Assembly (NCBI RefSeq): GCF_000613125.1
Contig: NZ_HG964497.1
Coordinates: 2,992,971-3,056,970 of the forward strand
DNA: 64,000 nucleotides
Direction of reading: 5' to 3'
From: Bacillus sp. EB01
Lineage (GTDB): Bacteria > Bacillota > Bacilli > Bacillales > Cytobacillaceae
This document shows positions 1 to 64,000 of the stretch, one piece after another; position 1 is the stretch's first letter, and every line of letters starts with the position of its first letter. Below the pieces are notes generated by a model. The model did no database searches. It was not told the DNA's origin and saw only the letters and a program-made list of their open reading frames with translations. A program made the position numbers and the translations under genes.

Positions 1-188
1 GGATCAAAAAATAAGGCAGCCGAAACAAGTCCATCTGCCGATTGGGGATATTTTTCTATATAAATATGAAAAGATTTTTCCAATAAAAAAAACGATCGCT
101 CATCCAACTCAAGCTCTCGCATTTTATCCTTAGCCTTTTTGGTCAAAGAAATCGGACATCGATATGTAGTTTTTTGTGTCATGATCAT
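1..188 (-). CDS. Hypothetical protein, 3' end off window
   Basis: An open frame on the minus strand enters from the left edge. The start is probably ATG at 188, with GGTGG about 6 nt upstream; an in-frame ATG at 182 is the alternative. The visible 62 residues begin MIMTQKTTYRCPISL and are charged and probably helical (KAKDKMRELELDER). I recognise no family. The gene is truncated only because the window ends. Confidence 0.5.
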   Translation of the reverse strand, partial: MIMTQKTTYRCPISLTKKAKDKMRELELDERSFFLLEKSFHIYIEKYPQSADGLVSAALFFD

Positions 189-579
189 ACGTGTCCACCC
201 GCTTTACTAACAACCAAAAGGTTCTTTTATAAAAAATAGCAACTTAGCAATTATAGCACATTCTGACGCCCTTGGTTAAGCTGCCTGGCAGTATTCAAAC
301 AATGCTGCCGACACTCCTCATAATAATTGCTAACGGGGCAGGTTGTTTAAGGAAAGACATAATAGGAAAGATAAATGTATACATGAATTGAACCATTAGC
401 TTTGCTTTCCTTTGGTTCCAACTGTTGATTTCAGAAACTGCTCCAATGGCAGAACATCCGTATTAACAGAAGACATTTCTTCTGCCCTTGTATTAGTTCC
501 TGGATCCAAATGCTAATAAACGCTTTAGAGCTTTAAACTATGTTAGACTATATGTTCAAAAAAAGAAAAGAGGTAAACA
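189..579. other. Intergenic region with one dispersed-repeat copy
   Basis: No convincing gene is seen here. Positions about 330-355 carry GCTAACGGGGCAGGTTGTTT, an inverted copy of the AACTAACCTGCCCCGTTAG module that recurs at 51-56 kb. The A-rich stretch before 580 probably holds the promoter of the small basic protein, but no strong -35/-10 pair stands out. Confidence 0.5.
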
Positions 580-774
580 ATGTTTAAAAAAATCCTGAAA
601 CAAATTAAGCAGCTTTCACAAGGCAGCAGTGAACGAAGACATGGCCATTATCGAAGAGGAAGCAGCAGTGGACGAGGGTTTTATCCTCGAGGAAGCAGCA
701 GCAGCAAACGATATAAGCGTTCTCCAATGGGTGGAAGCAGTTACTACAAACGGAAGGGTCGAAACAGCAGTTAA
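580..774 (+). CDS. Small Ser/Arg/Gly-rich basic protein
   Basis: A 64-residue protein starting at ATG 580 with AGAGGT 6 nt upstream. After a short amphipathic N-terminus (MFKKILKQIKQL) the rest is low complexity: four copies of a GSSS-like block alternate with Arg/Tyr/Lys stretches, giving a highly basic, probably disordered chain. No enzyme domain or signal peptide is visible. It converges with the protein kinase gene only 15 bp away, so its serines could be substrates, but that is inference from position and composition alone. Confidence 0.6.
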   Translation: MFKKILKQIKQLSQGSSERRHGHYRRGSSSGRGFYPRGSSSSKRYKRSPMGGSSYYKRKGRNSS

Positions 775-789
775 GCTTCCTTCCTTCAA

Positions 790-1620
790 TTAAGTAACTT
801 TTTGCTTCGCTTTAAGTGCGGCAAAAAGATCGTTCGAAATTTCACTACTATTTAAGTAAGGTTCGTTAATTTCCAGTAGTCTTTTTAGCAAATAAACAGT
901 TTCCTTTTCTAAAGAAAGCTCTTCTGTCCAAGGGAGAGCTTTTTTGTTTTTAGAAGAGTACGTCGTATAAAGCAAATATAAAAGGATTTCTCCTAAGTCA
1001 TAGTAGTCCTGTTGTTTCAGCTCCAGGATATTTTTTTGATTGTTAGGTGATGGATGGAATGGGTCAACAGCTGCTTCATGCTTTGTCAAACCAAAATCGA
1101 TTAAAAAAAGCTCGGTGTTCTTTACTAAGATATTTGGAATACGTAAATCCTGGTGGTAAATGTCTTCTTTGTGAAGATAATCTACTAATTCTAGTAATTG
1201 AGTAAGAACCTGTAACGACTCTTCCTCATTAAAGATTTTTTTGCTAAAAAAAATCTGTTCTTCCAGATTATCCCCTTCAATGAAGCTCATGATATAAAAG
1301 AAGTGTCCGTTAGTTGTAAAGGCTTCAAATAGTCTCGGTATATTTTTGTGGTTAACCATGCGCAAAACAGAGATTTCATTTTCAAACAATGCTATCTCTT
1401 TTTTGTTGCGGCGCTTACTTGGACGAAGCTGTTTTAATACTCTAGTCTCGTTTGTTTTTAACTCTTTGCACAGATAAACAAGACCATAACTTCCAGCCCC
1501 GATAACGTTCACTATTTCATAACGTTCGTTTAGAACTGTTCCCTTTTTAATCGGTTTGTCCACAAAAAACTGGTAAGCTTTCCTGATCGAACGAAAAATT
1601 GAAACTTTCCTCTCCTCCAT
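790..1620 (-). CDS. ybdM: YbdM-like Ser/Thr protein kinase
   Basis: A 276-residue soluble kinase of the size of B. subtilis YbdM. Visible landmarks are the glycine loop GAGSYGLVYL (about residues 41-50), the ATP lysine in VLKQLRP, the catalytic loop HQDLRIPN in place of HRD, and IDFGLTKH for the Mg-binding DFG. The Asp of the catalytic loop and the Asn five residues on are kept, so it should be active; Arg to Gln makes it a non-RD type. There is no C-terminal sensor domain or membrane segment. ATG 1620 lacks a clear ribosome binding site, so the start is less sure than the gene. Confidence 0.85.
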   Translation of the reverse strand: MEERKVSIFRSIRKAYQFFVDKPIKKGTVLNERYEIVNVIGAGSYGLVYLCKELKTNETRVLKQLRPSKRRNKKEIALFENEISVLRMVNHKNIPRLFEAFTTNGHFFYIMSFIEGDNLEEQIFFSKKIFNEEESLQVLTQLLELVDYLHKEDIYHQDLRIPNILVKNTELFLIDFGLTKHEAAVDPFHPSPNNQKNILELKQQDYYDLGEILLYLLYTTYSSKNKKALPWTEELSLEKETVYLLKRLLEINEPYLNSSEISNDLFAALKAKQKVT

Positions 1621-1785
1621 TCAAGATATTGGTTGATATAATTCAATTAATAAAGAGGTTATCTGACTTTATTACTGTTATTAAGAAGTACTCAAACTTT
1701 CGGGTTTATTATAACAAGATATCATAAGAACCCAAGGGTAGTCATGAAGTACCTTGACTGTAGAGGTGCTTAGAAGTACAAAAAA

Positions 1786-1807
1786 AACTTGGCATTATAC
1801 CAAGTTA
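1786..1807 (-). terminator. Rho-independent terminator overlapping a stop codon
   Basis: The stem AACTTGG/CCAAGTT is followed on the minus strand by eight T. It overlaps the last codons and stop of the small membrane protein gene ending at 1795. Confidence 0.75.
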
Positions 1808-2040
1808 GTCTTCTTTGTATATTTATTTTTAAGTATTCGTTCTGTAATAAATCCGATGATTACTCCAACTATAATAGGAACAAATGATACCCCTGCCTCA
1901 AAAGTAAACCCCTCAGATGAATTCTCTTTATCAAAATTCCAACTCAAAAGTGAAATTTCAAATACGGATCCGATTGCATATAAAACCACCATTGATAGTA
2001 AGGCAGCTAACAAAGGAATCCATAATAATTTCTTTTTCAT
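1795..2040 (-). CDS. Small two-pass membrane protein
   Basis: I chose ATG 2040 because AAGGAG lies 9 nt upstream; the frame stays open further but without a site. The 81 residues begin MKKKLLWIPLLAALLSMVV. Hydrophobic segments at about 5-27 and 49-66 flank a short acidic loop (FDKENSSEG), and the tail is basic (KNKYTKKTNLV). The family is not recognised. It lies downstream of the glycosyltransferase, separated by a hairpin, and ends in its own terminator. Confidence 0.55.
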   Translation of the reverse strand: MKKKLLWIPLLAALLSMVVLYAIGSVFEISLLSWNFDKENSSEGFTFEAGVSFVPIIVGVIIGFITERILKNKYTKKTNLV

Positions 2041-2161
2041 GGATACCAGCTCCTTCTTTAATTTTAATAGTAAATTTAATAAAATAATCAATTCCTGTCT
2101 GTATAGTGGCAAAGTTTGCGGTAACATAGCTCACTTTATGGCGGCCTTCCTGCTTATTTTG

Positions 2162-2183
2162 CAAGGGAGACCCATCTCCCTTG
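2162..2183 (-). terminator. Hairpin after the glycosyltransferase gene
   Basis: A perfect 9-bp stem, CAAGGGAGA/TCTCCCTTG, with a 4-nt loop, lies 3 bp past the stop codon at 2186. There is no T-run, so it may be a processing or stability stem rather than a full terminator. Confidence 0.45.
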
Positions 2184-2185
2184 AC

Positions 2186-3475
2186 TTATCGGACTTCATC
2201 AATCGATTTTGCTACTGTGTGGGCGATTGGCTTCCATTCAACATCCTTAAACAGGGCAACAATCGAAATAGGTATGTAGGTGAACATAAAAATTGGAAAT
2301 GTGATGAGATAGGTGATTTTTTTCCAGCCTGGTGAGTGGATTTTCTTCCATTCTGTTATCGTTGTGATCAAACCCGTAACAAAAAGGATTCCATATGACC
2401 AGCCAAGCGATTGTAAAAATTGCAGTGTCATAGTGTCAATGTCGATACTCTCAATAAGTCCAAATAAGACTGCCAAATAACTCAATCCATTTATTAAAAT
2501 ACTGAAACCTGTTACGACGACGATTAGCATAATGGTCATCGCCATATCGTAATAGGAGAGTTTGTTTCTTTTTTCCAGAAAAAACTTGCTTATCAGTTTC
2601 CCGCCATATTTAGCAAACACCTGATAAAATCCCTTTGCCCACCGCATGCGCTGATGCCAGGATTGTTTAAACGTTATTGGCTGCTCGTCAAAGAAAATCG
2701 CATCCCTGCAATAACCGATTTTCTCCCCTTTAAGAATTTGAGCTACTGAAAACTCAATGTCTTCTGTAAGAAGATGATATGTCCATCCACCATTCTCCTT
2801 CATCAACCCTGCATCTACAAGAAAGCCTGTTCCGGAAACAGCACAGCTTGAGTTGAGCGCCATCCGTGGCAGGTTTAGAAATTCAGCTTCATGCAGGAAC
2901 CAAAGCGCATACCCTGCAGAAATCCAATTCTGGCCAAAGTTCTTTGAATTTCGATAACTCGTGACGATTCGATATCCCTTATTAAACGTTTTGTTCATTT
3001 CGGCAATATAATTTTCACTCAGGAGATTATCGGCATCGAAGACAAGATAAGCATCGTATTCATTGGCAGAGTACTCCCGTTCAATGACTTTTATCATAAA
3101 ATCAAGTGCATATCCCTTCCCAATCTGGATCTTATTAAATCGCTCCCTGACAACCGCTCCTGCTTGCCTTGCCAATTGGGCAGTCTTGTCACTGCAGTTA
3201 TCTGCCACTACGAATATATCAATCAATTCTTTTGGATACTTCTGTTTTTTAATACTGTTAATCAGCTGTCCAATAACAACCTCTTCATTCCGGGCTGCAA
3301 TGATGACTGCATATTTGTGGAGATGCACATCCTCCACAAGCGGCTTGTAAGTTTTCTTGGCCTTAAAGGCAACCAACATGTAAACCAAATGGTATGAATA
3401 CAGCAAAGCAAACAGAACGAAAAAGCTCAAATTGAAATAATGAATAAAGTCATTAATAGACAAATCCAAATCCAT
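2186..3475 (-). CDS. Family 2 membrane glycosyltransferase
   Basis: A processive-type GT2 enzyme of about 429 residues, of the cellulose synthase/poly-GlcNAc synthase/YdaM class. An N-terminal membrane segment (about 12-34) precedes the GT-A domain. The sugar-nucleotide Asp is in IFVVADNC, the DxD-type motif is VFDADN, the acceptor-side motif is LTEDIEF, and QRMRW matches the Q-x-x-R-W signature. Three or four membrane helices follow. It probably exports or extends a surface polysaccharide. GGAGG sits 1 nt before ATG 3475 but 7 nt before the in-frame TTG at 3469, so TTG 3469 may be the real start. Confidence 0.85.
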   Translation of the reverse strand: MDLDLSINDFIHYFNLSFFVLFALLYSYHLVYMLVAFKAKKTYKPLVEDVHLHKYAVIIAARNEEVVIGQLINSIKKQKYPKELIDIFVVADNCSDKTAQLARQAGAVVRERFNKIQIGKGYALDFMIKVIEREYSANEYDAYLVFDADNLLSENYIAEMNKTFNKGYRIVTSYRNSKNFGQNWISAGYALWFLHEAEFLNLPRMALNSSCAVSGTGFLVDAGLMKENGGWTYHLLTEDIEFSVAQILKGEKIGYCRDAIFFDEQPITFKQSWHQRMRWAKGFYQVFAKYGGKLISKFFLEKRNKLSYYDMAMTIMLIVVVTGFSILINGLSYLAVLFGLIESIDIDTMTLQFLQSLGWSYGILFVTGLITTITEWKKIHSPGWKKITYLITFPIFMFTYIPISIVALFKDVEWKPIAHTVAKSIDEVR

Positions 3476-3922
3476 ACCTCCACGACGATACCTTAATATT
3501 TTGTTACTCCTGTTTAGCCGCCAGTTACTACATCAAACCAAGGATCTTTGCAGACCATCCAAGCGGCCATTCAGACTCATTCTTTCAAAGCATATAACAC
3601 ATATACAAAGGTCCCATTAATATCCCGTAAACAAAGCGTAAATTTTTTAAAAATTTTGTTATTAAAAAAGAATCCAAGTTATGCAAATAAGGTTACATCC
3701 TTGCCCACGGGCTTTCCTCGTGCAAGCTAAGCGTTTTACAAAAATAAACAGGTTTAGACAATATGTTTTTAAGGAATAGTAAGTGTTGATGTATTAGTGA
3801 CCTCCAGCCCCAGGGTTTAGCATTGTTTTTTTGCAATTTTACTAGATTACTTGTTACAATGTTACTTTTCCTCGTTACGTGATGAAGAAGTATTCTTACA
3901 TAAGTATTTTTAATAAGGAGCG
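3476..3922. other. Long leader region between divergent genes
   Basis: No gene is supported here. The segment 3700-3726 can fold as CTTG-cc-CACG with CGTG-CAAG around a 10-nt loop. It lies about 225 nt upstream of the glycosyltransferase start, so it could be a leader structure. I do not recognise a known riboswitch class. Confidence 0.4.
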
Positions 3923-3928
3923 ATGAAG

Positions 3929-4666
3929 ATGGAAGTTAATAACGCGAGGGCGTTAAGTTTAGATGGTGTCAACACATGGTCATTGAATGCAAATACCATT
4001 AAAGTAATTGCTATTATTGCAATGATTGTCGACCATACTGCTATATGGCTGGTTCCTGAGGGGACTGTATTGGACCAGATCGTCCATGCTTTTGGGCGAA
4101 TCGCCGCCCCAATAATGTGTTACTTGATTGCCGAAGGGTATTTTCATACGTCGAATATCAACAAATACATAAAGCGGCTTTTTATTTTTGCAGTCATTTC
4201 GCACTTTCCTTTTGTGATGTATCTCGATCTGGAATGGTGGCAAGCAACTAGCGTCATCTGGTCATTGCTGATGGGTCTGGTGGCATTGAAGGTCAGCCAA
4301 CAAACAGAACTGCACCTATTATTGAAAGTAATACTTATTGGTTTATGCTGTCTTCTCGCCTGGACGGCTGACTGGAATTACATAGCCGTGTTATGGGTAC
4401 TTTTCTTTGGCCTATTTAGAGGACAATTCAATAAGCAGATGTTGAGTTTCGCTCTTATAGGAACTATTTTTTACATCATTCCTGGAATCATTTCAGAGGG
4501 GACGGATACTATTTTCCGTTTAGGTATTTTTTTACTCATACCTATTATGGCTCTATATAATGGTCAGAGGGGCAAAAAATCCAATCTTATCAAATGGGGT
4601 TTTTATGTTTTCTATCCGGGCCACCTGATAATTTTATATTTATTAAGACACGTCATTTTTGGCTAG
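3929..4666 (+). CDS. TraX family integral membrane protein
   Basis: About 245 residues with seven or more hydrophobic segments. The opening block LNANTIKVIAIIAMIVDHTA and the motif GRIAAPIMCYLIAEGYFHT are typical of the TraX family, first known from F-pilin acetylation but widespread in non-conjugative Gram-positives, where the role is unknown. I prefer ATG 3929 because AAGGAG is 8 nt upstream; the in-frame ATG at 3923 is only 2 nt from it. The gene is followed 23 bp later by the VanX-like lipoprotein gene, so the two may be cotranscribed. No other transfer genes are nearby. Confidence 0.85.
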   Translation: MEVNNARALSLDGVNTWSLNANTIKVIAIIAMIVDHTAIWLVPEGTVLDQIVHAFGRIAAPIMCYLIAEGYFHTSNINKYIKRLFIFAVISHFPFVMYLDLEWWQATSVIWSLLMGLVALKVSQQTELHLLLKVILIGLCCLLAWTADWNYIAVLWVLFFGLFRGQFNKQMLSFALIGTIFYIIPGIISEGTDTIFRLGIFLLIPIMALYNGQRGKKSNLIKWGFYVFYPGHLIILYLLRHVIFG

Positions 4667-4689
4667 TCTGACTATCGAGGAGAAGATTC

Positions 4690-5871
4690 ATGTTAAGAGG
4701 CAATAAATATAAATGGAAGACAATCATGGCTATTGCGATGATCATGATCGTTATACTAACGGCTTGTGTAAATAAGCCTAACGACGATGACTCCGGCAGT
4801 AATCAGCCATCTTCCACTGAGATTGAAAAGGAAAAGAAGGAAAATCCCACACCAGATGGTACGAAAGTAGATGAACCAAAAGAAAGTAAAGTGTATGAAG
4901 GTGAATTAGAATTACCCGTGAACGGGGCTACAGGGTATGCATCAGTAAAGTTAAATCTGAAGGCTTCCGCTCATCCAAATTCTAAAACCCTCGAAACAAT
5001 CAATGCTGGTTCAGGTTTTGAAATTCTTCGGGAAGAAGGAGATTGGTGGTTTATTAAAAAAGATGGTTCATCTGGCTGGCTGCCACATCAATATTGCTTT
5101 ATCAACCTTCCTGATGTTATTCCGTCGATTATTTATGACAACACCAATACTTATTCATCAAAATTTATTTCGTCTGGCAAGGCAATCCCTGAAATTTCAA
5201 ACAAAGCATTGTATTCGTCAAAGTCATTTAATGAGCGGCTTGGGAAAGAAGAGTATATCATCCCTGTTCTTTATTCAATGTCCAAAAAAATTCATCTCGC
5301 CCAACAGCTTGCCCTTTCCAAGGGTGACTCTCTAAAAATATACGAAGGATTCCGACCTTACTCTGTGCAAATTGCGGTAGTACAAGGTTTATCGAAATTA
5401 GCAAGCAAGGATCAGGAGGTAATGAGGGGAATTAACACTCCTCCATGGGGAATCGCCTGGTTTATCACAAATGGGGTTTCTAATCATCAGAAGGGGTATG
5501 CGATTGATGTCAGTTTAGTCAAAATAACCTCCAAAAAAGATATATCAATTGGCGGTTATAAAGCGACCGCGATTACGGATTACACTGAATACACTATGCC
5601 GACCCCGATTCATGAATTGAGCGGAGCATCAGCTATATTTACTGCTCCTGTTACATCAATATCTCCAACAGCCTGGAAGGATGCGACATATTCAGATTCA
5701 ATGAATGAAGCTGCAATGAAATTACAGACGTACTGTACGACTGCTGGACTTACTCCTTTGGCTTCGGAATGGTGGCATTTCAATGATTTGGAAGCCATGA
5801 ACGAAACCGCCAATAACAAAGGCAGCGGACAATTTGTACTGACAGATGTTTATAGTTCCGTTCCAAATTAA
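4690..5871 (+). CDS. Lipoprotein with SH3 and VanX-type (M15) peptidase domains
   Basis: A 393-residue surface lipoprotein with lipobox LTAC (Cys26) and an acidic linker to about 75. A bacterial SH3 domain follows at about 78-135 (ending DGSSGWLPHQY). The peptidase domain resembles D-Ala-D-Ala dipeptidase VanX: IYEGFRPYSVQ with the substrate Arg, SNHQKGYAIDVSL as the SxHxxGxAxD zinc motif, and SEWWHFND with the catalytic Glu and third zinc ligand. It should cleave D-Ala-D-Ala or peptidoglycan stem peptides outside the membrane. GAGGAG precedes ATG 4690. No van regulators are near, so housekeeping wall turnover is likelier than glycopeptide resistance. Confidence 0.88.
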   Translation: MLRGNKYKWKTIMAIAMIMIVILTACVNKPNDDDSGSNQPSSTEIEKEKKENPTPDGTKVDEPKESKVYEGELELPVNGATGYASVKLNLKASAHPNSKTLETINAGSGFEILREEGDWWFIKKDGSSGWLPHQYCFINLPDVIPSIIYDNTNTYSSKFISSGKAIPEISNKALYSSKSFNERLGKEEYIIPVLYSMSKKIHLAQQLALSKGDSLKIYEGFRPYSVQIAVVQGLSKLASKDQEVMRGINTPPWGIAWFITNGVSNHQKGYAIDVSLVKITSKKDISIGGYKATAITDYTEYTMPTPIHELSGASAIFTAPVTSISPTAWKDATYSDSMNEAAMKLQTYCTTAGLTPLASEWWHFNDLEAMNETANNKGSGQFVLTDVYSSVPN

Positions 5872-5880
5872 TACAACCAT

Positions 5881-5914
5881 AAAACCCTTCGCTTTGTGCG
5901 AAGGGGTTTTTAGT
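5881..5914 (+). terminator. Rho-independent terminator
   Basis: AAAACCCTTCGC pairs with GCGAAGGGGTTTT (one bulge) and is followed by T-rich sequence, 10 bp after the VanX-like gene. Confidence 0.85.
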
Positions 5915-6023
5915 GTTTAAAAGAGCGAATTAATTATCTATATAAATTAATCTAAAGTTCTTCTGTGTTTTACGCAATTCTATGAAGGCTCCTCTCTTTA
6001 GCAACTCAGTTGTTTAACTCATA

Positions 6024-6205
6024 TAGACGGAGAAATTCCGTCTAATGAGTAAATACCATCAAAAATAGTTTAAATAGACGGAGATATTCCGCCTATTAAC
6101 TCAAAACCTATGAAAATAGGTGCTTTTGCTTTTGATAAGCGGAAACTTTCCCTTTATTTATCCCGAAATGAACTTCATTCTGAAAATAACAGGAAAACCT
6201 CCGCT
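6024..6205. repeat. Dyad repeat cluster, TAGACGGA..TCCGTCTA type
   Basis: The palindromes TAGACGGA-5-TCCGTCTA (6024-6044) and TAGACGGA-5-TCCGCCTA (6075-6095) are exactly 51 bp apart. A diverged pair, TAAGCGGA near 6136 and TCCGCTTA near 6197, follows. The surrounding 5.9-6.4 kb has no supported gene. Confidence 0.6.
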
Positions 6206-6240
6206 TATTTTTGCTGGCTACCTTATGAAGAACGGGGAAT

Positions 6241-6260
6241 CCCGGGCCTAGCCCGGGTTT
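6241..6260 (+). terminator. GC-rich hairpin
   Basis: CCCGGGC-cta-GCCCGGG followed by TTTT. It has the form of a plus-strand terminator although no plus-strand gene lies immediately upstream. Confidence 0.4.
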
Positions 6261-6270
6261 TCGTTCGAAA

Positions 6271-6307
6271 CAAAAAAACAGTCCATTTCAGATGTAAATT
6301 GGACTGT
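6271..6307 (-). terminator. Terminator downstream of the VOC gene
   Basis: ACAGTCCA/TGGACTGT stem with seven T on the minus strand. It is probably the end of the GNAT-VOC transcript. Confidence 0.7.
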
Positions 6308-6513
6308 CAATTCGTATGTGAATTTAGTATGTGCATTTGAAAACCGAACCAGTTTCTGTCTAAAAAGCATATTCCAATCAGTATCTTCCAGCCTTTTGAA
6401 AATGAAGTACTTCCTTCATTTGCCCAACTGTAGTTGGACCCTTACTCGTTATCCCATAAATGCTTTCTGTAATGTCAAAAGATCAAATTTCTTCATAGTA
6501 AGAAATGCTTTCG

Positions 6514-7362
6514 TTACTCGCTCACGCTGCTCTGATGTGCCCTTGCTCGCATCTGATCCATCTCGCTAGGCACAATCTGCCAGGATATGCCATACTTATC
6601 TTTCAGCCAGCCGCATTGCTCAGCTTCAGGAACTGCAGAAAGCCTCTCCCAGTAATAATCAATCTCTTCTTGCGTGTCGCAGTACACCATAAATGAAATT
6701 GCCTCGTTAAAATTGAATTTGTGCTCGTGTGCGCTATCCATTGCGGTAAACCACTGACTTTCAAGCATGAAATCAGAGAACATGATGGTTCCTTCTTTAT
6801 CAGGTTCCATGCCTTTGGGATAGCGGGCGATAAGTCCCTGCTTTGCGTTCTTAAATACTGATAAATAAAAATTAATAGCCTCTTCCGCACTGCCGCAGTT
6901 ATCACCGACAAACAAAAGTGATGGCATTATTGCAGGCCGTTCTTCACCTTCTGGATTGGTAAGTATTAACTGCCAGGACAAACCATACTTATCCTGAATC
7001 CAGCCATATTTCTCACTAAACGGATACCTATCAAGTGACATTAACACCTTGCCACCTTCGGACAATTTGTTCCAAACCTCAGTTATTTTTTCGCTCGCGT
7101 TTTTTTCTCGCGATGGGTCAAAATTAACCATGAAAGACACCGACGGATTTAACTTGAAAATAGGCCCTGCGCTAATTGCCATGAACTTCTGCCCCCAAAG
7201 CTCAAAAGAGACTATATCGGAGTCTCCTGATGGTGTGTCGTGGATTGTTGTTACATTCGTAATCTTTGAGTCCGGAAATATGGAAGCGTAAAACTCGGCT
7301 GCTTCTTTCGCTTCCTTGTCATACCATAAATGCGGAACGATTTTTGGATTTGTTTTTGACAT
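6514..7362 (-). CDS. PhnB-like VOC/glyoxalase-fold protein, C-terminus frameshifted
   Basis: Two VOC modules in tandem: about 5-125 (PHLWYDKEAKEAAEFYASIF) and about 150-270 (SAEEAINFYLSVFKN), as in the 3-demethylubiquinone methyltransferase-like/PhnB family. The function is unknown in most members. AAGGAGG stands 8 nt before ATG 7362. The annotated end (RARAHQSSVSE) does not look like the family; from about 6550 a different frame continues GTSEQRERVTKAFLTMKKFD to a stop at 6449, which does look like the usual C-terminus. A one-base loss near ATG-CGA explains it. The gene follows the GNAT gene by 13 bp. Confidence 0.8.
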   Translation of the reverse strand: MSKTNPKIVPHLWYDKEAKEAAEFYASIFPDSKITNVTTIHDTPSGDSDIVSFELWGQKFMAISAGPIFKLNPSVSFMVNFDPSREKNASEKITEVWNKLSEGGKVLMSLDRYPFSEKYGWIQDKYGLSWQLILTNPEGEERPAIMPSLLFVGDNCGSAEEAINFYLSVFKNAKQGLIARYPKGMEPDKEGTIMFSDFMLESQWFTAMDSAHEHKFNFNEAISFMVYCDTQEEIDYYWERLSAVPEAEQCGWLKDKYGISWQIVPSEMDQMRARAHQSSVSE

Positions 7363-7375
7363 AGTTACTTCCTCC

Positions 7376-7981
7376 TTATCTTTTTACATACTTCAAAGCC
7401 AAGAAATTATTGATTCCAATTTTCTTGGCTACCTTCTCCGGGATAGGCTTTCTTTTGTATTCTTCAAAACCCAGTTTCTTATACAATCTCATTGCCGGTG
7501 TATTCGTATCTGCAACTTCTTCAATGACATAATCATTGTACGGTGTATTTTCAATGATATGTTGGATGATTTGAGATGCTACACCCTGTCCACGGAATTT
7601 CTGCGCTGTTCCAACAAATTCAACTGATCCTGTATTTGGAGGGAAGTTTTCATAAGGAGCTTCAAATTCCTTTTTTAAAAAGATGCCTGCCATGGTTCCC
7701 TTGAAGAAGCCTAAGTACTTTCTCAACTCTTTTTTATTTAATCTTACCGATCTTTTTTTTCCATCTGTACATGCCGTAACTCCAGCAATTTCGCCATTTG
7801 CTATAGCTACATAAAATTGCTCTAAAATAAACATATGAGCAAAAGCCTTTGCAATAACGTTTTTATCTTTGGAAAAAAAGATAAGCCATTGTGTAAAGCC
7901 TTCTGCAAAAATTTCAGCCATCATTTTTCTTACATCTAAATCTATTTTATCAGCTTTGACTATTGTAAACTTATAATCCAC
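7376..7981 (-). CDS. GNAT family N-acetyltransferase
   Basis: A 201-residue acetyltransferase. The acetyl-CoA loop Q/RxxGxG/A is visible as QKFRGQGVASQ (about 131-141), followed by the C-terminal block NTPAMRLYKKLGFEEYKRKP typical of GNATs. The substrate cannot be told from sequence. The start is GTG 7981, with AGGAGG 8 nt upstream. It is first of a two-gene unit with the VOC gene. Confidence 0.85.
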   Translation of the reverse strand: MDYKFTIVKADKIDLDVRKMMAEIFAEGFTQWLIFFSKDKNVIAKAFAHMFILEQFYVAIANGEIAGVTACTDGKKRSVRLNKKELRKYLGFFKGTMAGIFLKKEFEAPYENFPPNTGSVEFVGTAQKFRGQGVASQIIQHIIENTPYNDYVIEEVADTNTPAMRLYKKLGFEEYKRKPIPEKVAKKIGINNFLALKYVKR

Positions 7982-8101
7982 AGTTGTAACCTCCTATAAG
8001 TCGGACAACATTGTGAGGGTTTCTTTCATGGACTAATCTGTTACGTATAAGCACTGGATGTAGATTATTGCTTATAATATCCTTTTTGAGCATGTTTGTT
8101 T

Positions 8102-8239
8102 TTAATCCGATGCTGGAACGCCAGAGTCGCGTTTTATAAATTGCTCTGCACTTAGTGTATCGCTGCCTGTTGTCGAATGTCCGTCTCCTACTAATGTAAC
8201 ATCCAAACCACTAATAGTGGCTGTTCTTACTGCACTATC
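8102..8239 (-). pseudogene. Isochorismatase-family hydrolase remnant (C-terminal part)
   Basis: Without any start codon, the minus frame reads DSAVRTATISGLDVTLVGDG followed by HSTTGSDTLSAEQFIK and stops at 8102. This matches the C-terminal third of isochorismatase-like cysteine hydrolases, just after the catalytic Cys (LGYDVTLVxDGHST..LSAEQII). The N-terminal two thirds, with the catalytic Asp, Lys and Cys, are missing. It overlaps the next fragment and lies just beyond the TnpB element. Confidence 0.7.
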
Positions 8240-8379
8240 CTATCTACCTCCTCTATGAACTCATTAACTTCTTTGCTCATTTCCTTATAACGAGTCCAAT
8301 GTAGATAATGATGCCCCTGTAATGCAACTATCTTACTAGCAGGGTTATTAGTTAACTGCGTTTCTTGAACTACCCCCAC
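8227..8379 (-). pseudogene. Alpha/beta-hydrolase remnant (C-terminal part)
   Basis: The minus frame reads NPASKIVALQGHHYLHWTRY then KEMSKEVNEFIEEVDRIVQ and a stop at 8227. GxHYLHxT followed by a helical end is the C-terminus of an alpha/beta hydrolase, with the catalytic His in HHYLH. The frame opens only at a TAG beside the TnpB element, and no N-terminal part was found on the far side of the element. Confidence 0.65.
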
Positions 8380-9675
8380 CTATTAGCTGCCGCTGAATGA
8401 GGAAGGGGATTCCTAAGTAAAGAAACCTATCAGTTTCTAGTTGATTAGGCTATCCCTGTCGTCCCGACAGTTAGGAGACGAATGGCTTCGTTCCGGAGAT
8501 TTCTTCCTGCGTTAATATCCCTATCATGTTCCATGCCACATTCCGGACACACCCACTTGCGAAGGTTGAGATTCTTAACGTCTTTGTGTTGGTGGCCGCA
8601 ATTCGAGCAGAGTTGGCTGGAGGCAAAGGTCTTTGAAACCGCCACAATTTTCTTTCCATACCATTTTGCCTTGTACTCCAGCATGGTGCGGAATTGGAAC
8701 CAGGATACTTCACTGATGGATTTGGCAAGTTTGCGATTTTTGAGAAGATGGTTAACCTGCAGATCCTCAATACCGATGACATCGTGGTTATTGATGATTT
8801 GGGTAGAGATTTTCTGCAGGTAGTCTGTCCTCGCATTCACGATTTGTTCATGTAGCCTCGCGACTTCCCGTTTCTGTTTTTGGTAGTTCTTGGCTTCATT
8901 CAAAGGTTTCTTGTTCTTTATAGCCTGTTCCTGTCTTCGGGAGAGGATGCGTTGTGCTTTTATTAATTTCTTTTCCATGGTCCGGAAGAATTTCGGATTT
9001 TTGTATGAGGTGCCATCGGAGAGTATGGCAAAATCCTTCAATCCCAAATCGACCCCGACCACTGAACCCGTTTTTACCTTAGGCTGGACTTCCTGTTCAG
9101 CCAGGATTGAAACAAAGTACTTACCCGAGGGGCTGCAGCGGATCGTGGCGTTTACTATTCTGCCTTCAACTTCCCTGCTTTTGGCAAATGTGACAAGCCC
9201 AAGTTTTGGCAGTTTCAGCTTATTGCCCACAATAGCGATATTCCCGTTTGTGTGCTTGGAGGTATAGGATTGGAGTTTGTTTTTCTTTGATTTGAATCGC
9301 GGGGCTTTTGTCTGTTTTTTAAAAAACCTTTCGAACGAATCGGAAAGATGCTGGAGGGATGTCTGTACGGCCGTACTGTCCACTTCCTTTAACCAGGGAA
9401 ATTCCTTTTTCAGGACAGGAAGCTGGGAGGAACACTTGTTGTAGGACAGTCCTTTGCCCTCTTCCTTATAGGAAGTATTCCATTTTTCAAGAAAGAGATT
9501 AAAGACGAACCGGGCGCATCCAATTGTCTTTTTAATCAGGATTTCTTGTTTTTGATTTGGATAGATTCGAAATTTATACGCTTTTTTAATCACACAAACA
9601 CTCCCTTTTCACCGGAACGTTTGTTCTAATTATATCATAGAAAGGAAAACCTTGGCTATCGCCAACCGGCATTCA
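8364..9675 (-). mobile_element. IS200/IS605-group element of IS1341 type (tnpB only)
   Basis: The element encodes TnpB but no TnpA. The 3' side carries a subterminal hairpin (CCCCCACC paired with GGAAGGGG, about 8373-8406) and ends near GTAGTTCAA, as in related elements. The 5' side carries the small palindrome TTGGC-tatc-GCCAA at 9652-9665. The ends are approximate. Such elements make no target duplication. The 3' end of tnpB plus the flank to about 8364 is where a guide (omega/re) RNA is expected in this family. Confidence 0.7.
8445..9593 (-). CDS. tnpB: TnpB RNA-guided nuclease, IS1341 type
   Basis: 382 residues, full length. It shows the N-terminal helix-turn-helix region ([13 protein letters not shown]..), RuvC-I Asp in [12 protein letters not shown], RuvC-II Glu in [11 protein letters not shown], a zinc finger of [11 protein letters not shown] and CPECG pairs, and RuvC-III Asp in [11 protein letters not shown]. 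All catalytic acids are present, so it is predicted active as an RNA-guided DNA nuclease that favours element retention. The start is GTG 9593 after AAAGGGAG; TATAAT lies about 35 nt upstream. The partner TnpA is absent from the window. Confidence 0.93.
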
Positions 9676-9879
9676 TCTCCCCTTATTGTTGGACTTTGCC
9701 CTGCACACAATTGAAGAGGGAATCTTCTGCCGGATGATGAAAAAATTTTTCTTAAAAAAATCATATATCTCAGTTTCTTTTTCGCTTTCATGATTTTCAC
9801 TACTTCCTATTTCTGCCAGATTGATTCTTATCTTAACGTGTTAACAAATTCATTGTAATGAACCAAAGACATATTTTTA

Positions 9880-9962
9880 TCTCGGTCTTGAGGCTTATTA
9901 AACTAGTTTGTACAATAAAAAAAGGTGGTTAATCCTAGTGGATCAACTCACCTGTTTCCTTC
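9880..9962. repeat. Dispersed hairpin repeat copy
   Basis: AAACTAGTTTGTACAATAA followed by A7 and the stem GGTGGTTAATCC/GGATCAACTCACC. It has the same build as copies at 51.8, 52.3 and 56.5 kb. It sits downstream of the DUF4097 operon and could serve as its terminator. The remaining 9.67-9.88 kb holds nothing I can support. Confidence 0.55.
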
Positions 9963-10030
9963 ACCATCTGCTAAACAGCCCTTTACAACTCTATCATTTA
10001 CCCACTGAATTCAACTAGTTACTCTTTATC

Positions 10031-10834
10031 TTATTTCGTTACTGTTATGTCCCCATTTATGGTTATTAACTTTATCAAGTTTTCTCCATTTCCAAACACA
10101 GAATCTCGAGTGGAATCTCCCAATATATCAACTTTTCCGTTGGTAATTTCAACATCGATGGTAGCATTTGTTGGTTCTTTTTTGGTTTGAATTTCGATTT
10201 TACCGTTCATGGTATCAAAATTCATGTTGCGATCTAAATGATCTGTTACAAAAGAGATACTCCCATTTATTACACTCCCGGATATATCACCTTCAATGTC
10301 TTCAAGGACTATTTTTCCGTTATTAGACCTGGCGGTAATTGTAGAAGTTTTCAAATCTTTTAGATCAATTGTTCCATTAATGGTGTTTACAGTTGCGTCT
10401 TTTATGTCTATTCCTTCAGCTTTAACACTGCCATTGCGAACATCTAACCGCAATGTGTTGTACAATTTTTTTGGTAGATAAACCTTTATAGCCAGTGCTG
10501 AATCAGAAAAGCCAAAGTTGTAGAATTTAAGCTGCTTTTCATCTAAATTTACAGAGAGTGTATTTTTCTGGATATCAGCATCAAAGGTATATTCTCTATC
10601 CTTTTTGGCATCCCCTACTAACTCTACTCTCGTTGTTGAATTGTTTGCAGGAATAATTTCTACTCCAGCGTTATCTCCCTTAATCTCAATATTGGTGTAA
10701 TTTTCATCGTTAAATATTCGTTCTTCTTTAATCGACTCAGATTGGCTCTTTCCATTAACTGTTAATAGACTCCCAGTAATCCCAACTAATAAAAGAACTA
10801 AGGCAACAATAGATATCTTTTTAATGTTGAACAT
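10031..10834 (-). CDS. DUF4097 beta-repeat membrane-anchored protein
   Basis: 267 residues: an N-terminal membrane anchor (about 6-26, ISIVALVLLLVGITGSLL) and then a long beta-repeat region of short strands with NG/NGS turns (RNGSVKAEG, INGTIDLKD, NNGKIVLED, INGSISF, MNGKIEI, NGKVDI). This is the DUF4097 (LiaG/YvlB-like) signature; such proteins are exported and tied to envelope stress in several Firmicutes. Its ATG overlaps the HAAS gene by 14 bp, so the two are translationally coupled. It is the last gene of the PadR operon. Confidence 0.85.
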   Translation of the reverse strand: MFNIKKISIVALVLLLVGITGSLLTVNGKSQSESIKEERIFNDENYTNIEIKGDNAGVEIIPANNSTTRVELVGDAKKDREYTFDADIQKNTLSVNLDEKQLKFYNFGFSDSALAIKVYLPKKLYNTLRLDVRNGSVKAEGIDIKDATVNTINGTIDLKDLKTSTITARSNNGKIVLEDIEGDISGSVINGSISFVTDHLDRNMNFDTMNGKIEIQTKKEPTNATIDVEITNGKVDILGDSTRDSVFGNGENLIKLITINGDITVTK

Positions 10835-11390
10835 GTTTCATGCCACCTTTCACAACTCGTACATTGTATTTTAAATATCGGACAAATCCATTTGTTAGTG
10901 AACGGGTTGCAAAGAACATTCCGATTGCAATAAACAAACCGAGACCAGCAAGGCCAATGGAAAAGAACAAGTCGTAAAGCTCAAAAATTTGCGGATATAT
11001 GGCTACATTTATTAAGACCAATATCGGGGAAGCAACAAATGAGACTCCCACTAACCAACCAGCAATTATTATCCCTACTAAAGCAACAAACGGCCCTAAC
11101 ACAATAACAAGGTTAAAAAATCCTAATCCAATGACAGCCCATACTGCTCGAAAAATATTACCAGCTGTGGCAGTTTCCTCAACTTTTTCAACCCGATACG
11201 TTGCTACCAGCTCTTTAGCAATTTGCTGGGGGGAACCTAGTGAAGCTGCTAGTTGTTCCTCAGTCTTTCCTTCACCTAAGCCAATTTCAAAATACTCCTC
11301 TATATCTTGTAAAATATCCTGTCTTTCGTCGGAAGGAAGTCTCTTCAAAGAAGCATTCAATATAGTTAGAAATTGTTTTTTAGTCACCAT
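10821..11390 (-). CDS. HAAS-domain (DUF1700) membrane protein
   Basis: 189 residues. The N-terminal helical HAAS domain is about 1-70 (LNASLKRLPSDERQDILQDI, then LGSPQQIAKELVATYRVEK), followed by two to four membrane segments (about 80-165). HAAS proteins couple membrane sensing to PadR-s regulators. The gene overlaps padR by 11 bp upstream and the DUF4097 gene downstream, which is the usual order PadR-HAAS-DUF4097. Confidence 0.88.
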   Translation of the reverse strand: MVTKKQFLTILNASLKRLPSDERQDILQDIEEYFEIGLGEGKTEEQLAASLGSPQQIAKELVATYRVEKVEETATAGNIFRAVWAVIGLGFFNLVIVLGPFVALVGIIIAGWLVGVSFVASPILVLINVAIYPQIFELYDLFFSIGLAGLGLFIAIGMFFATRSLTNGFVRYLKYNVRVVKGGMKHVQH

Positions 11391-11703
11391 TTACACCTTC
11401 CTTTATTAATTGATTTACTCCATTTGCGAAATCTTTCCATTCTTGGAGCAGGTCATTAAGATACGTTCTTCCGTTATCTGTTAACTTATAATACTTCCTT
11501 GGCGGCCCTTCCGTGGATTCTTTTAAGTACGTCGTAAAGTACCCTTCTTTTGTTAATCGTCTTAATAGCGGATACGCAGATCCTTCAGAGATATCAATCT
11601 GTTCGGATATCTTTTGAACAAGTTCATAACCATACCGATCCTTTTTATTCAGTAAAACGAGAACACATAATTCTAATACACCTTTTTTAAATTGTACGTT
11701 CAC
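11380..11703 (-). CDS. PadR family transcriptional regulator
   Basis: 107 residues, subfamily with a short C-terminal helix (PadR-s2). The winged helix is visible: LELCVLVLLNKKDRYGYELV, then GSAYPLLRRLTKEGYF as the recognition helix and EGPPRKYYKLTDNGR as the wing. The start is GTG 11703 with GAGGTG upstream. It is the first gene of the operon and probably represses it through the CAGTACTG sites just upstream. Confidence 0.9.
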   Translation of the reverse strand: MNVQFKKGVLELCVLVLLNKKDRYGYELVQKISEQIDISEGSAYPLLRRLTKEGYFTTYLKESTEGPPRKYYKLTDNGRTYLNDLLQEWKDFANGVNQLIKEGVNGD

Positions 11704-11745
11704 TGTTGAGTTTCACCTCTCTCTTTAACTTTTCAACTACTATTC

Positions 11746-11833
11746 ATTATACAGTACTGGCGTTTACAGGGTACCTTCATGCAAAATATATCATACAGTA
11801 CTGTTCAATGCAAGGTACTGTATGATATATTTT
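11746..11833 (-). promoter_or_regulatory. PadR operon promoter with repeated CAGTACTG operator
   Basis: TATAAT (minus strand, 11751-11746) lies about 42 nt before the GTG start and touches the palindrome CAGTACTG at 11752-11759. Further up, AAAATATATCATACAGTAC (11783-11801) and its exact complement (11815-11833) form a 19-bp inverted repeat whose inner arms again contain CAGTAC. The repeat could be an operator, a terminator (seven T on the plus strand) or both. Confidence 0.55.
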
Positions 11834-11870
11834 TTTAATCATTAAAATTAAAAAGCCTGCCCTAAAAAAT

Positions 11871-11932
11871 TTATGAGCCTTTTTACCATACTTATGAGCC
11901 TCATATGAGCCGATTCCGTATCGATATGAGCA
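11871..11932. repeat. TATGAGC repeat cluster, about 21-bp spacing
   Basis: TATGAGCC/A occurs at about 11873, 11894, 11905 and 11925, with spacings near 21, 11 and 20 bp. The core is shared with the cluster at 18989. The rest of 11.93-12.13 kb shows no gene; a TA-rich stretch with ACTTAATTAAG precedes the arsR-type gene. Confidence 0.5.
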
Positions 11933-12131
11933 TTTAGACATTTACTGGGAATTTTTCTATTTTCAACTACACTTCCTCTACCCAACTATGAATCGAAAAC
12001 CCGGCGATTCACCACAACCTTAAGCACAGGCAATTCTTTGGCCTGTACATCAATTCACTTTTCTAGCAGCTTGACACGCCTACATACATGGATGCATAAT
12101 TAATAAAATACTTAATTAAGGAGATGCTTAA

Positions 12132-12470
12132 TTGACTAAAAAGGACACACTTAGCCTCATATTCACTGCACTCGCCGATCCGACGCGCCGAAAAATTTTG
12201 ACCAGATTGGCTCAGAGTGAGGCGACAGTTAAAGAGGTCTCCGAGCCCTTCGAGATAAGCGCACCCGCGATATCCCAGCACATCAAAGTGCTTGAGCGAG
12301 CAGGGTTGGTCGAACGCACATCAAAAGGACAGTGGCGGACCCTGACGATACGTACCGAGCCTCTAAATGAGGCATCTGCCTGGGTAGAGAAACACCGTAG
12401 CGAGTGGAACCAGCGCTTCGACACACTGGAAGAGCACCTCAATACCATGACCAAAAAGGAGGAACAATGA
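12132..12470 (+). CDS. ArsR/SmtB family repressor
   Basis: 112 residues. Winged helix of the ArsR type: FTALADPTRRKILTRLAQSE, then ISAPAISQHIKVLERAGLVE as the recognition helix and KGQWRTLTIR as the wing. It lacks the ELCVCDL metal box, so it is not a classic metal sensor. The start is TTG 12132 with AAGGAG 8 nt upstream. It overlaps the SRPBCC gene by 4 bp (ATGA). The pairing ArsR + AHSA1/SRPBCC is common, usually with an unknown ligand. GC is high for the window (35 of 60 bases at 12301-12360), suggesting transfer. Confidence 0.88.
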   Translation: MTKKDTLSLIFTALADPTRRKILTRLAQSEATVKEVSEPFEISAPAISQHIKVLERAGLVERTSKGQWRTLTIRTEPLNEASAWVEKHRSEWNQRFDTLEEHLNTMTKKEEQ

Positions 12471-12916
12471 ACATGAATACATCCGCACCGGAGTTTACTA
12501 TCACCCGAATTTTAAATGCCCGCCGCGATCTCGTGTGGCGCGCCTGGACTGAGGAGAAGCAACTTGCTGCCTGGTTACCTTCGACACCCTTGGAGTCAAT
12601 CACCTTCGACGTCTGCAAAGGTGGACTCTATCGCTACACAATGGTTAACACCGAAACTGGTGAGGAGTTTCATACCGGAGGTACGTTTCTCGACGTCGTA
12701 CCTTTCGAACGGCTCGTCTTCACCTGGGGTTACCCCGATGCACCCATTGAGAACTCCCCGGTTGTGACCCTAACACTAACTGAACTTGGCGACCGCACCA
12801 AGATGATCTTTCACCTGCGCGGATTCGCTGGTCATCCTGGCGATCAGTACGTGTACGACGGCTGGTCTGATGCGTTTGACGATTTAACAAAGAACCTGCA
12901 TGACCAGAAGTGGTAA
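12467..12916 (+). CDS. SRPBCC (AHSA1-like) protein
   Basis: 149 residues from ATG 12467, 4 nt after GGAGG at the end of the ArsR gene. Typical AHSA1/START-like opening ITRILNARRDLVWRAWTEEK, a hydrophobic-pocket beta fold (GGTFLDVVPFERLVFTWGYP) and the C-terminal helix QYVYDGWSDAFDDLTKNL. It probably binds a small hydrophobic ligand; no catalytic function can be assigned. It is cotranscribed with the ArsR regulator and shares its GC-rich codon use. Confidence 0.87.
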   Translation: MNMNTSAPEFTITRILNARRDLVWRAWTEEKQLAAWLPSTPLESITFDVCKGGLYRYTMVNTETGEEFHTGGTFLDVVPFERLVFTWGYPDAPIENSPVVTLTLTELGDRTKMIFHLRGFAGHPGDQYVYDGWSDAFDDLTKNLHDQKW

Positions 12917-12949
12917 ATGTTGTTTTATTCATTCAAATTATTTAAATTA

Positions 12950-12984
12950 AAAAGACTGTCAACATCCGCTGTTGACAGTCTTTT
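12950..12984. terminator. Bidirectional terminator
   Basis: AAAAGACTGTCAAC/GTTGACAGTCTTTT, a perfect 14-bp stem between the convergent SRPBCC and sirC genes. Confidence 0.9.
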
Positions 12985-12995
12985 ACTACCAGCAA

Positions 12996-13622
12996 TTATC
13001 TTTCTGCTTCTTTGTTAAGTAATTCAGCCATTTCCAGCCTGCGTTCTTTGTCCAGCAAATATTCTTCTTCGGCTATGATCTTTAACAATTGCCGTTTGCG
13101 TTCAGAATCTATTACTTTTGCAAGGATTTTCGTCCTGCATTCATCTAGGAATTCGAGATAGTTTATGTACTGATCGTCATACTTTTCTTCCAATTCTTTG
13201 CGAATTTTCTTCGCAAGAGTCGGGCTTGCCCCGGAAGTGGACACAGCCAGGTTCAGCTTTCCCCTTCTGACTACGGAAGGTACGTGAAAATCGGAGGCAG
13301 CCGGATTATCCGCGATCGTGACAAGCTGATGCGGACCGGCAGCTTCTTTCACTTCAAGGTTTGTTTCCCTGTCATTGGTGGCAGCAATTATCAGAAGTGC
13401 CCCTTCCACATCCTCAGGGGAAAAGGACTTTTTTCTCCACTGAATTTTCCCATTCTCAGCCATCGTCACCAACTCTGAAGTTAATTCAGGACTGACTACG
13501 GTCACAATCGCACCTGCCTCTACCAGGCCTGCCGTCTTTCGAGCTGACACCTTGCCGCCGCCCACCACAACCGTGTTTCGGCCTTTTAATTCAAGAAAAA
13601 TTGGATATAGCAAACAGGTCAC
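12996..13622 (-). CDS. sirC: Precorrin-2 dehydrogenase SirC
   Basis: 208 residues. Rossmann start LKGRNTVVVGGGKVSARKTA (GxGxxxxxK) and the Met8p/CysG-N features ISTSGASPTLAKKIR. It oxidises precorrin-2 to sirohydrochlorin with NAD+, the second step of siroheme synthesis. It is last in the nitrite reductase operon and overlaps sirB by 4 bp if GTG 13622 is used. AAGGGG lies better placed (8 nt) for the in-frame TTG at 13613, giving MLYPIFLELKG, which looks more like the family start. Confidence 0.9.
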   Translation of the reverse strand: MTCLLYPIFLELKGRNTVVVGGGKVSARKTAGLVEAGAIVTVVSPELTSELVTMAENGKIQWRKKSFSPEDVEGALLIIAATNDRETNLEVKEAAGPHQLVTIADNPAASDFHVPSVVRRGKLNLAVSTSGASPTLAKKIRKELEEKYDDQYINYLEFLDECRTKILAKVIDSERKRQLLKIIAEEEYLLDKERRLEMAELLNKEAER

Positions 13623-14368
13623 CCCTTTATTTGCTGGCTTCTTTTAGCTTCGTCAAGCCGTTCATTAAGCACGAGCATTAGCCGATCATCAAATCCCGTC
13701 GGCTCACAAAAGATAACCTCACTGCCTGGGTATAAAGATGCAGCTAACGAAGCTCTTTCTTCTATTTTATCAGTAAATCTTCCTGTAAAAAGTAGAAAAG
13801 GAACAAGATATATTTTAGTACGGCTTTTTTTCAATATACCCTGCATTTTAACGTTAAAATATGGCTCTGACACAATAAAGCCTGTATCTACCGTTGAAGC
13901 AATCCTGCTGCCAAGCTGTTCGGCGATGCGGTCAAATTCCGCAGCTGCTTCCTTGTCACGGCTCCCATGTCCGATTAGAAGGACAGTTTCCTCCTTATTG
14001 TTGGTGAATCCTTTTTCTTCGAGCCTATCGATCGGGATTTCAGTGATTTTTTCATGAGCACCGATTGGCTTTCCGTATTTTATCTTTATGTGCGGATAGG
14101 CTTTTTTCACTTCAGAAAGCTCGGCAGGTATATCAATATTGGCATGAATTCCTGGTAAAAGCAGAACCGGAACGACGGTCAAGCAGTCGGCTCCCTGTTG
14201 AATGCAATTTTCAGCCGCTTCAAAAATGGAAGGTCTGGCATTTTCCAGAAATCCATATTCTTTTATCGGTTCATCGGCCAGTTTCATCGTATCCTTGATA
14301 AACGAAGCAAACTTTTCATTGCCCTGTTGAGTACGGCTGCCGTGGCCAATATAAAGGATTGCTTCCAT
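13619..14368 (-). CDS. sirB: Sirohydrochlorin ferrochelatase SirB
   Basis: 249 residues from ATG 14368, with GGGAGG 7 nt upstream. A CbiX-type chelatase with two homologous halves: metal-site His in LYIGHGSRTQQGNEKF and in LLIGHGSRDKEAAAEF, plus LLLPGIHANIDIP, the usual second ligand region. It inserts Fe2+ into sirohydrochlorin to give siroheme, the cofactor of NirB. It lies between nasF and sirC in the operon. Confidence 0.9.
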   Translation of the reverse strand: MEAILYIGHGSRTQQGNEKFASFIKDTMKLADEPIKEYGFLENARPSIFEAAENCIQQGADCLTVVPVLLLPGIHANIDIPAELSEVKKAYPHIKIKYGKPIGAHEKITEIPIDRLEEKGFTNNKEETVLLIGHGSRDKEAAAEFDRIAEQLGSRIASTVDTGFIVSEPYFNVKMQGILKKSRTKIYLVPFLLFTGRFTDKIEERASLAASLYPGSEVIFCEPTGFDDRLMLVLNERLDEAKRSQQIKG

Positions 14369-14396
14369 ATAGGTTCCTCCCTTCGATAAAACAGAA

Positions 14397-14419
14397 GGAA
14401 GCACAGCGATTGTGCTTCC
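14397..14419 (-). terminator. Intra-operon hairpin between nasF and sirB
   Basis: GGAAGCACA-5-TGTGCTTCC without a T-run. It may partially attenuate or protect the nirBD-nasF message from the sirBC part. Confidence 0.45.
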
Positions 14420-14434
14420 CGAAGCATCGGGATT

Positions 14435-15895
14435 CTATATCCCATTCACGCTATTCCGAAGGCTTTCCACTAAAGCAGATTTCGTCGGTTCGGCTGGCAC
14501 CACATTAGGTTTTAGTCCATATTCCTTCAGTGCACCTGTCGTTTTTTCACCAAGCACCACAAGTTCAGCTCTATGGAGTAGGTCCGCTGGGATCACGCCA
14601 ATCTCGATTCCGTGTTCCATTACAACCCGTACTGAAGCTGCAGAAGGAAAGATGACTGTATTAACCTCTGCTTCGTCTATCATTCTCGTAAAAATTTGCA
14701 TATGGTTCCAATCTATTTCCTTTTTGCTTGTGATGAACTGATCGCCATCTTTGTATTCCGGACGGCCCATAATTGAACTGTCCCCCACAACCAGGAGACG
14801 GCCGGATGTACTCATCTTGGACTCAAGTTCGGCGATAAATCCCCGCTTATTCAGTGCGGCTAACGACTTCATTGAACACCCGAACAGTTCTGCTTTTAAC
14901 CGCCGAATATCAATCTTTTCTCCTATTAAAATCTCAAAGAACTCACTAACACTTTCCGGGGAAGTGAACAAAATCCGCTCATAGTCGGAAATAGAACCCA
15001 GAATGTCTTTGTCCGGCTCCACTCGGCTTCGCTTCCACTTCGGAAATTCGATAACATCGGCACCATTGCTGGAAAGTTCTTTTGCCAGTGCACTTTCCTC
15101 TGTCCCTGTTCGCGCCAATAGTACTTGCCTACCGAATATAGGTTTCTTCTCAAACCAATTCAGTTTTTTTCTAAGCGAGACGATCTCTCCAACCAATGTG
15201 ATTGCGGGATTGGAAAATTTCTCAGCACTTGCCTTTTCGGCAATATCGGACAACGTTCCCTCGAGAGTCTTCTGGCGCCCGAACGTTCCCCACTGGATCA
15301 GGATGACCGGGGTTGCCGCTGATTTCCCGTGCTTCACGAGGTTTTCACATATGAATGGAAGGTTTGAGATTCCCATATAAAAGGCGATTGTATCAATACC
15401 GGAGGCGAGACTCTTCCAATCAAGGTCTGGATGGCCGTCCTTTGATTTGTCATGCGCCGTCACGACTGCAAAAGACTCCCCGAATTCCCGGTGGGTGACA
15501 GGTATGCCTGCATAAACCGGTGCAGCAATACCGGATGAGATTCCAGGTACGATGTCATAGGAAATGCCATGCTCAGCCAGGGCTTCTGCTTCCTCGCCGA
15601 CCCTGGCGAACACTCCGGGATCACCGCCCTTGAGGCGGATAACCGTTTTGCCTTCAAGCGCTTTTTCCACAAGCAGGCTGTTGATTATTTCCTGGCGGAG
15701 CACATGGCGATCGGGCAATTTGCCGCAATAAATGAGTTCACAGTCTGCCGGAGCGAACTCGAGAAGCTTGGGGTTTGCCAGCCTATCATAAAGGATAACC
15801 TCTGCTCCTTTAATTGCTTCAAGTCCCTTGACTGTAATTAGCCCCGTGTCGCCAGGTCCTGCTCCCACTAAAAACACTTTTCCTTTCTTCATCAT
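14435..15895 (-). CDS. nasF: Uroporphyrinogen-III C-methyltransferase/synthase fusion (NasF-like)
   Basis: 487 residues from ATG 15895, with GGAGG 8 nt upstream; the length matches B. subtilis NasF (483). The N-terminal half (about 1-245) is SUMT: VFLVGAGPGDTGLITVKGL, RLKGGDPGVFARVGEE and PVTHREFGESFAVVTAH. The C-terminal half (about 255-480) resembles uroporphyrinogen-III synthase (ILFTSPESVSEFFEIL, TVIFPSAASVRVVMEH). Together they make precorrin-2 for siroheme. It lies 33 bp after nirD. Confidence 0.9.
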   Translation of the reverse strand: MMKKGKVFLVGAGPGDTGLITVKGLEAIKGAEVILYDRLANPKLLEFAPADCELIYCGKLPDRHVLRQEIINSLLVEKALEGKTVIRLKGGDPGVFARVGEEAEALAEHGISYDIVPGISSGIAAPVYAGIPVTHREFGESFAVVTAHDKSKDGHPDLDWKSLASGIDTIAFYMGISNLPFICENLVKHGKSAATPVILIQWGTFGRQKTLEGTLSDIAEKASAEKFSNPAITLVGEIVSLRKKLNWFEKKPIFGRQVLLARTGTEESALAKELSSNGADVIEFPKWKRSRVEPDKDILGSISDYERILFTSPESVSEFFEILIGEKIDIRRLKAELFGCSMKSLAALNKRGFIAELESKMSTSGRLLVVGDSSIMGRPEYKDGDQFITSKKEIDWNHMQIFTRMIDEAEVNTVIFPSAASVRVVMEHGIEIGVIPADLLHRAELVVLGEKTTGALKEYGLKPNVVPAEPTKSALVESLRNSVNGI

Positions 15896-15928
15896 ACCGT
15901 CATCCCTCCGGGTGCTGTTTAAATGCAC

Positions 15929-16237
15929 CTATAAATCTATATATACCTGTTCTCGGTCTCTTACAATCGTAAACGTTTTTACCTGGCCCTCGTCAGGTGC
16001 CTGAACTTTTCCGTCGACAAGCGAGATTTTCCAGTCGTATACCGGGCAAAAAACAAACTCACCGCTAACCAGGCCATCCGCAAGAGTGCCGCCTTTTGGG
16101 TGCGGGCTGCGGTTCTCAACTGCCCTGACTTCTCCGTTTGATAACCGGAATAACACGATTTCTTCCCCGTCTATTTTGAATACCTGGCCAATCCTTTCAG
16201 GCAGGCTTGTATAATCTGCAACTTTAACCTTCGCCAT
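15929..16237 (-). CDS. nirD: Nitrite reductase small subunit NirD
   Basis: 102 residues from ATG 16237 (GGAG 8 nt upstream); an in-frame ATG further up lacks a site. A Rieske-like beta fold, but the Cys/His ligands are absent (RSPHPKGGTLADG, FVFCPVYDWKI), as expected for NirD proteins, which support NirB without binding a cluster. It sits in the nirB-nirD-nasF order; a GGCCGC/GCGGCC stem at about 16263-16291 separates it from nirB. Confidence 0.9.
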   Translation of the reverse strand: MAKVKVADYTSLPERIGQVFKIDGEEIVLFRLSNGEVRAVENRSPHPKGGTLADGLVSGEFVFCPVYDWKISLVDGKVQAPDEGQVKTFTIVRDREQVYIDL

Positions 16238-16304
16238 GTTTGCATCTCCTTTCATGAATGCCGGCCGCAGGATCATCCGCATTCCCGCGGCCTTGCTCTA
16301 TTGT

Positions 16305-18326
16305 CTACACCTCTACTGGAACAGATCGCTTCTGATAGTAATTTTCCTGAATTTCGTTTGATTCGATTGCTTCCTGCCAAGGTTCGTTGTAGCGTTCAAG
16401 CGTTTTGTCGAGACGCTCGTTAAGGGCTTTTCTAGTCGCTTCATCTGCTAGTACTTCCTTGATGTGATCCAGTCCGACGCGCTCCACCCACTTCGAAGTC
16501 CTTTCAAGGTAAACCGCTGTTTCACGGTAATACTGCATGAATGCCCCGATCAATTCGATTACTTCTTCTTTTGTTTTTACGGTATCAAGTAAGTCGCCCG
16601 CGCGCAGGTCTGTACCTCCATTGCCGCCAACATAAATTTCCCAGCCGCCATCGATTCCGACAATTCCGAAGTCCTTAATTCCTGCTTCAGCACAGTTCCT
16701 TGGACAAGCGGATACACCCATTTTCGTTTTATGAGGAGTATCGAGTCTCTCAAACTTCTTCTCAAGCTCGATGCCGAGTCCCATTGAATCCTGTGTTCCG
16801 TAGCGGCAGAATTTCGCGCCAACACATGTCTTTACGGTACGAAGCGTTTTTCCGTACGCATAACCCGAAGGCATTCCGAGCTCTTCCCATACTGCAGGTA
16901 AATCCTCTTTATTCAATCCGAACAACCCAATCCGCTGTCCGCCAGTCAGCTTCACGAGCGGAACATCGTACTTTTCGGCAACTTCGGCAATCTTCTTCAA
17001 ATCCTGTGCTGTCGTTACGCCGCCATACATCCTTGGAACAACGGAGTAAGTGCCGTCTTTCTGGATGTTGGCGTGCATTTTTTCGTTCACAAGGCGGGAA
17101 TTGCGGTCATCTTTGTACTGCTCCTGATTGATCATTCCAAGATAATAGTTCAGAGCCGGACGGCATTTTGAGCAGCCTTCTTCAGCTTTCCAGTCAAGGA
17201 CATTCATGACTTCCCTGACACTTGTCAAACCTTTTCCCCTGATTTCAGCGACAACTTCATCGCGGCTCAAAGTGGTGCAAGTGCACATACCGGATTTTTT
17301 CGCTGTTTTGTCATACTGGTCACCAAGTGTATAGGCAAGGATTTCAGAAATAAGTCCTTTGCATCGTCCACAGGAACGGCCGGCATTAGTACAGCCGCCA
17401 ACTTCGTCAACAGTCGTCAGGCTATTTTCCTTTATTGCGCCAACGATTGTTCCTTTTGTTACACCGTTACAGCCGCAGACAAGTTCATCGTCAGCCATTG
17501 CCGCAACATCACTTCCTGCTCCAGCACCGCCACCGCAGCAGCCTGATTCAAGGATATTTACACTCGTCATGCCGCTGACATCTTCTTTTTTCAGCATCAT
17601 TCGGAACAGCCTTGAGCTATCTTTTGTATCACCATAAAGTACAATCCCGGCAACACGGTTGTCGCGGATGACAATTTTTTTATAAACACCATCAAATTCA
17701 TTGTGGACTTTGATTGCTTTTAGTCCCGGTCCATCCTCTATCTCGCCTGCCGAAAACAGGTCAACACCTGAGACTTTCAAACCTGTTCCGACAACTGATC
17801 CTTCATACGGCTTCGTGTCTGAACCACAAATATCTGCAGCGAGAACTTTCGCCTGTTCATAAAGCGGTGCCACTAGTCCGTAGACAATCTCACGGTGCTC
17901 GGCACATTCGCCGACGGCACGGATGGATGGAATACTCGTCTGCATGAAATCATCGACAACAATCCCGCGGTTCACGTAAATTCCTGCTTCTTTTGCCAGC
18001 TGTACATTCGGCTTGATGCCAACAGCCATAACGACAAGATCAGCATCTATCTCGGAGCCATCCTTGAACCGAAGACCTGTAACGCGCTCATCACCAAGAA
18101 TCTCGGATGTTGCTTTTTCCATCAGGAAGTTCATGCCCTGTGCTTCAAGCTCTGCCCTTAGCATGTCAGATGACGCAGGATCCAACTGCCTTTCCATAAG
18201 GTGCGGCATGAGATGGATGACACCCACTTCCATCCCTAGGTTCAAGAGTCCCCTTGCAGCTTCAAGTCCAAGGAGCCCGCCGCCAATGACAGCAGCTTTG
18301 CGGTATGTTCCCGCTGCTTTAATCAT
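16305..18326 (-). pseudogene. nirB: Nitrite reductase NirB, part 2 (frameshifted from part 1)
   Basis: 673 residues covering all but the first sixth of assimilatory NADH:nitrite reductase. Seen in order: second Rossmann motif AAVIGGGLLGLEAARGL, BFD-like [2Fe-2S] cysteines (CGCNGVTKGTIV and CTNAGRSCGRC), a second Cys-rich half-domain (GCSKCRPALNYYLG), then siroheme/[4Fe-4S] ligands CVGAKFCRYG and CPRNCAEAG. Together with the part ending at 18323 it totals about 811 residues, close to B. subtilis NasD (805). The ATG at 18326 overlaps the upstream stop as ATGA and has only a weak AGGA 10 nt before it, so either this is a broken gene, a sequencing slip, or a coupled split gene. Confidence 0.75.
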
Positions 18327-18739
18327 GGTTTCGGTATCCTGGGGATATCACGGAACCCGGTTACACCTTGCTTGTCGGATCCCGGTATTGGCAGGATAAA
18401 AGAACTGGAGCCGGTCGCGATGATAAGTTCGTCGTATTCACCTGTACGCCCCTTCTCGGATACAACAGTTTTTTTATCTGAATCTATTTTTACAATCGCT
18501 TCGCCTGTAAAAAGTTCGATGTTGTTATGTTTATACCAGTCCCAGCTGTTCATAATGATATCGTCAACCGTTGTATCACCCTGGAGCACAGTCGACAGCT
18601 GGATACGGTTATAGTTAGGGTGTGGCTCATTGCCAAATATAATGATGTCAAATTGTGCAGGGTTCAGTTTAAGAATCTCTTCAATTGTCCTGACACCGGC
18701 CATTCCATTTCCGATCATGACTAATTTTTTCTTGTCCAT
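18323..18739 (-). pseudogene. nirB: Nitrite reductase NirB, part 1 (N-terminal FAD domain)
   Basis: 138 residues beginning MDKKKLVMIGNGMAGVRTIE, the FAD-binding start of NirB/NasD, with ATGSSSFILPIPGSDKQGVT near the end. It then runs out of frame (RIPKP, stop). In the next frame the sequence goes on DTETMIKAAGTYRKAAVIGG exactly where the family continues. Five bases separate GATATC from GATACC where three or six are needed. AGGAGG stands 9 nt upstream of ATG 18739. Confidence 0.75.
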
Positions 18740-18917
18740 GTTTAGGGACCTCCTATTCTTGCAAAGCGAGTTTTTCTCACAGTTGAGTTTTCATTGTTTT
18801 CTCTATGGTTATATTGTAAATGCGTATTTCCATTAAATTTGAGGCCTATTTTACAAATCTATGAATTTCGTAACCTATTTCACAGATATGTCAAAAGTTA
18901 ATGCCCCCTCCCAAACT

Positions 18918-19128
18918 TCAGCAAAAAGTTCGATGTTGTTTTGTTTATACCTGTTCCAGCTGTACCTGATGATATCGTCATTGGATATCTATGAGCACAT
19001 TTTCCACTTCTATGGGCACTATTCGAATTTCTATGAGCACTTTTTGCATTCTATGGGCACATATTGAAAATCTATGAGTAACTGAAACCGGCCGTTCCAC
19101 TTCCGATCATGACTATTTTTTTGTCCAT
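18918..19128 (-). pseudogene. Decayed duplicate of the nirB 5' end and leader
   Basis: Positions 19085-19140 repeat the nirB start region (GGTCCCTAAACATG plus the first 10 or so codons), and 18918-18980 repeat nirB codons near 55-77 (AAAAAGTTCGATGTTGTT and GATGATATCGTCA on the plus strand). The middle is deleted and replaced by five copies of a 21-bp repeat. Upstream, 19150-19255 matches the leader at 18770-18870. No open frame remains. Confidence 0.75.
18989..19080. repeat. CTATGRGCAC tandem repeat, 21-bp period
   Basis: CTATGAGCAC, CTATGGGCAC, CTATGAGCAC, CTATGGGCAC and a final CTATGAGTA begin at 18989, 19010, 19031, 19051 and 19072. A and G alternate at the variable base. The array sits inside the nirB duplicate. 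Confidence 0.75.
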
Positions 19129-19228
19129 GTTTAGGGACCTCCTATTCCTTGATACCAGGTTTTTAAAGCCGCTAAGTTTAAATTGTTTTCCTTATGTTTA
19201 TATTGTAATTTCATTTTAAAAATAAGTT

Positions 19229-19244
19229 TGTGACTTATTTCACA
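19229..19244. promoter_or_regulatory. FNR/CRP-type palindrome
   Basis: TGTGA-CTTATT-TCACA is an exact TGTGA-N6-TCACA site. It lies in the duplicated nirB leader, 145 nt before the histidine kinase start. The matching place at the functional nirB leader (about 18841-18860, TTTGAGGCCTATTTTACAAA) has lost the dyad. Confidence 0.5.
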
Positions 19245-19388
19245 AATTAATAAAGTTTGTTAAAGTTTTCACAATTAAGGTCTAGTTTTAATTTAAAATC
19301 TCAACAAAAAAGTATAATCGACAAATAGTGACTAGATTCTGTAATATATAAGAAAAAAGTATATACCTTTGGAAAGGAGTGAAAGGCC

Positions 19389-20864
19389 ATGTCCGAATGT
19401 CATCCGCTCTTTGGCAAACATTTAGATACTACTGAATATGATCCAGATAAATTATTAGATTTATTTCTAACTAGTACAGTTGACGGTGTTGCCATAGTGG
19501 ACATGGAAGGCCGGTTCTTACGAGTAAATCCTATGTATTCATCGATCTTTGGCTACAGTCAGGATGAATTATTGGGGCGAAAGTATGAAGAGTTCAGTAA
19601 CTTGGAAAAGGTTAGATACTTTGTGGAACAGGTTAAGGCTGGGAACACCTTCTCTAATTTGAACCTTCAATATTATCATAAACACGGAAAAACCCTTGAT
19701 ATAGCAGTCTCTTATTCCCCCTTTCGGAACACTGAGGGAGAAATCATTGCAATGATTGGTATTTTCCGGGATATTACGCAGCATAAGAATTTGGAAAGGG
19801 AATTGAAGAAGAGCCGGGAGCTTTATAGGCTTATTACAGAAAATACAACTGATTTAATTAATATTGTATCTAATACAAAAGACAGGACGATTATTTACGC
19901 GTCGCCCTCCCATGAGAAGATATTTGGGCTGTCTCCTTCCGATATAATCGGAAGAAGTATATCAGAATTTATTTCAGAAAAAGAATCAAAAATGTTAATA
20001 AGGAAAATAGTTCAGTGGAAAATTACCGGTAAGCCAATCCTTTTTGCAAGGGAAATAAACTCGCCAGAAGGTGAAACACTATACTTTGAATATAATATCT
20101 CACCTATTTTTAATGAGCGGGGTGATATTGATTCGTACATAACAGTTGCTCGTGATATTACTGAACGTGTTAAAAATGAGTCCGCTATTCGTAATCTGGA
20201 TAGGCTTTCGATCATTGGCCAGTTGGCAGCGGGAGTAGCTCATGAAATCAGGAACCCCCTTACCTCGCTGAAGGGTTTTTCAAAACTGCTGTCCAAAAAC
20301 ACAGACATGGAGAAACAGGGGCAGTATCTTGACATTATTCGTGGCGAACTCGACCGGATTGATATGATTGTCAATGAATTCATGTCGCTGGCTAAACCGC
20401 AGGCTGTACAATACGTTAAGGCAGGAATCACATCAATAATACAAAGTACGATAAACATTCTGCTGCCGCAGGCTATTCTTCATAACGTCGAAATAAAGAC
20501 AAAATTCCCATCCAGGGATATTGAACTTCTTTGCAGCCCGAACCAGCTTAAGCAGGTTTTTGTTAATTTCCTAAAAAATGCAATAGAGGCAATGCCCAAC
20601 GGAGGCAATGTTTATATAGAGGTAGAGTATCTAAAACCCTCGTTGGTCAAAATAACATTCACAGATGAAGGCATAGGGATTGATCCGGAAATTGTCGGCT
20701 ATCTTGGCACGCCATTTTACACAACAAAAGATAAAGGAATTGGGCTCGGTCTGACAGTAAGCAATAAAATTATCCAGGAACACAATGGAGAGATGAAAAT
20801 TGAAAGCCAAGCTGGCATTGGGACAACCATCAGCATAGAACTGGAATGCCTGGAAAAAAATTAG
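19389..20864 (+). CDS. PAS-PAS sensor histidine kinase (sporulation-kinase type)
   Basis: 491 residues, cytoplasmic, no membrane segment. PAS1 is about 22-135 (VDGVAIVDMEGRFLRVNPMY), PAS2 about 143-262, each ending in FRDIT/ARDIT. HisKA has AAGVAHEIRNPLTSLKGFSK with the phospho-His near 284. The ATPase domain shows the N box NFLKNAIEAMPNGG and G boxes DEGIGIDPE and GIGLGL. The build is like KinA/KinE. No response regulator gene is adjacent. AAAGGAG precedes ATG 19389. An FNR-type site lies upstream, so anaerobic or nitrite-related control is possible but unproven. Confidence 0.9.
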   Translation: MSECHPLFGKHLDTTEYDPDKLLDLFLTSTVDGVAIVDMEGRFLRVNPMYSSIFGYSQDELLGRKYEEFSNLEKVRYFVEQVKAGNTFSNLNLQYYHKHGKTLDIAVSYSPFRNTEGEIIAMIGIFRDITQHKNLERELKKSRELYRLITENTTDLINIVSNTKDRTIIYASPSHEKIFGLSPSDIIGRSISEFISEKESKMLIRKIVQWKITGKPILFAREINSPEGETLYFEYNISPIFNERGDIDSYITVARDITERVKNESAIRNLDRLSIIGQLAAGVAHEIRNPLTSLKGFSKLLSKNTDMEKQGQYLDIIRGELDRIDMIVNEFMSLAKPQAVQYVKAGITSIIQSTINILLPQAILHNVEIKTKFPSRDIELLCSPNQLKQVFVNFLKNAIEAMPNGGNVYIEVEYLKPSLVKITFTDEGIGIDPEIVGYLGTPFYTTKDKGIGLGLTVSNKIIQEHNGEMKIESQAGIGTTISIELECLEKN

Positions 20865-20897
20865 GCGCATGGAGAACCATGCGCCTAGTGGTTTTGA
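20862..20897 (+). terminator. Rho-independent terminator
   Basis: TAGGCGCATGG-agaa-CCATGCGCCTA overlapping the kinase stop codon, followed by GTGGTTTT. Confidence 0.85.
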
Positions 20898-20969
20898 GTT
20901 CCGTCAATGAGGTAGTCTTTATTCAACAACCCGCTCCGTAAGTGGAATTAGAAAACATATTATTGACAG

Positions 20970-21055
20970 CTTGACACTACATTGTAATGGTCAAAACCTA
21001 TTGTCCATTATATATGTCGTTTATTAATAAAGGCCCGAATGCGGAACACTTCAGA
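20970..21055. repeat. Promoter-like repeat, copy A
   Basis: TTGACACTACATTGTAATGG and then TTATTAATAAAGGCCCGAA with GGAACACTT match 56566-56745 (copy B) in the same order. The region 20.9-21.1 kb has no gene; an ATCCCC/GGGGAT stem lies at 21061-21081. Confidence 0.5.
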
Positions 21056-21112
21056 AAAATCATCCCCTCTTTTTCGGGGATCATGGACACATAAACTGGA
21101 ACACAAAAAGAG

Positions 21113-21137
21113 CCTGCCGACATTGCAGCAGACTCTT
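21113..21137 (-). terminator. nagA terminator
   Basis: AAGAGCCTGC with GCAGCAGACTCTT just beyond the nagA stop; T-run on the minus strand. Confidence 0.75.
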
Positions 21138-21142
21138 GATTA

Positions 21143-22342
21143 TTAGTCAGCTTGACTGGGTTTTCCCTTTAGAAAAGCTTCTTTTCCCCTGCAGAAAGTT
21201 AATTGTACTTCCAGATTTTCATCTACAATAACAAAATCGGCGTCCTTGCCGGGGGCAATGCTACCTTTCCGATGGAAGATATTTAACTGCCTGGCTGGAT
21301 TTTCACTGGCCATTTTTACAGCTTCCTGAAGAGTAACACCAGAGAATTCAATTACATTCTTAAGGGAATGATTCATTCTTAAGATGCTCCCTGCGAGTGT
21401 GCCGTTTGACAAAAGCGCTCTCCCATCCTCAACGAAGACTTCCTGGCCGCCAAGATCGTATTGTCCGTCCTTCAAACATTTCGCGCGCATTGCGTCTGTT
21501 ATCAAAATGGTACCGTCTACGCCTTTAGCCCTAATGGCAAGCTTTACCGACTCAGGTGCTGAGTGGACACCATCCACAATCATTTCCATCTTTAATTGTT
21601 CTAGCAAAAGTGCTGCCCCGACAACCCCCGGCTCCCGATGATGCAAACCTCGCATCCCGTTGTAAAGGTGGGTAACATGTCTAGCCCCTGCCTCAACAGC
21701 TTCCATGCATTTACTGTAGGTCGCATCCGAGTGTCCTATCGAAGCGACAACCCCTTGATCAGCAAGATGCCGGATTAACTCAAGTCCCCCTTTTTGTTCC
21801 GGGGCCAAGGTAACCAGCCTTATGGAATGTCCGGAACCTTTCTGCCATTCCTCGAACAATTCAATAGTAGGCTGAACTATGTATTTTTCCGGCTGAGCAC
21901 CCTTTGTAACTGGATTGATAAAGGGCCCCTCAAGATGGATTCCTAAAATCTCTGCTTTGCCAGGTGTATTGTACGTTTCCATATAGGCAGCAGCATTCTG
22001 AAGTGCGTGGCAGATTTCCCCTTTTTCTTGAGTAATGGTTGTTGCTAGGAAGCTGGTCGTACCTTCGGCAGGAAGAATACCCGCAATGGTTTCCAACGCC
22101 TGGAGTGTTCCGTCCATCGTGTCGGCCCCACCAGCGCCATGGATGTGGAGATCAATAAATCCGGGAAGCACGGCGTGTCCGCTTTTAAGTTCAATGACAC
22201 TTGTATCCGGGTCAACTTGAGGCAAATCATCTGCATTTCCAACGGACGCAATAAGTCCGTCTTGAATCAAAATATAGCCATCCGGGATGATTGTATCCTC
22301 AACCACTACTTTCCCATGAAGCAGCAGGACTTTATCACTCAT
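21143..22342 (-). CDS. nagA: N-acetylglucosamine/galactosamine-6-phosphate deacetylase NagA
   Basis: 399 residues, full length. Amidohydrolase fold with HIHGAGGADTMDG (metal HxH), HLEGPFINP, the metal Glu and His region (SIGHSDATY, VTHLYNGMRG) and ITDAMRAKC with the catalytic Asp. It removes acetate from GlcNAc-6-P, or GalNAc-6-P in Aga pathways. GGGGAAG precedes ATG 22342. It lies downstream of, and on the same strand as, the GalNAc-type operon but behind a terminator at 22462-22500, so it may have its own promoter. Confidence 0.93.
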   Translation of the reverse strand: MSDKVLLLHGKVVVEDTIIPDGYILIQDGLIASVGNADDLPQVDPDTSVIELKSGHAVLPGFIDLHIHGAGGADTMDGTLQALETIAGILPAEGTTSFLATTITQEKGEICHALQNAAAYMETYNTPGKAEILGIHLEGPFINPVTKGAQPEKYIVQPTIELFEEWQKGSGHSIRLVTLAPEQKGGLELIRHLADQGVVASIGHSDATYSKCMEAVEAGARHVTHLYNGMRGLHHREPGVVGAALLLEQLKMEMIVDGVHSAPESVKLAIRAKGVDGTILITDAMRAKCLKDGQYDLGGQEVFVEDGRALLSNGTLAGSILRMNHSLKNVIEFSGVTLQEAVKMASENPARQLNIFHRKGSIAPGKDADFVIVDENLEVQLTFCRGKEAFLKGKPSQAD

Positions 22343-22461
22343 CTTTCACTTCCCCTTCCTTCCTGAATGCTTTTAGAACTTGAATGTTATGTATCGAATA
22401 CGACCTGTCTGCTGAATAAACAAGGCAACTGTATTACTGCATTTTCAAATAAATCATAGCA

Positions 22462-22500
22462 TAAAGACGCTGGAAGAAATACATGGCTCCAGCGTCTTTA
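22462..22500 (-). terminator. Terminator after the 5'-nucleotidase gene
   Basis: TAAAGACGCTGGA/TCCAGCGTCTTTA, a perfect 13-bp stem 28 bp past the stop at 22529. Confidence 0.85.
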
Positions 22501-22528
22501 CTATTTCGGTACTTTTAGAACATTTTAA

Positions 22529-24316
22529 TCAGTTGCCAATCGCAGTTACCCTGTTCACAAGGGTAGAAGGGTCAATTTCCTTTTGGCTCTTTAGATATGA
22601 CAGGAATGCCCAATGATCTACTTCTGTTCTGACAGGGTTGGCATATCCTTTAAATGTTGGGTATCCATCGTTACCTCGAATTAAGTAGGCAAGAGCGGCA
22701 ACGCGGTAAGATTTATCAGGATCCAATACTTTGCCATTGATGATGATACTTCCTGTTTCCACCCGCTGGCCTACCGGTTTTGAAGCATCAAACGTGTATC
22801 GGACGTTATGGGATACTGCAAGCGGCGAGAACTTGACCGTCCCATTCGCCTGTGTAACCCACTGTTCTTCAAGGATCTGGTCAATCTGGCGTCCAGTCAG
22901 CGTTACAACGACAACCGGATTAGCATAGCCATGTGCGTTCCATTGTTCACTGAATAGTACTTTTCCATCACTGTCTACTTCATTGCTGCCTTTTTTGTAC
23001 CAAAGGTCTCCTCTATTCGGGCTGCTAGCCGTCAATGCAAATTCAGCTGGCTGGGCAGCCTTCTTTCCTGCGGCATAATGTGCATCTGCCGCCAGATTCG
23101 CCAGGGTGCTTTCACCATTCGCATTGCGTGCGCGGGTAATATCTCCGGTTATGTTTACCACATGCTCTGCTGCCCTTTGCTTTCCGCGCTCTACCCAATA
23201 GGATACCATACGTGCGATATCCGCATCAGGTTCAATATCCCTTGTAACAGGATGGTTGGTTGAAGTTGTTTTTTCCCTGACAGCTTCTTTTGTTTCTGGA
23301 TCGATATAAAGATTAAATTCACTTATCAATCTGCCATGATTACTTCCTTCAATCACAGGACGCGGGTTGCCATCAGGATCGTCTATGAAGCAATTAAATG
23401 CCGCATGCCAATGGCCAGTAAAAATTGCATCGATTTCAGATGACGCGGCTTTCGCAAAATCGATGACAGGCCCCCTAGGATTCAAACATGTGTTGTAATT
23501 TCCTGCACCGTCCTGGGTGCCGCCTTCATGGATAACCGCAACTATCGTTTCAACACCCTGTGCTTTTAGTTCTGCTGTATATGTTTCTGCTGCTTCAACA
23601 AGAGGATCGGCTATCAATGCGCCTTCTTGATAGGAGGTTGTACCAAGAATTGTTTCCACCGTAGTTAGTCCGATAAAGCCGACCGGGAGATTTCCGCCTT
23701 TTCCGTCAGGAATATATTTGATTGTATATGGCTTCATGATTAGTTGGCCCGATTTGGCATCGCGGATGTTCGCACTGAGATGATCGAATGCCGCCCCAGC
23801 GAATTGATTGCCATCGGAGTCCTCGAAACAGCTATCGACTCCACGCTTACCGAAGCATTTACCCCTTGAAATATACTTGGTAAGATAATCGGCTGTTTCA
23901 TCCAATTCATGATTTCCGGCAGCAGTCATTTCAATTCCAAGCTTATTCAGCAATTCTATCGTAGGTTCATCCCTGAAGGCCGCCACTTCAAACGGCCAGC
24001 CGCTGAAATTGTCCCCTACAGAGAGCCGGATGGAATTGCTGTGCCCTTTTTCAAGTTTGTTTAAATGGGCTGCCATATAGGCAGCTCCGCCTACTGTCAA
24101 TCTCCCATCAGGTGAAGGTATCGTTCCGTTACTAGTATCATTCAGTGCCTGTATGTACCCATGGAAGTCGGTAATTCCCAGCAACTGAAGATTCACAAGA
24201 CCGTCTGGATTTTCTCCTTCAGCTTTGGCAGAAGGCCCCTGCAGCGGCACAAAAATGGAAATCAGCAAAATGGCAGTCAGGCATACGTATTTAACTCTTG
24301 ATAAAGTAGTCTTCAA
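22529..24316 (-). CDS. Secreted 5'-nucleotidase/metallophosphatase
   Basis: 595 residues from TTG 24316, chosen because AGGAGG stands 7 nt upstream; longer in-frame starts overlap the neighbouring gene. A signal peptide (basic start, hydrophobic about 10-26, GPSAKA cleavage) precedes the calcineurin-like domain: GITDFHGYI (DxH), SVGDNFSGWP, AAGNHELD, VIHEGG and GHWHAAFN. A C-terminal 5'-nucleotidase substrate domain follows from about 395 (TASSPNRGDLWYKKG, NDGYPTFKGY). It acts outside the cell on nucleotides or related phosphoesters. It ends the sugar gene cluster and its link to that pathway is unclear. Confidence 0.9.
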   Translation of the reverse strand: MKTTLSRVKYVCLTAILLISIFVPLQGPSAKAEGENPDGLVNLQLLGITDFHGYIQALNDTSNGTIPSPDGRLTVGGAAYMAAHLNKLEKGHSNSIRLSVGDNFSGWPFEVAAFRDEPTIELLNKLGIEMTAAGNHELDETADYLTKYISRGKCFGKRGVDSCFEDSDGNQFAGAAFDHLSANIRDAKSGQLIMKPYTIKYIPDGKGGNLPVGFIGLTTVETILGTTSYQEGALIADPLVEAAETYTAELKAQGVETIVAVIHEGGTQDGAGNYNTCLNPRGPVIDFAKAASSEIDAIFTGHWHAAFNCFIDDPDGNPRPVIEGSNHGRLISEFNLYIDPETKEAVREKTTSTNHPVTRDIEPDADIARMVSYWVERGKQRAAEHVVNITGDITRARNANGESTLANLAADAHYAAGKKAAQPAEFALTASSPNRGDLWYKKGSNEVDSDGKVLFSEQWNAHGYANPVVVVTLTGRQIDQILEEQWVTQANGTVKFSPLAVSHNVRYTFDASKPVGQRVETGSIIINGKVLDPDKSYRVAALAYLIRGNDGYPTFKGYANPVRTEVDHWAFLSYLKSQKEIDPSTLVNRVTAIGN

Positions 24317-24377
24317 ACATACTCCTCCTTGGAATTGAAAGTTTGCTCTCATCCTTTTCCTTTGTCCAATGCCATCC

Positions 24378-25511
24378 CTACAGTACAATGGTTTCAAAAC
24401 GTTTATTTTCCGCAGATTCCTTAGCCTTTAGACACATCAGGGCGCTAAGGATCCCTGACTCAAGTGGCGCAATCGACTCAGCACGGTTTTCCATCATATG
24501 AATAAAATTTCGGGCAAGCCTGGCATCACCTCCAAAATGATTTGTATTTCCTGTATCGATTTCGTGGGTTTCGATCCGGTTCGTGTGATGCATGAATACC
24601 TTGATGATGCTTGTATAAAAATCGAATTCGATTGTCCCACTGTACCCAATCAATCTGGCACCACGGGCTTTCGCACCTTTTCGCGCATAAAAATTTTGTG
24701 AATATACAGCATGCATCCCTGTTTCATATTGAATCAAGGCACTTGCTGAATCATGGTTGCCAGTGTCTGTGGCAAAACAGCAATATTCACCGTGAACTTC
24801 CTCATTATTGAGTCTTTTCAAAACCGAACTTTCCTCACAAACGAGCTGTTCCTCACAATTGATGCACATCAGCCCGGCTTGTTTATCCCCTTTAAAAACC
24901 TGTTTGGATTCCATTGCTGAAATAGTAACCGGCATCGAGCCAGCCAAAAAATTAAGATAATCAAAATCATGGGTAGCTTTCTGCAGAAAAAGCCCGCCAG
25001 TTTCCGCTTCATCCCTGTACCAGTTCTGATAATAGACCCCGCCATAGGGCACATTATTTATCGCCTGGATATGTTCGACCGTTCCAATTTGGCCTGAGTC
25101 AATGATTGCCTTCACTTGCTGGACAATATCCGTGAACCTTAACGGAAACGAGACGATAACGGGCGAAGCAGAATTATTGTAGCCTTTTTTTAACCGCAAC
25201 AAGTCTTCCATATTCATCGCAACCGGCTTTTCAAGAAAGAGTGGTATGGCCGTCGGGAACACTTTTAATGCCATCTCGGTGTGAAGAGAACACCTCGTTC
25301 CAATAACAATTCCATCCAGATGTTCCTTACCAAGCATTTCTTCCACGGTTTCATAGAAATTCACCCGGCTGCCACTCTCTTCCAGCTGTTTCTTGATTGT
25401 TTCATGATTGGGATCCGCAATTGCCTTGATTTGGCAGGATGGTTCGGCTTTTATTAGTTCTCTGACAACATGGCTGGCACGCAGCCCGTAGCCGATTATT
25501 CCGAGTTTCAT
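24378..25511 (-). CDS. Gfo/Idh/MocA family oxidoreductase
   Basis: 377 residues from ATG 25511 (AGGAGG 5 nt upstream). N-terminal NAD(P)-binding fold (MKLGIIGYGLRASHVVREL), the family EKP motif (LFLEKPVAMNMEDL) and the ATHDFDYLNFLAG segment. An unusual Cys group, CINCEEQLVC with CC 30 residues on, could bind a metal. The substrate is unknown; in this operon a sugar or amino-sugar derivative is likely. The same fold also contains NAD-dependent glycosidases (GH4-like chemistry in GH109), a possibility not settled by sequence reading. Confidence 0.88.
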   Translation of the reverse strand: MKLGIIGYGLRASHVVRELIKAEPSCQIKAIADPNHETIKKQLEESGSRVNFYETVEEMLGKEHLDGIVIGTRCSLHTEMALKVFPTAIPLFLEKPVAMNMEDLLRLKKGYNNSASPVIVSFPLRFTDIVQQVKAIIDSGQIGTVEHIQAINNVPYGGVYYQNWYRDEAETGGLFLQKATHDFDYLNFLAGSMPVTISAMESKQVFKGDKQAGLMCINCEEQLVCEESSVLKRLNNEEVHGEYCCFATDTGNHDSASALIQYETGMHAVYSQNFYARKGAKARGARLIGYSGTIEFDFYTSIIKVFMHHTNRIETHEIDTGNTNHFGGDARLARNFIHMMENRAESIAPLESGILSALMCLKAKESAENKRFETIVL

Positions 25512-25544
25512 ATAATCCTCCTGTAAAAAAGCCAAATTCTAAAG

Positions 25545-26441
25545 CTATGGCTGAAGATTTTCCTCCAGGCTCCGCAATACTGTGCAGGCGGCGCCAAAAA
25601 GGCCAGATTTGTTTTTTAAGAGGCTTGGTTCCAGCCTTTCGTGCCAATCCTGGTGAAGAGCATGATGGCACAGTGAAATATAATGCTTTTTTACTAATTC
25701 GTAAAAATTGGGCTGGTTGTTTATGACACCGCCGCCCAAAACAATCCTTGCCGGATCAAGGAGGGCAGAAACATGAAAAATCGCATTGGCAATCTCAGAT
25801 GCTTTTTTATCAAAATAAGCATCTAAACAGCTGTCACCTTGGTTCCATTGTTCAAAAGCATCTTGTAAAGATTTACAGCCATATTCTTTAGCAGTTTCTC
25901 TCTCCATGGCCGATCCTGAAGCCGAAGTTTCAAGGGTCCCCCCATTAACCGGGAAAAAGCCTATTTCTCCTGCCATCCCGCATCCCTTGAGGGGTTTCCC
26001 GTCCAACAGTATGGAAGCACCTATGCCTGTGCTGACAGTAACATATACAAACAGCCCTGTATGGAAGTTCCGGATTTCAGCTTCACCAACAGCTGCCGCC
26101 CTAACGTCATGTTCAAAACCAACCACAGCAGTGGGAAATTCATTTTTCAACAAATCACCTAAATAAAAATTTCGCCAGGGTAAATTGTTCGAGTAAATGG
26201 CAATCCCCTCTGTCATATCAACCTGTCCCGGGATAGCAACGCCCATGTTGTCTAACTGATTTTTCATAAGCCCCGATTTGTTTAGAACTTGATAAATGGA
26301 TGCGAGCAAAGATGAGTACATTGTCTCTTCCGTGGCACAGTTGCTCTTTTCAACATGCTCGGCAACCCACATCTTGTTTTCATTCAGTATTCCAGTGGCA
26401 ATTTTCGTTCCGCCAATATCAACCGACAGTGTATATCCCAC
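25545..26441 (-). CDS. ROK family sugar kinase (putative GalNAc kinase)
   Basis: 298 residues from GTG 26441, with GGAGGGG 6 nt upstream; the frame continues upstream but that part is not ROK-like. ATP-binding start LSVDIGGTKIATGIL, GVAIPGQVD, HDVRAAAVGEAEI in the catalytic-Asp region and VSTGIGASILLDG. The usual zinc site is missing: AGEIGF replaces AGEIGH and there is no CxCGxxGC. ROK kinases phosphorylate amino sugars at O6; AgaK in GalNAc pathways is of this family. It lies 19 bp after the SIS gene. Confidence 0.87.
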   Translation of the reverse strand: MGYTLSVDIGGTKIATGILNENKMWVAEHVEKSNCATEETMYSSLLASIYQVLNKSGLMKNQLDNMGVAIPGQVDMTEGIAIYSNNLPWRNFYLGDLLKNEFPTAVVGFEHDVRAAAVGEAEIRNFHTGLFVYVTVSTGIGASILLDGKPLKGCGMAGEIGFFPVNGGTLETSASGSAMERETAKEYGCKSLQDAFEQWNQGDSCLDAYFDKKASEIANAIFHVSALLDPARIVLGGGVINNQPNFYELVKKHYISLCHHALHQDWHERLEPSLLKNKSGLFGAACTVLRSLEENLQP

Positions 26442-26460
26442 CTGATCCCCTCCACTTTGT

Positions 26461-27489
26461 TTACAGCTGGATTTGTACAACCTGGGTAAGATTTCTCGGC
26501 TTGTCAGGATCCAGTCCAAGGGCGAGAGCTTTGTAGTAGGCAAGGAGCTGGAGTTGCGGCATGAAGGCTGCTGCCAAGTCATCCGATGGTTCCAATGAAG
26601 GGATTGGGACGTTGATATCTCCCGCCAGGCCAGTACCTTCTTTGCCAAGAACTACAACTGTCCCTCCTTTTCCTTGTATATCAGCAATAAGGCTCTCATC
26701 ATATTCCAAGGTAGAATCGGAACTCAGGAGTACAGCTACAGTCACGTTGTCAACAATCGATATCGGGCCATGACGAAACTCAAGGTTCGAATAGCTTTCG
26801 CATTCTGTTTGGGTCATTTCCTTAAGCTTCAAGGTTGCTTCCTTTGCCAGACCGTTAAACACACCAGCCCCGAGGAAGATGAACCTTTTAAACTTATCAT
26901 TTTCAGCAAGGAGACGCAGTTGGTCCTTATCAGCAAGAACACTGCCAGCCAATGCAGGCATGCTTCCCAGTATGGACATCTTTTCCTTACTACCGGAAAC
27001 CAAAGCGGCATATAGTTGCAAAGAAAAAAGCATATTAGAGAACGATTGCGTCATAACAACACTTTTTTCATTAATAAAATCCAGTTCAATCGCTGCTTCT
27101 GCGAAAGCGGTTATCTGGCTCCCTTTATTGCACGTTACGGCCAAGGTTTTAATGTTCTCGCTTCCATTTACATGCTTGAGAGCTTTGACAACCTCGGATG
27201 TGGTACCTGAGCGGGAAATCGCGACCAGCCTGTAGAAAGAGTCCTTAGAAAATACCGTATCAGGATCCATAAATATTTCTGAAGCCGGAACTGCCATAGC
27301 TGTTTTTCCTGTGACTTTTTGAAAGTATTTTGCAGCCGCATGTGCAAGGTAAAAGGAAGTACCGCACCCTGTAAAAACGTGGATTTCGTTATCCTTCATC
27401 ACTTGCGGGGTAAATTTCTCCATTAACTCATAAGTTTTTAGTAAAGCTTCGCCCTGGCTAGTAATTTCTTTCCATGTATAATTACTCAT
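26461..27489 (-). CDS. SIS-domain amino-sugar phosphate isomerase/deaminase (AgaS-like)
   Basis: 342 residues with two SIS domains: about 35-165 (VFTGCGTSFYLAHAAAKYF, AISRSGTTSEVVKALK) and about 195-330 (FIFLGAGVFNGLAKEATLKL, EFRHGPISIV). It resembles the isomerase half of GlmS and the AgaS/FrlB group. In context it would convert galactosamine-6-P to tagatose-6-P and ammonia. Its ATG overlaps the PfkB stop by 4 bp. No glutaminase domain is present. Confidence 0.87.
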   Translation of the reverse strand: MSNYTWKEITSQGEALLKTYELMEKFTPQVMKDNEIHVFTGCGTSFYLAHAAAKYFQKVTGKTAMAVPASEIFMDPDTVFSKDSFYRLVAISRSGTTSEVVKALKHVNGSENIKTLAVTCNKGSQITAFAEAAIELDFINEKSVVMTQSFSNMLFSLQLYAALVSGSKEKMSILGSMPALAGSVLADKDQLRLLAENDKFKRFIFLGAGVFNGLAKEATLKLKEMTQTECESYSNLEFRHGPISIVDNVTVAVLLSSDSTLEYDESLIADIQGKGGTVVVLGKEGTGLAGDINVPIPSLEPSDDLAAAFMPQLQLLAYYKALALGLDPDKPRNLTQVVQIQL

Positions 27490-28430
27490 GACCTCACCTC
27501 TGCTAATTTTTGTGTTTCTACACTTGCTGCAAAAACCATGTAATCGTCCAGATCAATACGTCCAGCCCTTTGCTGCAGTGCATTGGCCATTCCCGCTGCC
27601 ATTCCACTCCTAAGGCATTGCTCCGTATTGCCATTCCGGGCCAGATTATAACCAATCCCTGCAAAAGTGGCATCGCCGCTGCCCACAGTGTTCAATGGGA
27701 TTATCGGAGGAAGCTTCGCCCGGAAAACACCCTCACAGGAAACACCAATTGCTCCTTCCTTTCCCAAAGAAACAAAAACATGGTTTATCCCGCTTTTGTA
27801 TAACTTTACAGCCTCATGGATGATTTCATCTTCATCCTTAAGCACCTTTCCACAAAACTCATTCAGCTCCGCAATATTTGGTTTAATGAAACTCGGCTTG
27901 CTCTTCAGGCCTTCTTTGAAAGCCAAGCCGCTCGTATCAAGACCAACTGTTTTTCCTTGAGCTTTAATCACCTCTACCAAATCCCGATATGAACCATGCT
28001 CCAATCCTGCAGGCAGGCTTCCGGATATAAGAACCATTTCGCACTCTGAAACAAGCGTTTTAAAGCCGGAGAGGAAATTAGCCCACTCTTCCCTGCTTAC
28101 TTCAATCCCCTGTTCCAAAATCTCTGTTTCCCGATTTGACTCTTCATCAATGATATTCAGGCAGGTGCGTGTTTCTCCATCAATTTCAAACCATCTCTGG
28201 CCAATATTGAATCCACCAAGAAGCCTCTGCAGTTCCTTGCCTGTATCGCCACCTACAAACCCGGTGACATTCACCTCTTTGCCAAGGGACGAAAGGACTT
28301 TTGCCACATTTACACCCTTACCTCCAGGCTCGGCTGCCTGCTTCAATACCCTGTTCGTACCGCCAAGACTAAATCCAGGGATCCAGTAGGTTTTATCGAT
28401 AGCGGCATTAAGTGTTACAGTCAGGATCAT
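27486..28430 (-). CDS. PfkB-family kinase (tagatose-6-P/1-phosphofructokinase type)
   Basis: 314 residues. ILTVTLNAAIDKTYWIPGF at the start, GGKGVNVAKVLSSLG as the substrate motif and NTVGSGDATFAGIGY as the catalytic/anion-hole motif place it in the LacC/FruK/AgaZ-like group. It would phosphorylate tagatose-6-P to the 1,6-bisphosphate. It overlaps the aldolase gene by 4 bp upstream and the SIS gene by 4 bp downstream, so the three are translationally coupled. Confidence 0.9.
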   Translation of the reverse strand: MILTVTLNAAIDKTYWIPGFSLGGTNRVLKQAAEPGGKGVNVAKVLSSLGKEVNVTGFVGGDTGKELQRLLGGFNIGQRWFEIDGETRTCLNIIDEESNRETEILEQGIEVSREEWANFLSGFKTLVSECEMVLISGSLPAGLEHGSYRDLVEVIKAQGKTVGLDTSGLAFKEGLKSKPSFIKPNIAELNEFCGKVLKDEDEIIHEAVKLYKSGINHVFVSLGKEGAIGVSCEGVFRAKLPPIIPLNTVGSGDATFAGIGYNLARNGNTEQCLRSGMAAGMANALQQRAGRIDLDDYMVFAASVETQKLAEVRS

Positions 28431-29290
28431 TTCACGGCAACCCTTGATGAAGAGCCTAGCAATTCAATCTTCTTCTCGACAATGTCGGCTACAGCCTCCA
28501 TTGCTGGAACGAAATACTTGCGAGGGTCACTTTCGTTCGGATGTACGTCAAAGAATCCTTTTAACGCAGTGGCAAAAGCCACCTTCAATTCAGTGGAAAA
28601 ATTGACTTTCGCAACACCATAAGACAATGCTTTGATAACATCATGTTCTGGAACGCCGGAAGCACCATGCATGACAATTGGCAAAGAGACAAGCTCTTTG
28701 ATTTCCCCAAGCAAGCCAAAGTTCAACTCGGGGTCTTTTTTATATAGCCCGTGCGCTGTACCGAAAGCTGGGGCGAAAAAGTCAATTCCGGTCTGTTCCG
28801 CAAAGATTTTTGCTGACTGTGGATCCGTCATCATAGCATTGGCCTCATCTACATCGAGGTCATCCTCAACCCCGCCAATTGTACCAAGCTCCGCTTCCAC
28901 CGGGACTCCCATTGGACGGGCCGCGTTGACAACACTTCTTACGAGATTGATATTTTCTTCGAATGGAAGATGGGAGCCATCAATCATAATGGACGTATAT
29001 CCTGCCCGGAGGCACTTCATTGCTGTTTCAAAAGAATCACCATGATCAAGATGAAGCGCGACCGGAATAGCCACTTTTTCAGCAGTTGCTTTAACCATGC
29101 TAACGGTTCTTTCTAATCCAAGATAGTTGATTGTGCCTGGTGTGGTTTGAATAATAATCGGCGCGCCCAACCGGTTTGCCCTATCACAGACAGCTTTTAA
29201 GATTTCAAGGTTGTGTGCCGCAAAAGCCCCAACCGCATAATTGTTCTGATACGCGTCGTAAATAATTTCCCTGCTTGATACTAAAGCCAT
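28427..29290 (-). CDS. Class II tagatose/fructose-1,6-bisphosphate aldolase
   Basis: 287 residues of the KbaY/GatY/FbaA group. Zinc and catalytic residues: LHLDHGDSFE, MIDGSHLPFEEN, VEAELGTIGG, FGTAHGLYK and MHGASGVPEHD. It splits the bisphosphate into dihydroxyacetone-P and glyceraldehyde-3-P. It is the first gene after the TTGATGGGTCAA site at 29326, so a second transcription unit may start here. Confidence 0.92.
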   Translation of the reverse strand: MALVSSREIIYDAYQNNYAVGAFAAHNLEILKAVCDRANRLGAPIIIQTTPGTINYLGLERTVSMVKATAEKVAIPVALHLDHGDSFETAMKCLRAGYTSIMIDGSHLPFEENINLVRSVVNAARPMGVPVEAELGTIGGVEDDLDVDEANAMMTDPQSAKIFAEQTGIDFFAPAFGTAHGLYKKDPELNFGLLGEIKELVSLPIVMHGASGVPEHDVIKALSYGVAKVNFSTELKVAFATALKGFFDVHPNESDPRKYFVPAMEAVADIVEKKIELLGSSSRVAVK

Positions 29291-29325
29291 GTTTTTCCCC
29301 GCCTCTTAAAAAAAGTGTTGTTGGG

Positions 29326-29337
29326 TTGATGGGTCAA
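29326..29337. promoter_or_regulatory. Candidate operator upstream of the aldolase gene
   Basis: TTGATGGGTCAA (TTGA-tggg-TCAA dyad). On the minus strand it provides TTGACC as a possible -35, but the -10 is poor. The same 12-mer lies at the promoter of the ABC transporter operon (35144-35155). Confidence 0.5.
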
Positions 29338-29355
29338 GTACACTTGAAACAGAGC

Positions 29356-30087
29356 TTAAATCAGCTCTGTGTAAAACCTGCAGCGGTCACCGCGGACAAT
29401 TGATTTACAATATTCCACCGGCTGACCTTTTTCATTGTATGCAATCCTTTCGAGCAATAATGCCGGATTGCCTTCTTTCACTCCTAGTTGAATCGCTTCA
29501 TAATCCAGTATCAGTACAGGCTCGAACGTTTCTTTCGCCGATGTTACCTGGACGCCGAAATCTGCTGTCAGGACGTCGTATAAAGGAACGCTGCCTACCT
29601 TTTTTATTTTTGATAAATCATCTACAATCGCCTTTGGAAGAAAAGAAGATTCAAGAATGATTGGTTCATCATTAGCACAGCGAAGCCTTTTTAATAAAAC
29701 AACAGGCTCGTCTTTATTAATTTTTAGCGCGTTGGCAATTTTCTGGCTTGCCTTACCCTCGCTTATTTCAAGGATAATATCCTTCGGTTTCAGGCCTTTC
29801 TCTTTCAATACCTGGCTAAAGCTGTAAAACCCTGACAAGGATTGTTCGATTTTCGGTTTATTAACAAAGGTCCCGGTCCCTTGTACACGATACAGCACGC
29901 CTTCTTTCACCAAATCGTCGATTGCCCTTATCACTGTATTGCGGCTGACATTATATTGGTCCACCAGCTGATGCTCTGAAGGGATTTTATCCCCCGGTTT
30001 CCAGGTGTGGTTTTCAATGTTTTCCAAAATAATTTCCTTTAACTGATGATAAAGCGGCACAAAGCTGCTTGAATCCAACATCTTCAT
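29356..30087 (-). CDS. GntR/UTRA (HutC-type) regulator
   Basis: About 243 residues. The N-terminal winged helix is VPLYHQLKEIILENI with the recognition region SEHQLVDQYNVSRNTVIRAI and wing RVQGTGTFVNKP. The C-terminal UTRA ligand domain (about 85-240) ends PVEYCKSIVRGDRCRFYTEL. Such regulators (NagR/YvoA, AgaR-like, FrlR) sense sugar phosphates. ATG 30087 has AGGA 8 nt upstream; an in-frame TTG at 30105 is the longer option. It probably controls this locus. Confidence 0.9.
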   Translation of the reverse strand: MKMLDSSSFVPLYHQLKEIILENIENHTWKPGDKIPSEHQLVDQYNVSRNTVIRAIDDLVKEGVLYRVQGTGTFVNKPKIEQSLSGFYSFSQVLKEKGLKPKDIILEISEGKASQKIANALKINKDEPVVLLKRLRCANDEPIILESSFLPKAIVDDLSKIKKVGSVPLYDVLTADFGVQVTSAKETFEPVLILDYEAIQLGVKEGNPALLLERIAYNEKGQPVEYCKSIVRGDRCRFYTELI

Positions 30088-30131
30088 GTTCCTCTTCCTT
30101 TCCAAAGCCTAAAAAACTATCCATTAACTTT

Positions 30132-30144
30132 ATAGTAATACTAT
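30132..30144. promoter_or_regulatory. Palindrome upstream of gntR
   Basis: ATAGTAATACTAT, a 13-bp dyad around one central base, 45 nt before the regulator start and overlapping the stop of the GH123 gene. It may be an autoregulatory operator. Confidence 0.35.
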
Positions 30145-31817
30145 TGGCTCTCTGCCGCTATTTTATTGTTGAACATAACTCCAATTATTCGGTTGAGTTC
30201 TTCCCTTTTGATTAGAATCCAGTCATTCTCCCTCGGAAATTCTGAAAAGGTTAATGGTTTTTCTAACCCTTCTTCAATAAATCGAATGACTTCTTCCCTG
30301 CCTATTACCGATTCAAGCAGTTGAAGAGCACGCAAGTCCTGAAGCGCCTCATAAAGCACTTCCATCCTGACCGATTCAATCGGACCAGTTTCCCCAGGAT
30401 AGACAAGAAAGGCATCCCCAGATGGAAAGCTATAACCTGCGTCCGTGTTCCTGAATGGGTCAATTTTAGCTTTTGATAATTTCGTGAACCAGAAATTATA
30501 ACCCCAGTGAAGAAAGCCGGCAATACCGAACTTATAAAGCTGAAAACCGATGATTCTATTCCTTGATGAAGGGAAGTTAAAGAACCGGTTGGAAACATCC
30601 TTTGTTTGCAAGCAGCAATAATACGTCCACAAATTTGGCACTTCATTCATAATGAACGGGTCAATATGGTCATTCGAAGGAATCGGGTTTTGGACGAGAC
30701 CTTTCTCATAAAATTGATAATCTGAAAGCGCATCAATAACCGGATATTCGTTTACATACTGATTTACGAGTTGGCTTGCCTTTGAATAAGATTCCAGGTG
30801 CTCCAAACTCGGTTCATCTGACACATGGAAATAAACGCATTCTTCCAACCCGCGACTTTTGATATACTTTTTCAATTCAGGGAAAAACTGCGCCAGGAAG
30901 GCTTTGTATTCATTCCCTGCAGCATCAGTTTCCCATCCGAAAATCCTTTTTTGTTCACCATTTTCAGTGGCAATAATTTTTGGTGCGCTTTTTGCTCCCC
31001 ACTGAGTAAAAAAATGGGCAAATTCAAAGTACTTAATCCCTTTTCTTTTGCAAAGCTCAACCCAGCGATCGACTTTTTCAAAAGAAAAGGAATAGTTCTC
31101 CCCTTCCTTTCGTACATCCACAAGCTGCACAGTCGGACGTTCAGACCCCACTGCCGTATCAAGCGGCGGTGTGAACAAAGGGGTCAAAATCATGTTTATT
31201 CCATGCCGTCCAGCAGTCTCCACGTAACTTTCGATCAATTCCCAATGTTCTTCACTGAACACATTGACATTGTACTGAAGCGCAAGGCAATCTGTGTGGA
31301 ACCATTCTGTATGAATCAGCTTCTGTTCAGGAAGTAGCTGAGGAAAAATCGTCAGCTTAAATTCCTCCGTCCCGAGCACCTCGCCTTCCTGATTTACGAA
31401 TCGTACCGTTATCGGGTGGAGGCCAGCAACTGATTTCCCTTCAAGATGAATAGTTATCCATACCGACCGCCATTGGTTTGGGAATGCTATTACCCCTTCT
31501 TCAGTTAACGGAAGAAGCGGGTCTGGGTAGAGTCCGGGTGTCGATCTGAGAATCCACTCATCCGGGTCTTCATAACAAGGAAGTTCCGACGGCACCAGGC
31601 CAACTACCCTCCGTTCCAAGCTGTCTAGTAGTTGTGTTTCAATCTCAATACCAATATCCTTGATCATTTTTCCTTTCGCTCGGTATGCAACCTGAAAGGA
31701 AAAGGTTTCATTTGATAAGGCTGAACCCTTTTTATAAGGTGTAGCTCTAAGGTCCTGATCAGGAAACACTTTAATTAAAGAATGTATGCACCTAGTTTCA
31801 ATCACCCATGAATCCAT
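30141..31817 (-). CDS. GH123/DUF4091-type glycoside hydrolase (beta-N-acetylgalactosaminidase-like)
   Basis: 558 residues, no signal peptide, so it acts in the cytoplasm. An N-terminal beta-sandwich-like part (about 1-180) is followed by a TIM-barrel-like domain. The adjacent acid pair in YFHVSDEPSLEHL fits the GH123 catalytic Asp-Glu, and the end VRMEVLYEALQDLRALQLLE fits the DUF4091 C-terminus. GH123 enzymes release GalNAc from beta-linked glycans by substrate-assisted catalysis. It follows the ABC permease genes, implying that imported oligosaccharide is cleaved inside. GGAGG stands 7 nt before ATG 31817. Confidence 0.8.
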   Translation of the reverse strand: MDSWVIETRCIHSLIKVFPDQDLRATPYKKGSALSNETFSFQVAYRAKGKMIKDIGIEIETQLLDSLERRVVGLVPSELPCYEDPDEWILRSTPGLYPDPLLPLTEEGVIAFPNQWRSVWITIHLEGKSVAGLHPITVRFVNQEGEVLGTEEFKLTIFPQLLPEQKLIHTEWFHTDCLALQYNVNVFSEEHWELIESYVETAGRHGINMILTPLFTPPLDTAVGSERPTVQLVDVRKEGENYSFSFEKVDRWVELCKRKGIKYFEFAHFFTQWGAKSAPKIIATENGEQKRIFGWETDAAGNEYKAFLAQFFPELKKYIKSRGLEECVYFHVSDEPSLEHLESYSKASQLVNQYVNEYPVIDALSDYQFYEKGLVQNPIPSNDHIDPFIMNEVPNLWTYYCCLQTKDVSNRFFNFPSSRNRIIGFQLYKFGIAGFLHWGYNFWFTKLSKAKIDPFRNTDAGYSFPSGDAFLVYPGETGPIESVRMEVLYEALQDLRALQLLESVIGREEVIRFIEEGLEKPLTFSEFPRENDWILIKREELNRIIGVMFNNKIAAESQ

Positions 31818-31863
31818 TCAGTCTCCTCCAACCGTAGAAAATACCTGTTGTTCGCTTCTGCAA

Positions 31864-32712
31864 TTAGCCCTTTGATCCGGAGAAGGATAAACCTTCAATA
31901 AAGTGCTTCTGCAGGATGATAAATATGACGATGACAGGCAATAAGGCCAGAACAGCTCCAGCCATCAGGATTGGATAGTCAGTCGTATGCTGGCCCCTTA
32001 AAAAAGCCAACCCTGCTGACAATGGCATTTTCTCGAGCGAGTTATTTACTATCAACGGCCACATCAACGATTTCCAACTGAATAAAATGGACGTAATGGA
32101 AAGTGCAATCAATCCTGGCTTTGCAAGCGGAAGCATAATCTTCCAGTATGTCTGAAAAGGATTGCAGCCGTCTATTCTCGCCGCTTCTTCAAGTTCCTTT
32201 GGCAGACTCATAAAAAATTGCCTCATTAAAAATGTTCCAAATGCACTGAACACCCCTGGGACAATCAATACATGCAGGCTATCGAGCCAGCCCAGCTTTT
32301 CCATCAGGAGGAACTGTGGGATTAGGAAGGCTTGGGACGGGATCATCAGGACTGATAAAAATAAGACAAATAACACATCCCTTCCAGGAAATTCAATCCT
32401 GGCAAAAGCATATCCCGCCATAGAACAAAAAATGAGCTGTCCAATCACAATACCCGCAGTCATCAAAAGGGTATTAACATAGAATTGGGCGAAAGGCAAT
32501 GAAGAGAAAATGTCGCTATAATTGCTCCACTGCATTTCATTTGGAAAAATCACCGGTGGAACTCTTGTTGACTCTGACATTGTCTTGAAAGAAGTGAGAA
32601 CCATCCATATAAATGGTGCCATCATCACTAAAGCGCCAAATGACAAGAGAAGGTGGATTGATACTTTTTTCAATCTAGTGTAGGCCGCGGTTTTAGCATT
32701 CATCCAAATCAT
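31864..32712 (-). CDS. Carbohydrate ABC transporter permease (MalG type)
   Basis: 282 residues, six membrane helices, with the EAA loop EAARIDGCNPFQTYWKIMLP that docks on the ATPase. The N-terminus FIWMVLTSFKTMSE is typical of the second permease of CUT1 systems. GGGAG lies 1 nt before ATG 32712 and 10 nt before ATG 32703, so the shorter start is possible. No ATPase gene is present in the locus; a shared MsmX-type ATPase is the usual solution in Bacillaceae. Confidence 0.92.
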   Translation of the reverse strand: MIWMNAKTAAYTRLKKVSIHLLLSFGALVMMAPFIWMVLTSFKTMSESTRVPPVIFPNEMQWSNYSDIFSSLPFAQFYVNTLLMTAGIVIGQLIFCSMAGYAFARIEFPGRDVLFVLFLSVLMIPSQAFLIPQFLLMEKLGWLDSLHVLIVPGVFSAFGTFLMRQFFMSLPKELEEAARIDGCNPFQTYWKIMLPLAKPGLIALSITSILFSWKSLMWPLIVNNSLEKMPLSAGLAFLRGQHTTDYPILMAGAVLALLPVIVIFIILQKHFIEGLSFSGSKG

Positions 32713-32724
32713 ACTCCCTTCTTC

Positions 32725-33675
32725 TTATTCATAATGGACCCATTTTTTCTGCAGTTTGACCTGGATCAGGGTTATGATAAAGATAATCAAGAAAATGAAG
32801 CATGCAATGGCCGATGCGTATCCTTTGTTGTTCGCCTCGAATGCCTGCTCAAAAAACAGGACAACCAACGTCCGAGTCTGCCCTTGCACCGGGCTCGTCG
32901 GCTCGATCATCATGAAGACGAGGTCGAACACCTGCAGCGCATCAATGAGTGATATGATAGCAACAAAAAATATCGTCGGCGTTAATAGCGGAAGTGTAAT
33001 TTTAAAGAACTTCCGGAATACTCCCGCGCCATCAATAGAAGCTGCCTCATATAGAGTTTGCGGTATCCCCTGCAGTCCTGAAAGAAAAAAGATGGTGTAA
33101 TACCCGACATGCATCCAGACACTTACGACAACAATTGAAAATAAAGCTGTATCCGGATTTGTAAGCCAGTTTGTGCCATCAATCGAGAACAAGCCAAGGA
33201 TATAATTTATTAAGCCGTACTTGTCTGCATATAGCCATTTCCAAACCATCGCGATTGCAGCTGGTATTGTCACGACTGGCAAAAAATAAATCGTCCGGTA
33301 AAAGGAGAGTCCTTTAATTTTTTGATTAAGGAACACAGCAATAACAATGGCAATCGAAATACTGACTGGCACAGAAACAACTGTATAGGTAAAGGTGTTT
33401 TTTAACGTGTTAAGTAACTCAGCGTCCTGAAGCATTCTCTCATAATTGGCCAATCCATCCCATTCGTAGTTACCAAACGCTTGCCATTTTGTAAAACTTA
33501 AATAAAACGTGTGGAAGCTGGGCCAAATGTAGAGAGCTAATAGGCCAATTAAGGTAGGGGCAATCATGAAATATCCCCATATCCAATCATTTCGCTTGAG
33601 TTTGCTCTTTTTTTGGACGAATGTATTGACCGGAAGACTGGTTGAAGGTACTTTCATTGGTCCATTAATGTTCAA
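32725..33675 (-). CDS. Carbohydrate ABC transporter permease (MalF/UgpA type)
   Basis: 316 residues with six or seven membrane helices and the EAA motif YEAASIDGAGVFRKFFKITL. It is the first permease of the CUT1 importer, 12 bp before the MalG-type gene. The start is TTG 33675, preceded by GAGGTGG. Confidence 0.92.
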   Translation of the reverse strand: MNINGPMKVPSTSLPVNTFVQKKSKLKRNDWIWGYFMIAPTLIGLLALYIWPSFHTFYLSFTKWQAFGNYEWDGLANYERMLQDAELLNTLKNTFTYTVVSVPVSISIAIVIAVFLNQKIKGLSFYRTIYFLPVVTIPAAIAMVWKWLYADKYGLINYILGLFSIDGTNWLTNPDTALFSIVVVSVWMHVGYYTIFFLSGLQGIPQTLYEAASIDGAGVFRKFFKITLPLLTPTIFFVAIISLIDALQVFDLVFMMIEPTSPVQGQTRTLVVLFFEQAFEANNKGYASAIACFIFLIIFIITLIQVKLQKKWVHYE

Positions 33676-33698
33676 TCCCTACCACCTCAAAAGGAAAT

Positions 33699-33728
33699 CG
33701 GGTCCCCCTCAATTGAATAGGGGGCCCG
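33699..33728 (-). terminator. Hairpin between binding-protein and permease genes
   Basis: CGGGTCCCCCT with AGGGGGCCCG, no T-run. Such stems after binding-protein genes usually raise the amount of binding protein over permease by protecting the upstream message. Confidence 0.6.
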
Positions 33729-33752
33729 TTAATTTAATGAGAAAGCCGAGGC

Positions 33753-35024
33753 TTACTCTTCGGCCAATACCTCGTTCATTTTATCCGCTAAAGCCTTTGC
33801 CGCTGTTGCTACATCCTGTTCACCTGTCCATGCTTTAGAGAGATAATCTCCCTCAACACCCTGCCATGCAGGTGTATTTTTGGAAGAAGGATAAGGGACC
33901 GCATATTCCAGGCTATCGATAAATACTTGCAGGTTCATTTCCGGGATGGATTTCACCCACGCTTCTTCTGTTCCTACATAGGCTGGAGTGAAGGCACCAC
34001 TTTCAGAGAATAGTTGGTTGGCTTCCTCCGTCCCAAGGTATTCAAGGAACTTCCACGCTTCTTCCTTATGCTTTGTATTTGCTGAGATAGCATGGGACAA
34101 GCCGTGTACAATTGTTGCGCGCTGTTTTCCCTGAGGTAGTTCTGCAACATCAACGTTCCCTTTAAGCGTTTCGTTTGCCGCAAACGGACCCGCCATCCAG
34201 GAACCGTCCCAAAGCATCGCGACTTTCTCTGATTCAAACAGGGAACGCGGCTCATTGTCCGTCATGGTTTCCAAAGTCGGTGATACTTTATGAACATGAA
34301 TTAAATCTGTCCAGAATTTCAGCCCTTCAATTGTTCCAGCATCATCAAAATGAGATTTCTTCAAATCATCGGAAATGACTTTTCCGCCTGCCTGATAGAT
34401 CGTATTGTAGTAATTTGATTGGTTATTAAGCTTCGCTGCGATTCCATATACATCCTTATCCACGTTCGTCAGCTTCTTTGCAGCTTCAATCATGTCGTTC
34501 CAATCCCATGTATTATCGGGATATTTTACGCCCGCTGCATCAAAGAGCTTTTTGTTATAAAAAAGAGCTGTAGTTGCAATATCCTTAGGAATTCCGTACT
34601 GTTTTCCATCATAGTTGTACAGTGTATTCATTGATTCAGGGAAATTATTGAGATCGACTTTACTATCTTTAATCAAATCATCAAGCGGCAAAAGGATGCC
34701 ATTTGAAGCGTATTTAACGAAGTTCGGGCCGTTCATCCAGAATACATCCGGAAGAACACTCCCTGTGGCTGCTGTTTCAAGTTTTGTCCAGTATTGATCC
34801 CAAGGAGTCACCTGCATTTTTACTTTAATGTTTGGATTGGCTTCCTGGAACTTTTTAATAACAGGTTCATACGATTTGGCCTGAGCATCATCCCAAAGCC
34901 CGACGGTTATTTCAACCTTTCCATCTTTTCCTTTTTTCCCACTGGCTGTGTCCGAACCTGTAGATGAACATGCAGTCATGACTAATACAAAGAGCGCAAC
35001 AAAAATAGCAAGTACTTTTCTCAT
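33753..35024 (-). CDS. Sugar ABC transporter substrate-binding lipoprotein
   Basis: 423 residues. Lipoprotein signal with lipobox VMTAC (Cys19), then an extracellular solute-binding family 1 fold (VEITVGLWDDAQAKSYEPVI, PDVFWMNGPNFVKYASNG, VAMLWDGSWMAGPF). It captures the oligosaccharide, here probably GalNAc-containing, for the two permeases. AGGGGG precedes ATG 35024. It is the first gene of the operon, behind a strong promoter and operator. Confidence 0.92.
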   Translation of the reverse strand: MRKVLAIFVALFVLVMTACSSTGSDTASGKKGKDGKVEITVGLWDDAQAKSYEPVIKKFQEANPNIKVKMQVTPWDQYWTKLETAATGSVLPDVFWMNGPNFVKYASNGILLPLDDLIKDSKVDLNNFPESMNTLYNYDGKQYGIPKDIATTALFYNKKLFDAAGVKYPDNTWDWNDMIEAAKKLTNVDKDVYGIAAKLNNQSNYYNTIYQAGGKVISDDLKKSHFDDAGTIEGLKFWTDLIHVHKVSPTLETMTDNEPRSLFESEKVAMLWDGSWMAGPFAANETLKGNVDVAELPQGKQRATIVHGLSHAISANTKHKEEAWKFLEYLGTEEANQLFSESGAFTPAYVGTEEAWVKSIPEMNLQVFIDSLEYAVPYPSSKNTPAWQGVEGDYLSKAWTGEQDVATAAKALADKMNEVLAEE

Positions 35025-35105
35025 CCAAATCCCCCTATTTAGTAGATTGACAGAGTTCTAAACTAAAAGTATGTAACTTCTCTCCTGATTGGAAAGTTAT
35101 TACAT

Positions 35106-35156
35106 AGTTAAGCGCTTACAAATAGAATAATACCATTGACAGGTTGATGGGTCAAC
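35106..35156 (-). promoter_or_regulatory. Operon promoter with operator and cre-like site
   Basis: On the minus strand TTGACC (35155-35150), 17 bp, TATTAT (35132-35127) form a good sigma-A promoter. GTTGATGGGTCAAC (35143-35156) covers the -35 and is a candidate GntR operator. TGTAAGCGCTTAAC (35119-35106), near the expected start point, matches the CcpA cre consensus at 12 of 14 places. Confidence 0.7.
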
Positions 35157-35272
35157 TGGATTTTCTGAATTATATTAAGCTTTTTTTCGACATGGACGAA
35201 TTTGATTGATACTACTCCTCCAATTTCACTCATGGTAATTACTAATAGATCGGATAAATTACATATTAAAAA

Positions 35273-35304
35273 AAGAGCCTGCCGGGAATACCCAGCAGGC
35301 TCTT
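35273..35304 (-). terminator. Terminator of the LysM-3D gene
   Basis: AAGAGCCTGC/GCAGGCTCTT stem followed by seven T on the minus strand. Confidence 0.88.
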
Positions 35305-35309
35305 AATTA

Positions 35310-35900
35310 TTAATAATAAACTTTAATCTTTACTGTCTTCTTTCCCCACTGAAGAGCTTTTTTCTTATCAGATATGAAGACATCAATTTTGTTTCCGCGC
35401 ATTGCAGATCCTTTATCGCCCGCAATGGCTTCGCCGTATCCTGGTACATATACTTTTGAACCGAGAGGGATTATCTTAGGGTCAACCGAAATTACTTTCG
35501 CTTTCGGATTCTTCTTCAGATTAATGCCTGTGTAAGTAATGCCGCTGCAGCCTTTGCAGCTGGCTGTGTAGGCTGTTGCCTTTACAGTAATTTCTTTAAA
35601 TCGCTTATGTGACGAAGCTGGTTTGGCAGCTGGCTTTTTCGCAGCCGGCTTTTTTACTGCTGGCTTTTTCGCTGCTGCTTTTGTGCCTGTTAGTTTTAAT
35701 ACCTGATTCGGGTGGATTATGTCTGATTTTAATTTGTTCCAAGATTTTAATTGATTGACAGTTACCTTTTTTTTCTTGGCGATACCCCAAAGGCTGTCAC
35801 CTTTTTGCACCTTATATGTAGTTCCAGCGGCTAAAGAAGCATTCGAAAAACTGAAAAGTACTACAATGGCTGTAACAATACTAATTATCGTCTTTTTCAA
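35310..35900 (-). CDS. LysM and 3D-domain cell-wall protein (YocH-like)
   Basis: 196 residues from TTG 35900 (AAGGGGA 7 nt upstream). Signal peptide (about 1-25), one LysM (about 28-71, YKVQKGDSLWGIAKKKKVTV), a Lys/Ala/Pro linker with four KKPA repeats, then the 3D domain: ATAYTAS, SVDPKIIPLGSKVYVPGYG and AGDKGSAMRGNKIDVF with the three conserved Asp. It is a lytic-transglycosylase-like muralytic protein, as YocH. An upstream WalR-type box implies control by the WalRK cell-wall regulon. Confidence 0.92.
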   Translation of the reverse strand: MKKTIISIVTAIVVLFSFSNASLAAGTTYKVQKGDSLWGIAKKKKVTVNQLKSWNKLKSDIIHPNQVLKLTGTKAAAKKPAVKKPAAKKPAAKPASSHKRFKEITVKATAYTASCKGCSGITYTGINLKKNPKAKVISVDPKIIPLGSKVYVPGYGEAIAGDKGSAMRGNKIDVFISDKKKALQWGKKTVKIKVYY

Positions 35901-35950
35901 GTTCTAGTCCCCTTTTCCTACTTTTGCTAAAAACATCATAGCAACTCAAT

Positions 35951-35967
35951 GTAACAGCCAGATTACA
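35951..35967 (-). promoter_or_regulatory. WalR (YycF) box
   Basis: The minus strand reads TGTAAT-CTGGC-TGTTAC, an exact match to TGTWAH-N5-TGTWAH, 50 nt upstream of the LysM-3D start. Confidence 0.6.
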
Positions 35968-36117
35968 ACAGGAAGCTATTTCTATTACAAAAGAAAAGAG
36001 AAATATTTCAAGACTGTAATATTTTAATAGTAATAGACTACTAAATTTTATTATAAAAAATTCCTGCTTATTGAATGTCGGTTTTCTATAAACAGTCTCT
36101 CCTCCGCTATCGGGCCC

Positions 36118-36250
36118 CTCTATTAACGACTGTACACTCTATTTTTTAACCGCAGGGTCGTCAACAACCTTTATTGACGACCGCGTACTCCTTTTTTTTA
36201 TCTGCAGGGTCGTCAAGAACTCTATTGAAGACTGTGCACTCCATTTTTCA
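36118..36250. repeat. GTCGTCAA dyad repeat, 51-bp period
   Basis: Units contain TTGACGAC about 25-30 bp before GTCGTCAA. The left arms end at 36130, 36181 and 36232, exactly 51 bp apart; the third unit is partial. No gene is supported in 35.97-36.42 kb. Confidence 0.7.
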
Positions 36251-36425
36251 CCCTCCTTTACAAACAACACCATTTTTCTTATAAGGTTCGATTCTTTTTG
36301 ATTAAGCAGTTAGGCCTTATTTAGGAATTACGGCCTATTTTTGCAATTCAAAGGCTTGAGATTGGAAAAATATTCATATAACAGGTATAAATGAAATGGT
36401 ATTTACTATCGGGATGGTGATATTT

Positions 36426-37847
36426 TTGCAAAAGAATCTACTGGCAGGTTTCCTGTGTTTGATTTTTATCATGTCAGGCTGTTCGAACGCTGACAATGAT
36501 AAAAAGAACACAGCTCCGGCCGATGCCAAAGAAAAGAAAACGGAAGCCGCCGTCAATAAAGAAAACGAACCAGAACAAAATACAGAAACTGACGAAGAGC
36601 TTTTGTGGCCTGAGGCATTTAAGCCGGAAGCGGGAAAAAGTATCACACTTCCTACTTCGATGAGTGAAGCAGAAAACCATCAGGAAGGCGTCTGGTGGAC
36701 GAAATTGAAGAATGAGCAGTTAACTGCACAAGAAAAGGATGCAGTCGCGGAAAAGTTGCGATCAATTGCAGCCTCTTCCTTAAGCAATGAAGAAAAAGGC
36801 AGCCAAATCAAGCAATTCTTGGCTGGAACATATTTTCCCGACCTGCCCGGACTTTCGACTTTTGAACCTAGAGGAAAAATCAACCTTGAGGAAGTCGAAG
36901 CAGAATCGAACATTAAGTTAAATGGCAGGGAAATGAAGGAACAAATCAATGTAGCGATCATCCTAGATGCATCAGGGTCGATGAAACAGGTGAATGGCGG
37001 CAAAACCCTAATGGAAATGGCCAAGGACTCGATCAGTGAATTCAGCTCAGGCCTCCCTGAAAACGCCAATGTATCATTGACCGTCTATGGGCATAAGGGA
37101 ACCGGCGCGGACAGTGATAAGACCCTTTCCTGCACGAGCATTGAGGAAATCTATCCTCTTTCCGCCTATAACGCAGAATCGTTCAACTCAGCATTGAATT
37201 CCGTTTCGCCAAGCGGCTGGACCTCAATGGCCAGATCGCTCAAGCTGACTGGCGAAAAACTCGGGAACAATCCCAATGCAACAAATGTAGTCTATCTAGT
37301 ATCGGACGGTAAAGAAACGTGTGACGGCAACCCAGCCGAAGAAGCGAAAGCCCTGGCGAAATCAAACATAAACCCGATCATCAACGTGATTGGCTTATCC
37401 GTAAACGGCGAAGATGCCGCGCAGCTAAAGCAGATTGCCGATAGTGCCGGTGGACGTTACATCGATGCAAAGAACAAACATGAACTCGACAGGGAGTTCC
37501 AAACATCAACCGATACACTCAGCCAATGGTCCGACTGGTATAAGCAAAACATCTCCAAAGTGAGCGACCAACTGACGGAGGACAAAAAACGGCTTGGTGA
37601 CCTCAATGATGAGACAGTAAGAAATATGCAACTGTTCCACCGAACTAGCCTTGAAGCACTGAGCAACCTATATATGGAAGGCAATCTGGACGCTGACATC
37701 CAAAGTGACGTACATGACGCCCTCGTAGATTTTTATGGTGCAATGTACAAAGAAAAAGATCAATTATTCAACACGAAATACAAGCAAATTGAAGAGACTT
37801 TTAACAAATCACAGAGTGAAATGAGTGACAAGTTAAATAAAAAATAA
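36426..37847 (+). CDS. VWA-domain lipoprotein
   Basis: 473 residues from TTG 36426, with GGTGA 5 nt upstream; this gives a clean lipoprotein signal (QKNLLAGFLCLIFIMSGC). After an acidic Lys/Glu linker and a helical region, the von Willebrand A domain (about 175-365) has the MIDAS motif DASGSMKQ, Thr in SGWTSMARSL and Asp in VYLVSDGKETCDG. A long helical C-terminus follows. A metal-dependent surface adhesion or scaffold role is likely. Confidence 0.85.
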   Translation: MQKNLLAGFLCLIFIMSGCSNADNDKKNTAPADAKEKKTEAAVNKENEPEQNTETDEELLWPEAFKPEAGKSITLPTSMSEAENHQEGVWWTKLKNEQLTAQEKDAVAEKLRSIAASSLSNEEKGSQIKQFLAGTYFPDLPGLSTFEPRGKINLEEVEAESNIKLNGREMKEQINVAIILDASGSMKQVNGGKTLMEMAKDSISEFSSGLPENANVSLTVYGHKGTGADSDKTLSCTSIEEIYPLSAYNAESFNSALNSVSPSGWTSMARSLKLTGEKLGNNPNATNVVYLVSDGKETCDGNPAEEAKALAKSNINPIINVIGLSVNGEDAAQLKQIADSAGGRYIDAKNKHELDREFQTSTDTLSQWSDWYKQNISKVSDQLTEDKKRLGDLNDETVRNMQLFHRTSLEALSNLYMEGNLDADIQSDVHDALVDFYGAMYKEKDQLFNTKYKQIEETFNKSQSEMSDKLNKK

Positions 37848-37849
37848 GA

Positions 37850-37880
37850 GCCAGGGCCCTTTTGAGAGGTTTGGCTCTTC
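37850..37880 (+). terminator. Hairpin after the VWA gene
   Basis: AAGAGCCA...TGGCTCTT with a long loop; no clear T-run. Confidence 0.4.
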
Positions 37881-37944
37881 GTCCAAGAAATAAAAGTCCC
37901 CAACACACCAAATAGGGACACAGCAGTTCAGCTATAAGAATTTT

Positions 37945-38090
37945 ATTAGATTAAGTAGCAGTATGGACAAGGCAATTAATCCAAAAAAGTATATATATTA
38001 GATTAATTGAGCAAGCTAAAGGGCAAATAATCTAAAATAGGTTGTTTATTAGATTAATAGCTGTGTCGGCGGAGGTATTTAATCTAATAA
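37945..38090. repeat. ATTAGATTAA dyad repeat, 51-bp period
   Basis: ATTAGATTAA starts at 37945, 37997 and 38048 (spacings 52 and 51). Each is followed about 25 bp later by an inverted arm; in the third unit this is the perfect TTAATCTAAT (38079-38088). No gene is supported between 37.88 and 38.30 kb. Confidence 0.7.
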
Positions 38091-38242
38091 ACTTGGGTTT
38101 CCTTGGCCGCTCCCCTTTTTTCAAAATGTCCAATAAATTTATTCGACAAAAAGCAGGTAGTGACACAGGCACTATATTCTTAAGCAGAGGTCTTTCTTCA
38201 CATTTCGAATATTTCCATCTATAATGGATATATAAATAAAGA

Positions 38243-38265
38243 GAGAAGTGCTGGTAACACTTCTC
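38243..38265 (-). terminator. Terminator of the small helical protein gene
   Basis: GAGAAGTG-7-CACTTCTC followed by TCTTTATTT on the minus strand. Confidence 0.65.
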
Positions 38266-38299
38266 CCTGCAACCTCTACCGTCAGAGTGGTGGTTGTCA

Positions 38300-38452
38300 T
38301 TAGGTTTTATGCTTTTGAGAACCACCCTTTTGCTTGTGACGGCGCGGGGTGGTTTTCTCGTTTTCAAGTACGTTCTTCCGAATGTAATATGCGGTTAGCT
38401 CCCGCACTATTCCCTTCAGAATCTCACGTATGAATTCAAGACATGTTTCCAT
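38300..38452 (-). CDS. Small basic helical protein (50 aa)
   Basis: The near-perfect site GGGAGGTGATAACC-ATG at 38452 decides the start. The peptide begins METCLEFIREILKGIVREL and ends with a very basic tail (PRRHKQKGGSQKHKT). An amphipathic helix of about 30 residues is likely; there is no signal or membrane segment. I do not recognise a family. Its own terminator lies 35 bp downstream, which supports a real monocistronic gene. Confidence 0.6.
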   Translation of the reverse strand: METCLEFIREILKGIVRELTAYYIRKNVLENEKTTPRRHKQKGGSQKHKT

Positions 38453-38657
38453 GGTTATCACCTCCCTTCCAAAACGGAAAGAAGAAAGAGACAACCAACC
38501 ACCCTCACAATATTCGGCTGCAACTCTATGGTACCATATCCCCTCTCAAAAAAATGAATCAACCTTCGACAAAATTTGAGGAGTGAAAGGCATAATATTC
38601 TAAAGGGATCTGAAGGCCAGGCAAATAGGCTATCCAGTATCGGACAGCCTATTTAAA

Positions 38658-41600
38658 TCAAACTCGCTCTAGTACACTCGCTTCAAGCTTCTCTTGTAAG
38701 AGAGCTCTCTCCTTTGGCGTAAAGGAATTTAACCCCATAATTAAGTCGGGAATTTCACGAGGGGAACTTTGATTCACAAAGTCATAAACACCATAGTAAA
38801 GTTGAATCTCCGAATCTTCTAAATCAACCTGCTGGTTATTGACAAAATCAAGAATGAATTCATCAAGGTTAAAATAATACGAATACCAGAGAAGTTTAAC
38901 GAAACACTCATTGTTTAATTGACTTTCGAAAAACTCCCACTCCACGAATAATCTTGTCATAATCGTGGACACAGTTTCACTTAGTTCATAGGCCCAGTAA
39001 ACCTGAATTATTTTTAGCAAAAGTGGTAATTCATTAATCTCAAAGGCAACCTCAATTAAATAATCAGCATTTTCATCCAAAAACGTTCCAAAGGGTCCAT
39101 TAGCTTTACTTTCATCGAGATCACCCAATAAGGCAAAAAATGCAAAGTATAGCAGGTCAATCTCTTCTAAATCCAATGCGAAATCCAACAAGTAACGAGA
39201 ATAGATATCTAGCAGGAACTTGATGCTATCCATCGAGGGGTTGTGACCCGCCTGCAATAGGCCGCACAATGATTCCATTACAATCAGTGCATCATTATAG
39301 TTATCTGTCGAAAGGAACTTTTCCAGAGTAACGAGCTGAACATTCATTCTTGTTCCTTTATCCAAATCAACAAGGGATTCCAGATAGGCAGAAACTTGAT
39401 TCGGTTTTCCTTTGGCAAAAACAAAACTGAACAAAGCTTCCATCTGGGTTTCGAAAAATGAATTTGTTAAGCCCATCGCTGTTTCCCTTTTCGGCAATAA
39501 TTCATCATCATCAGGCTCAACTAGTGCCTGTTCTTCCACCTGTCTAGTCTGCAGTTCCCTTATTTGTGCCTCTAGTTTTGAAATATTCTGCTTCAGCTTT
39601 ATTACCTCTTCTACGTGGGAAGCCATAACTTTAGCAAACTCAGTTTCTACAACTTTTAGAAAATCTGAAGCGTGGTCAACTTGCTCCTTGCTAGCCAGCT
39701 CATGAAGGTCTCGTTCCTCTTTTAGCCTTATCTCTTCAAGTCTCCGCTCCTCTTCCAGACGCTGTTGTTCCTTAAGCTTTCTTTCCTCCTCAAGCCTGCG
39801 TTGTTTTAACTCTTCCCTGACAGCTTCCGCTTTTTTGGGATTCAGCACATCAAGGAGAGGAAGCGCAAGGGTTTGGTGATGAAAGACTTTCACCTCATGT
39901 AAAGCCCTTGTAACAGCAACATACAGAAGCTTTCTGTTATAATCATCATCCTTGTACCGCTCCATCGAGGCATCCGCCAGAATGACTGCGTCGTATTCTA
40001 TCCCTTTCGTCAAAAATACCGGAACGATAATCACACCGCCCTCATACTCACTGGATGATTTGGTAATCAATCCGATATCCGGAATCTTCTTCTGAAGTGT
40101 GCCATGTAAACTTTTGGCTTCCTCCCATCCTCTTGTAATGACAGCTATGTTACTGTATCCCTTATCACGGTACTGACTAATTGCCATTTCAATGTTTCCA
40201 AACAGATCTTTTCTATTCAAGGCCTCTTTTATGATCGGTTCGGTTCCATCCCGTCCAATTGGCTCTGAAAGGGTATAGCGCCCTTGCGCATAAGGCCGGA
40301 TTACTTTATTGGCAAATTGAACAATCTGGACCGTAGAACGATAGATTTTGGACAGTTCAAGATGGGTATAGTCATCTTTGCCTTCTAGATTCAATGCTGG
40401 CAGCACTTCTTCCCAGCTATTAATTCCCCTAAAATCATAAATACTCTGCCCTAGGTCACCTAGCAGCATGATGCGACCAGGGAGAACAAGAGAATTGATG
40501 ACTGCAAATTGGTAAGGGCTATAATCCTGTGCTTCATCGACCAGGACATAGTGGAATTTCTTATTGGTCAGCTCAGTCCTGTTATGTGAATCATAGGCAC
40601 CGATCCTCCCTGTCAGCCATTTCTCAACTTCCAGTAACGGAGGAAGATCGTCAACCGTAATTACCTTCCTAGCAAAATTCGCCTGGTTTCCTTGAACAAA
40701 CTCATCCAGATGCTCCACTTCGGCAAAGAAATCCTGTAACAGCTCGGGGCTGCATGAAAACTCTTGATACAGGTCAAACGCAGTCGGCAGCTGCCATGCG
40801 CCTGCATATTCATTAACTTTTGAGGACAGCTTTCTTCTTATTTTAGCTGTTAGCTTCCTGCTTCCTTCTGTCTCCCAATTGACAGAACCGTTAAAACGGC
40901 TAGCTTCCGCCTTCAGCATTTCAATGACGCGAGTTCTTGAAGCTTCAGGTGTGCTGATTTCCAGTGATGTCATAAACATTGCGCGTATTTTCTTACTATC
41001 GAAAGTGAAATCCCCCAATTCTGTTGGGACAAACAGACCGTTAACAGGAACAAGAGTTTCTTTCCTTGATTCAAGAAACTCATTCAATTTCTTTTGGTAA
41101 AATAAAGACCCTTTCACCTTACTAGACAGTTTCTCACTTTCCGGCAACCCTTTTTGAATAGGGGTGTTGGAACTGAGCAGCCTGAATCCATATTCTGCTG
41201 CTGGAATTCTCTCCAGTGCAAATTTCTGGAATGTAGTCTGGGTAATGTCGCCGATATTAAGATGAGGCATTGCTTCCTGGATGTATTTGATATACATCAT
41301 ACTAGGTCCAAAAATGACAATCTTCTGTTCTTCAAGAATTTCTTTGTAATTGTATAAAAGATAAGACAATCTATGCAGAGCGATAATAGTCTTACCGCTG
41401 CCTGCCGACCCCTGGACTATGATAGGATTCGTAATTGGCTGACGGACAACTGAATCCTGCTCTCCCTGGATTGTTTCCCAAATTTCATTCATTTTCGTCT
41501 TAGCATTATCATTCAGCCTGTCCATTAGAATTGGATCGATATAGCCTGTGGCTTCCGCCCACTCTTTATCTGTAATTTTACCAATCTTCCCATTGGCATT

Positions 41601-42365
41601 ATCAATCTGTCTAAGCAGTGTAACTTCAATATTTCCAACACCTTTGATAAATTGCTTGCCTATAAGCTTTTGGGCAAAAATGCTCCCCAAATAGGACTGT
41701 GCTTCATAAACTCGCTCACCCATACCTTTGGAACCAAGGTAATACGAAATGGTGTCTCCATTTTCATGTTTAATATCAAGCCTTCCAAAATAAGGCTTCT
41801 TAGCTTGCTCCTCGATGATTGGAATGAGCCTTGACTCTCGCTCTGCCAATATTTCATTCGTCCTTCTATCAGCGCCACCAAGTTCCCCGCCCCTGACTCT
41901 ACTACGAATTCCTTTAATTTCATTATGGAGTAATTCAATGGTATCTTTGTAATATTGCCTTTCAAACAACTGATCTCGGGAGTAAGCGAGATACTCCAGA
42001 TGAGCATTCATCGTGCTCATCCCGCTTTGATATGCAAAATACTTTTTCTTTTTAGTAGATTTGGAACTCTTTCTTACTTTGTATGTACTGAATAATTTTA
42101 TAAAATCCACATAGTTGTCCCGTTTTGCCAGCTCAAGTGGGGATACACCAAATGCATTCTTTTGGTACGGATCTGCACCGGCATTAAGAAGCAACAAGGC
42201 TATATCTTTTTTGTTATAGACAACTGAGATACTAAGAACATTGCTGCCATTCACTTCAGAATTCGGATCTGCTCCGTCTGTCAGCAGCCTTTTCACATCT
42301 AGAAGCTTACCCGCTTTTACGGCACTAAATAACTCACGGGCACTATCATGCTGTTCCGGCTTCAA
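38658..42365 (-). CDS. Ankyrin-HelD helicase fusion with coiled-coil and helical C-terminus
   Basis: 1235 residues, much longer than HelD (774 in B. subtilis). In order: ankyrin repeats (about 8-92; GADPNSEVNG, NAGADPYQKN), a HelD-like coiled coil with KKPYFGRLDI (about 120-200), then a UvrD-like superfamily 1 motor with Walker A GSAGSGKT (319-326), motif II LVDEAQD (608-614), GDLGQSIYDFRG (636-647), TKGIEYDAVI (786-795) and YVAVTRA (815-821). A Glu/Arg coiled coil (about 850-945) and an unassigned helical region (about 965-1235) follow. HelD removes stalled RNA polymerase; the ankyrin and C-terminal parts suggest extra partners. The start is TTG 42365 with GGAGTGG upstream. It is monocistronic. 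Confidence 0.9.
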   Translation of the reverse strand: MKPEQHDSARELFSAVKAGKLLDVKRLLTDGADPNSEVNGSNVLSISVVYNKKDIALLLLNAGADPYQKNAFGVSPLELAKRDNYVDFIKLFSTYKVRKSSKSTKKKKYFAYQSGMSTMNAHLEYLAYSRDQLFERQYYKDTIELLHNEIKGIRSRVRGGELGGADRRTNEILAERESRLIPIIEEQAKKPYFGRLDIKHENGDTISYYLGSKGMGERVYEAQSYLGSIFAQKLIGKQFIKGVGNIEVTLLRQIDNANGKIGKITDKEWAEATGYIDPILMDRLNDNAKTKMNEIWETIQGEQDSVVRQPITNPIIVQGSAGSGKTIIALHRLSYLLYNYKEILEEQKIVIFGPSMMYIKYIQEAMPHLNIGDITQTTFQKFALERIPAAEYGFRLLSSNTPIQKGLPESEKLSSKVKGSLFYQKKLNEFLESRKETLVPVNGLFVPTELGDFTFDSKKIRAMFMTSLEISTPEASRTRVIEMLKAEASRFNGSVNWETEGSRKLTAKIRRKLSSKVNEYAGAWQLPTAFDLYQEFSCSPELLQDFFAEVEHLDEFVQGNQANFARKVITVDDLPPLLEVEKWLTGRIGAYDSHNRTELTNKKFHYVLVDEAQDYSPYQFAVINSLVLPGRIMLLGDLGQSIYDFRGINSWEEVLPALNLEGKDDYTHLELSKIYRSTVQIVQFANKVIRPYAQGRYTLSEPIGRDGTEPIIKEALNRKDLFGNIEMAISQYRDKGYSNIAVITRGWEEAKSLHGTLQKKIPDIGLITKSSSEYEGGVIIVPVFLTKGIEYDAVILADASMERYKDDDYNRKLLYVAVTRALHEVKVFHHQTLALPLLDVLNPKKAEAVREELKQRRLEEERKLKEQQRLEEERRLEEIRLKEERDLHELASKEQVDHASDFLKVVETEFAKVMASHVEEVIKLKQNISKLEAQIRELQTRQVEEQALVEPDDDELLPKRETAMGLTNSFFETQMEALFSFVFAKGKPNQVSAYLESLVDLDKGTRMNVQLVTLEKFLSTDNYNDALIVMESLCGLLQAGHNPSMDSIKFLLDIYSRYLLDFALDLEEIDLLYFAFFALLGDLDESKANGPFGTFLDENADYLIEVAFEINELPLLLKIIQVYWAYELSETVSTIMTRLFVEWEFFESQLNNECFVKLLWYSYYFNLDEFILDFVNNQQVDLEDSEIQLYYGVYDFVNQSSPREIPDLIMGLNSFTPKERALLQEKLEASVLERV

Positions 42366-42590
42366 TTTTTACCACTCCATCTCTTCGTAAATCTAAAGCG
42401 CTTTCCTCTATTTTACTAGGATATGGAAGTGAATGGGAAGGAATTTTTACGTAAGTCAGATTATTTGGGTAATGCGATACTAGAGTGAGGAGAATAAAAA
42501 GTAGTAGTTATTATTGTAACCGAGGACAAACTTGGGCATGGCTTCATTGTGTAATACTTTTAAAAAATAGGGTGGTGCCTTGCACCAAAT

Positions 42591-42626
42591 AAAAAACTGC
42601 CGCGGACCTGTTCCGCAGCAGCTTTT
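42591..42626 (-). terminator. Rho-independent terminator
   Basis: GCTGCTGCGGA-acagg-TCCGCGGCAG then TTTTTT on the minus strand. Confidence 0.88.
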
Positions 42627-42631
42627 CCAAC

Positions 42632-42835
42632 TTATTTATCCTTTAGCTCCTTAAGCTCGTTCATCAACTGGTCAGTACGCTTCGCATTGCCTTCCGCGAA
42701 GTTTTCGAGCCGATTCTTAAGCTCGGCATCATCATGGATATTGTCGGCTGTGATTAAATATGTCCGCATCAAGTCCTCTTCCACTTCAAGCGAATGTGAC
42801 AGGACTTCCTCAAGCTTTTTCTTATCATCATTCAA
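42632..42835 (-). CDS. Small acidic coiled-coil protein
   Basis: 67 residues from TTG 42835, with AAAGGAGG 8 nt upstream. Highly charged and helical throughout (KKLEEVLSHSLEVEEDLMRT, then QLMNELKELKDK). No Cys, signal or membrane segment. I do not recognise a family; the strong ribosome binding site and own terminator make it a real gene. Confidence 0.7.
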   Translation of the reverse strand: MNDDKKKLEEVLSHSLEVEEDLMRTYLITADNIHDDAELKNRLENFAEGNAKRTDQLMNELKELKDK

Positions 42836-42897
42836 TGCTACCGCCTCCTTTTACCAGTATCGTTCTCTTTTCATATTCCCCTTATCCGTCCGGCAGA

Positions 42898-42973
42898 AAC
42901 AGCAAAAGGCGCCCGGACGATGGACATCCTCTGCTATGCACTATAAAAAAAGACCAGTGCAATTGCACTGGCT
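42898..42973. repeat. Short repeat with terminator, copy 1
   Basis: AAAAGGCGCCC, ATGGAC, then ATAAAAAAAGACCAGTGC. It matches 45686-45751 in order and spacing. The AGACCAGTGC/GCACTGG stem with T-run (42951-42971, minus strand) is the terminator of the GGDEF-EAL gene. Confidence 0.65.
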
Positions 42974-42977
42974 CACT

Positions 42978-45533
42978 TTAAACCTGCTTAAAGAACGTGT
43001 ATGGATCCACTGTAACAAAGCTGCCATCCGGGATAAGCGGATTTTTTCTTAGATGGAATGCTAACTCCTCAAGTAGTGGGGCTAAAACTGATCGTTCTAT
43101 TTCGTCAATCGAGAATTCTATCCCATATTGGTGAATGTTGGACTTCATTTCCCTCATCCATACAACAGACCCAACCATTTTAATTGTGCTGCCCAATATC
43201 TCAGTTTCAAATTCCAAGATGATATCGCGATGAACGGGCAATCTTATATTTGACAGGAACCGTAAACCTCCCAGTCCAATATTTTGGATCAACACATTTG
43301 TCTTTCCAAGTTCCACGTTTCTGCCATGAATTCGTATTAAGGCCATCGATGCACTTAAAGGAAAGTCAAGATTAACTCTAGGGTACTTTCGTTTCTTCTC
43401 AATAACAGGTTTTTCCTTATCACTATAGTGAAGTTCTATTTTTCCCTTCTTTAATAGAGCGGCAAACTCATCCGCAGCGACTGGTTTGGAAAATAAATAC
43501 CCCTGGATTATATTGCAGTTGTATTCTTTCAATATTTCCAGTTGTTCCACTGTTTCTACACCTTCAGCGACCACATCCATTTCGAGATGGTGCGCCAATT
43601 CGATGATGGTTTTGGTGAAAAAATTCGAGCTGTCTATGTCTGTCCGGCTTAAATCGTTAATAAAGGAGCGATCAATCTTTAACGTATCAATTTTTCCTTT
43701 AAACTTTTTAAGGGAAGAAAGCGACGAATAACCTGTACCAAAGTCATCCATGAGAACTTTAATCCCCAACTTCCTTAATTCATCCAGCATTGAGAAAACG
43801 ACTTTCTCATTTTCCAGGAGAGAGGTTTCGACTATTTCAACTTGAAGATAGCGTGGATTCAGTTGGGTTTTTGCTAATGTTTCTTTAATATTTTCAAGTA
43901 ATTCCTTTTGTAAAAAGCGATGGGCCGAGAGATTGATTGATACAGGAACCGCTGGCAAACCAGCATCCTGCCATGCTTTATTTTGGGTGCATGCCGTTTC
44001 TTTAACCCACTTTCCTATCTCCAGAATAAGCCCGGTTTCTTCTGCGATTGGAATAAATTCACCAGGAGAGACGATCCCCCATTCTGGGTGATTCCAGCGA
44101 ATTAGCGCTTCGGCACCAATAATTTCATGAGTGGCCGCAGATATTTTCGGCTGATAATATAACTCCAACTGATTCATTTCCAATGCTTTTCGAAGGTCGG
44201 ATTCCAGCGTAAATAGTTTATAAGCTTCTGTATTCAAGGCAGAGTTGAAGATTTGATAGGTATTCCTGCCTTTATCTTTTGCTTTATACAGAGCAGAGTT
44301 GGCATGCTTCATGAGGGCTTCAGTGTCCTCTCCATCTTGTGGGAAAGTGCTGATCCCAATACTTGCTGTAATAAAAAGTTCATATTGTTCAATATCGAAA
44401 GGCTGCTCCAAGGATTCTATCATTGTTTTTGCATATTCTATAACGCGATCGATATCGCCTGTATTTGGCAATAAAACAACAAATTCGTCTCCACCCATCC
44501 GGGCAAGGACGCCATCATCCCCAATACACAGGCTTAATCTTTCGGAAACTTTTTTGAGTAATTCGTTTCCTATCGTATGGCCCGGTGTATCGTTAATATA
44601 CTTGAATCGATCCAAATCCAGCACCATGACGGTCAATGGCTGCCGGGATGTTTGTCTGTTGATTAATTCTTGTTCCAATTTTTTATAAAATAACCTGATG
44701 TTCGGGAGACCGGTCAAAAAATCATGATAAGCCAAATGTTCACTCAATGCTGCTGCCTTTTTGCGTTCTGTTATGTCCTGAAGTGAAGCTACTATAAATG
44801 GCTTTTCTTGAAGATAAATCTTTTTGGAATGGGACTCGATATCCAGAATCGCACCATCGTTCCTGATGATCCTGAAAGTATGAGTCCTGCCGCTTTCACC
44901 ATTGATTAACTCTTTACCGAGAGAGATTAAATCAGACAGATCGTCTGGATGAACATAATCATGAAAAATTACCTTGGTTCTTCCTTCTGCTATACCTAAA
45001 ATTTCGTAAAATCTCTTATTTCCATATGAGACATTTCCGTCTTCTGAAACAATATAAATTCCAGCAAGGGCTTCCTCTACAATACTGCTAAATTTCAATT
45101 CAGATTCTGCAAGCACCCTTGCAGATTCCTGTATATCGGTAATATCCTTTGCTATTCCAAAAATACCAATCACTTTTTCTTCAGATTTTACAGGAATGAT
45201 AGTTAAAAGAATCAAAACAGACTGCCCATTTTTATGTACTAACGTCGTGTAAGCAGTTTGTTTTTCTCCAGTAAGAGACTTTCTAATAAGCTCTTTATAA
45301 TTTGACATTTCATTTAATGAAACAAATTGCTTAAACGGCTTTAATACCATTTCCTTTTGAGTATATCCGAGCGTTTCAGAAAATAAGTCATTCATTTTCG
45401 CAATGACTCCTAGATTATCTAAAAAGAAGATCATATCAGGGTTATCTTCAAATAATGATCGATAAAACCTATCGTCTGTTATAGTAGTTTTAGAGTGGAC
45501 ATTCGCAGAATTTTCCATTGAAGTATTTCCCAT
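42978..45533 (-). CDS. PAS-PAS-GGDEF-EAL-PilZ cyclic-di-GMP protein
   Basis: 851 residues, soluble. PAS1 is about 20-135 and PAS2 about 145-262. The diguanylate cyclase domain has an intact active site, ARMGGDEFVVLL, but no RxxD inhibitory site just before it. The EAL phosphodiesterase domain keeps GAEALIRWNHPE, VEIVETSLL, LMDDFGTGYSSL, LKIDRSF and VAEGVET, so both activities are possible. A C-terminal PilZ domain (about 728-845) has RKYPRV and NIGLGGLRF. The PilZ part probably reads c-di-GMP as feedback. AGGAGGAGG precedes ATG 45533. Confidence 0.93.
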   Translation of the reverse strand: MGNTSMENSANVHSKTTITDDRFYRSLFEDNPDMIFFLDNLGVIAKMNDLFSETLGYTQKEMVLKPFKQFVSLNEMSNYKELIRKSLTGEKQTAYTTLVHKNGQSVLILLTIIPVKSEEKVIGIFGIAKDITDIQESARVLAESELKFSSIVEEALAGIYIVSEDGNVSYGNKRFYEILGIAEGRTKVIFHDYVHPDDLSDLISLGKELINGESGRTHTFRIIRNDGAILDIESHSKKIYLQEKPFIVASLQDITERKKAAALSEHLAYHDFLTGLPNIRLFYKKLEQELINRQTSRQPLTVMVLDLDRFKYINDTPGHTIGNELLKKVSERLSLCIGDDGVLARMGGDEFVVLLPNTGDIDRVIEYAKTMIESLEQPFDIEQYELFITASIGISTFPQDGEDTEALMKHANSALYKAKDKGRNTYQIFNSALNTEAYKLFTLESDLRKALEMNQLELYYQPKISAATHEIIGAEALIRWNHPEWGIVSPGEFIPIAEETGLILEIGKWVKETACTQNKAWQDAGLPAVPVSINLSAHRFLQKELLENIKETLAKTQLNPRYLQVEIVETSLLENEKVVFSMLDELRKLGIKVLMDDFGTGYSSLSSLKKFKGKIDTLKIDRSFINDLSRTDIDSSNFFTKTIIELAHHLEMDVVAEGVETVEQLEILKEYNCNIIQGYLFSKPVAADEFAALLKKGKIELHYSDKEKPVIEKKRKYPRVNLDFPLSASMALIRIHGRNVELGKTNVLIQNIGLGGLRFLSNIRLPVHRDIILEFETEILGSTIKMVGSVVWMREMKSNIHQYGIEFSIDEIERSVLAPLLEELAFHLRKNPLIPDGSFVTVDPYTFFKQV

Positions 45534-45685
45534 GATCCTCCTCCTCGAATATCAATTTATAATTGATTTTCAATAGTTTTTCTTTGAGGTGATTATACCA
45601 CAATTTACCTAAGGTGAAGGGGTTCTATCTACAATTCTCCGATTATACCAATACCATCTAGTGTGTGTTTTATGGTGTCCCGGAA

Positions 45686-45751
45686 ATAAAGTAAAAGGCG
45701 CCCAATTCATGGACGCCCTCTTGTATTGTGCGATATAAAAAGACCAGTGCT
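45686..45751. repeat. Short repeat, copy 2
   Basis: AAAAGGCGCCC...ATGGAC..CCTCT..ATATAAAAAGACCAGTGC, a diverged copy of 42898-42973. Here the closing arm of the stem has decayed. Confidence 0.6.
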
Positions 45752-45772
45752 ATCTTTTCCCTTGCACAGGCC

Positions 45773-46420
45773 TTATCCTTTATTTCCTCGAATCCCAGCA
45801 ATTGCAGGATCATCTATCTGTATTTTTGACGGTATACCCTGGGCATCCAGCAGTTCGATAACCGTCTCGAGCTCCTTCTTCTCAGTAATCACCACATAAT
45901 CTCCCGGGCTAAGCCGGCCATTAAAGTGGAAACTGACCTTAAATCCATTATTGGCCCGTGAGTCGAGCCCATATAAAGCATGCCAGCGGACGATCCTTTC
46001 AACAGAGTATTCCTTTATATCCGAAAAAGCTATGAATTTGCTGTCCAGAATGATTCCATTGGGCACAACGAAAAAATTACCGGGGTGCTTGATTGTGTTT
46101 AGAATAAAATAGAACAAATACGCAGAACTGAAGAGAGATGAAGATAACCAATCGATATAAATGACAAGTACCATCAATACTCCCAAAATAATCAGGGCGA
46201 CAATTGTTCCCCATTTAACAAGTTGATAGGATCTTGTCTGTTTCGAAAGCCTCGACGCCGTTTTCCATTCTGGAACGATGAGGACACTCGAAAACCCCTC
46301 CTCTGTCACAGGGAACATAGCATTTCCAGCCAGGTCAATTGCCTTCTTAAGGTTGAAAAATTTCCGAATCAAATAATAAATACCGACTATAAAAATGATT
46401 ACAAAAAATATAGTGGACAA
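45773..46420 (-). CDS. Membrane protein of unknown function
   Basis: About 215 residues from TTG 46420, where GGAGG is 7 nt upstream; the ATG at 46462 has no site. One N-terminal helix (STIFFVIIFIVGIYYLI), two more at about 75-115 (IVALIILGVLMVLVIYI), then a soluble C-terminal part with beta character (FFVVPNGIILDSKFIAFSDI) that resembles a bacterial PH-like domain. The function is not known. Confidence 0.65.
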   Translation of the reverse strand: MSTIFFVIIFIVGIYYLIRKFFNLKKAIDLAGNAMFPVTEEGFSSVLIVPEWKTASRLSKQTRSYQLVKWGTIVALIILGVLMVLVIYIDWLSSSLFSSAYLFYFILNTIKHPGNFFVVPNGIILDSKFIAFSDIKEYSVERIVRWHALYGLDSRANNGFKVSFHFNGRLSPGDYVVITEKKELETVIELLDAQGIPSKIQIDDPAIAGIRGNKG

Positions 46421-46629
46421 CAAGACACCTCCATTTGTCCTCTTAGAGCTCTTGAATTTCATCTTAACTAAACGGCTAAAATTGCAGTAAATTAACCCTG
46501 ATTCAATTATAGCATGGGGAAAGGATAAATTCTCCAGCTTCGGGATTAATTAGATTGTTGCCCACTAGACATTCACCCATCTCATCTTATCACCATAAAA
46601 TAGGTAAAAACCAATAGGAGGGTATTTTC

Positions 46630-47724
46630 ATGGGGAATGGACAACAGCCTGAACCGCAAGGCCAAAATCCCAGATTGAAATGGCATTTTTTCGAACTGGT
46701 TGGAATCGTTTTAGTGGTATCGTCTTTATTGATCCTGTTATTTAAGCCTAATTCACTCTCAAGTCTTTTTGACACTATAATTAAAGAGGTAAAACCCATC
46801 GTTGTGGATGTTTTCCTTACAAGTGAAATTGGCGTTGCAATTGTTATTAGTGTGATTGTTGGCCGAATCTTGGAACGGCTGGGATTCACGGATGGCTTAA
46901 TCCGAATTTTTGTGCCAATTATGAAGTGGTTTAGAATCAATCCATCCGTCATTATTCCAAGTGTGTACAACATCCTCGGTGATATCAACGCTGCCGGAAA
47001 AATTGCCGGTCCAATCCTCGTAAAAGCTGGTGCCACCAAGGCCGAGCAAAAGATCGCTGTTGCAACAATGATTCAATCACCTCAGTCTTTTGCGACATTC
47101 GTTTTGGGGCTTATCGCTTTATCTGCCTTCGGAATAAATGCTTTTCCACTGGTAATCATCTCAATTATTTTGCCAATTATTATTGTCCCATTTCTTCTAT
47201 CCAAGACTATTTACCGCGATATAAGAAAAGTTGAATTGACTGAACTGCCAAGGTTTACACCGCAAACCAAGTTTCTACAGACGATTTTTGGATCGGCAAA
47301 AGAAGGTGTGGAGCTTCTTTTTCTTATTATCATTCCAGCAGTTGCGGCAGTTTTCTTCTTAATTGGTGCACTTAAATACCTCGGTGTTTGGAGTTTCATT
47401 GAGTCTAGTCTTTCTTCCATCTTAACTGTTATGAGCATTGAGCCTTCCACTGGAATTGTTTCTATCCTTGCAGCACCTACCCTCGCTGTTGCCCAATTGG
47501 CTGAACTAAGTGCCACTGTAGACCCACGCCTAATTGTCGGTTCCTTTGTACTGGCCAATTCAGGCTTGCCTCTATCCGTCATTTTTGGCCAGATACCTGT
47601 CACATGGGCAGAATCCTCTGGCTTGAATGAACGGGAAGCATTACTGGCCGCCATCATTGGGATGGTTCTTCGATTTGTGACTGCACTGGCACTCGGAATC
47701 TTTCTGACTCCATTCCTGGTGTGA
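46630..47724 (+). CDS. Nucleoside-recognition (Gate) domain transporter
   Basis: 364 residues with eight or more membrane helices and two related halves (SVYNILGDINAAGKIAGPIL and FVLANSGLPLSVIFGQIPV), as in Gate/nucleoside recognition proteins. AGGAGG stands before ATG 46630. It is followed after 6 bp by an amidohydrolase gene, so it probably imports or exchanges that enzyme's substrate. The substrate is not evident. Confidence 0.85.
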   Translation: MGNGQQPEPQGQNPRLKWHFFELVGIVLVVSSLLILLFKPNSLSSLFDTIIKEVKPIVVDVFLTSEIGVAIVISVIVGRILERLGFTDGLIRIFVPIMKWFRINPSVIIPSVYNILGDINAAGKIAGPILVKAGATKAEQKIAVATMIQSPQSFATFVLGLIALSAFGINAFPLVIISIILPIIIVPFLLSKTIYRDIRKVELTELPRFTPQTKFLQTIFGSAKEGVELLFLIIIPAVAAVFFLIGALKYLGVWSFIESSLSSILTVMSIEPSTGIVSILAAPTLAVAQLAELSATVDPRLIVGSFVLANSGLPLSVIFGQIPVTWAESSGLNEREALLAAIIGMVLRFVTALALGIFLTPFLV

Positions 47725-47730
47725 TGCGTT

Positions 47731-48951
47731 ATGGATCAACCCTATTTAGTGCGCGGAAAAAAGATTGTGACTGTCAGCCATGCGGGAACCATCCACGATG
47801 GAGCGATGGCCATCATGGACGGAAAAATTCTAGAGGTCGGCAACTGGAATGAAATCAGAAAACGTTACCCTACATTGCCGGTTCGGGATTATTCTGATTT
47901 TGTGATAACCCCTTCTCTTGTGGATTGCCATACGCATTTATTGGAATTTGCCCCAAGCTCACTGTATCCAGTAACTCAGGTAACTCATTTCATGGCGGGA
48001 AAAGCAATCCTGTTAAAAGCATTATCATCGGGCATAACAGCATTAGGGGAACAGGTTTGTGGACATCCGCTATGTAACTTTTCTATAACTGATTACAAAA
48101 ATGCCATCAAAGGTCTACCCCTTGATGTTACATTTGCGGCAACTAGCATCTCAATTGGGTTTGAACAAATGGCTCATTTCACATTCGTCACACAGTCCCG
48201 GCCGGTTGATCAACGGACTTTATCGGATCCCGACCTAGTAAAAAGGATTGCAGCAGAAAGTGAGTATCCAGGTGAGAATATCTTCATTAATGCAACTCCC
48301 GCCAATTTCACTGCCGATCAAGTCCCGAGGGCAGGAGAAATCATTTATACTGTTGAAGAATTAAAATCAATTACAGATATCTACCAGCAGGCTGGGAAAA
48401 GGATTGGAGCGCACGTAGCCGGAGAAGAAGGAATCAGTATGGCTTTGGATGTGGGCATAGATGTTCTTCACCATGCACATGGCATCACATATGAACTAAT
48501 TGAAAAAGCCGCAACTCAGAACGTTTCCGTTGTTGCCACACCTATGGGCGGCACTCATTTGGAACCTAACTCTCCGGAAAACATTTTGTCACTTGTTAAA
48601 AACAATATTCCAGTTTCCATTTCAACAGACGCATATCTGCCCCCTTATCCAGGAACCACATGGCTCCCTTTTCATGATAGTAAAATGCAGGGCCCTGACA
48701 CCTTAATGCTGATCGCTCATCCAGCTATGAGATTACTTGAAGAAAATAATTATACGGAAAATGAAATTCTAGCACTATTAACAGTCAATCCAGCGAAAAT
48801 ACTAGGGAAAGAAAGCAAATACGGAAGTCTGGAAACAGGAAAAGACGCCAACTTCCTCGTAGCAGAAGGCATTCCCGGACTCCAGATAACAGATGTGGAA
48901 AAGATTAAAAGGGTGTTTTTTAAAGGTGTAATGGTCATTGAAAGAAAATAG
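47731..48951 (+). CDS. Amidohydrolase family protein
   Basis: 406 residues of the imidazolonepropionase/cytosine deaminase-like branch. Metal ligands DCHTHLLEF, GAHVAGEEG, VLHHAHGI and the catalytic Asp in ISTDAYLPP are all present. The C-terminus LLTVNPAKILGKESKYGSLETGKDANFLV is typical. It hydrolyses a cyclic amide or amidine, substrate unknown. It is coupled to the Gate-domain transporter and has only a weak site of its own. Confidence 0.88.
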   Translation: MDQPYLVRGKKIVTVSHAGTIHDGAMAIMDGKILEVGNWNEIRKRYPTLPVRDYSDFVITPSLVDCHTHLLEFAPSSLYPVTQVTHFMAGKAILLKALSSGITALGEQVCGHPLCNFSITDYKNAIKGLPLDVTFAATSISIGFEQMAHFTFVTQSRPVDQRTLSDPDLVKRIAAESEYPGENIFINATPANFTADQVPRAGEIIYTVEELKSITDIYQQAGKRIGAHVAGEEGISMALDVGIDVLHHAHGITYELIEKAATQNVSVVATPMGGTHLEPNSPENILSLVKNNIPVSISTDAYLPPYPGTTWLPFHDSKMQGPDTLMLIAHPAMRLLEENNYTENEILALLTVNPAKILGKESKYGSLETGKDANFLVAEGIPGLQITDVEKIKRVFFKGVMVIERK

Positions 48952-48969
48952 AGGTACAAACGGATTGTA

Positions 48970-49060
48970 AAATTAAAAGAGCCTGCTGGCACAATGTAAA
49001 GGGTTCCGTTTTGAGGTGCTTTTCTAAAAATAAGCACCAAAGTGACAGTCCTTTTGACAT
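48970..49060 (-). repeat. Promoter-like repeat, copy C (inverted)
   Basis: On the minus strand GCACC..AAAACGGAACCCTTTA followed by CAGCAGGCTCTT matches 56720-56765. It lies just downstream of the amidohydrolase gene. Confidence 0.45.
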
Positions 49061-49120
49061 CTCAATTGGCATATAAAAAAGCAAAACTCACCCCCAAAAA
49101 ACTGTACTCTGCTGCAAAAC

Positions 49121-49166
49121 AAAAAAGGTATAATTCTCTAAATATCAGAGAAGATTATACCTTTTT
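49121..49166. terminator. Bidirectional terminator
   Basis: AAAAAGGTATAAT...ATTATACCTTTTT, a 13-bp stem between convergent amidohydrolase and Lrp genes. Confidence 0.88.
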
Positions 49167-49232
49167 GCTGTTTTATGTTTTTTATCAACTTCTCTATGGT
49201 TACTTTACTTATTAACGGGTAATCGCAAACAT

Positions 49233-49679
49233 TTATTCCAATGTACTAACCAAAGGATTTTTCTGTTTTATTTCTTGTATGGATAGATATAAACTATAGT
49301 TCCCATGATCGAGAAGGCTATTAAGGAAAAGATTCAATTGATCTTGATATTTCACTTTAATTTTTAAATGGTAACAGCCTTCCCCTGATACTCGATGAGC
49401 TTCAACTACCTCTTTTCGATCCTTAATAAAACGGATAAAAGTATCATGATCAGGTGTTTTCATATAGATAATGACAAACGCTGTAAAAATGAGTCCTAAT
49501 TTCATTTCATCTACTAGTAGAGAGTACGCCTTAATGACACCACTCTCCTCAAGTTTCTTAATCCGATTCCCTACTGCCTGTCCCGTCATATGAATTTGTT
49601 TTCCTAAGTCCTTCCATTGAATACGAGAATTTTCCGATAATAACTTGAGGATCTGAAAATCAATTTGATCAATATGCAT
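49233..49679 (-). CDS. Lrp/AsnC family regulator
   Basis: 148 residues. N-terminal HTH (IDFQILKLLSENSRIQWKDL, TGQAVGNRIKKLEESGVI) and a C-terminal RAM domain (about 65-140; AHRVSGEGCYHLKIKV). AAAGGAG stands before ATG 49679. It is divergent from the cysteine hydrolase gene with a 119-bp AT-rich gap, so it probably controls that gene and itself. Confidence 0.9.
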   Translation of the reverse strand: MHIDQIDFQILKLLSENSRIQWKDLGKQIHMTGQAVGNRIKKLEESGVIKAYSLLVDEMKLGLIFTAFVIIYMKTPDHDTFIRFIKDRKEVVEAHRVSGEGCYHLKIKVKYQDQLNLFLNSLLDHGNYSLYLSIQEIKQKNPLVSTLE

Positions 49680-49798
49680 AATAAACTCCTTTCACCGTGA
49701 AATCATTTGATATAAAAGTCTTTCATCAATGTATCGATATAAACCAAGAAATTATTTATCATTGTACTATACTAAATATTTTAATGAGGTGAAAGAAA

Positions 49799-50353
49799 AT
49801 GAGCACAGCTTTAATTATCGTTGATATACAAAATGACTATTTTCCAAATGGAAAGATGGAGTTAAGCAACCCCGAAAAAGCAGCCACAAACGCTGCTAAA
49901 GTTCTTGATTGGTTTAGACATAATAACAAAGGTAATATTTTCCATGTTCAGCATATCGCAAGTAGTCCAGAGTTAGGCTTCTTTTTTCCAAATACAGAGG
50001 GGGCTGAAATACATGAAGTTGTTCTGCCATTAGAGCACGAGAACATTATTGTAAAAAATTTCGCTAACAGCTTTCTGAAAACAGATTTAGAAAGTAAATT
50101 AAGAGAAAAAGGTGTAACCAAGGTGGTTGTTGTTGGTATGATGACTCATATGTGTATTGATGCAACCGTTAGAGCGGCAGTGGATCTAGGCTTTGAAACG
50201 ACACTAATTGAAGATGCGTGTGCGACAAGAGAGTTATCTTATCAAGATAAGAAAGTCCCAGCTGACCAGGTTCATTATGCGTTTATCAGCGCACTTAACG
50301 GTATGTATGCCAATGTCATTTCGACCGAGGATTTCCTTCAACAAAACAACTAA
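49799..50353 (+). CDS. Isochorismatase-like cysteine hydrolase
   Basis: 184 residues with the complete triad: Asp9 in IVDIQNDYF, Lys in IIVKNFANSF and Cys in GMMTHMCIDATVRAA. Members hydrolyse nicotinamide, isochorismate, or N-carbamoyl and related amides; the substrate here is not evident. GAGGTG precedes ATG 49799. It is divergent from the Lrp regulator and intact, unlike the remnant of the same superfamily at 8102. Confidence 0.92.
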   Translation: MSTALIIVDIQNDYFPNGKMELSNPEKAATNAAKVLDWFRHNNKGNIFHVQHIASSPELGFFFPNTEGAEIHEVVLPLEHENIIVKNFANSFLKTDLESKLREKGVTKVVVVGMMTHMCIDATVRAAVDLGFETTLIEDACATRELSYQDKKVPADQVHYAFISALNGMYANVISTEDFLQQNN

Positions 50354-50360
50354 TTAAATA

Positions 50361-50397
50361 AAAAAGAGAGATTGTTTTAAAAACAATCTCCTTTTTT
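50361..50397 (+). terminator. Rho-independent terminator
   Basis: AGAGATTGTTTT/AAAACAATCTC followed by six T. Confidence 0.9.
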
Positions 50398-50586
50398 GCT
50401 GTTGTGTATAAAGTCAATTTCAAGTGGGGGGTTATTTATACCCAACTTTCTTATAAATGAAGTGAGTCTTTCTTATTATGTTTGAGAATTCTCAACTTTA
50501 CCTAATCTGCCATATAGAGAAATGGCGCTATACTTTTTAAGATAAGCACCTAATTGTTCACAAACTTATTAATTAAATAGTTACAT

Positions 50587-50961
50587 CTATTTTTTTTCAA
50601 TCGCCATACGCAAGTTCGAGATAACTCCAATAAGCAATACTAACGAACAAACCATTTTTTCAAAAGGTGTTCCAAACAATTGTTGTATAAATCCAAAAGA
50701 CCAAAGTACAACAAAAAACCAACATATAACGGTTATTCCTCTTTTGTATTTATATAGTTTAATTCTACCAACAATCAACGTAAAAACTACTCCAATAATA
50801 GAAATAACGATATTTATAACAGATATTGGTAGCTGTTCAGCGAATGATTCAGACCTTCCACCATTAACCCATGTGAATGGAATACTTTTGCTTATAATAA
50901 GAAAGTGGATTAAGATAGTCAAAGAGTAAAAAATAATTCCCATAAATACAGCAGTTTTCAT
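50587..50961 (-). CDS. Four-helix membrane protein
   Basis: 124 residues with four hydrophobic segments (about 5-25, 46-66, 76-94, 102-118) and basic loops (RIKLYKYKRG). AGGA stands 8 nt before ATG 50961. No motif that assigns a function. It is at the start of an AT-rich stretch of small unassigned genes. Confidence 0.6.
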   Translation of the reverse strand: MKTAVFMGIIFYSLTILIHFLIISKSIPFTWVNGGRSESFAEQLPISVINIVISIIGVVFTLIVGRIKLYKYKRGITVICWFFVVLWSFGFIQQLFGTPFEKMVCSLVLLIGVISNLRMAIEKK

Positions 50962-51149
50962 ATTAATTTTCCTGAGTTTTTCTAAAATAAAATCACCTCA
51001 TTTTTCTTCCTGTTTCAATTTTATTAATCCAGTAATATACTATTCCTATATCTCTTACCATCTGACAGGTAACTGAAAGTAAGATTTCGAAGAGTTATCA
51101 AAAATCACCATTATTCTTAAACAGAGCCAAAAACATCGGCTAGGTATTC

Positions 51150-51225
51150 TTGTTGAACTAAACTGCTCCGTTACTTGAAAAAGAAAAAGGCTTCACTCCA
51201 AATTGAAGTAAAGCACCTCGTTACT
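51150..51225. repeat. Dispersed hairpin repeat copy
   Basis: GAACTAAACTGCTCCGTTACTTGAA, then AAAAAGG with the stem GGCTTCACTCC/GAAGTAAAGC and CACCTCGTTACTT. A diverged full copy. The rest of 50.96-51.37 kb holds no supported gene. Confidence 0.6.
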
Positions 51226-51371
51226 TATAAGAAGGTAAATTATTTTATATCCCCAAATTGACCAGATGCGTAAAATGATCCGACCATCTGCCGTCAGGTT
51301 TCTGCAAGAGAACGACTCACAAATCAAAATTACACTTCTTCCACTGTGTCCTTGCTCGAATTGTTCCTTCT

Positions 51372-51542
51372 TTACTTATTAGCGTAGTACTTGTTATACA
51401 CTCTCATCTCACAATCATCGTTATCTATGCATAACCAAAGTTTTATCTTTTTTTCGTTTCCGTCACCTTCGTCAGTAGTTACCGTCTTATACTCAATCTC
51501 TTCCTCGTTTGTGTTCCCGCACTCATAACATTCTCTAGCCAT
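51372..51542 (-). CDS. Small Cys-rich protein (56 aa), zinc-ribbon-like
   Basis: MARECYECGNTNEEEIEYKT at the start, CIDNDDCEMRVYNKYYANK at the end: a CxxC pair early and a C-x5-C pair late, the spacing of a small zinc-binding fold. AGGAGG stands 9 nt before ATG 51542. The chain is acidic in the middle (TTDEGDGNEKK). It has a clear site and no overlapping gene, so it is probably real. The function is unknown. Confidence 0.6.
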   Translation of the reverse strand: MARECYECGNTNEEEIEYKTVTTDEGDGNEKKIKLWLCIDNDDCEMRVYNKYYANK

Positions 51543-51582
51543 TTCATTCATCCTCCTATTCTTTTACTTTAATAGTCTTTCT

Positions 51583-51699
51583 TTAAGAATAATGAAATTG
51601 TTCCTTTAAACATATTACAATTGCAATGCTTAATAAAGCAATCATATTTAGAGATAGAAGTACAACTGTTGAAAACAATGTCTTTAGCAAAATACACAT
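51583..51699 (-). CDS. Possible 38-residue membrane peptide
   Basis: MCILLKTLFSTVVLLSLNMI followed by ALLSIAIVICLKEQFHYS: almost wholly hydrophobic with one Lys at each side. AGGGG stands 9 nt before ATG 51699. It could equally be chance in AT-rich DNA. Confidence 0.3.
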   Translation of the reverse strand: MCILLKTLFSTVVLLSLNMIALLSIAIVICLKEQFHYS

Positions 51700-51825
51700 A
51701 ATTTAGAACCCCTAAAATACCAAAATCAAAGGCAAGAAATTTATGAAAAACTTCATTTTATCCCCCAATATCTCTTTTTATAATAACATAATTATCCAAA
51801 TTCCATTTAATCCTTCTTAAACTAA

Positions 51826-51897
51826 CCTGCCCCGTTAGTGCAATAAGAAACAAAAATCCAACAAAAATAGCGTTAATCCTTCCTTGATTAACGCATC
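51826..51897. repeat. Dispersed hairpin repeat copy with terminator
   Basis: AACTAACCTGCCCCGTTAG, AT-rich spacer, then GCGTTAATC/GATTAACGC. On the minus strand the stem (51870-51894) is followed by TATTTTTGTT and ends the gene at 51904. Confidence 0.75.
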
Positions 51898-51903
51898 TAT
51901 TTA

Positions 51904-52215
51904 TTATAAATTTCCAATGTGTTTAGCGAAATATAAGAAGCCAATTTTCTTAACAAGATAATTACTTAATTCTCCTTGAGTTGCTCTTTCGATTGGGGGG
52001 TTTGTTAACGTATATGCTTTCGCATTCAACTTAGCATATTCCTCTTTATTAGTTTCATTATGAAATTGGTCGTCAGTAATTTCTGTTGAAATAGCTTTTA
52101 TTGGATAACCCATAAAGAAAACCTTAGTCCTTAAAGCCGTATTTGGATTTGAATGCAAAAGAAGGAATGCGGCAATTAAAATTGTAAAAAACAACATTAT
52201 CCCTTTTTTCTTCAT
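51904..52215 (-). CDS. Small exported protein
   Basis: 103 residues from ATG 52215 (GGGAGGG 8 nt upstream; a longer in-frame start has no site). One N-terminal hydrophobic segment (MLFFTILIAAFLLL) acts as signal or anchor; the rest is polar. No motif recognised. Together with the next gene upstream it forms a pair of small exported proteins, each ending in a dispersed repeat. Confidence 0.55.
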   Translation of the reverse strand: MKKKGIMLFFTILIAAFLLLHSNPNTALRTKVFFMGYPIKAISTEITDDQFHNETNKEEYAKLNAKAYTLTNPPIERATQGELSNYLVKKIGFLYFAKHIGNL

Positions 52216-52289
52216 ATATTTTTCCCTCCCTGAAAAAAATTCTTCCCTTGTTTGAGTATACATCACTTAATTAAATGTGGAAATAAATT

Positions 52290-52385
52290 CCTTGTTAGAC
52301 TAACCTGCCCCGTTTGTACAATAAAGAATTCAACAAAAAAGGCCGTTAATCCTGCTGGATCAACGCACCCGTTAGTTGAATAAGA
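52290..52385. repeat. Dispersed hairpin repeat copy
   Basis: AGACTAACCTGCCCCGTTTG, spacer, the stem GGCCGTTAATCC/GGATCAACGC and a closing CACCCGTTAGTTGAATAAG. It is the most complete copy and ends 5 bp before the stop of the DUF3139-like gene. Confidence 0.75.
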
Positions 52386-52389
52386 ACTT

Positions 52390-52710
52390 TTAATTCATTA
52401 TTTGGTTTAGAACATCTCCTTCACCATTCTCGTCCACATAAGATTCCAAAACTATTTTGTTTTGACCGTTCAAGAAGTAATAGTATGTATTGGAATGTCC
52501 CTTAATCGTAACAGAAACCATCCAATTTTTATCACCTGATAAATTTGCTATAAAGGGATGTGTTGTAATGGTTTCCTCTGGAAGTTTTTTGTTAACCGTT
52601 AAATATTCAAAAACTGCCTTTTCGGTAGAAATAAACTTATATTGAACATAGCCAATAACGATAACTATCACACCTACTAAACCCAATAGAATTGTTAGGA
52701 ATTGTCTCAA
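52390..52710 (-). CDS. Small exported DUF3139-like protein
   Basis: 106 residues from TTG 52710 (AGGGGTGAT upstream). One N-terminal hydrophobic helix (LTILLGLVGVIVIVIGYV), then a small domain beginning EKAVFEYLTVNKKLPEETI, like the DUF3139/YxeA-type small exported proteins of Bacillus. The role is unknown. Confidence 0.6.
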   Translation of the reverse strand: MRQFLTILLGLVGVIVIVIGYVQYKFISTEKAVFEYLTVNKKLPEETITTHPFIANLSGDKNWMVSVTIKGHSNTYYYFLNGQNKIVLESYVDENGEGDVLNQIMN

Positions 52711-52892
52711 TTTATCACCCCTAAATGAATTTATAGTGTAATTTTACACCTTATATACCTTTTTGTCACCGTAATTTTCCAATAAAATTGCAAAAAAGCA
52801 GCTCAGTTTATAGTTTTTGAGCTGCTCTATATATAATTTGTCTCTAACATTATATTCAACTAAACTGCCACGTTGACTTAATAGTATATTTA

Positions 52893-53157
52893 TCACTCAC
52901 TCGGTTCCTCTAACAATGGCTCATACATCATAATAGCGTGGTTTTCAGTAATGAATTCATTATCAATTAAATCATTATTTTTATTAAATATTTTCCGATG
53001 TATTTCAACCGCCCCAATACTCAAAAGTAATACGGTGATTTTTTTCATAAACTTCGTAAGTATTAAGTGGTGAGCTGTCTGTTCGCCATTCTCCAACTAG
53101 GTGTGTCTCCGTTAAGTAAAGAACTAGCTGGTATAAGGTGGTTCCAGACACCGGAAT
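52893..53157 (-). pseudogene. Possible frameshifted remnant
   Basis: Two overlapping open frames join smoothly: one (53157 to 53005) reads THLVGEWRTDSSPLNTYEVY and on to TFEYWG; the next (to 52893) continues AVEIHRKIFNKNNDLIDNEF to EEPSE. Neither alone has a good start. The composition is protein-like, but no family is recognised. Confidence 0.3.
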
Positions 53158-53304
53158 TTATACTGCCTAAAAGTGGGATAAAATGAACCCCCTAAATGGA
53201 CAATTTTACCTATATAACCTAGTATTTCATTACCTTCCTCTTATATACAATATAAATATAGATTGATATATTCTAATTATTCTAATAAATGAAAGGGGTT
53301 TCAA

Positions 53305-54861
53305 ATGGGAAAGTGGCATAACAAATTTATATTTTTCTTCACTGCTCTAGTAATGGCTTTGGGGACTTACGCAGCTCCAGCAGGTGCTGTTTCTAATTCA
53401 GCGAGCTCCGTCGCTGAAAGAGCTTTATCTGTTGAAATTGAGGAAGCGACGATATTTGAATTGCAGCATGCTATGCAGAGTAGTATGTTAACCTCTGAGG
53501 AATTGGTTGAATTCTATCTCAATCGAATTGAGGAGTACGATGATAGCATTAACTCTATCATTACGGTTGACGAAAATGTAGTAGAAGAAGCGAAACAACT
53601 AGATAAAGAGCGCAAAGCAGGAAAAGTTCGCGGTCCCTTGCATGGAATTCCGGTTATTTTAAAAGACAACTATGATACATACGATATGGAAACTACTGCA
53701 GGATCTCTGTCACTTGAAGGTTCCATCCCTCTAAAGGATGCCTATCAAACAAAAAGATTAAGAGATGAAGGGGCAATCATCTTAGGGAAAGCAAACCTGC
53801 ATGAATTTGCTTTCGGATTCCAAACAATTAGTTCCCTTGGTGGACAAACCTATAATCCATATGATTTAACCAGATATCCAGGCGGTTCAAGCGGTGGAAC
53901 GGCAGCAGCGGTTGCTTCCAACTTTGCCACTGTCGGATTAGGGACAGACACTGGTGGGTCCATCCGAATACCTTCGTCCTTTAATAACTTGGTTGGACTT
54001 CGCCCTACTATGGGACTTGCCAGCCGTGATGGAATCATTCCACTTGCACTATCACAGGATGTCGGCGGACCGATAGGACGCACGGTTGAAGATGTGGCTG
54101 TCGTTCTCGATGCAATTGCTGGCTATGACCCTGCAGATCCAGTTACTGAAGCCAGTATCGGAAAAGTCCCAAAAACCTATACTCATTATCTTAAGAAAAA
54201 TGGATTAAAGAAAGCTCGGATAGGCGTTATTCGCGACCTGTTTGGGAATGATCCTCAAGTCAATAAAGTGATGGATCAAGTGATTGCGGACATGGAAGTA
54301 CTTGGAGCAGAAGTGTTCGAGGTAACAGTTCCCAATCTTAGTCAAATTCTTTCTTATCCAAGCTTAAGCGGATACGAATTTAAATTTCAGTTAAATGATT
54401 ATTTGGCTAGCCTTGGGCCGAATGCACCTGTAAGAACCTTATCAGATATTATCGAAAGCGGGAAATTCCATCCAAGTTTGGAAAGCGGATTAAAATCGCG
54501 GAATGAAAGAGAATCATTAGAAAATGATACAGAATACCAAAACATTATTACCAATCGTCCTAAAATGGCAAGGGAAAGCTTAATGGTAACATTTAATGAA
54601 CATGACCTTGATGCACTACTCTATCCAACTTCGAGTGCTTTACCGGCACAAGTGGGCAAAAGCCAAGGTGCAGGAAATGCTAATCGCTTAAGTCCTTATT
54701 CAGGTTTCCCTGCAATCTCGGTTCCTGCTGGCTTCAGTGACAACGGCCTTCCAGTAGGGCTCGAGCTGCTAGGAAAAGAATTCGACGAGCCAACATTGAT
54801 TAAACTAGCCTATGCTTATCAAGAAGGAACTAACCATCGAAAAGCGCCTGAACTAGAATAG
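53305..54861 (+). CDS. Exported amidase (amidase signature family)
   Basis: 518 residues. Signal peptide with AAPAGA-type cleavage near 29. Catalytic Lys in GIPVILKDNYDT, the Gly/Ser-rich signature YPGGSSGGTAAAVASNFATV with the cis-Ser, and the nucleophile Ser in GTDTGGSIRIPSS. All three triad residues are present. It hydrolyses an amide outside the cell; the substrate is unknown. AAAGGGG precedes ATG 53305. It is monocistronic, flanked by repeats. Confidence 0.92.
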   Translation: MGKWHNKFIFFFTALVMALGTYAAPAGAVSNSASSVAERALSVEIEEATIFELQHAMQSSMLTSEELVEFYLNRIEEYDDSINSIITVDENVVEEAKQLDKERKAGKVRGPLHGIPVILKDNYDTYDMETTAGSLSLEGSIPLKDAYQTKRLRDEGAIILGKANLHEFAFGFQTISSLGGQTYNPYDLTRYPGGSSGGTAAAVASNFATVGLGTDTGGSIRIPSSFNNLVGLRPTMGLASRDGIIPLALSQDVGGPIGRTVEDVAVVLDAIAGYDPADPVTEASIGKVPKTYTHYLKKNGLKKARIGVIRDLFGNDPQVNKVMDQVIADMEVLGAEVFEVTVPNLSQILSYPSLSGYEFKFQLNDYLASLGPNAPVRTLSDIIESGKFHPSLESGLKSRNERESLENDTEYQNIITNRPKMARESLMVTFNEHDLDALLYPTSSALPAQVGKSQGAGNANRLSPYSGFPAISVPAGFSDNGLPVGLELLGKEFDEPTLIKLAYAYQEGTNHRKAPELE

Positions 54862-55034
54862 GAACCTTCATAGAAAATGAGGTCTGTCTTATTAGCCTTG
54901 CAAGTCTTGAGAAAAAAAAACATGTTTTACTAATGAAAGTACATCATTTTTGCAAAAAGCTATGTTAAATAATATTTTTGATAAATGACCATAAAACAAG
55001 GACCCGGTTAGAGTCCTCGTTTTAAAACCTTATT

Positions 55035-55095
55035 GAAGATTAGCACCCGTTAGTCCCTTTTTCTTCTTTAACTAACCTGCCCCATTAGTCTAAGT
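55035..55095. repeat. Dispersed repeat copy
   Basis: GCACCCGTTAGTCCC, then TTTAACTAACCTGCCCCATTAG. Here the modules are in the order seen at the ends of other copies. Confidence 0.6.
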
Positions 55096-55172
55096 ACAGC
55101 TCTTCCAAAAACTACATCTCAAAGTCTTTCCAAAAATGGAACAACATACAGAGGGGAAGTGACCGAAAATGG

Positions 55173-55784
55173 TCACTTTTCTTTTTGGTAAAATCGTCGT
55201 GCTTTGGCACGATTTCCGCAATCGGCCATTGAACACCAGCGGCGGCTCCGGTTCCGGCTCGTATCGAAGAATAACCATCCACAAGGATCTCCCTCACATT
55301 GTTTGACTCGTTCCAGGTCGTTTTTGGAAACGAGTAAATCAACAGCAGATTGCAAAATCGGAGGGAGCATAGTATCCAAGTTTTGCTCGGTATGCTTGAA
55401 CACCAAAGTGTAATGATCATTTTCATGGATTACTTGCAAAGTTTGATAGAAATGGCTTACAAATTCATTGAAACGTTCCAAGTCTGGCCCGTGTGGCGTT
55501 GTTTCCTTTGAAATGGACTTGAAGATTCGATACATGACTTCCCGCATTTCAATTGCCTTCTTCAGAACACCTCCCGCTTCAGACGGTTTCTCCTGCGCTT
55601 TTAAAAGAAGGTCATTTGCTTGTTGTCCAGTCAAGACCTCAGCATGGATGCACCAGTCGACCAATTTGGCGTAACCCGTAAACCATTCCCGCCTTTTCTC
55701 ACTACTTTCCCGCCAACTGACGGTATTGATGAAATTTATACACAAACGTTCTCCGACCATCATATAAGGGTTCGTTTCCGGCAT
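55173..55784 (-). CDS. ABATE/CGNR zinc-finger regulator
   Basis: 203 residues from ATG 55784 (AAAGGAG 8 nt upstream). The N-terminal ABATE domain starts MMVGERLCINFINTVSW, and the C-terminal CGNR zinc finger is CEGDPCGWLFFDTSRNRSRR then WCSMADCGNRAKARRF. It is probably a stress-type transcription regulator. It is divergent from the dinB-like gene with a 119-bp gap containing near-repeated AGAAACAAC/AAAAACAAC words. Confidence 0.9.
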   Translation of the reverse strand: MPETNPYMMVGERLCINFINTVSWRESSEKRREWFTGYAKLVDWCIHAEVLTGQQANDLLLKAQEKPSEAGGVLKKAIEMREVMYRIFKSISKETTPHGPDLERFNEFVSHFYQTLQVIHENDHYTLVFKHTEQNLDTMLPPILQSAVDLLVSKNDLERVKQCEGDPCGWLFFDTSRNRSRRWCSMADCGNRAKARRFYQKEK

Positions 55785-55903
55785 AATCAAAACTCCTTTA
55801 CCATAACCATCATAATACATATTGACAGTTAGAAACAACTCGATTAAACTATAACCATCTAAAGTGTTTTTGGTGGTTAAAAACAACTTCAGGAGGTACT
55901 GAT

Positions 55904-56371
55904 ATGGACAATCCGATGTTGGTAGCTGTTAGAACATTGTTGAAGGAAACATTTGATGGACCTGAAGAAAACGCAAGCTGGTACACAGAAGCGAAACCCG
56001 GTAGTGGATTATTCGGAACGCTTGAAAAATTATCGGCAGAAGATGCTTCGATACCTGTCAATGGTACGACAATCGCCGCACAAACGGATCATACCCGCTA
56101 TTACTTATGGGTTGCGAATTCCTATTTAAATGGAGAAGAACCCAGTAAGGACTGGGAAGCATCCTGGAAAATCACAAACGTTGATAAAATCACATGGCCA
56201 CAATTTAATGACGAACTTCAACAAGAATACACAACACTACTTAAAAAGATTGATTCACTAGACTCCTTAGATGAACAGATATCGAATGGTCTGTTGGGAG
56301 CGATTGCTCACTCCGCCTACCACCTCGGTTCGATACGACAGATGATCAAAACAATCAAAGTCCCAAGCTAA
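55904..56371 (+). CDS. DinB-like protein
   Basis: 155 residues of a four-helix DinB/YfiT-like bundle. Metal ligands are visible as DHTRYYLWV and AHSAYHLGSIRQM (HxxxHxGxxR). Such proteins are often thiol-dependent transferases. AGGAGG precedes ATG 55904. It is divergently paired with the CGNR regulator, which probably controls it. Confidence 0.88.
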   Translation: MDNPMLVAVRTLLKETFDGPEENASWYTEAKPGSGLFGTLEKLSAEDASIPVNGTTIAAQTDHTRYYLWVANSYLNGEEPSKDWEASWKITNVDKITWPQFNDELQQEYTTLLKKIDSLDSLDEQISNGLLGAIAHSAYHLGSIRQMIKTIKVPS

Positions 56372-56384
56372 ACATATGTATTAA

Positions 56385-56415
56385 AAAGCTCCCAGGAATT
56401 ATTCCTTGGAGCTTT
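56385..56415 (+). terminator. Rho-independent terminator
   Basis: AAAGCTCC-AGGAAT stem with ATTCCTTGGAGCTTT, 13 bp after the dinB-like stop. Confidence 0.85.
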
Positions 56416-56449
56416 AAGATTGTAGAGAACCCTTGTTATTGCAGTGGAT

Positions 56450-56530
56450 AAAAAGGTGCATAAATCCTTCCCGGATCATGCACCATATTTTTCGCTTCTT
56501 TAACTAAACTGCCCCGTTAGTTGAATAAGA
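56450..56530. repeat. Dispersed hairpin repeat copy
   Basis: AAAAGGTGCAT, AATCC/GGAT and ATGCACC form the stem; TTTAACTAAACTGCCCCGTTAG plus TTGAATAAG follow. Confidence 0.7.
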
Positions 56531-56565
56531 AAAACATATTGCCGGCAGCGCAAGTGACATTGATT

Positions 56566-56765
56566 TTAACAGTCATTTTGACACTACATTTTAATGGTAC
56601 AATGCTTATATAATGTCAATTGCTATGTCAAAAGCGATTAAAGAAGCTAAAGAACCTTAATAAATAAGGAAAATGACGTGTGCCAATTCACGTCATTCTT
56701 TATGCCATTTATTAATAAAGCACCCGAAAACAGAACCCTTTAGGCACAAAGGAACAGGCTCTTGA
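56566..56765. repeat. Promoter-like repeat, copy B
   Basis: TTGACACTACATTTTAATGG and TACAAT, a 15-codon mini-frame ending KEAKEP, an AATGACGTG/CACGTCATT stem, then TTATTAATAAAGCACCCGAA and CAGAACCCTTTA. It shares both ends with copy A (20970) and its tail with copy C (48970). Confidence 0.5.
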
Positions 56766-56770
56766 TTATT

Positions 56771-56876
56771 TGTAATAAGTTTATTCGTAATAGTCTTCGT
56801 TCCCCACTGCATTCGCTTCGTTTTGATCAATAACGAAAACAACCTTTACGACCATTGCGGATCCCTTACCTACTTC
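56771..56876 (-). pseudogene. Fossil 3D-domain gene (C-terminal fragment)
   Basis: The minus strand reads GKGSAMVVKVVFVIDQNEAN then AVGNEDYYE and stop, aligning with the last 35 residues of the LysM-3D protein at 35310 (DKGSAMRGNKIDVFISDKKK..). The downstream CAAGAGCCTG still matches the start of its terminator. Nothing upstream is recognisable; 56.88-57.03 kb holds a short frame (WFCKGFELPFDDDLFLEELN) of unknown origin without a start. Confidence 0.75.
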
Positions 56877-57032
56877 CTTTTTCCGCTTCTATTCTCTTGT
56901 TCAACTCTTCTAAAAATAAATCGTCATCAAAGGGCAATTCGAATCCCTTGCAAAACCAATCTTTTCGTTTTCCTATCTAATACTTCCGCTTTCTAAACCA
57001 TAGAAAGCTCCCGTCATAATTTTAAAAATAGT

Positions 57033-57061
57033 TTGACGTTTTTGTGAGATAATGATATAAA
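57033..57061 (+). promoter_or_regulatory. Sigma-A promoter
   Basis: TTGACG, 17 bp, TATAAA, 47 nt before the aldolase-like start. Confidence 0.75.
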
Positions 57062-57107
57062 AGCTAATAACAAAGATGGCTACAACTAAGAGGTGGAGGG
57101 TATGGAG

Positions 57108-58067
57108 ATGAAAAATAACTGTAAAATTTTGGATTGTACAATTCGAGATGGAGGTCTAGTCAACAATTGGGACTTCAGCGTCGAATTTGTTCAAGACTTG
57201 TATAATGGCCTAAGTGAAGCAGGCGTTGAATATATGGAGATTGGATACAAAAATTCTCCTAAACTCTTAAACGCGACTGAGCCCAACCCATGGAGATTTC
57301 TTGACGATAACTTCCTGAAAGAAATTATCCCTGAGAAAAAATTCACGAAACTATCGGCACTCGTGGATATTGGGAGAGTCGACCCAAATGACATCCTGCC
57401 GCGCGAAGAAAGCTTATTAGATATGATTCGGGTTGCCTGCTATATTCGCGAAGTGGACAAGGGCCTCGAGCTTGTGCAAATGTTCCATGATTTGGGGTAT
57501 GAGACTTCACTCAACATCATGGCTTTATCAAGCGTCCCAGAGAATCAACTTATTAAAGCATTCGAATTGGTGAAAGCAAGCCCTGTGGATGTGGTCTATA
57601 TCGTCGACTCATTCGGCAGCCTTGATCCTGCAGACATTGAGCATCAGGTGAACAAGTTCAAAGCCATGCTTCCAAACAAACAGCTTGGAATTCATACCCA
57701 TAACAACATGCAGCTCGCATTCGCCAATACGCTGTCTGCCTTACGCAATGGGGTAACCTTCCTCGATTCATCCGTCTATGGAATGGGCCGAGCCGCCGGT
57801 AACTGTCATACAGAACTACTCGTCAGCTATATACAAAAAACAAGCTATGAGCTTAAGCCTGTCCTTGGCGTGATTGAAAAGCATATGCTCGACATGCGCC
57901 AAAGGTGGGAATGGGGCTACATCATCCCCTACATGATTTCCGGTGTCCTGAACGAGCATCCCCGCGTCGCCATGTCCTACCGTGACAGTGCCAACCGGGA
58001 TAAATTTGTCGATTTCTATGACAAAGTAACGACGCCTGAAGCCTCAATAGCACCAGTTCCGTACTGA
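57108..58067 (+). CDS. DRE-TIM aldolase-like protein (HMG-CoA lyase/4-hydroxy-2-oxovalerate aldolase group)
   Basis: 319 residues from ATG 57108 (GGAGG 8 nt upstream; an in-frame GTG at 57093 lies inside the site). The metal/catalytic motif is CTIRDGGLVNNW, like CTLRDGG in the family; GIHTHNNMQLAFANTLSALR holds the two metal His, and VYGMGRAAGNCHTELL the Gly-rich loop. It cleaves or condenses an acyl substrate by a retro-aldol; the exact reaction is not evident. It stands alone between a good promoter and terminator. Confidence 0.87.
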   Translation: MKNNCKILDCTIRDGGLVNNWDFSVEFVQDLYNGLSEAGVEYMEIGYKNSPKLLNATEPNPWRFLDDNFLKEIIPEKKFTKLSALVDIGRVDPNDILPREESLLDMIRVACYIREVDKGLELVQMFHDLGYETSLNIMALSSVPENQLIKAFELVKASPVDVVYIVDSFGSLDPADIEHQVNKFKAMLPNKQLGIHTHNNMQLAFANTLSALRNGVTFLDSSVYGMGRAAGNCHTELLVSYIQKTSYELKPVLGVIEKHMLDMRQRWEWGYIIPYMISGVLNEHPRVAMSYRDSANRDKFVDFYDKVTTPEASIAPVPY

Positions 58068-58176
58068 TACTCCCATGGCTGAACCCGCGGGGTCTAAATC
58101 CATACCAATCTTCCTAGCCGGCAGGCCACAGCCGCATCTTTATACGCTCGGCATTTAGAGACAGGATACATAAGCG

Positions 58177-58209
58177 AAGCCATAGGGACGTTTCCCTATG
58201 GCTTTTTTA
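58177..58209 (+). terminator. Rho-independent terminator
   Basis: AAGCCATAGGG/CCCTATGGCTT followed by TTTTT. Confidence 0.88.
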
Positions 58210-58350
58210 TAAAAGTAGAAAAGCTGCTGTCACTCACAAATACCCGGAAGGTGATTATAAAATACAAAAGCAAACAAGGTCAAAGTCCGCCGCTCTTCCC
58301 AAGAAGTATTGGCGAAATTGAGTTCTTCGGGTTCAATGCTGGAAACATCT

Positions 58351-58791
58351 TCACCACAAATTCGGTTTCACGACCATGAACCAGAGCATCGACATCAATA
58401 AAATGATGTAGGTCCAGATCGTGCGCTCCAATTTTGCGGTGAGTGCTATTTTATTTGCGCCTTCTTCGGAAAATTCCCGAAGTGTTGGAGAGAATGCCCG
58501 TGCCAGGAAAAAGAGGGAGGCGAACAGCAGTGCCAGGGTTCCGACAATCCACGGCGTTTTCCATGTCCATGGTCCGAGGATGACGAGCAGCACTCCTGTT
58601 CCAATCAGCACATGGCCGGCGTGTTTTGACAGCCGCACGACTGACTTCAGCAAAGCCAAATGGGCATCCAGCTCTTTCTCCACAGCATCAGGCAGATTTT
58701 TCACAATGGGCATCAAAATGAAGAAGGGCCCAATTGACGCAATCACGCTTGCGACGTGAAGATAAATAATGATTCTGTACAATAAATCCAT
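58351..58791 (-). CDS. Four-helix membrane protein (DUF2269-like)
   Basis: 146 residues with four membrane helices. The first has LHVASVIASIGPFFIL with a buried His, and a second His pair-like KHAGHVLIGTGVLLVI, reminiscent of DUF2269/heme-copper-type small membrane proteins. The role is unknown. It lies 3 bp after the ASCH gene, last of a four-gene unit. Confidence 0.65.
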   Translation of the reverse strand: MDLLYRIIIYLHVASVIASIGPFFILMPIVKNLPDAVEKELDAHLALLKSVVRLSKHAGHVLIGTGVLLVILGPWTWKTPWIVGTLALLFASLFFLARAFSPTLREFSEEGANKIALTAKLERTIWTYIILLMSMLWFMVVKPNLW

Positions 58792-58794
58792 TAC

Positions 58795-59139
58795 TTATTC
58801 TTTAACAGGACTAAATTCATGCACCCAGACGCGCATTTTCGGAAGCCATGGCATTCCCGGGTGATACGAGAGGATCGACTGCTTGTACGCTTCAACATTT
58901 TCGAAGCCCTCGCGCTGAGCATCTGCATCAGTCAATTCTCCAAGTGATTGGGAATAGACACTGTCCACGACGAATTTCTTTCCTTTTAACTCCATGATTT
59001 CGCCTACATCGGCATAACGGCCGTTACGGCGCGTAGCAGTTTTCTTGCCTGCCAACACTTTATTGACGTCGTCTTCCATTGTGACAAGACGCTCAACCTC
59101 ACATGTTTTTGGCGGCAAAGCATTGTTCTGTTCTGTCAT
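58795..59139 (-). CDS. ASCH-domain protein
   Basis: 114 residues. LVTMEDDVNKVLAGKKTATRR and LGELTDADAQREGFENVEAY are the ASCH (PUA-like beta-barrel) hallmarks; the family includes an amidohydrolase of N4-acetylcytidine and RNA-binding candidates. Its ATG overlaps the upstream stop (ATGA) and it has its own GGGAG. Confidence 0.85.
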   Translation of the reverse strand: MTEQNNALPPKTCEVERLVTMEDDVNKVLAGKKTATRRNGRYADVGEIMELKGKKFVVDSVYSQSLGELTDADAQREGFENVEAYKQSILSYHPGMPWLPKMRVWVHEFSPVKE

Positions 59140-59330
59140 TGAAAAAATCTCCCTTCCTTTTGCTCATCTATAATATCATATATCGAAAAAAAGAACGCCA
59201 ATGCATACAATGGTACCCATGTCAGGGACACAATCAAAAAAAAAGAGAGATTAAGCAGATATACCAAAAAGCCAATTTCCAGCCTGCGGGAGACTTTTCT
59301 CAATTTGCCGTGATCCGCAACTAGCTTCAT
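59136..59330 (-). CDS. Small two-helix membrane protein
   Basis: 64 residues starting at ATG 59330, which overlaps the thioesterase stop as ATGA, and ending in an ATGA overlap with the ASCH gene. MKLVADHGKLRKVSRRLEIG leads into about 40 hydrophobic residues with a short break, then a charged end (DEQKEGRFFQ). There is no ribosome binding site of its own, so it would depend on coupling. Overlaps at both ends are the main support. Confidence 0.6.
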   Translation of the reverse strand: MKLVADHGKLRKVSRRLEIGFLVYLLNLSFFLIVSLTWVPLYALAFFFSIYDIIDEQKEGRFFQ

Positions 59331-59806
59331 TTTGTAAAAGTAGCAGGCATTACAACCGCAACGACCTCGCCACGGGCACAAAGAACATCATTTGCAAATA
59401 CTTCTATATGTACTTTCCATCTTTTAGGATGAATTTCTTCAACAGTTCCAATTGCTTTTAATGGAACGTCTTGCGGAGTTGGTTTAAGGAATTCCACATT
59501 GAGGCTGGCAGTTACAAATCTAGGAGGCTCTACGCCATCTCCTATTTCGTTTCCATTCTTGCGGTGCAGTGCAAGTGAGGCAGAACCCGTTCCGTGGCAA
59601 TCAATTAGCGAAGCGATCATCCCGCCATATATAAACCCGGGAATTCCCATGTACTTGGGTTGGGGCGTATAGATTGTAACCGTCTGATCGCCTTGCCAGC
59701 CAGTGCGAAGATGATGGCCATCTTTATTCAATCGGCCACACCCATAACACCAGGCGAAATCTTCAGGATAGATATCCTGTATTGCTTTTTCGATTGTTTC
59801 TCCCAT
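59327..59806 (-). CDS. PaaI-type hotdog thioesterase
   Basis: 159 residues from ATG 59806 (GGTGG 7 nt upstream). A short Cys-containing lead (FAWCYGCGRLNKDGHHL) precedes the hotdog core with IYGGMIASLIDCHGTGSASL, the helix carrying the catalytic acid, and VTASLNVEFLKPTPQ. It hydrolyses acyl-CoA thioesters of unknown identity. First of the four-gene unit. Confidence 0.87.
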   Translation of the reverse strand: MGETIEKAIQDIYPEDFAWCYGCGRLNKDGHHLRTGWQGDQTVTIYTPQPKYMGIPGFIYGGMIASLIDCHGTGSASLALHRKNGNEIGDGVEPPRFVTASLNVEFLKPTPQDVPLKAIGTVEEIHPKRWKVHIEVFANDVLCARGEVVAVVMPATFTK

Positions 59807-59940
59807 CTTCATTCCACCTTATTTGCAATTTTTCAAAGATAGTAGTTTTTGACCAGGTTGTACTTTAACTATATAAAAGTCTCACCTAAATGACCAAGAA
59901 TACGAAATAACAAAGACAAATTGATTTTAAACCAGCACCT

Positions 59941-59972
59941 TAAGCCACCGGAACCGTCCCGGTGGCATTTTT
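59941..59972. terminator. Terminator hairpin
   Basis: GCCACCGG/CCGGTGGC with ATTTTT on the plus side, downstream of the lipoprotein gene ending at 59992. Confidence 0.6.
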
Positions 59973-59991
59973 ACATAAAACGTATTGAGGA

Positions 59992-60468
59992 TCATTTCAG
60001 TTCCATATCATGTTCTGCCAGTAAATCACTAAGCGCATCCTGATAGTCACGAAAGAGTTTCCTGGCATCCGCCAGCTGCTCATTGGCCAATTGAACTCCT
60101 TGATAATCCTGATTCTGTATGGCGTCCAAAATGCCAACAAATGCTTTCTGCTGTGTATTGACAGCCTCGATATAAATATCGTGGACCTCACGAATCTCTT
60201 TGGACTTTGGTCTGATGGCTTCCACATCTGTGATGAATTCATTGTACATAGGAACCAGTTCGTTCATTGTTTCGAATGTGGTTAAATCATCCGTATAGTT
60301 TGCGCCAGTAACGCTTTGGTACATTTCTAGTGCTTCAAGTTCTACTGAGGAAAGGGATTTTATATCCTCATTGACATATTGTTCGAGTTCTTTCGATACT
60401 TCATCCCCACAAGCAGAAAGTAAGAATAGCAAAGAAAAAAGCAGGGTAGTAAATGGTGTATTCTTCAT
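59992..60468 (-). CDS. Helical lipoprotein of unknown function
   Basis: 158 residues. Lipoprotein signal with lipobox LSAC (Cys20) and then a mostly helical acidic domain (KELEQYVNEDIKSLSSVELE, QLADARKLFRDYQDALSDLL). No catalytic motif. Exported and anchored on the outer face of the membrane. Confidence 0.75.
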   Translation of the reverse strand: MKNTPFTTLLFSLLFLLSACGDEVSKELEQYVNEDIKSLSSVELEALEMYQSVTGANYTDDLTTFETMNELVPMYNEFITDVEAIRPKSKEIREVHDIYIEAVNTQQKAFVGILDAIQNQDYQGVQLANEQLADARKLFRDYQDALSDLLAEHDMELK

Positions 60469-60528
60469 GATTGTTTTCCCCCTATATTTTTGTTATCTAA
60501 ACCAGGGTTGCCCTGGGTTAAACCTCAA

Positions 60529-60666
60529 TCATTCCCAATGCACCAACAATCCAATCCCAATATCCAAGACGGGTATACCGATTCCTAATTTCTTTTTACC
60601 ATTCACTTCCATGATTAGTTTAAAGTCTCTTACATCATACGCTGTTATAAAACTGGCAATGATCAT
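60529..60666 (-). CDS. Possible 45-residue membrane-associated protein
   Basis: MIIASFITAYDVRDFKLIME then VNGKKKLGIGIPVLDIGIGL and a short end. Two hydrophobic stretches; no clear ribosome binding site. A hairpin (ACCAGGG/CCCTGG, 60500-60518) follows it on the minus strand. It may be real or the end of a decayed gene. Confidence 0.35.
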   Translation of the reverse strand: MIIASFITAYDVRDFKLIMEVNGKKKLGIGIPVLDIGIGLLVHWE

Positions 60667-60745
60667 TTTCTTATTTTATTATCCATATAAAACCATGACT
60701 TCCTAAGTGTATTTACCAATTCGCAAACCTAGGGGCTTTTCTGTT

Positions 60746-60784
60746 AAAAAAAAATGACCCTGCCTATAATTTTAGGCGTGGCCA
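60746..60784 (-). terminator. Terminator of the ADP-ribosylglycohydrolase gene
   Basis: GGCCACGCCTA stem with TAGGCAGGGTC and nine T on the minus strand. Confidence 0.85.
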
Positions 60785-60796
60785 TTATTGGTTGTA

Positions 60797-62161
60797 TTAA
60801 TGTCTGGCAAACGCCCTTTCAGACAGTTCATATAGTTTCAAGCCCATGTTAATAATGAAATCCTTCAGTTCAATTCTGCTCGCCCATTCTTTTGGAACAC
60901 CTTGCATTCCGTAACACGCACCAAGGATATTGCCACATATAGAGCCGGTAGAATCACTATCTCCATCGTGATTAACAGCCATGATTAAAGCTTTCCTAAA
61001 ATCGGTTTCTTTTAAAGCGCAGTATAAGGCAATCGCCAATGCCTCCTCAGCAATCCAGCCTTCACCAAGCTTTGAAATTGCTTTTTCTACGGTTAGATGG
61101 CTAGTTGATAATTCTACTGCCTTCTCGATTGCCGCAAGGGTTTCCTGATGGTTAGGATTTCCCTTTAATATATGCATGGCAGTTTCAGCGCTGTTGATGA
61201 TACTCTTCCCATTTATAAGCTCTGCAATAATCGCCGAAAGGGCTCCCGCTGAAAGGTATCCTGTTGGATGGCCATGTGTGATTGCCGCAAACTCAGCCCC
61301 TACCCTGAATGCATGATCCGGTTCTCGATGGAGAAACAAACCGACTGGAGCAACTCGCATCACTCCTCCACAACCTTTACTGTTATTGATCGGCTGTTCA
61401 ATTTGCCCCATTTTGCCACTTTCAAGTGCTGACAGGCAGGTATTTCCTGGCGCTCTCTGAAAAAACAATTCTTTATAAGTTAAAATACTCTCACTTTCTT
61501 CATGAGGCTGCCTTTCAAGCAACCACTCAGCCCCGTCATTAGGCAGCTTTCTTGTCTGCGTATAATACCATCGAAGATACGATTGGTAAGTGCCGCTACC
61601 TGCATAGGAACCGATACCTCTTTCGCTCATTCGCTTATAAGACCATAAGATCCCGTCCGCAGTAAATAAAGTCATCTGCGTGTCATCGGATATGATCGCC
61701 CTGCCTGTTCGTTTATCAATATCCAAATCAGTTATGCCCTGTACTCCAAACCTGGATTTGATTTCATTAAGCGTCATAAACTCAACCGAATAGCCAAGCC
61801 CATCTCCAACAGCACCACCAAGCAATGAAGCTATAAAGAAATCTTTTTTAGTCTTCATTGCCTGTTCCAAAATATCTTTATTTTTGTTGAAGAAGCCGAA
61901 TGATTTACCACCAACTGCCACTCCCCCTTTATCCAGCAATCGGTATCGTCCAGGAGCCACACGCTCGATTACTTGATATTCCTCCCTTACATTAGAGGAA
62001 TTATTACCACCATTCTGTCTCGGAACCATATCAGCAAGAGCAGTTCCCGCGGTTTTCCAAGAGTTCGGGTATTTATTTCCTATCCAATTATCAACTTCTC
62101 TTATGGTTGCCTCTCCACCTATTGCAGTCAACGCTTCAATAATAGCTTCGTAGTGGTTCAT
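60797..62161 (-). CDS. Winged-helix ADP-ribosylglycohydrolase
   Basis: 454 residues from ATG 62161 (GGGAGG 5 nt upstream). N-terminal winged-helix, HARE-like domain (about 1-80: EALTAIGGEATIREVDNWIG, VAPGRYRLL). The DraG-type domain (about 105-450) has LLGGAVGDGLGYSVEF, ISDDTQMTLFTADG (metal SDDT), NNSKGCGGVMRVAPVG and NHDGDSDSTGSICGNILGA (metal D-D-S-T). It removes ADP-ribose from protein or nucleic acid; the target is unknown. No ADP-ribosyltransferase gene is in the window. The zinc-ribbon gene lies just upstream. Confidence 0.92.
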   Translation of the reverse strand: MNHYEAIIEALTAIGGEATIREVDNWIGNKYPNSWKTAGTALADMVPRQNGGNNSSNVREEYQVIERVAPGRYRLLDKGGVAVGGKSFGFFNKNKDILEQAMKTKKDFFIASLLGGAVGDGLGYSVEFMTLNEIKSRFGVQGITDLDIDKRTGRAIISDDTQMTLFTADGILWSYKRMSERGIGSYAGSGTYQSYLRWYYTQTRKLPNDGAEWLLERQPHEESESILTYKELFFQRAPGNTCLSALESGKMGQIEQPINNSKGCGGVMRVAPVGLFLHREPDHAFRVGAEFAAITHGHPTGYLSAGALSAIIAELINGKSIINSAETAMHILKGNPNHQETLAAIEKAVELSTSHLTVEKAISKLGEGWIAEEALAIALYCALKETDFRKALIMAVNHDGDSDSTGSICGNILGACYGMQGVPKEWASRIELKDFIINMGLKLYELSERAFARH

Positions 62162-62180
62162 TTGTCCCTCCCATGGTGCT

Positions 62181-62452
62181 TTATTCTCCGAAATAACTAC
62201 TAAATGAAACCCCATCTATAATTATTAATTCATCACCACAGGACCTGCATTCACTGGTTCCCTTCGGTATAGGTGCATTACAAGGAGGACATAGATTACT
62301 AGAAAGCGTGGTGTCGGTACCTTTTTTTTGTAAATACTATGATATGAAAATTGACCTATCTTGAATTTGTCACTGCCACATTCTGAACAAAACCTTGCTG
62401 AATTGCTATGTACGCTGTTACACTCTACACATTTCTTTCCCATAACATTCAT
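62181..62452 (-). pseudogene. Double zinc-ribbon protein, frameshifted in a homopolymer
   Basis: From ATG 62452 (AGGAGG 9 nt upstream) the frame gives a first zinc ribbon (CVECNSVHSNSARFCSECGS). After a run of eight A (minus strand, 62329-62322) it continues as unrelated sequence to 62225. One extra A would restore GTDTTLSSNLCPPCNAPIPK and GTSECRSCGDELIII, a second ribbon, ending at 62181, 19 bp before the ADP-ribosylglycohydrolase start and overlapping its ribosome binding site. Confidence 0.75.
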
Positions 62453-62607
62453 GCATATCTTCCTCCTATGGTAATCCTCCGATATTCTTTACTAATCTTA
62501 TTCTCCAGTAATTTAACATCTCCTTCCAAATGTTATGAAGAATATAGTAGAATCGAATTACATAAAAACAATTCTTCTAGAGTATAAAAATACAGGGAGG
62601 AATTCAA

Positions 62608-62877
62608 ATGTTAAAAAGCACAAAATATTGTAATCTACTTGCTCAAGGCAGATCCCAAGAGGGAGAACATATTGCTACGGTTGAGAAAATTTACATCAAA
62701 GACATAAAACGGAATGAAATTAGATTTGCCTGGTATAAAGTAAAGGATGGTGTGGAGAAGTTTCAGCTGCGTCCGCTAGATTTAACGGAAGAGGAACTTT
62801 TAATCGTTCTTAAGGATGGAATTTCAAAAGGAGTTTTCTCGGATGAGTTCAGGGAAAATCTAAAAAAAGTATTATAG
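62608..62877 (+). CDS. Hypothetical small protein
   Basis: 89 residues from ATG 62608 with GGGAGG 8 nt upstream. A mixed fold is likely: beta-like first half (ATVEKIYIKDIKRNEIRFAW), helical acidic second half (LTEEELLIVLKDGISKGVFS). No family recognised. Divergent from the zinc-ribbon/ADP-ribosylglycohydrolase pair. Confidence 0.65.
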   Translation: MLKSTKYCNLLAQGRSQEGEHIATVEKIYIKDIKRNEIRFAWYKVKDGVEKFQLRPLDLTEEELLIVLKDGISKGVFSDEFRENLKKVL

Positions 62878-62898
62878 GTTAGATAAAAAGAAAGCCCC

Positions 62899-63039
62899 TC
62901 ATTCTAAAGAGGGAGTGTCAAAGAGACCTCCGCTCATCCAGCACTGTTCCGCGATACAGGCAGCCAGGCAGCGCCTTTAACCAAATCGTGATTTGCCTCT
63001 CCTTTCCACAATGTTCCGTATACAAAAACGTCCACCATA
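62899..63039 (-). pseudogene. Gamma-glutamylcyclotransferase (AIG2-like) remnant
   Basis: ATG 63039 follows AAAGGAGTG. The frame reads MVDVFVYGTLWKGEANHDLV, the family start (VFVYGTL..G..NH), then shifts; another frame continues CIAEQCWMSGGLFDT, again family-like, and ends at 62899. About 45 of the usual 110-150 codons remain. Confidence 0.7.
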
Positions 63040-63078
63040 CTTACTCACTCCTTTTGTTTTGATAAAGTGAGTATAAAT

Positions 63079-63107
63079 AAAAAAGGTTGGGGAGCCCCCA
63101 ACCTTTC
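63079..63107 (-). terminator. Rho-independent terminator
   Basis: AAAGGTTGGGG/CCCCAACCTTT and TTTTTT on the minus strand, directly after the regulator remnant. Confidence 0.88.
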
Positions 63108-63108
63108 T

Positions 63109-63498
63109 TCAGTCAAATTTGTCTATAACATTCAAAGGAACAGGACATTCCCATTTGTAGCCAACGCCACACTTATTTACATTGATGTCTTCATAATACT
63201 GCCGGCATACAGGTTTTTATCTTTCTTCTGATTTTTGAAATATATGCTTTAATTGTTACTGGGCCAGGCACCTGGTTTTCTCCCATATATCCTGCAATGT
63301 TTCCATACTGACATATTGGTTTTTCCGTTCTCCTAGATATTCCAGGATTTCCGCCTCTCTTTTTTCTGCCCTTTTGGTGTTTGTAACGCCAGTGAACTCG
63401 TACCAAGGTGAGTACACTTGCATATCCAGGATTGCTCTTTCATCCACTTCGCCTTTTAATTCAACAACTTCTTCATTTTGCTGAACAAACTGAAGCAA
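63109..63498 (-). pseudogene. Winged-helix regulator remnant with two frameshifts
   Basis: Three frames join in order: EAEILEYLGERKNQYVSMET with LQDIWEKT, then PGPVTIKAYISKIRRKIK, then YYEDINVNKCGVGYKWECPV to a stop at 63109. The pieces make an OmpR/SARP-like C-terminal winged helix (..GxVSxExLxxxIW..VxVxISxLRKKL..VxGxGYxxE). The N-terminal part is lost at the junction with ridA. Confidence 0.65.
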
Positions 63499-63916
63499 TC
63501 AATTGAATCTCTATCGGTGCATTACCCGGCAATGATGCAACACCTATCGCAGCTCGGCTCCCTATACCTGCATGGCCCAATTCTTCAAAAAGGTATTCAG
63601 AAGCAAAGTCTGCCAGACTGGAGTGCGCTTGGAATGTGTCTTCTGCATTAATGTAGACAGTGAGCGCAAGGATCTGCTCCAGCCGTTCTTGTTCATTAAT
63701 CATGTTCTTAGCTGCAGTAAGTGCATTGGCCGCTGCTTGCCTGACTGCTGCATTATAGGTGCCAACCGGGAGCCCTGCGCTGACTTTTCCCTCTTGAATC
63801 AGTACGCCATTATTCCTCGGAGTCATCCCAGCGGTATAGATAAGGTTTTCATATCGTGATGCCGGGACATATTTTCCCTGTGGAATAGGATTAGCTTCTC
63901 CCCTTAGCCCACTCAT
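63473..63916 (-). CDS. RidA/YjgF family enamine deaminase-like protein
   Basis: 147 residues. VPASRYENLIYTAGMTPRNN, QAAANALTAAKNMI and GIGSRAAIGVASLPGNAPIE fit RidA proteins, with the conserved Arg in GSRAAIG and Glu in IEIQLIA. They clear reactive enamine/imine products of PLP enzymes, which fits the upstream aminotransferase fragment; the two overlap by 4 bp (ATGA). The last residues (VCSAK) may be altered where the regulator remnant was joined. Confidence 0.88.
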   Translation of the reverse strand: MSGLRGEANPIPQGKYVPASRYENLIYTAGMTPRNNGVLIQEGKVSAGLPVGTYNAAVRQAAANALTAAKNMINEQERLEQILALTVYINAEDTFQAHSSLADFASEYLFEELGHAGIGSRAAIGVASLPGNAPIEIQLIASVCSAK

Positions 63917-64000
63917 TTACGATACTGCTCCACTACCTTAATGACACGCTCAATGGCAGAAACTGCCGCTTGATGATCTTGTGAAAAGTTGATGCGGAAG
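63913..64000 (-). CDS. C-terminal end of a PLP-dependent aminotransferase
   Basis: The visible 28 codons read FRINFSQDHQAAVSAIERVI then KVVEQYRK and stop. The (L/V)RINFS..H...V...IE pattern is typical of the end of class V aminotransferase/cysteine desulfurase-like enzymes. The rest is beyond the window. It is translationally coupled to ridA. Confidence 0.5.
   Translation of the reverse strand, partial: FRINFSQDHQAAVSAIERVIKVVEQYRK

Follow-up and report, generated by a model that had tools for sequence, protein, structure and literature searches.

The window analysed here is a stretch of 64,000 nucleotides from Bacillus sp. EB01 (contig NZ_HG964497.1), in which a HelD-like gene on the minus strand (38658..42365; TTG start at 42365, stop at 38658) encodes a protein of 1235 amino acids (P0001) behind a plausible ribosome site, GGAGTGG. 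The gene is the sole large frame of a segment (38575..42562) that has no counterpart at that place in the sister genome G005. There the neighbouring flanks, matched at 98% over 398 bases and at 93% over 5442 bases, join at one point, so that the segment is an insertion of the HelD-like gene or, less likely, was lost from G005. Both edges carry AAAA and no other terminal repeats, and the G+C content of the insert (0.411) equals that of its flanks (0.414 and 0.399), hence gives no compositional sign of foreign origin. A promoter and terminator scan of the gene yielded no score above those of shuffled sequences. Near the insertion lie an intergenic element of about 130 bases (36117-36255), many diverged copies of which occur in the window genome, G005 and G007, and a second short repeat (37939-38094) with inverted and dispersed copies across the genus.

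A preliminary description, made from the sequence alone, had read the protein as ankyrin repeats, a HelD-type motor with intact SF1 motifs, a coil after motif VI and an unassigned helical end; the analysis confirms this architecture. Ankyrin repeats occupy residues 12-94 (42084..42332, on the minus strand like all parts of the gene). Pfam Ank_2 falls slightly short of its cut-off there (26.0 bits versus 27.3), solved ankyrin and DARPin chains match by phmmer with whole-chain E-values as low as 8.7e-17, and the same Pfam family scores 47.5 bits, above the cut-off, in the homologue L026 and 57.3 bits in L029. A low-confidence linker (97-129; 41979..42077), part of which is common to L026 and L027 (of the F..PG..T..AHL.Y type), leads to a predicted helical hairpin resembling the HelD secondary channel arm (132-189; 41799..41972). 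In the motor, the N- and C-terminal UvrD families of Pfam exceed their cut-offs, and Walker A (GSAGSGKT, 319-326; 41388..41411), Walker B (LVDEAQD, 608-614; 40524..40544) and SF1 motif VI (KLLYVAVTRALH, 812-823; 39897..39932) are all present. Beyond motif VI come a charged coil (843-948; 39522..39839), predicted as one helix, and a C-terminal module (958-1235; 38661..39494) predicted to consist of helices only, about 280 residues in all, and solenoid-like in a middling model. The first 870 residues were modelled by AlphaFold2 from an alignment of 25 sequences (mean pLDDT 83) and the last 398 from an alignment of three (mean pLDDT 70.7). Comparison of the C-terminal region with TPR-like solenoids and other folds gave matches no better than noise, and the Pfam scan of the window protein found no nuclease domain.

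HelD strips stalled RNA polymerase off DNA, and acts both as a housekeeping factor and in the response to antibiotics. In our model, helices 132-159 and 167-189 make up the N-terminal antiparallel arm (secondary channel arm, SCA). The comparison of a predicted structure with HelD, proposed in the preliminary description, gave alignments to HelD chains from residue 127-131 onward, over 661 residues of B. subtilis HelD (6wvk_H), with the clamp arm in 1A covered, and over 603 residues of M. smegmatis HelD; this match is partly circular, because HelDs are present in the model's own alignment. Identity to ordinary HelD-like proteins in a 25-row core alignment is 23-30%, and the best NCBIfam model, HelD_BACSU, scores 305.5 bits, below its cut-off of 419.

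The Trp-cage motif DWR is described as absolutely conserved in HelD (Larsen and others, PMC8655204), and W137 is described as sitting in a hydrophobic pocket by which the secondary channel arm is anchored to domain 1A (Newing and others, PMC7749167). At the DWR site the window protein has EAQ (residues 221-223; 41697..41705), judging from an alignment of 68 HelD-like proteins composed of 77 distinct frames minus ten (copies of the window protein, cut or split frames) plus the window protein itself. DWR is present in 64 of the 68; the four members without it are the window protein, L026 (AAQ), L027 (HIL) and L029 (SWT, with the Trp alone retained). We counted as strongly conserved the 97 columns each kept in at least 95% of the 64 DWR proteins: 71 of these are retained in the window protein, L026 and L027, and 17 are altered in all three. 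Such alterations affect 8 of the 19 conserved columns of residues 184-252 versus 9 of 78 elsewhere (p 0.004, for a region selected after inspection of the data), while the Walker and motif VI residues are retained. The arm tip, RSRVRGGELGGADRR, is basic to neutral by eye, where B. subtilis HelD has D56, D57 and E60 (PMC7749165); an acidic tip is a weak criterion, since small ordinary HelDs vary there too. On this sequence evidence the protein is HelD-derived, yet lacks a defining HelD feature. Because it scores below the model cut-off and lacks DWR and surrounding conserved residues, HelD-derived is the better name, and the earlier label of an RNA polymerase-clearing motor finds no support in that form.

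A standard HelD, which the preliminary description had suggested looking for, lies elsewhere in the same genome (G000:C1:2556589-2558886; 1209.5 bits with HelD_BACSU). The window copy is therefore an extra one, not the housekeeping gene, and the idea that it substitutes for an absent HelD is ruled out. The other seven genomes of the genus gave partial HelD-type matches only. Among 193 genomes of the family (the window's own included; first three candidates per genome scored), seven others reach 1e-60 or better, with no match extending past residue 845. The 397 genomes of the order contain one full-length relative (G249; 1015 bits, residues 5-1230), and 398 genomes of the class added no group member. 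In named genomes, a scan with just two peptide patterns located the loci L056 (Anoxybacillus tepidamans PS2, where the protein is that of G249) and L055 (Pontibacillus marinus), so that more relatives may exist. The full architecture was found once more, in Anoxybacillus tepidamans, a species of a different family whose protein is about 45% identical to that of the window. The Pontibacillus-type protein (825 aa, identical in G399 and G442) keeps the coil and is without ankyrin repeats or C-terminal module, and the G565 protein (1123 aa) has the order coil, ankyrin, HelD, again without the module; ankyrin repeats lie ahead of the motor in three of the four distinct group members. The window gene is a rare accessory gene. 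A phage-borne origin is unsupported: viral contigs gave no confirmed relative, and phage and plasmid records gave partial HelD matches only.

In a tree of the 68 proteins, the four members without DWR fall on one side of a branch (support 93/92). When L029 (G565) is left out of a 38-row tree, the other three unite at 100 and, by a quick method, are joined by L019 and L082 of the BREX-linked family described below (SH-aLRT 96). Deep placement is unsure, because L029 has a very long branch and the grouping changes upon its removal.

By our reading and the best 25 of 58 families matched, two of the four group loci lie inside defence islands, namely those of Pontibacillus (type I hsdR) and Anoxybacillus (PDC-S37 and NERD-UvrD). 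At the latter, a PDC-S37 protein (DUF4011, helicase and MTES_1575 nuclease) adjoins the NERD-UvrD protein (L056:12427-18562), the pair lying at distances of about 0.8 and 5 kb beyond the HelD-like gene. Four neighbours of the window copy, scanned singly, included no clear defence gene, with weak Cas10-model matches to a GGDEF domain, and gave no GajA match (E 0.1); downstream there is no brxA, the next large frames being those of a VWA-domain protein and short frames. At the G565 locus no defence gene was seen by eye.

In the Pontibacillus locus the HelD-like gene lies immediately 3' of hsdR, and at L125 (G345) the same position is taken by a gene for the C-terminal module; the two hsdR products are 91.9% identical over 1112 residues. 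In the window and Anoxybacillus proteins, motor and module are fused in one polypeptide. That one hsdR slot holds either part, and that the two are fused elsewhere, suggests, but does not prove, that the HelD-like motor and the module work together. Matches to this hsdR family at 1e-250 come from 32 of 397 genomes; of 32 further places, 27 downstream slots were read, some ending at contig ends, and these have neither a HelD-like nor a module gene. Three-frame translation of the gap between hsdR and the HelD-like gene in L055 contains no ankyrin remnant. The slot (L055, L125, L139-L165) is highly variable, and holds genes that we take by eye to be CBASS-like (L160), TIR-like (L156), ABC-ATPase (L145, L159) and caspase-like (L158).

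Profile searches of both ends of the protein, also proposed at the outset, were productive: besides the ankyrin matches at residues 12-94, a profile made from residues 940-1235 and the L026 counterpart detected nine further, non-helicase proteins in the 397 genomes of the order (L105-L113; E 6.0e-29 to 1.5e-4). These proteins of 436-602 aa all contain the module, followed by an extra conserved stretch (LRxLGYQITG...EWExDLxKLK), and seven of the nine have a coil-like N-terminal stretch; the five that were scanned have no Pfam family above cut-off. A coil profile from the seven stand-alone proteins matched the L026 coil alone (22.2 bits, versus at most 14.9 in 1000 shuffles), and as the window protein and L027 are not among its matches, coil homology is shown for one of three. 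Defence genes flank the module protein at five of the nine loci, by reading and the best 25 of 79 families matched: DISARM-type genes with an HNH gene at L120 (DrmB assigned by reading), a cytosine methylase at L124, the type I system at L125, a restriction enzyme with its methylase at L126 (whose own module protein was removed by hand from the neighbour list) and a PDC-S37-like helicase at L119. No defence gene was seen by eye at L118, L121, L122 and L123.

For comparison, 12 loci of ordinary HelDs were fetched and 11 used (L128 excluded), and these have no restriction, DISARM, BREX or PDC model. Their matches to defence models (eight families) include PD-T7-3 (4e-158), mad3 (2.3e-35), DndA/SspA, RtcR and a desaturase; inspected by eye (L130, L131, L136), two RtcR matches are PAS-type sigma-54 activators and DndA/SspA is a cysteine desulfurase. 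The control count of 0/11 leaves the PD-T7-3, desaturase and mad3 matches unplaced, and the control is not perfectly clean. The difference between the group (2/4) and the controls (0/11) has p 0.057, and the pooled p is 0.033 if one control locus is counted positive and 0.105 if two are; all these counts, including the 5/9 for module proteins, depend on the judgement of what counts as defence.

In G138, a genome of the same family as that of the window, another HelD-like gene (L019) lies directly 5' of brxA-brxB-brxC-pglX, as annotated by PADLOC, and brxA is the next gene in four relatives as well (G744, G895, G725 and G318; BLAST to L117 genes). In all five loci looked at, the HelD-like gene (L117:7687-10140, L166:8484-10985, L167:7249-9711, L168:7558-10029 and L173:7081-9528) ends 18-53 bases before the start of brxA on the same strand. 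The proteins of this BREX-linked family are of about 820 aa, and all three members examined for DWR retain it. Eight other HelD loci (L169-L172, L174-L177), read in the same manner, have no brx or hsd match; loci L117 and L166-L177 were chosen by score or frame length with their neighbours unseen, and at least two frames of similar length, in G093 and G594, were omitted. PADLOC matches the HelD-like copy of L117 to GajB models only, so that it seems unlisted as a BREX part there, and neither HelD nor UvrD occurs in the main text of a 2026 BREX survey (PMC12839542). At L169 (609-9803; G574), an 849-aa HelD-like protein, a DEAD-type helicase and several P-loop ATPases, all named by eye, are encoded close together on one strand, in what is possibly another defence operon.

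From the architecture, the motor motifs, the absence of DWR, the lone segment, the neighbourhoods of two relatives and the reuse of the module, we infer a role in defence, control through a partner, and a target. Slightly more likely than not, the gene encodes an SF1 ATPase, derived from HelD and spread horizontally, that has been turned to partner-gated defence against phages or other mobile DNA. The ankyrin repeats, coil and C-terminal module would be protein-binding platforms that hold the motor near its partner or switch it on through that partner, for which a defence complex and a phage protein are candidates. The motor would go on to remodel a complex of protein and nucleic acid on the invading DNA. 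For its target, transcription complexes are a reasonable if tentative guess, because the HelD hairpin and the clamp-arm region have been retained. Against the defence reading, two of four loci are few, and genes in islands can be passengers. What the preliminary description had said of a non-housekeeping motor for stress or defence stands in so far as a standard HelD exists apart, the modules recur in relatives and two of four loci lie in defence surroundings; the RNA polymerase-clearing activity that it assigned to the motor is not supported.

That the protein is an additional HelD isoform, tethered by its modules to particular transcription complexes and still able to recycle RNA polymerase or to shield it from antibiotics, strikes us as rather doubtful: DWR and its surroundings are altered, the acidic tip is not seen, the HelD model cut-off is missed, two of four neighbourhoods differ from those of ordinary HelDs, and the structural match is partly circular. 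We also think it unlikely that the protein is a defence helicase directed at DNA, one that cooperates with restriction-type nucleases and has lost contact with RNA polymerase. The restriction enzymes and NERD-UvrD/DUF4011 helicase-nucleases next to its relatives would fit, as would the match of its core to GajB models and the close alignment of the motor with UvrD-DNA complexes (rmsd 3.4-3.8 for 405-410 residues); however, the GajB match is confined to the shared SF1 core, the HelD hairpin and clamp-arm regions are retained, and no nuclease domain was found. A passenger gene of mobile segments with no selected host role, which the lone insertion and very patchy distribution would suit, is highly improbable, as the persistence of the motor motifs and of the domain order in two species of different families, whose proteins are about 45% identical, implies selection on the protein.

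Beyond the proposed partner-gated defence ATPase itself, one may speculate that HelD motors have more than once been recruited to anti-phage immunity, before brxA, after hsdR and as a stand-alone fusion, with swappable adaptors steering the dismantling of transcription complexes on invading DNA. An adaptor-bearing HelD group without the DWR lock, with members in restriction loci, and a second HelD family before brxA together raise the question of whether the removal of RNA polymerase from invading DNA is one of the ways in which bacteria fight phages. The unnamed module, common to stand-alone proteins of which several lie in defence loci, adds to the interest.

In the open literature, 'RNA polymerase recycling' and 'ankyrin' were not found together in any paper, and titles and abstract openings of open papers described no link of HelD with ankyrin, phage defence or BREX, or of BREX with UvrD ('held' being an English word too). 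Among known systems, BrxHII of type 3 BREX, the architecture of which is reported to parallel that of the RNA polymerase-associated helicase RapA (PMC12839542), resembles the window protein as a helicase used in defence, but is a Swi2/Snf2 helicase with other domains. Gabija GajB is likewise a UvrD-like SF1 helicase used in defence, and its models match the window protein in the SF1 core only (2.8e-19). In the BREX-linked family, too, the motor derives from HelD and is associated with a defence locus, and the family joins the group once L029 is removed; unlike the window protein, it keeps DWR (in three members checked) and has no ankyrin repeats or C-terminal module, and the grouping is unseen when L029 is included. 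HelD class I (B. subtilis HelD, 6WVK) has the same SF1 1A/2A motor, N-terminal hairpin and clamp-arm region, whereas the window protein is without DWR or a visible acidic tip and adds to that frame the ankyrin repeats, the coil and the helical module.
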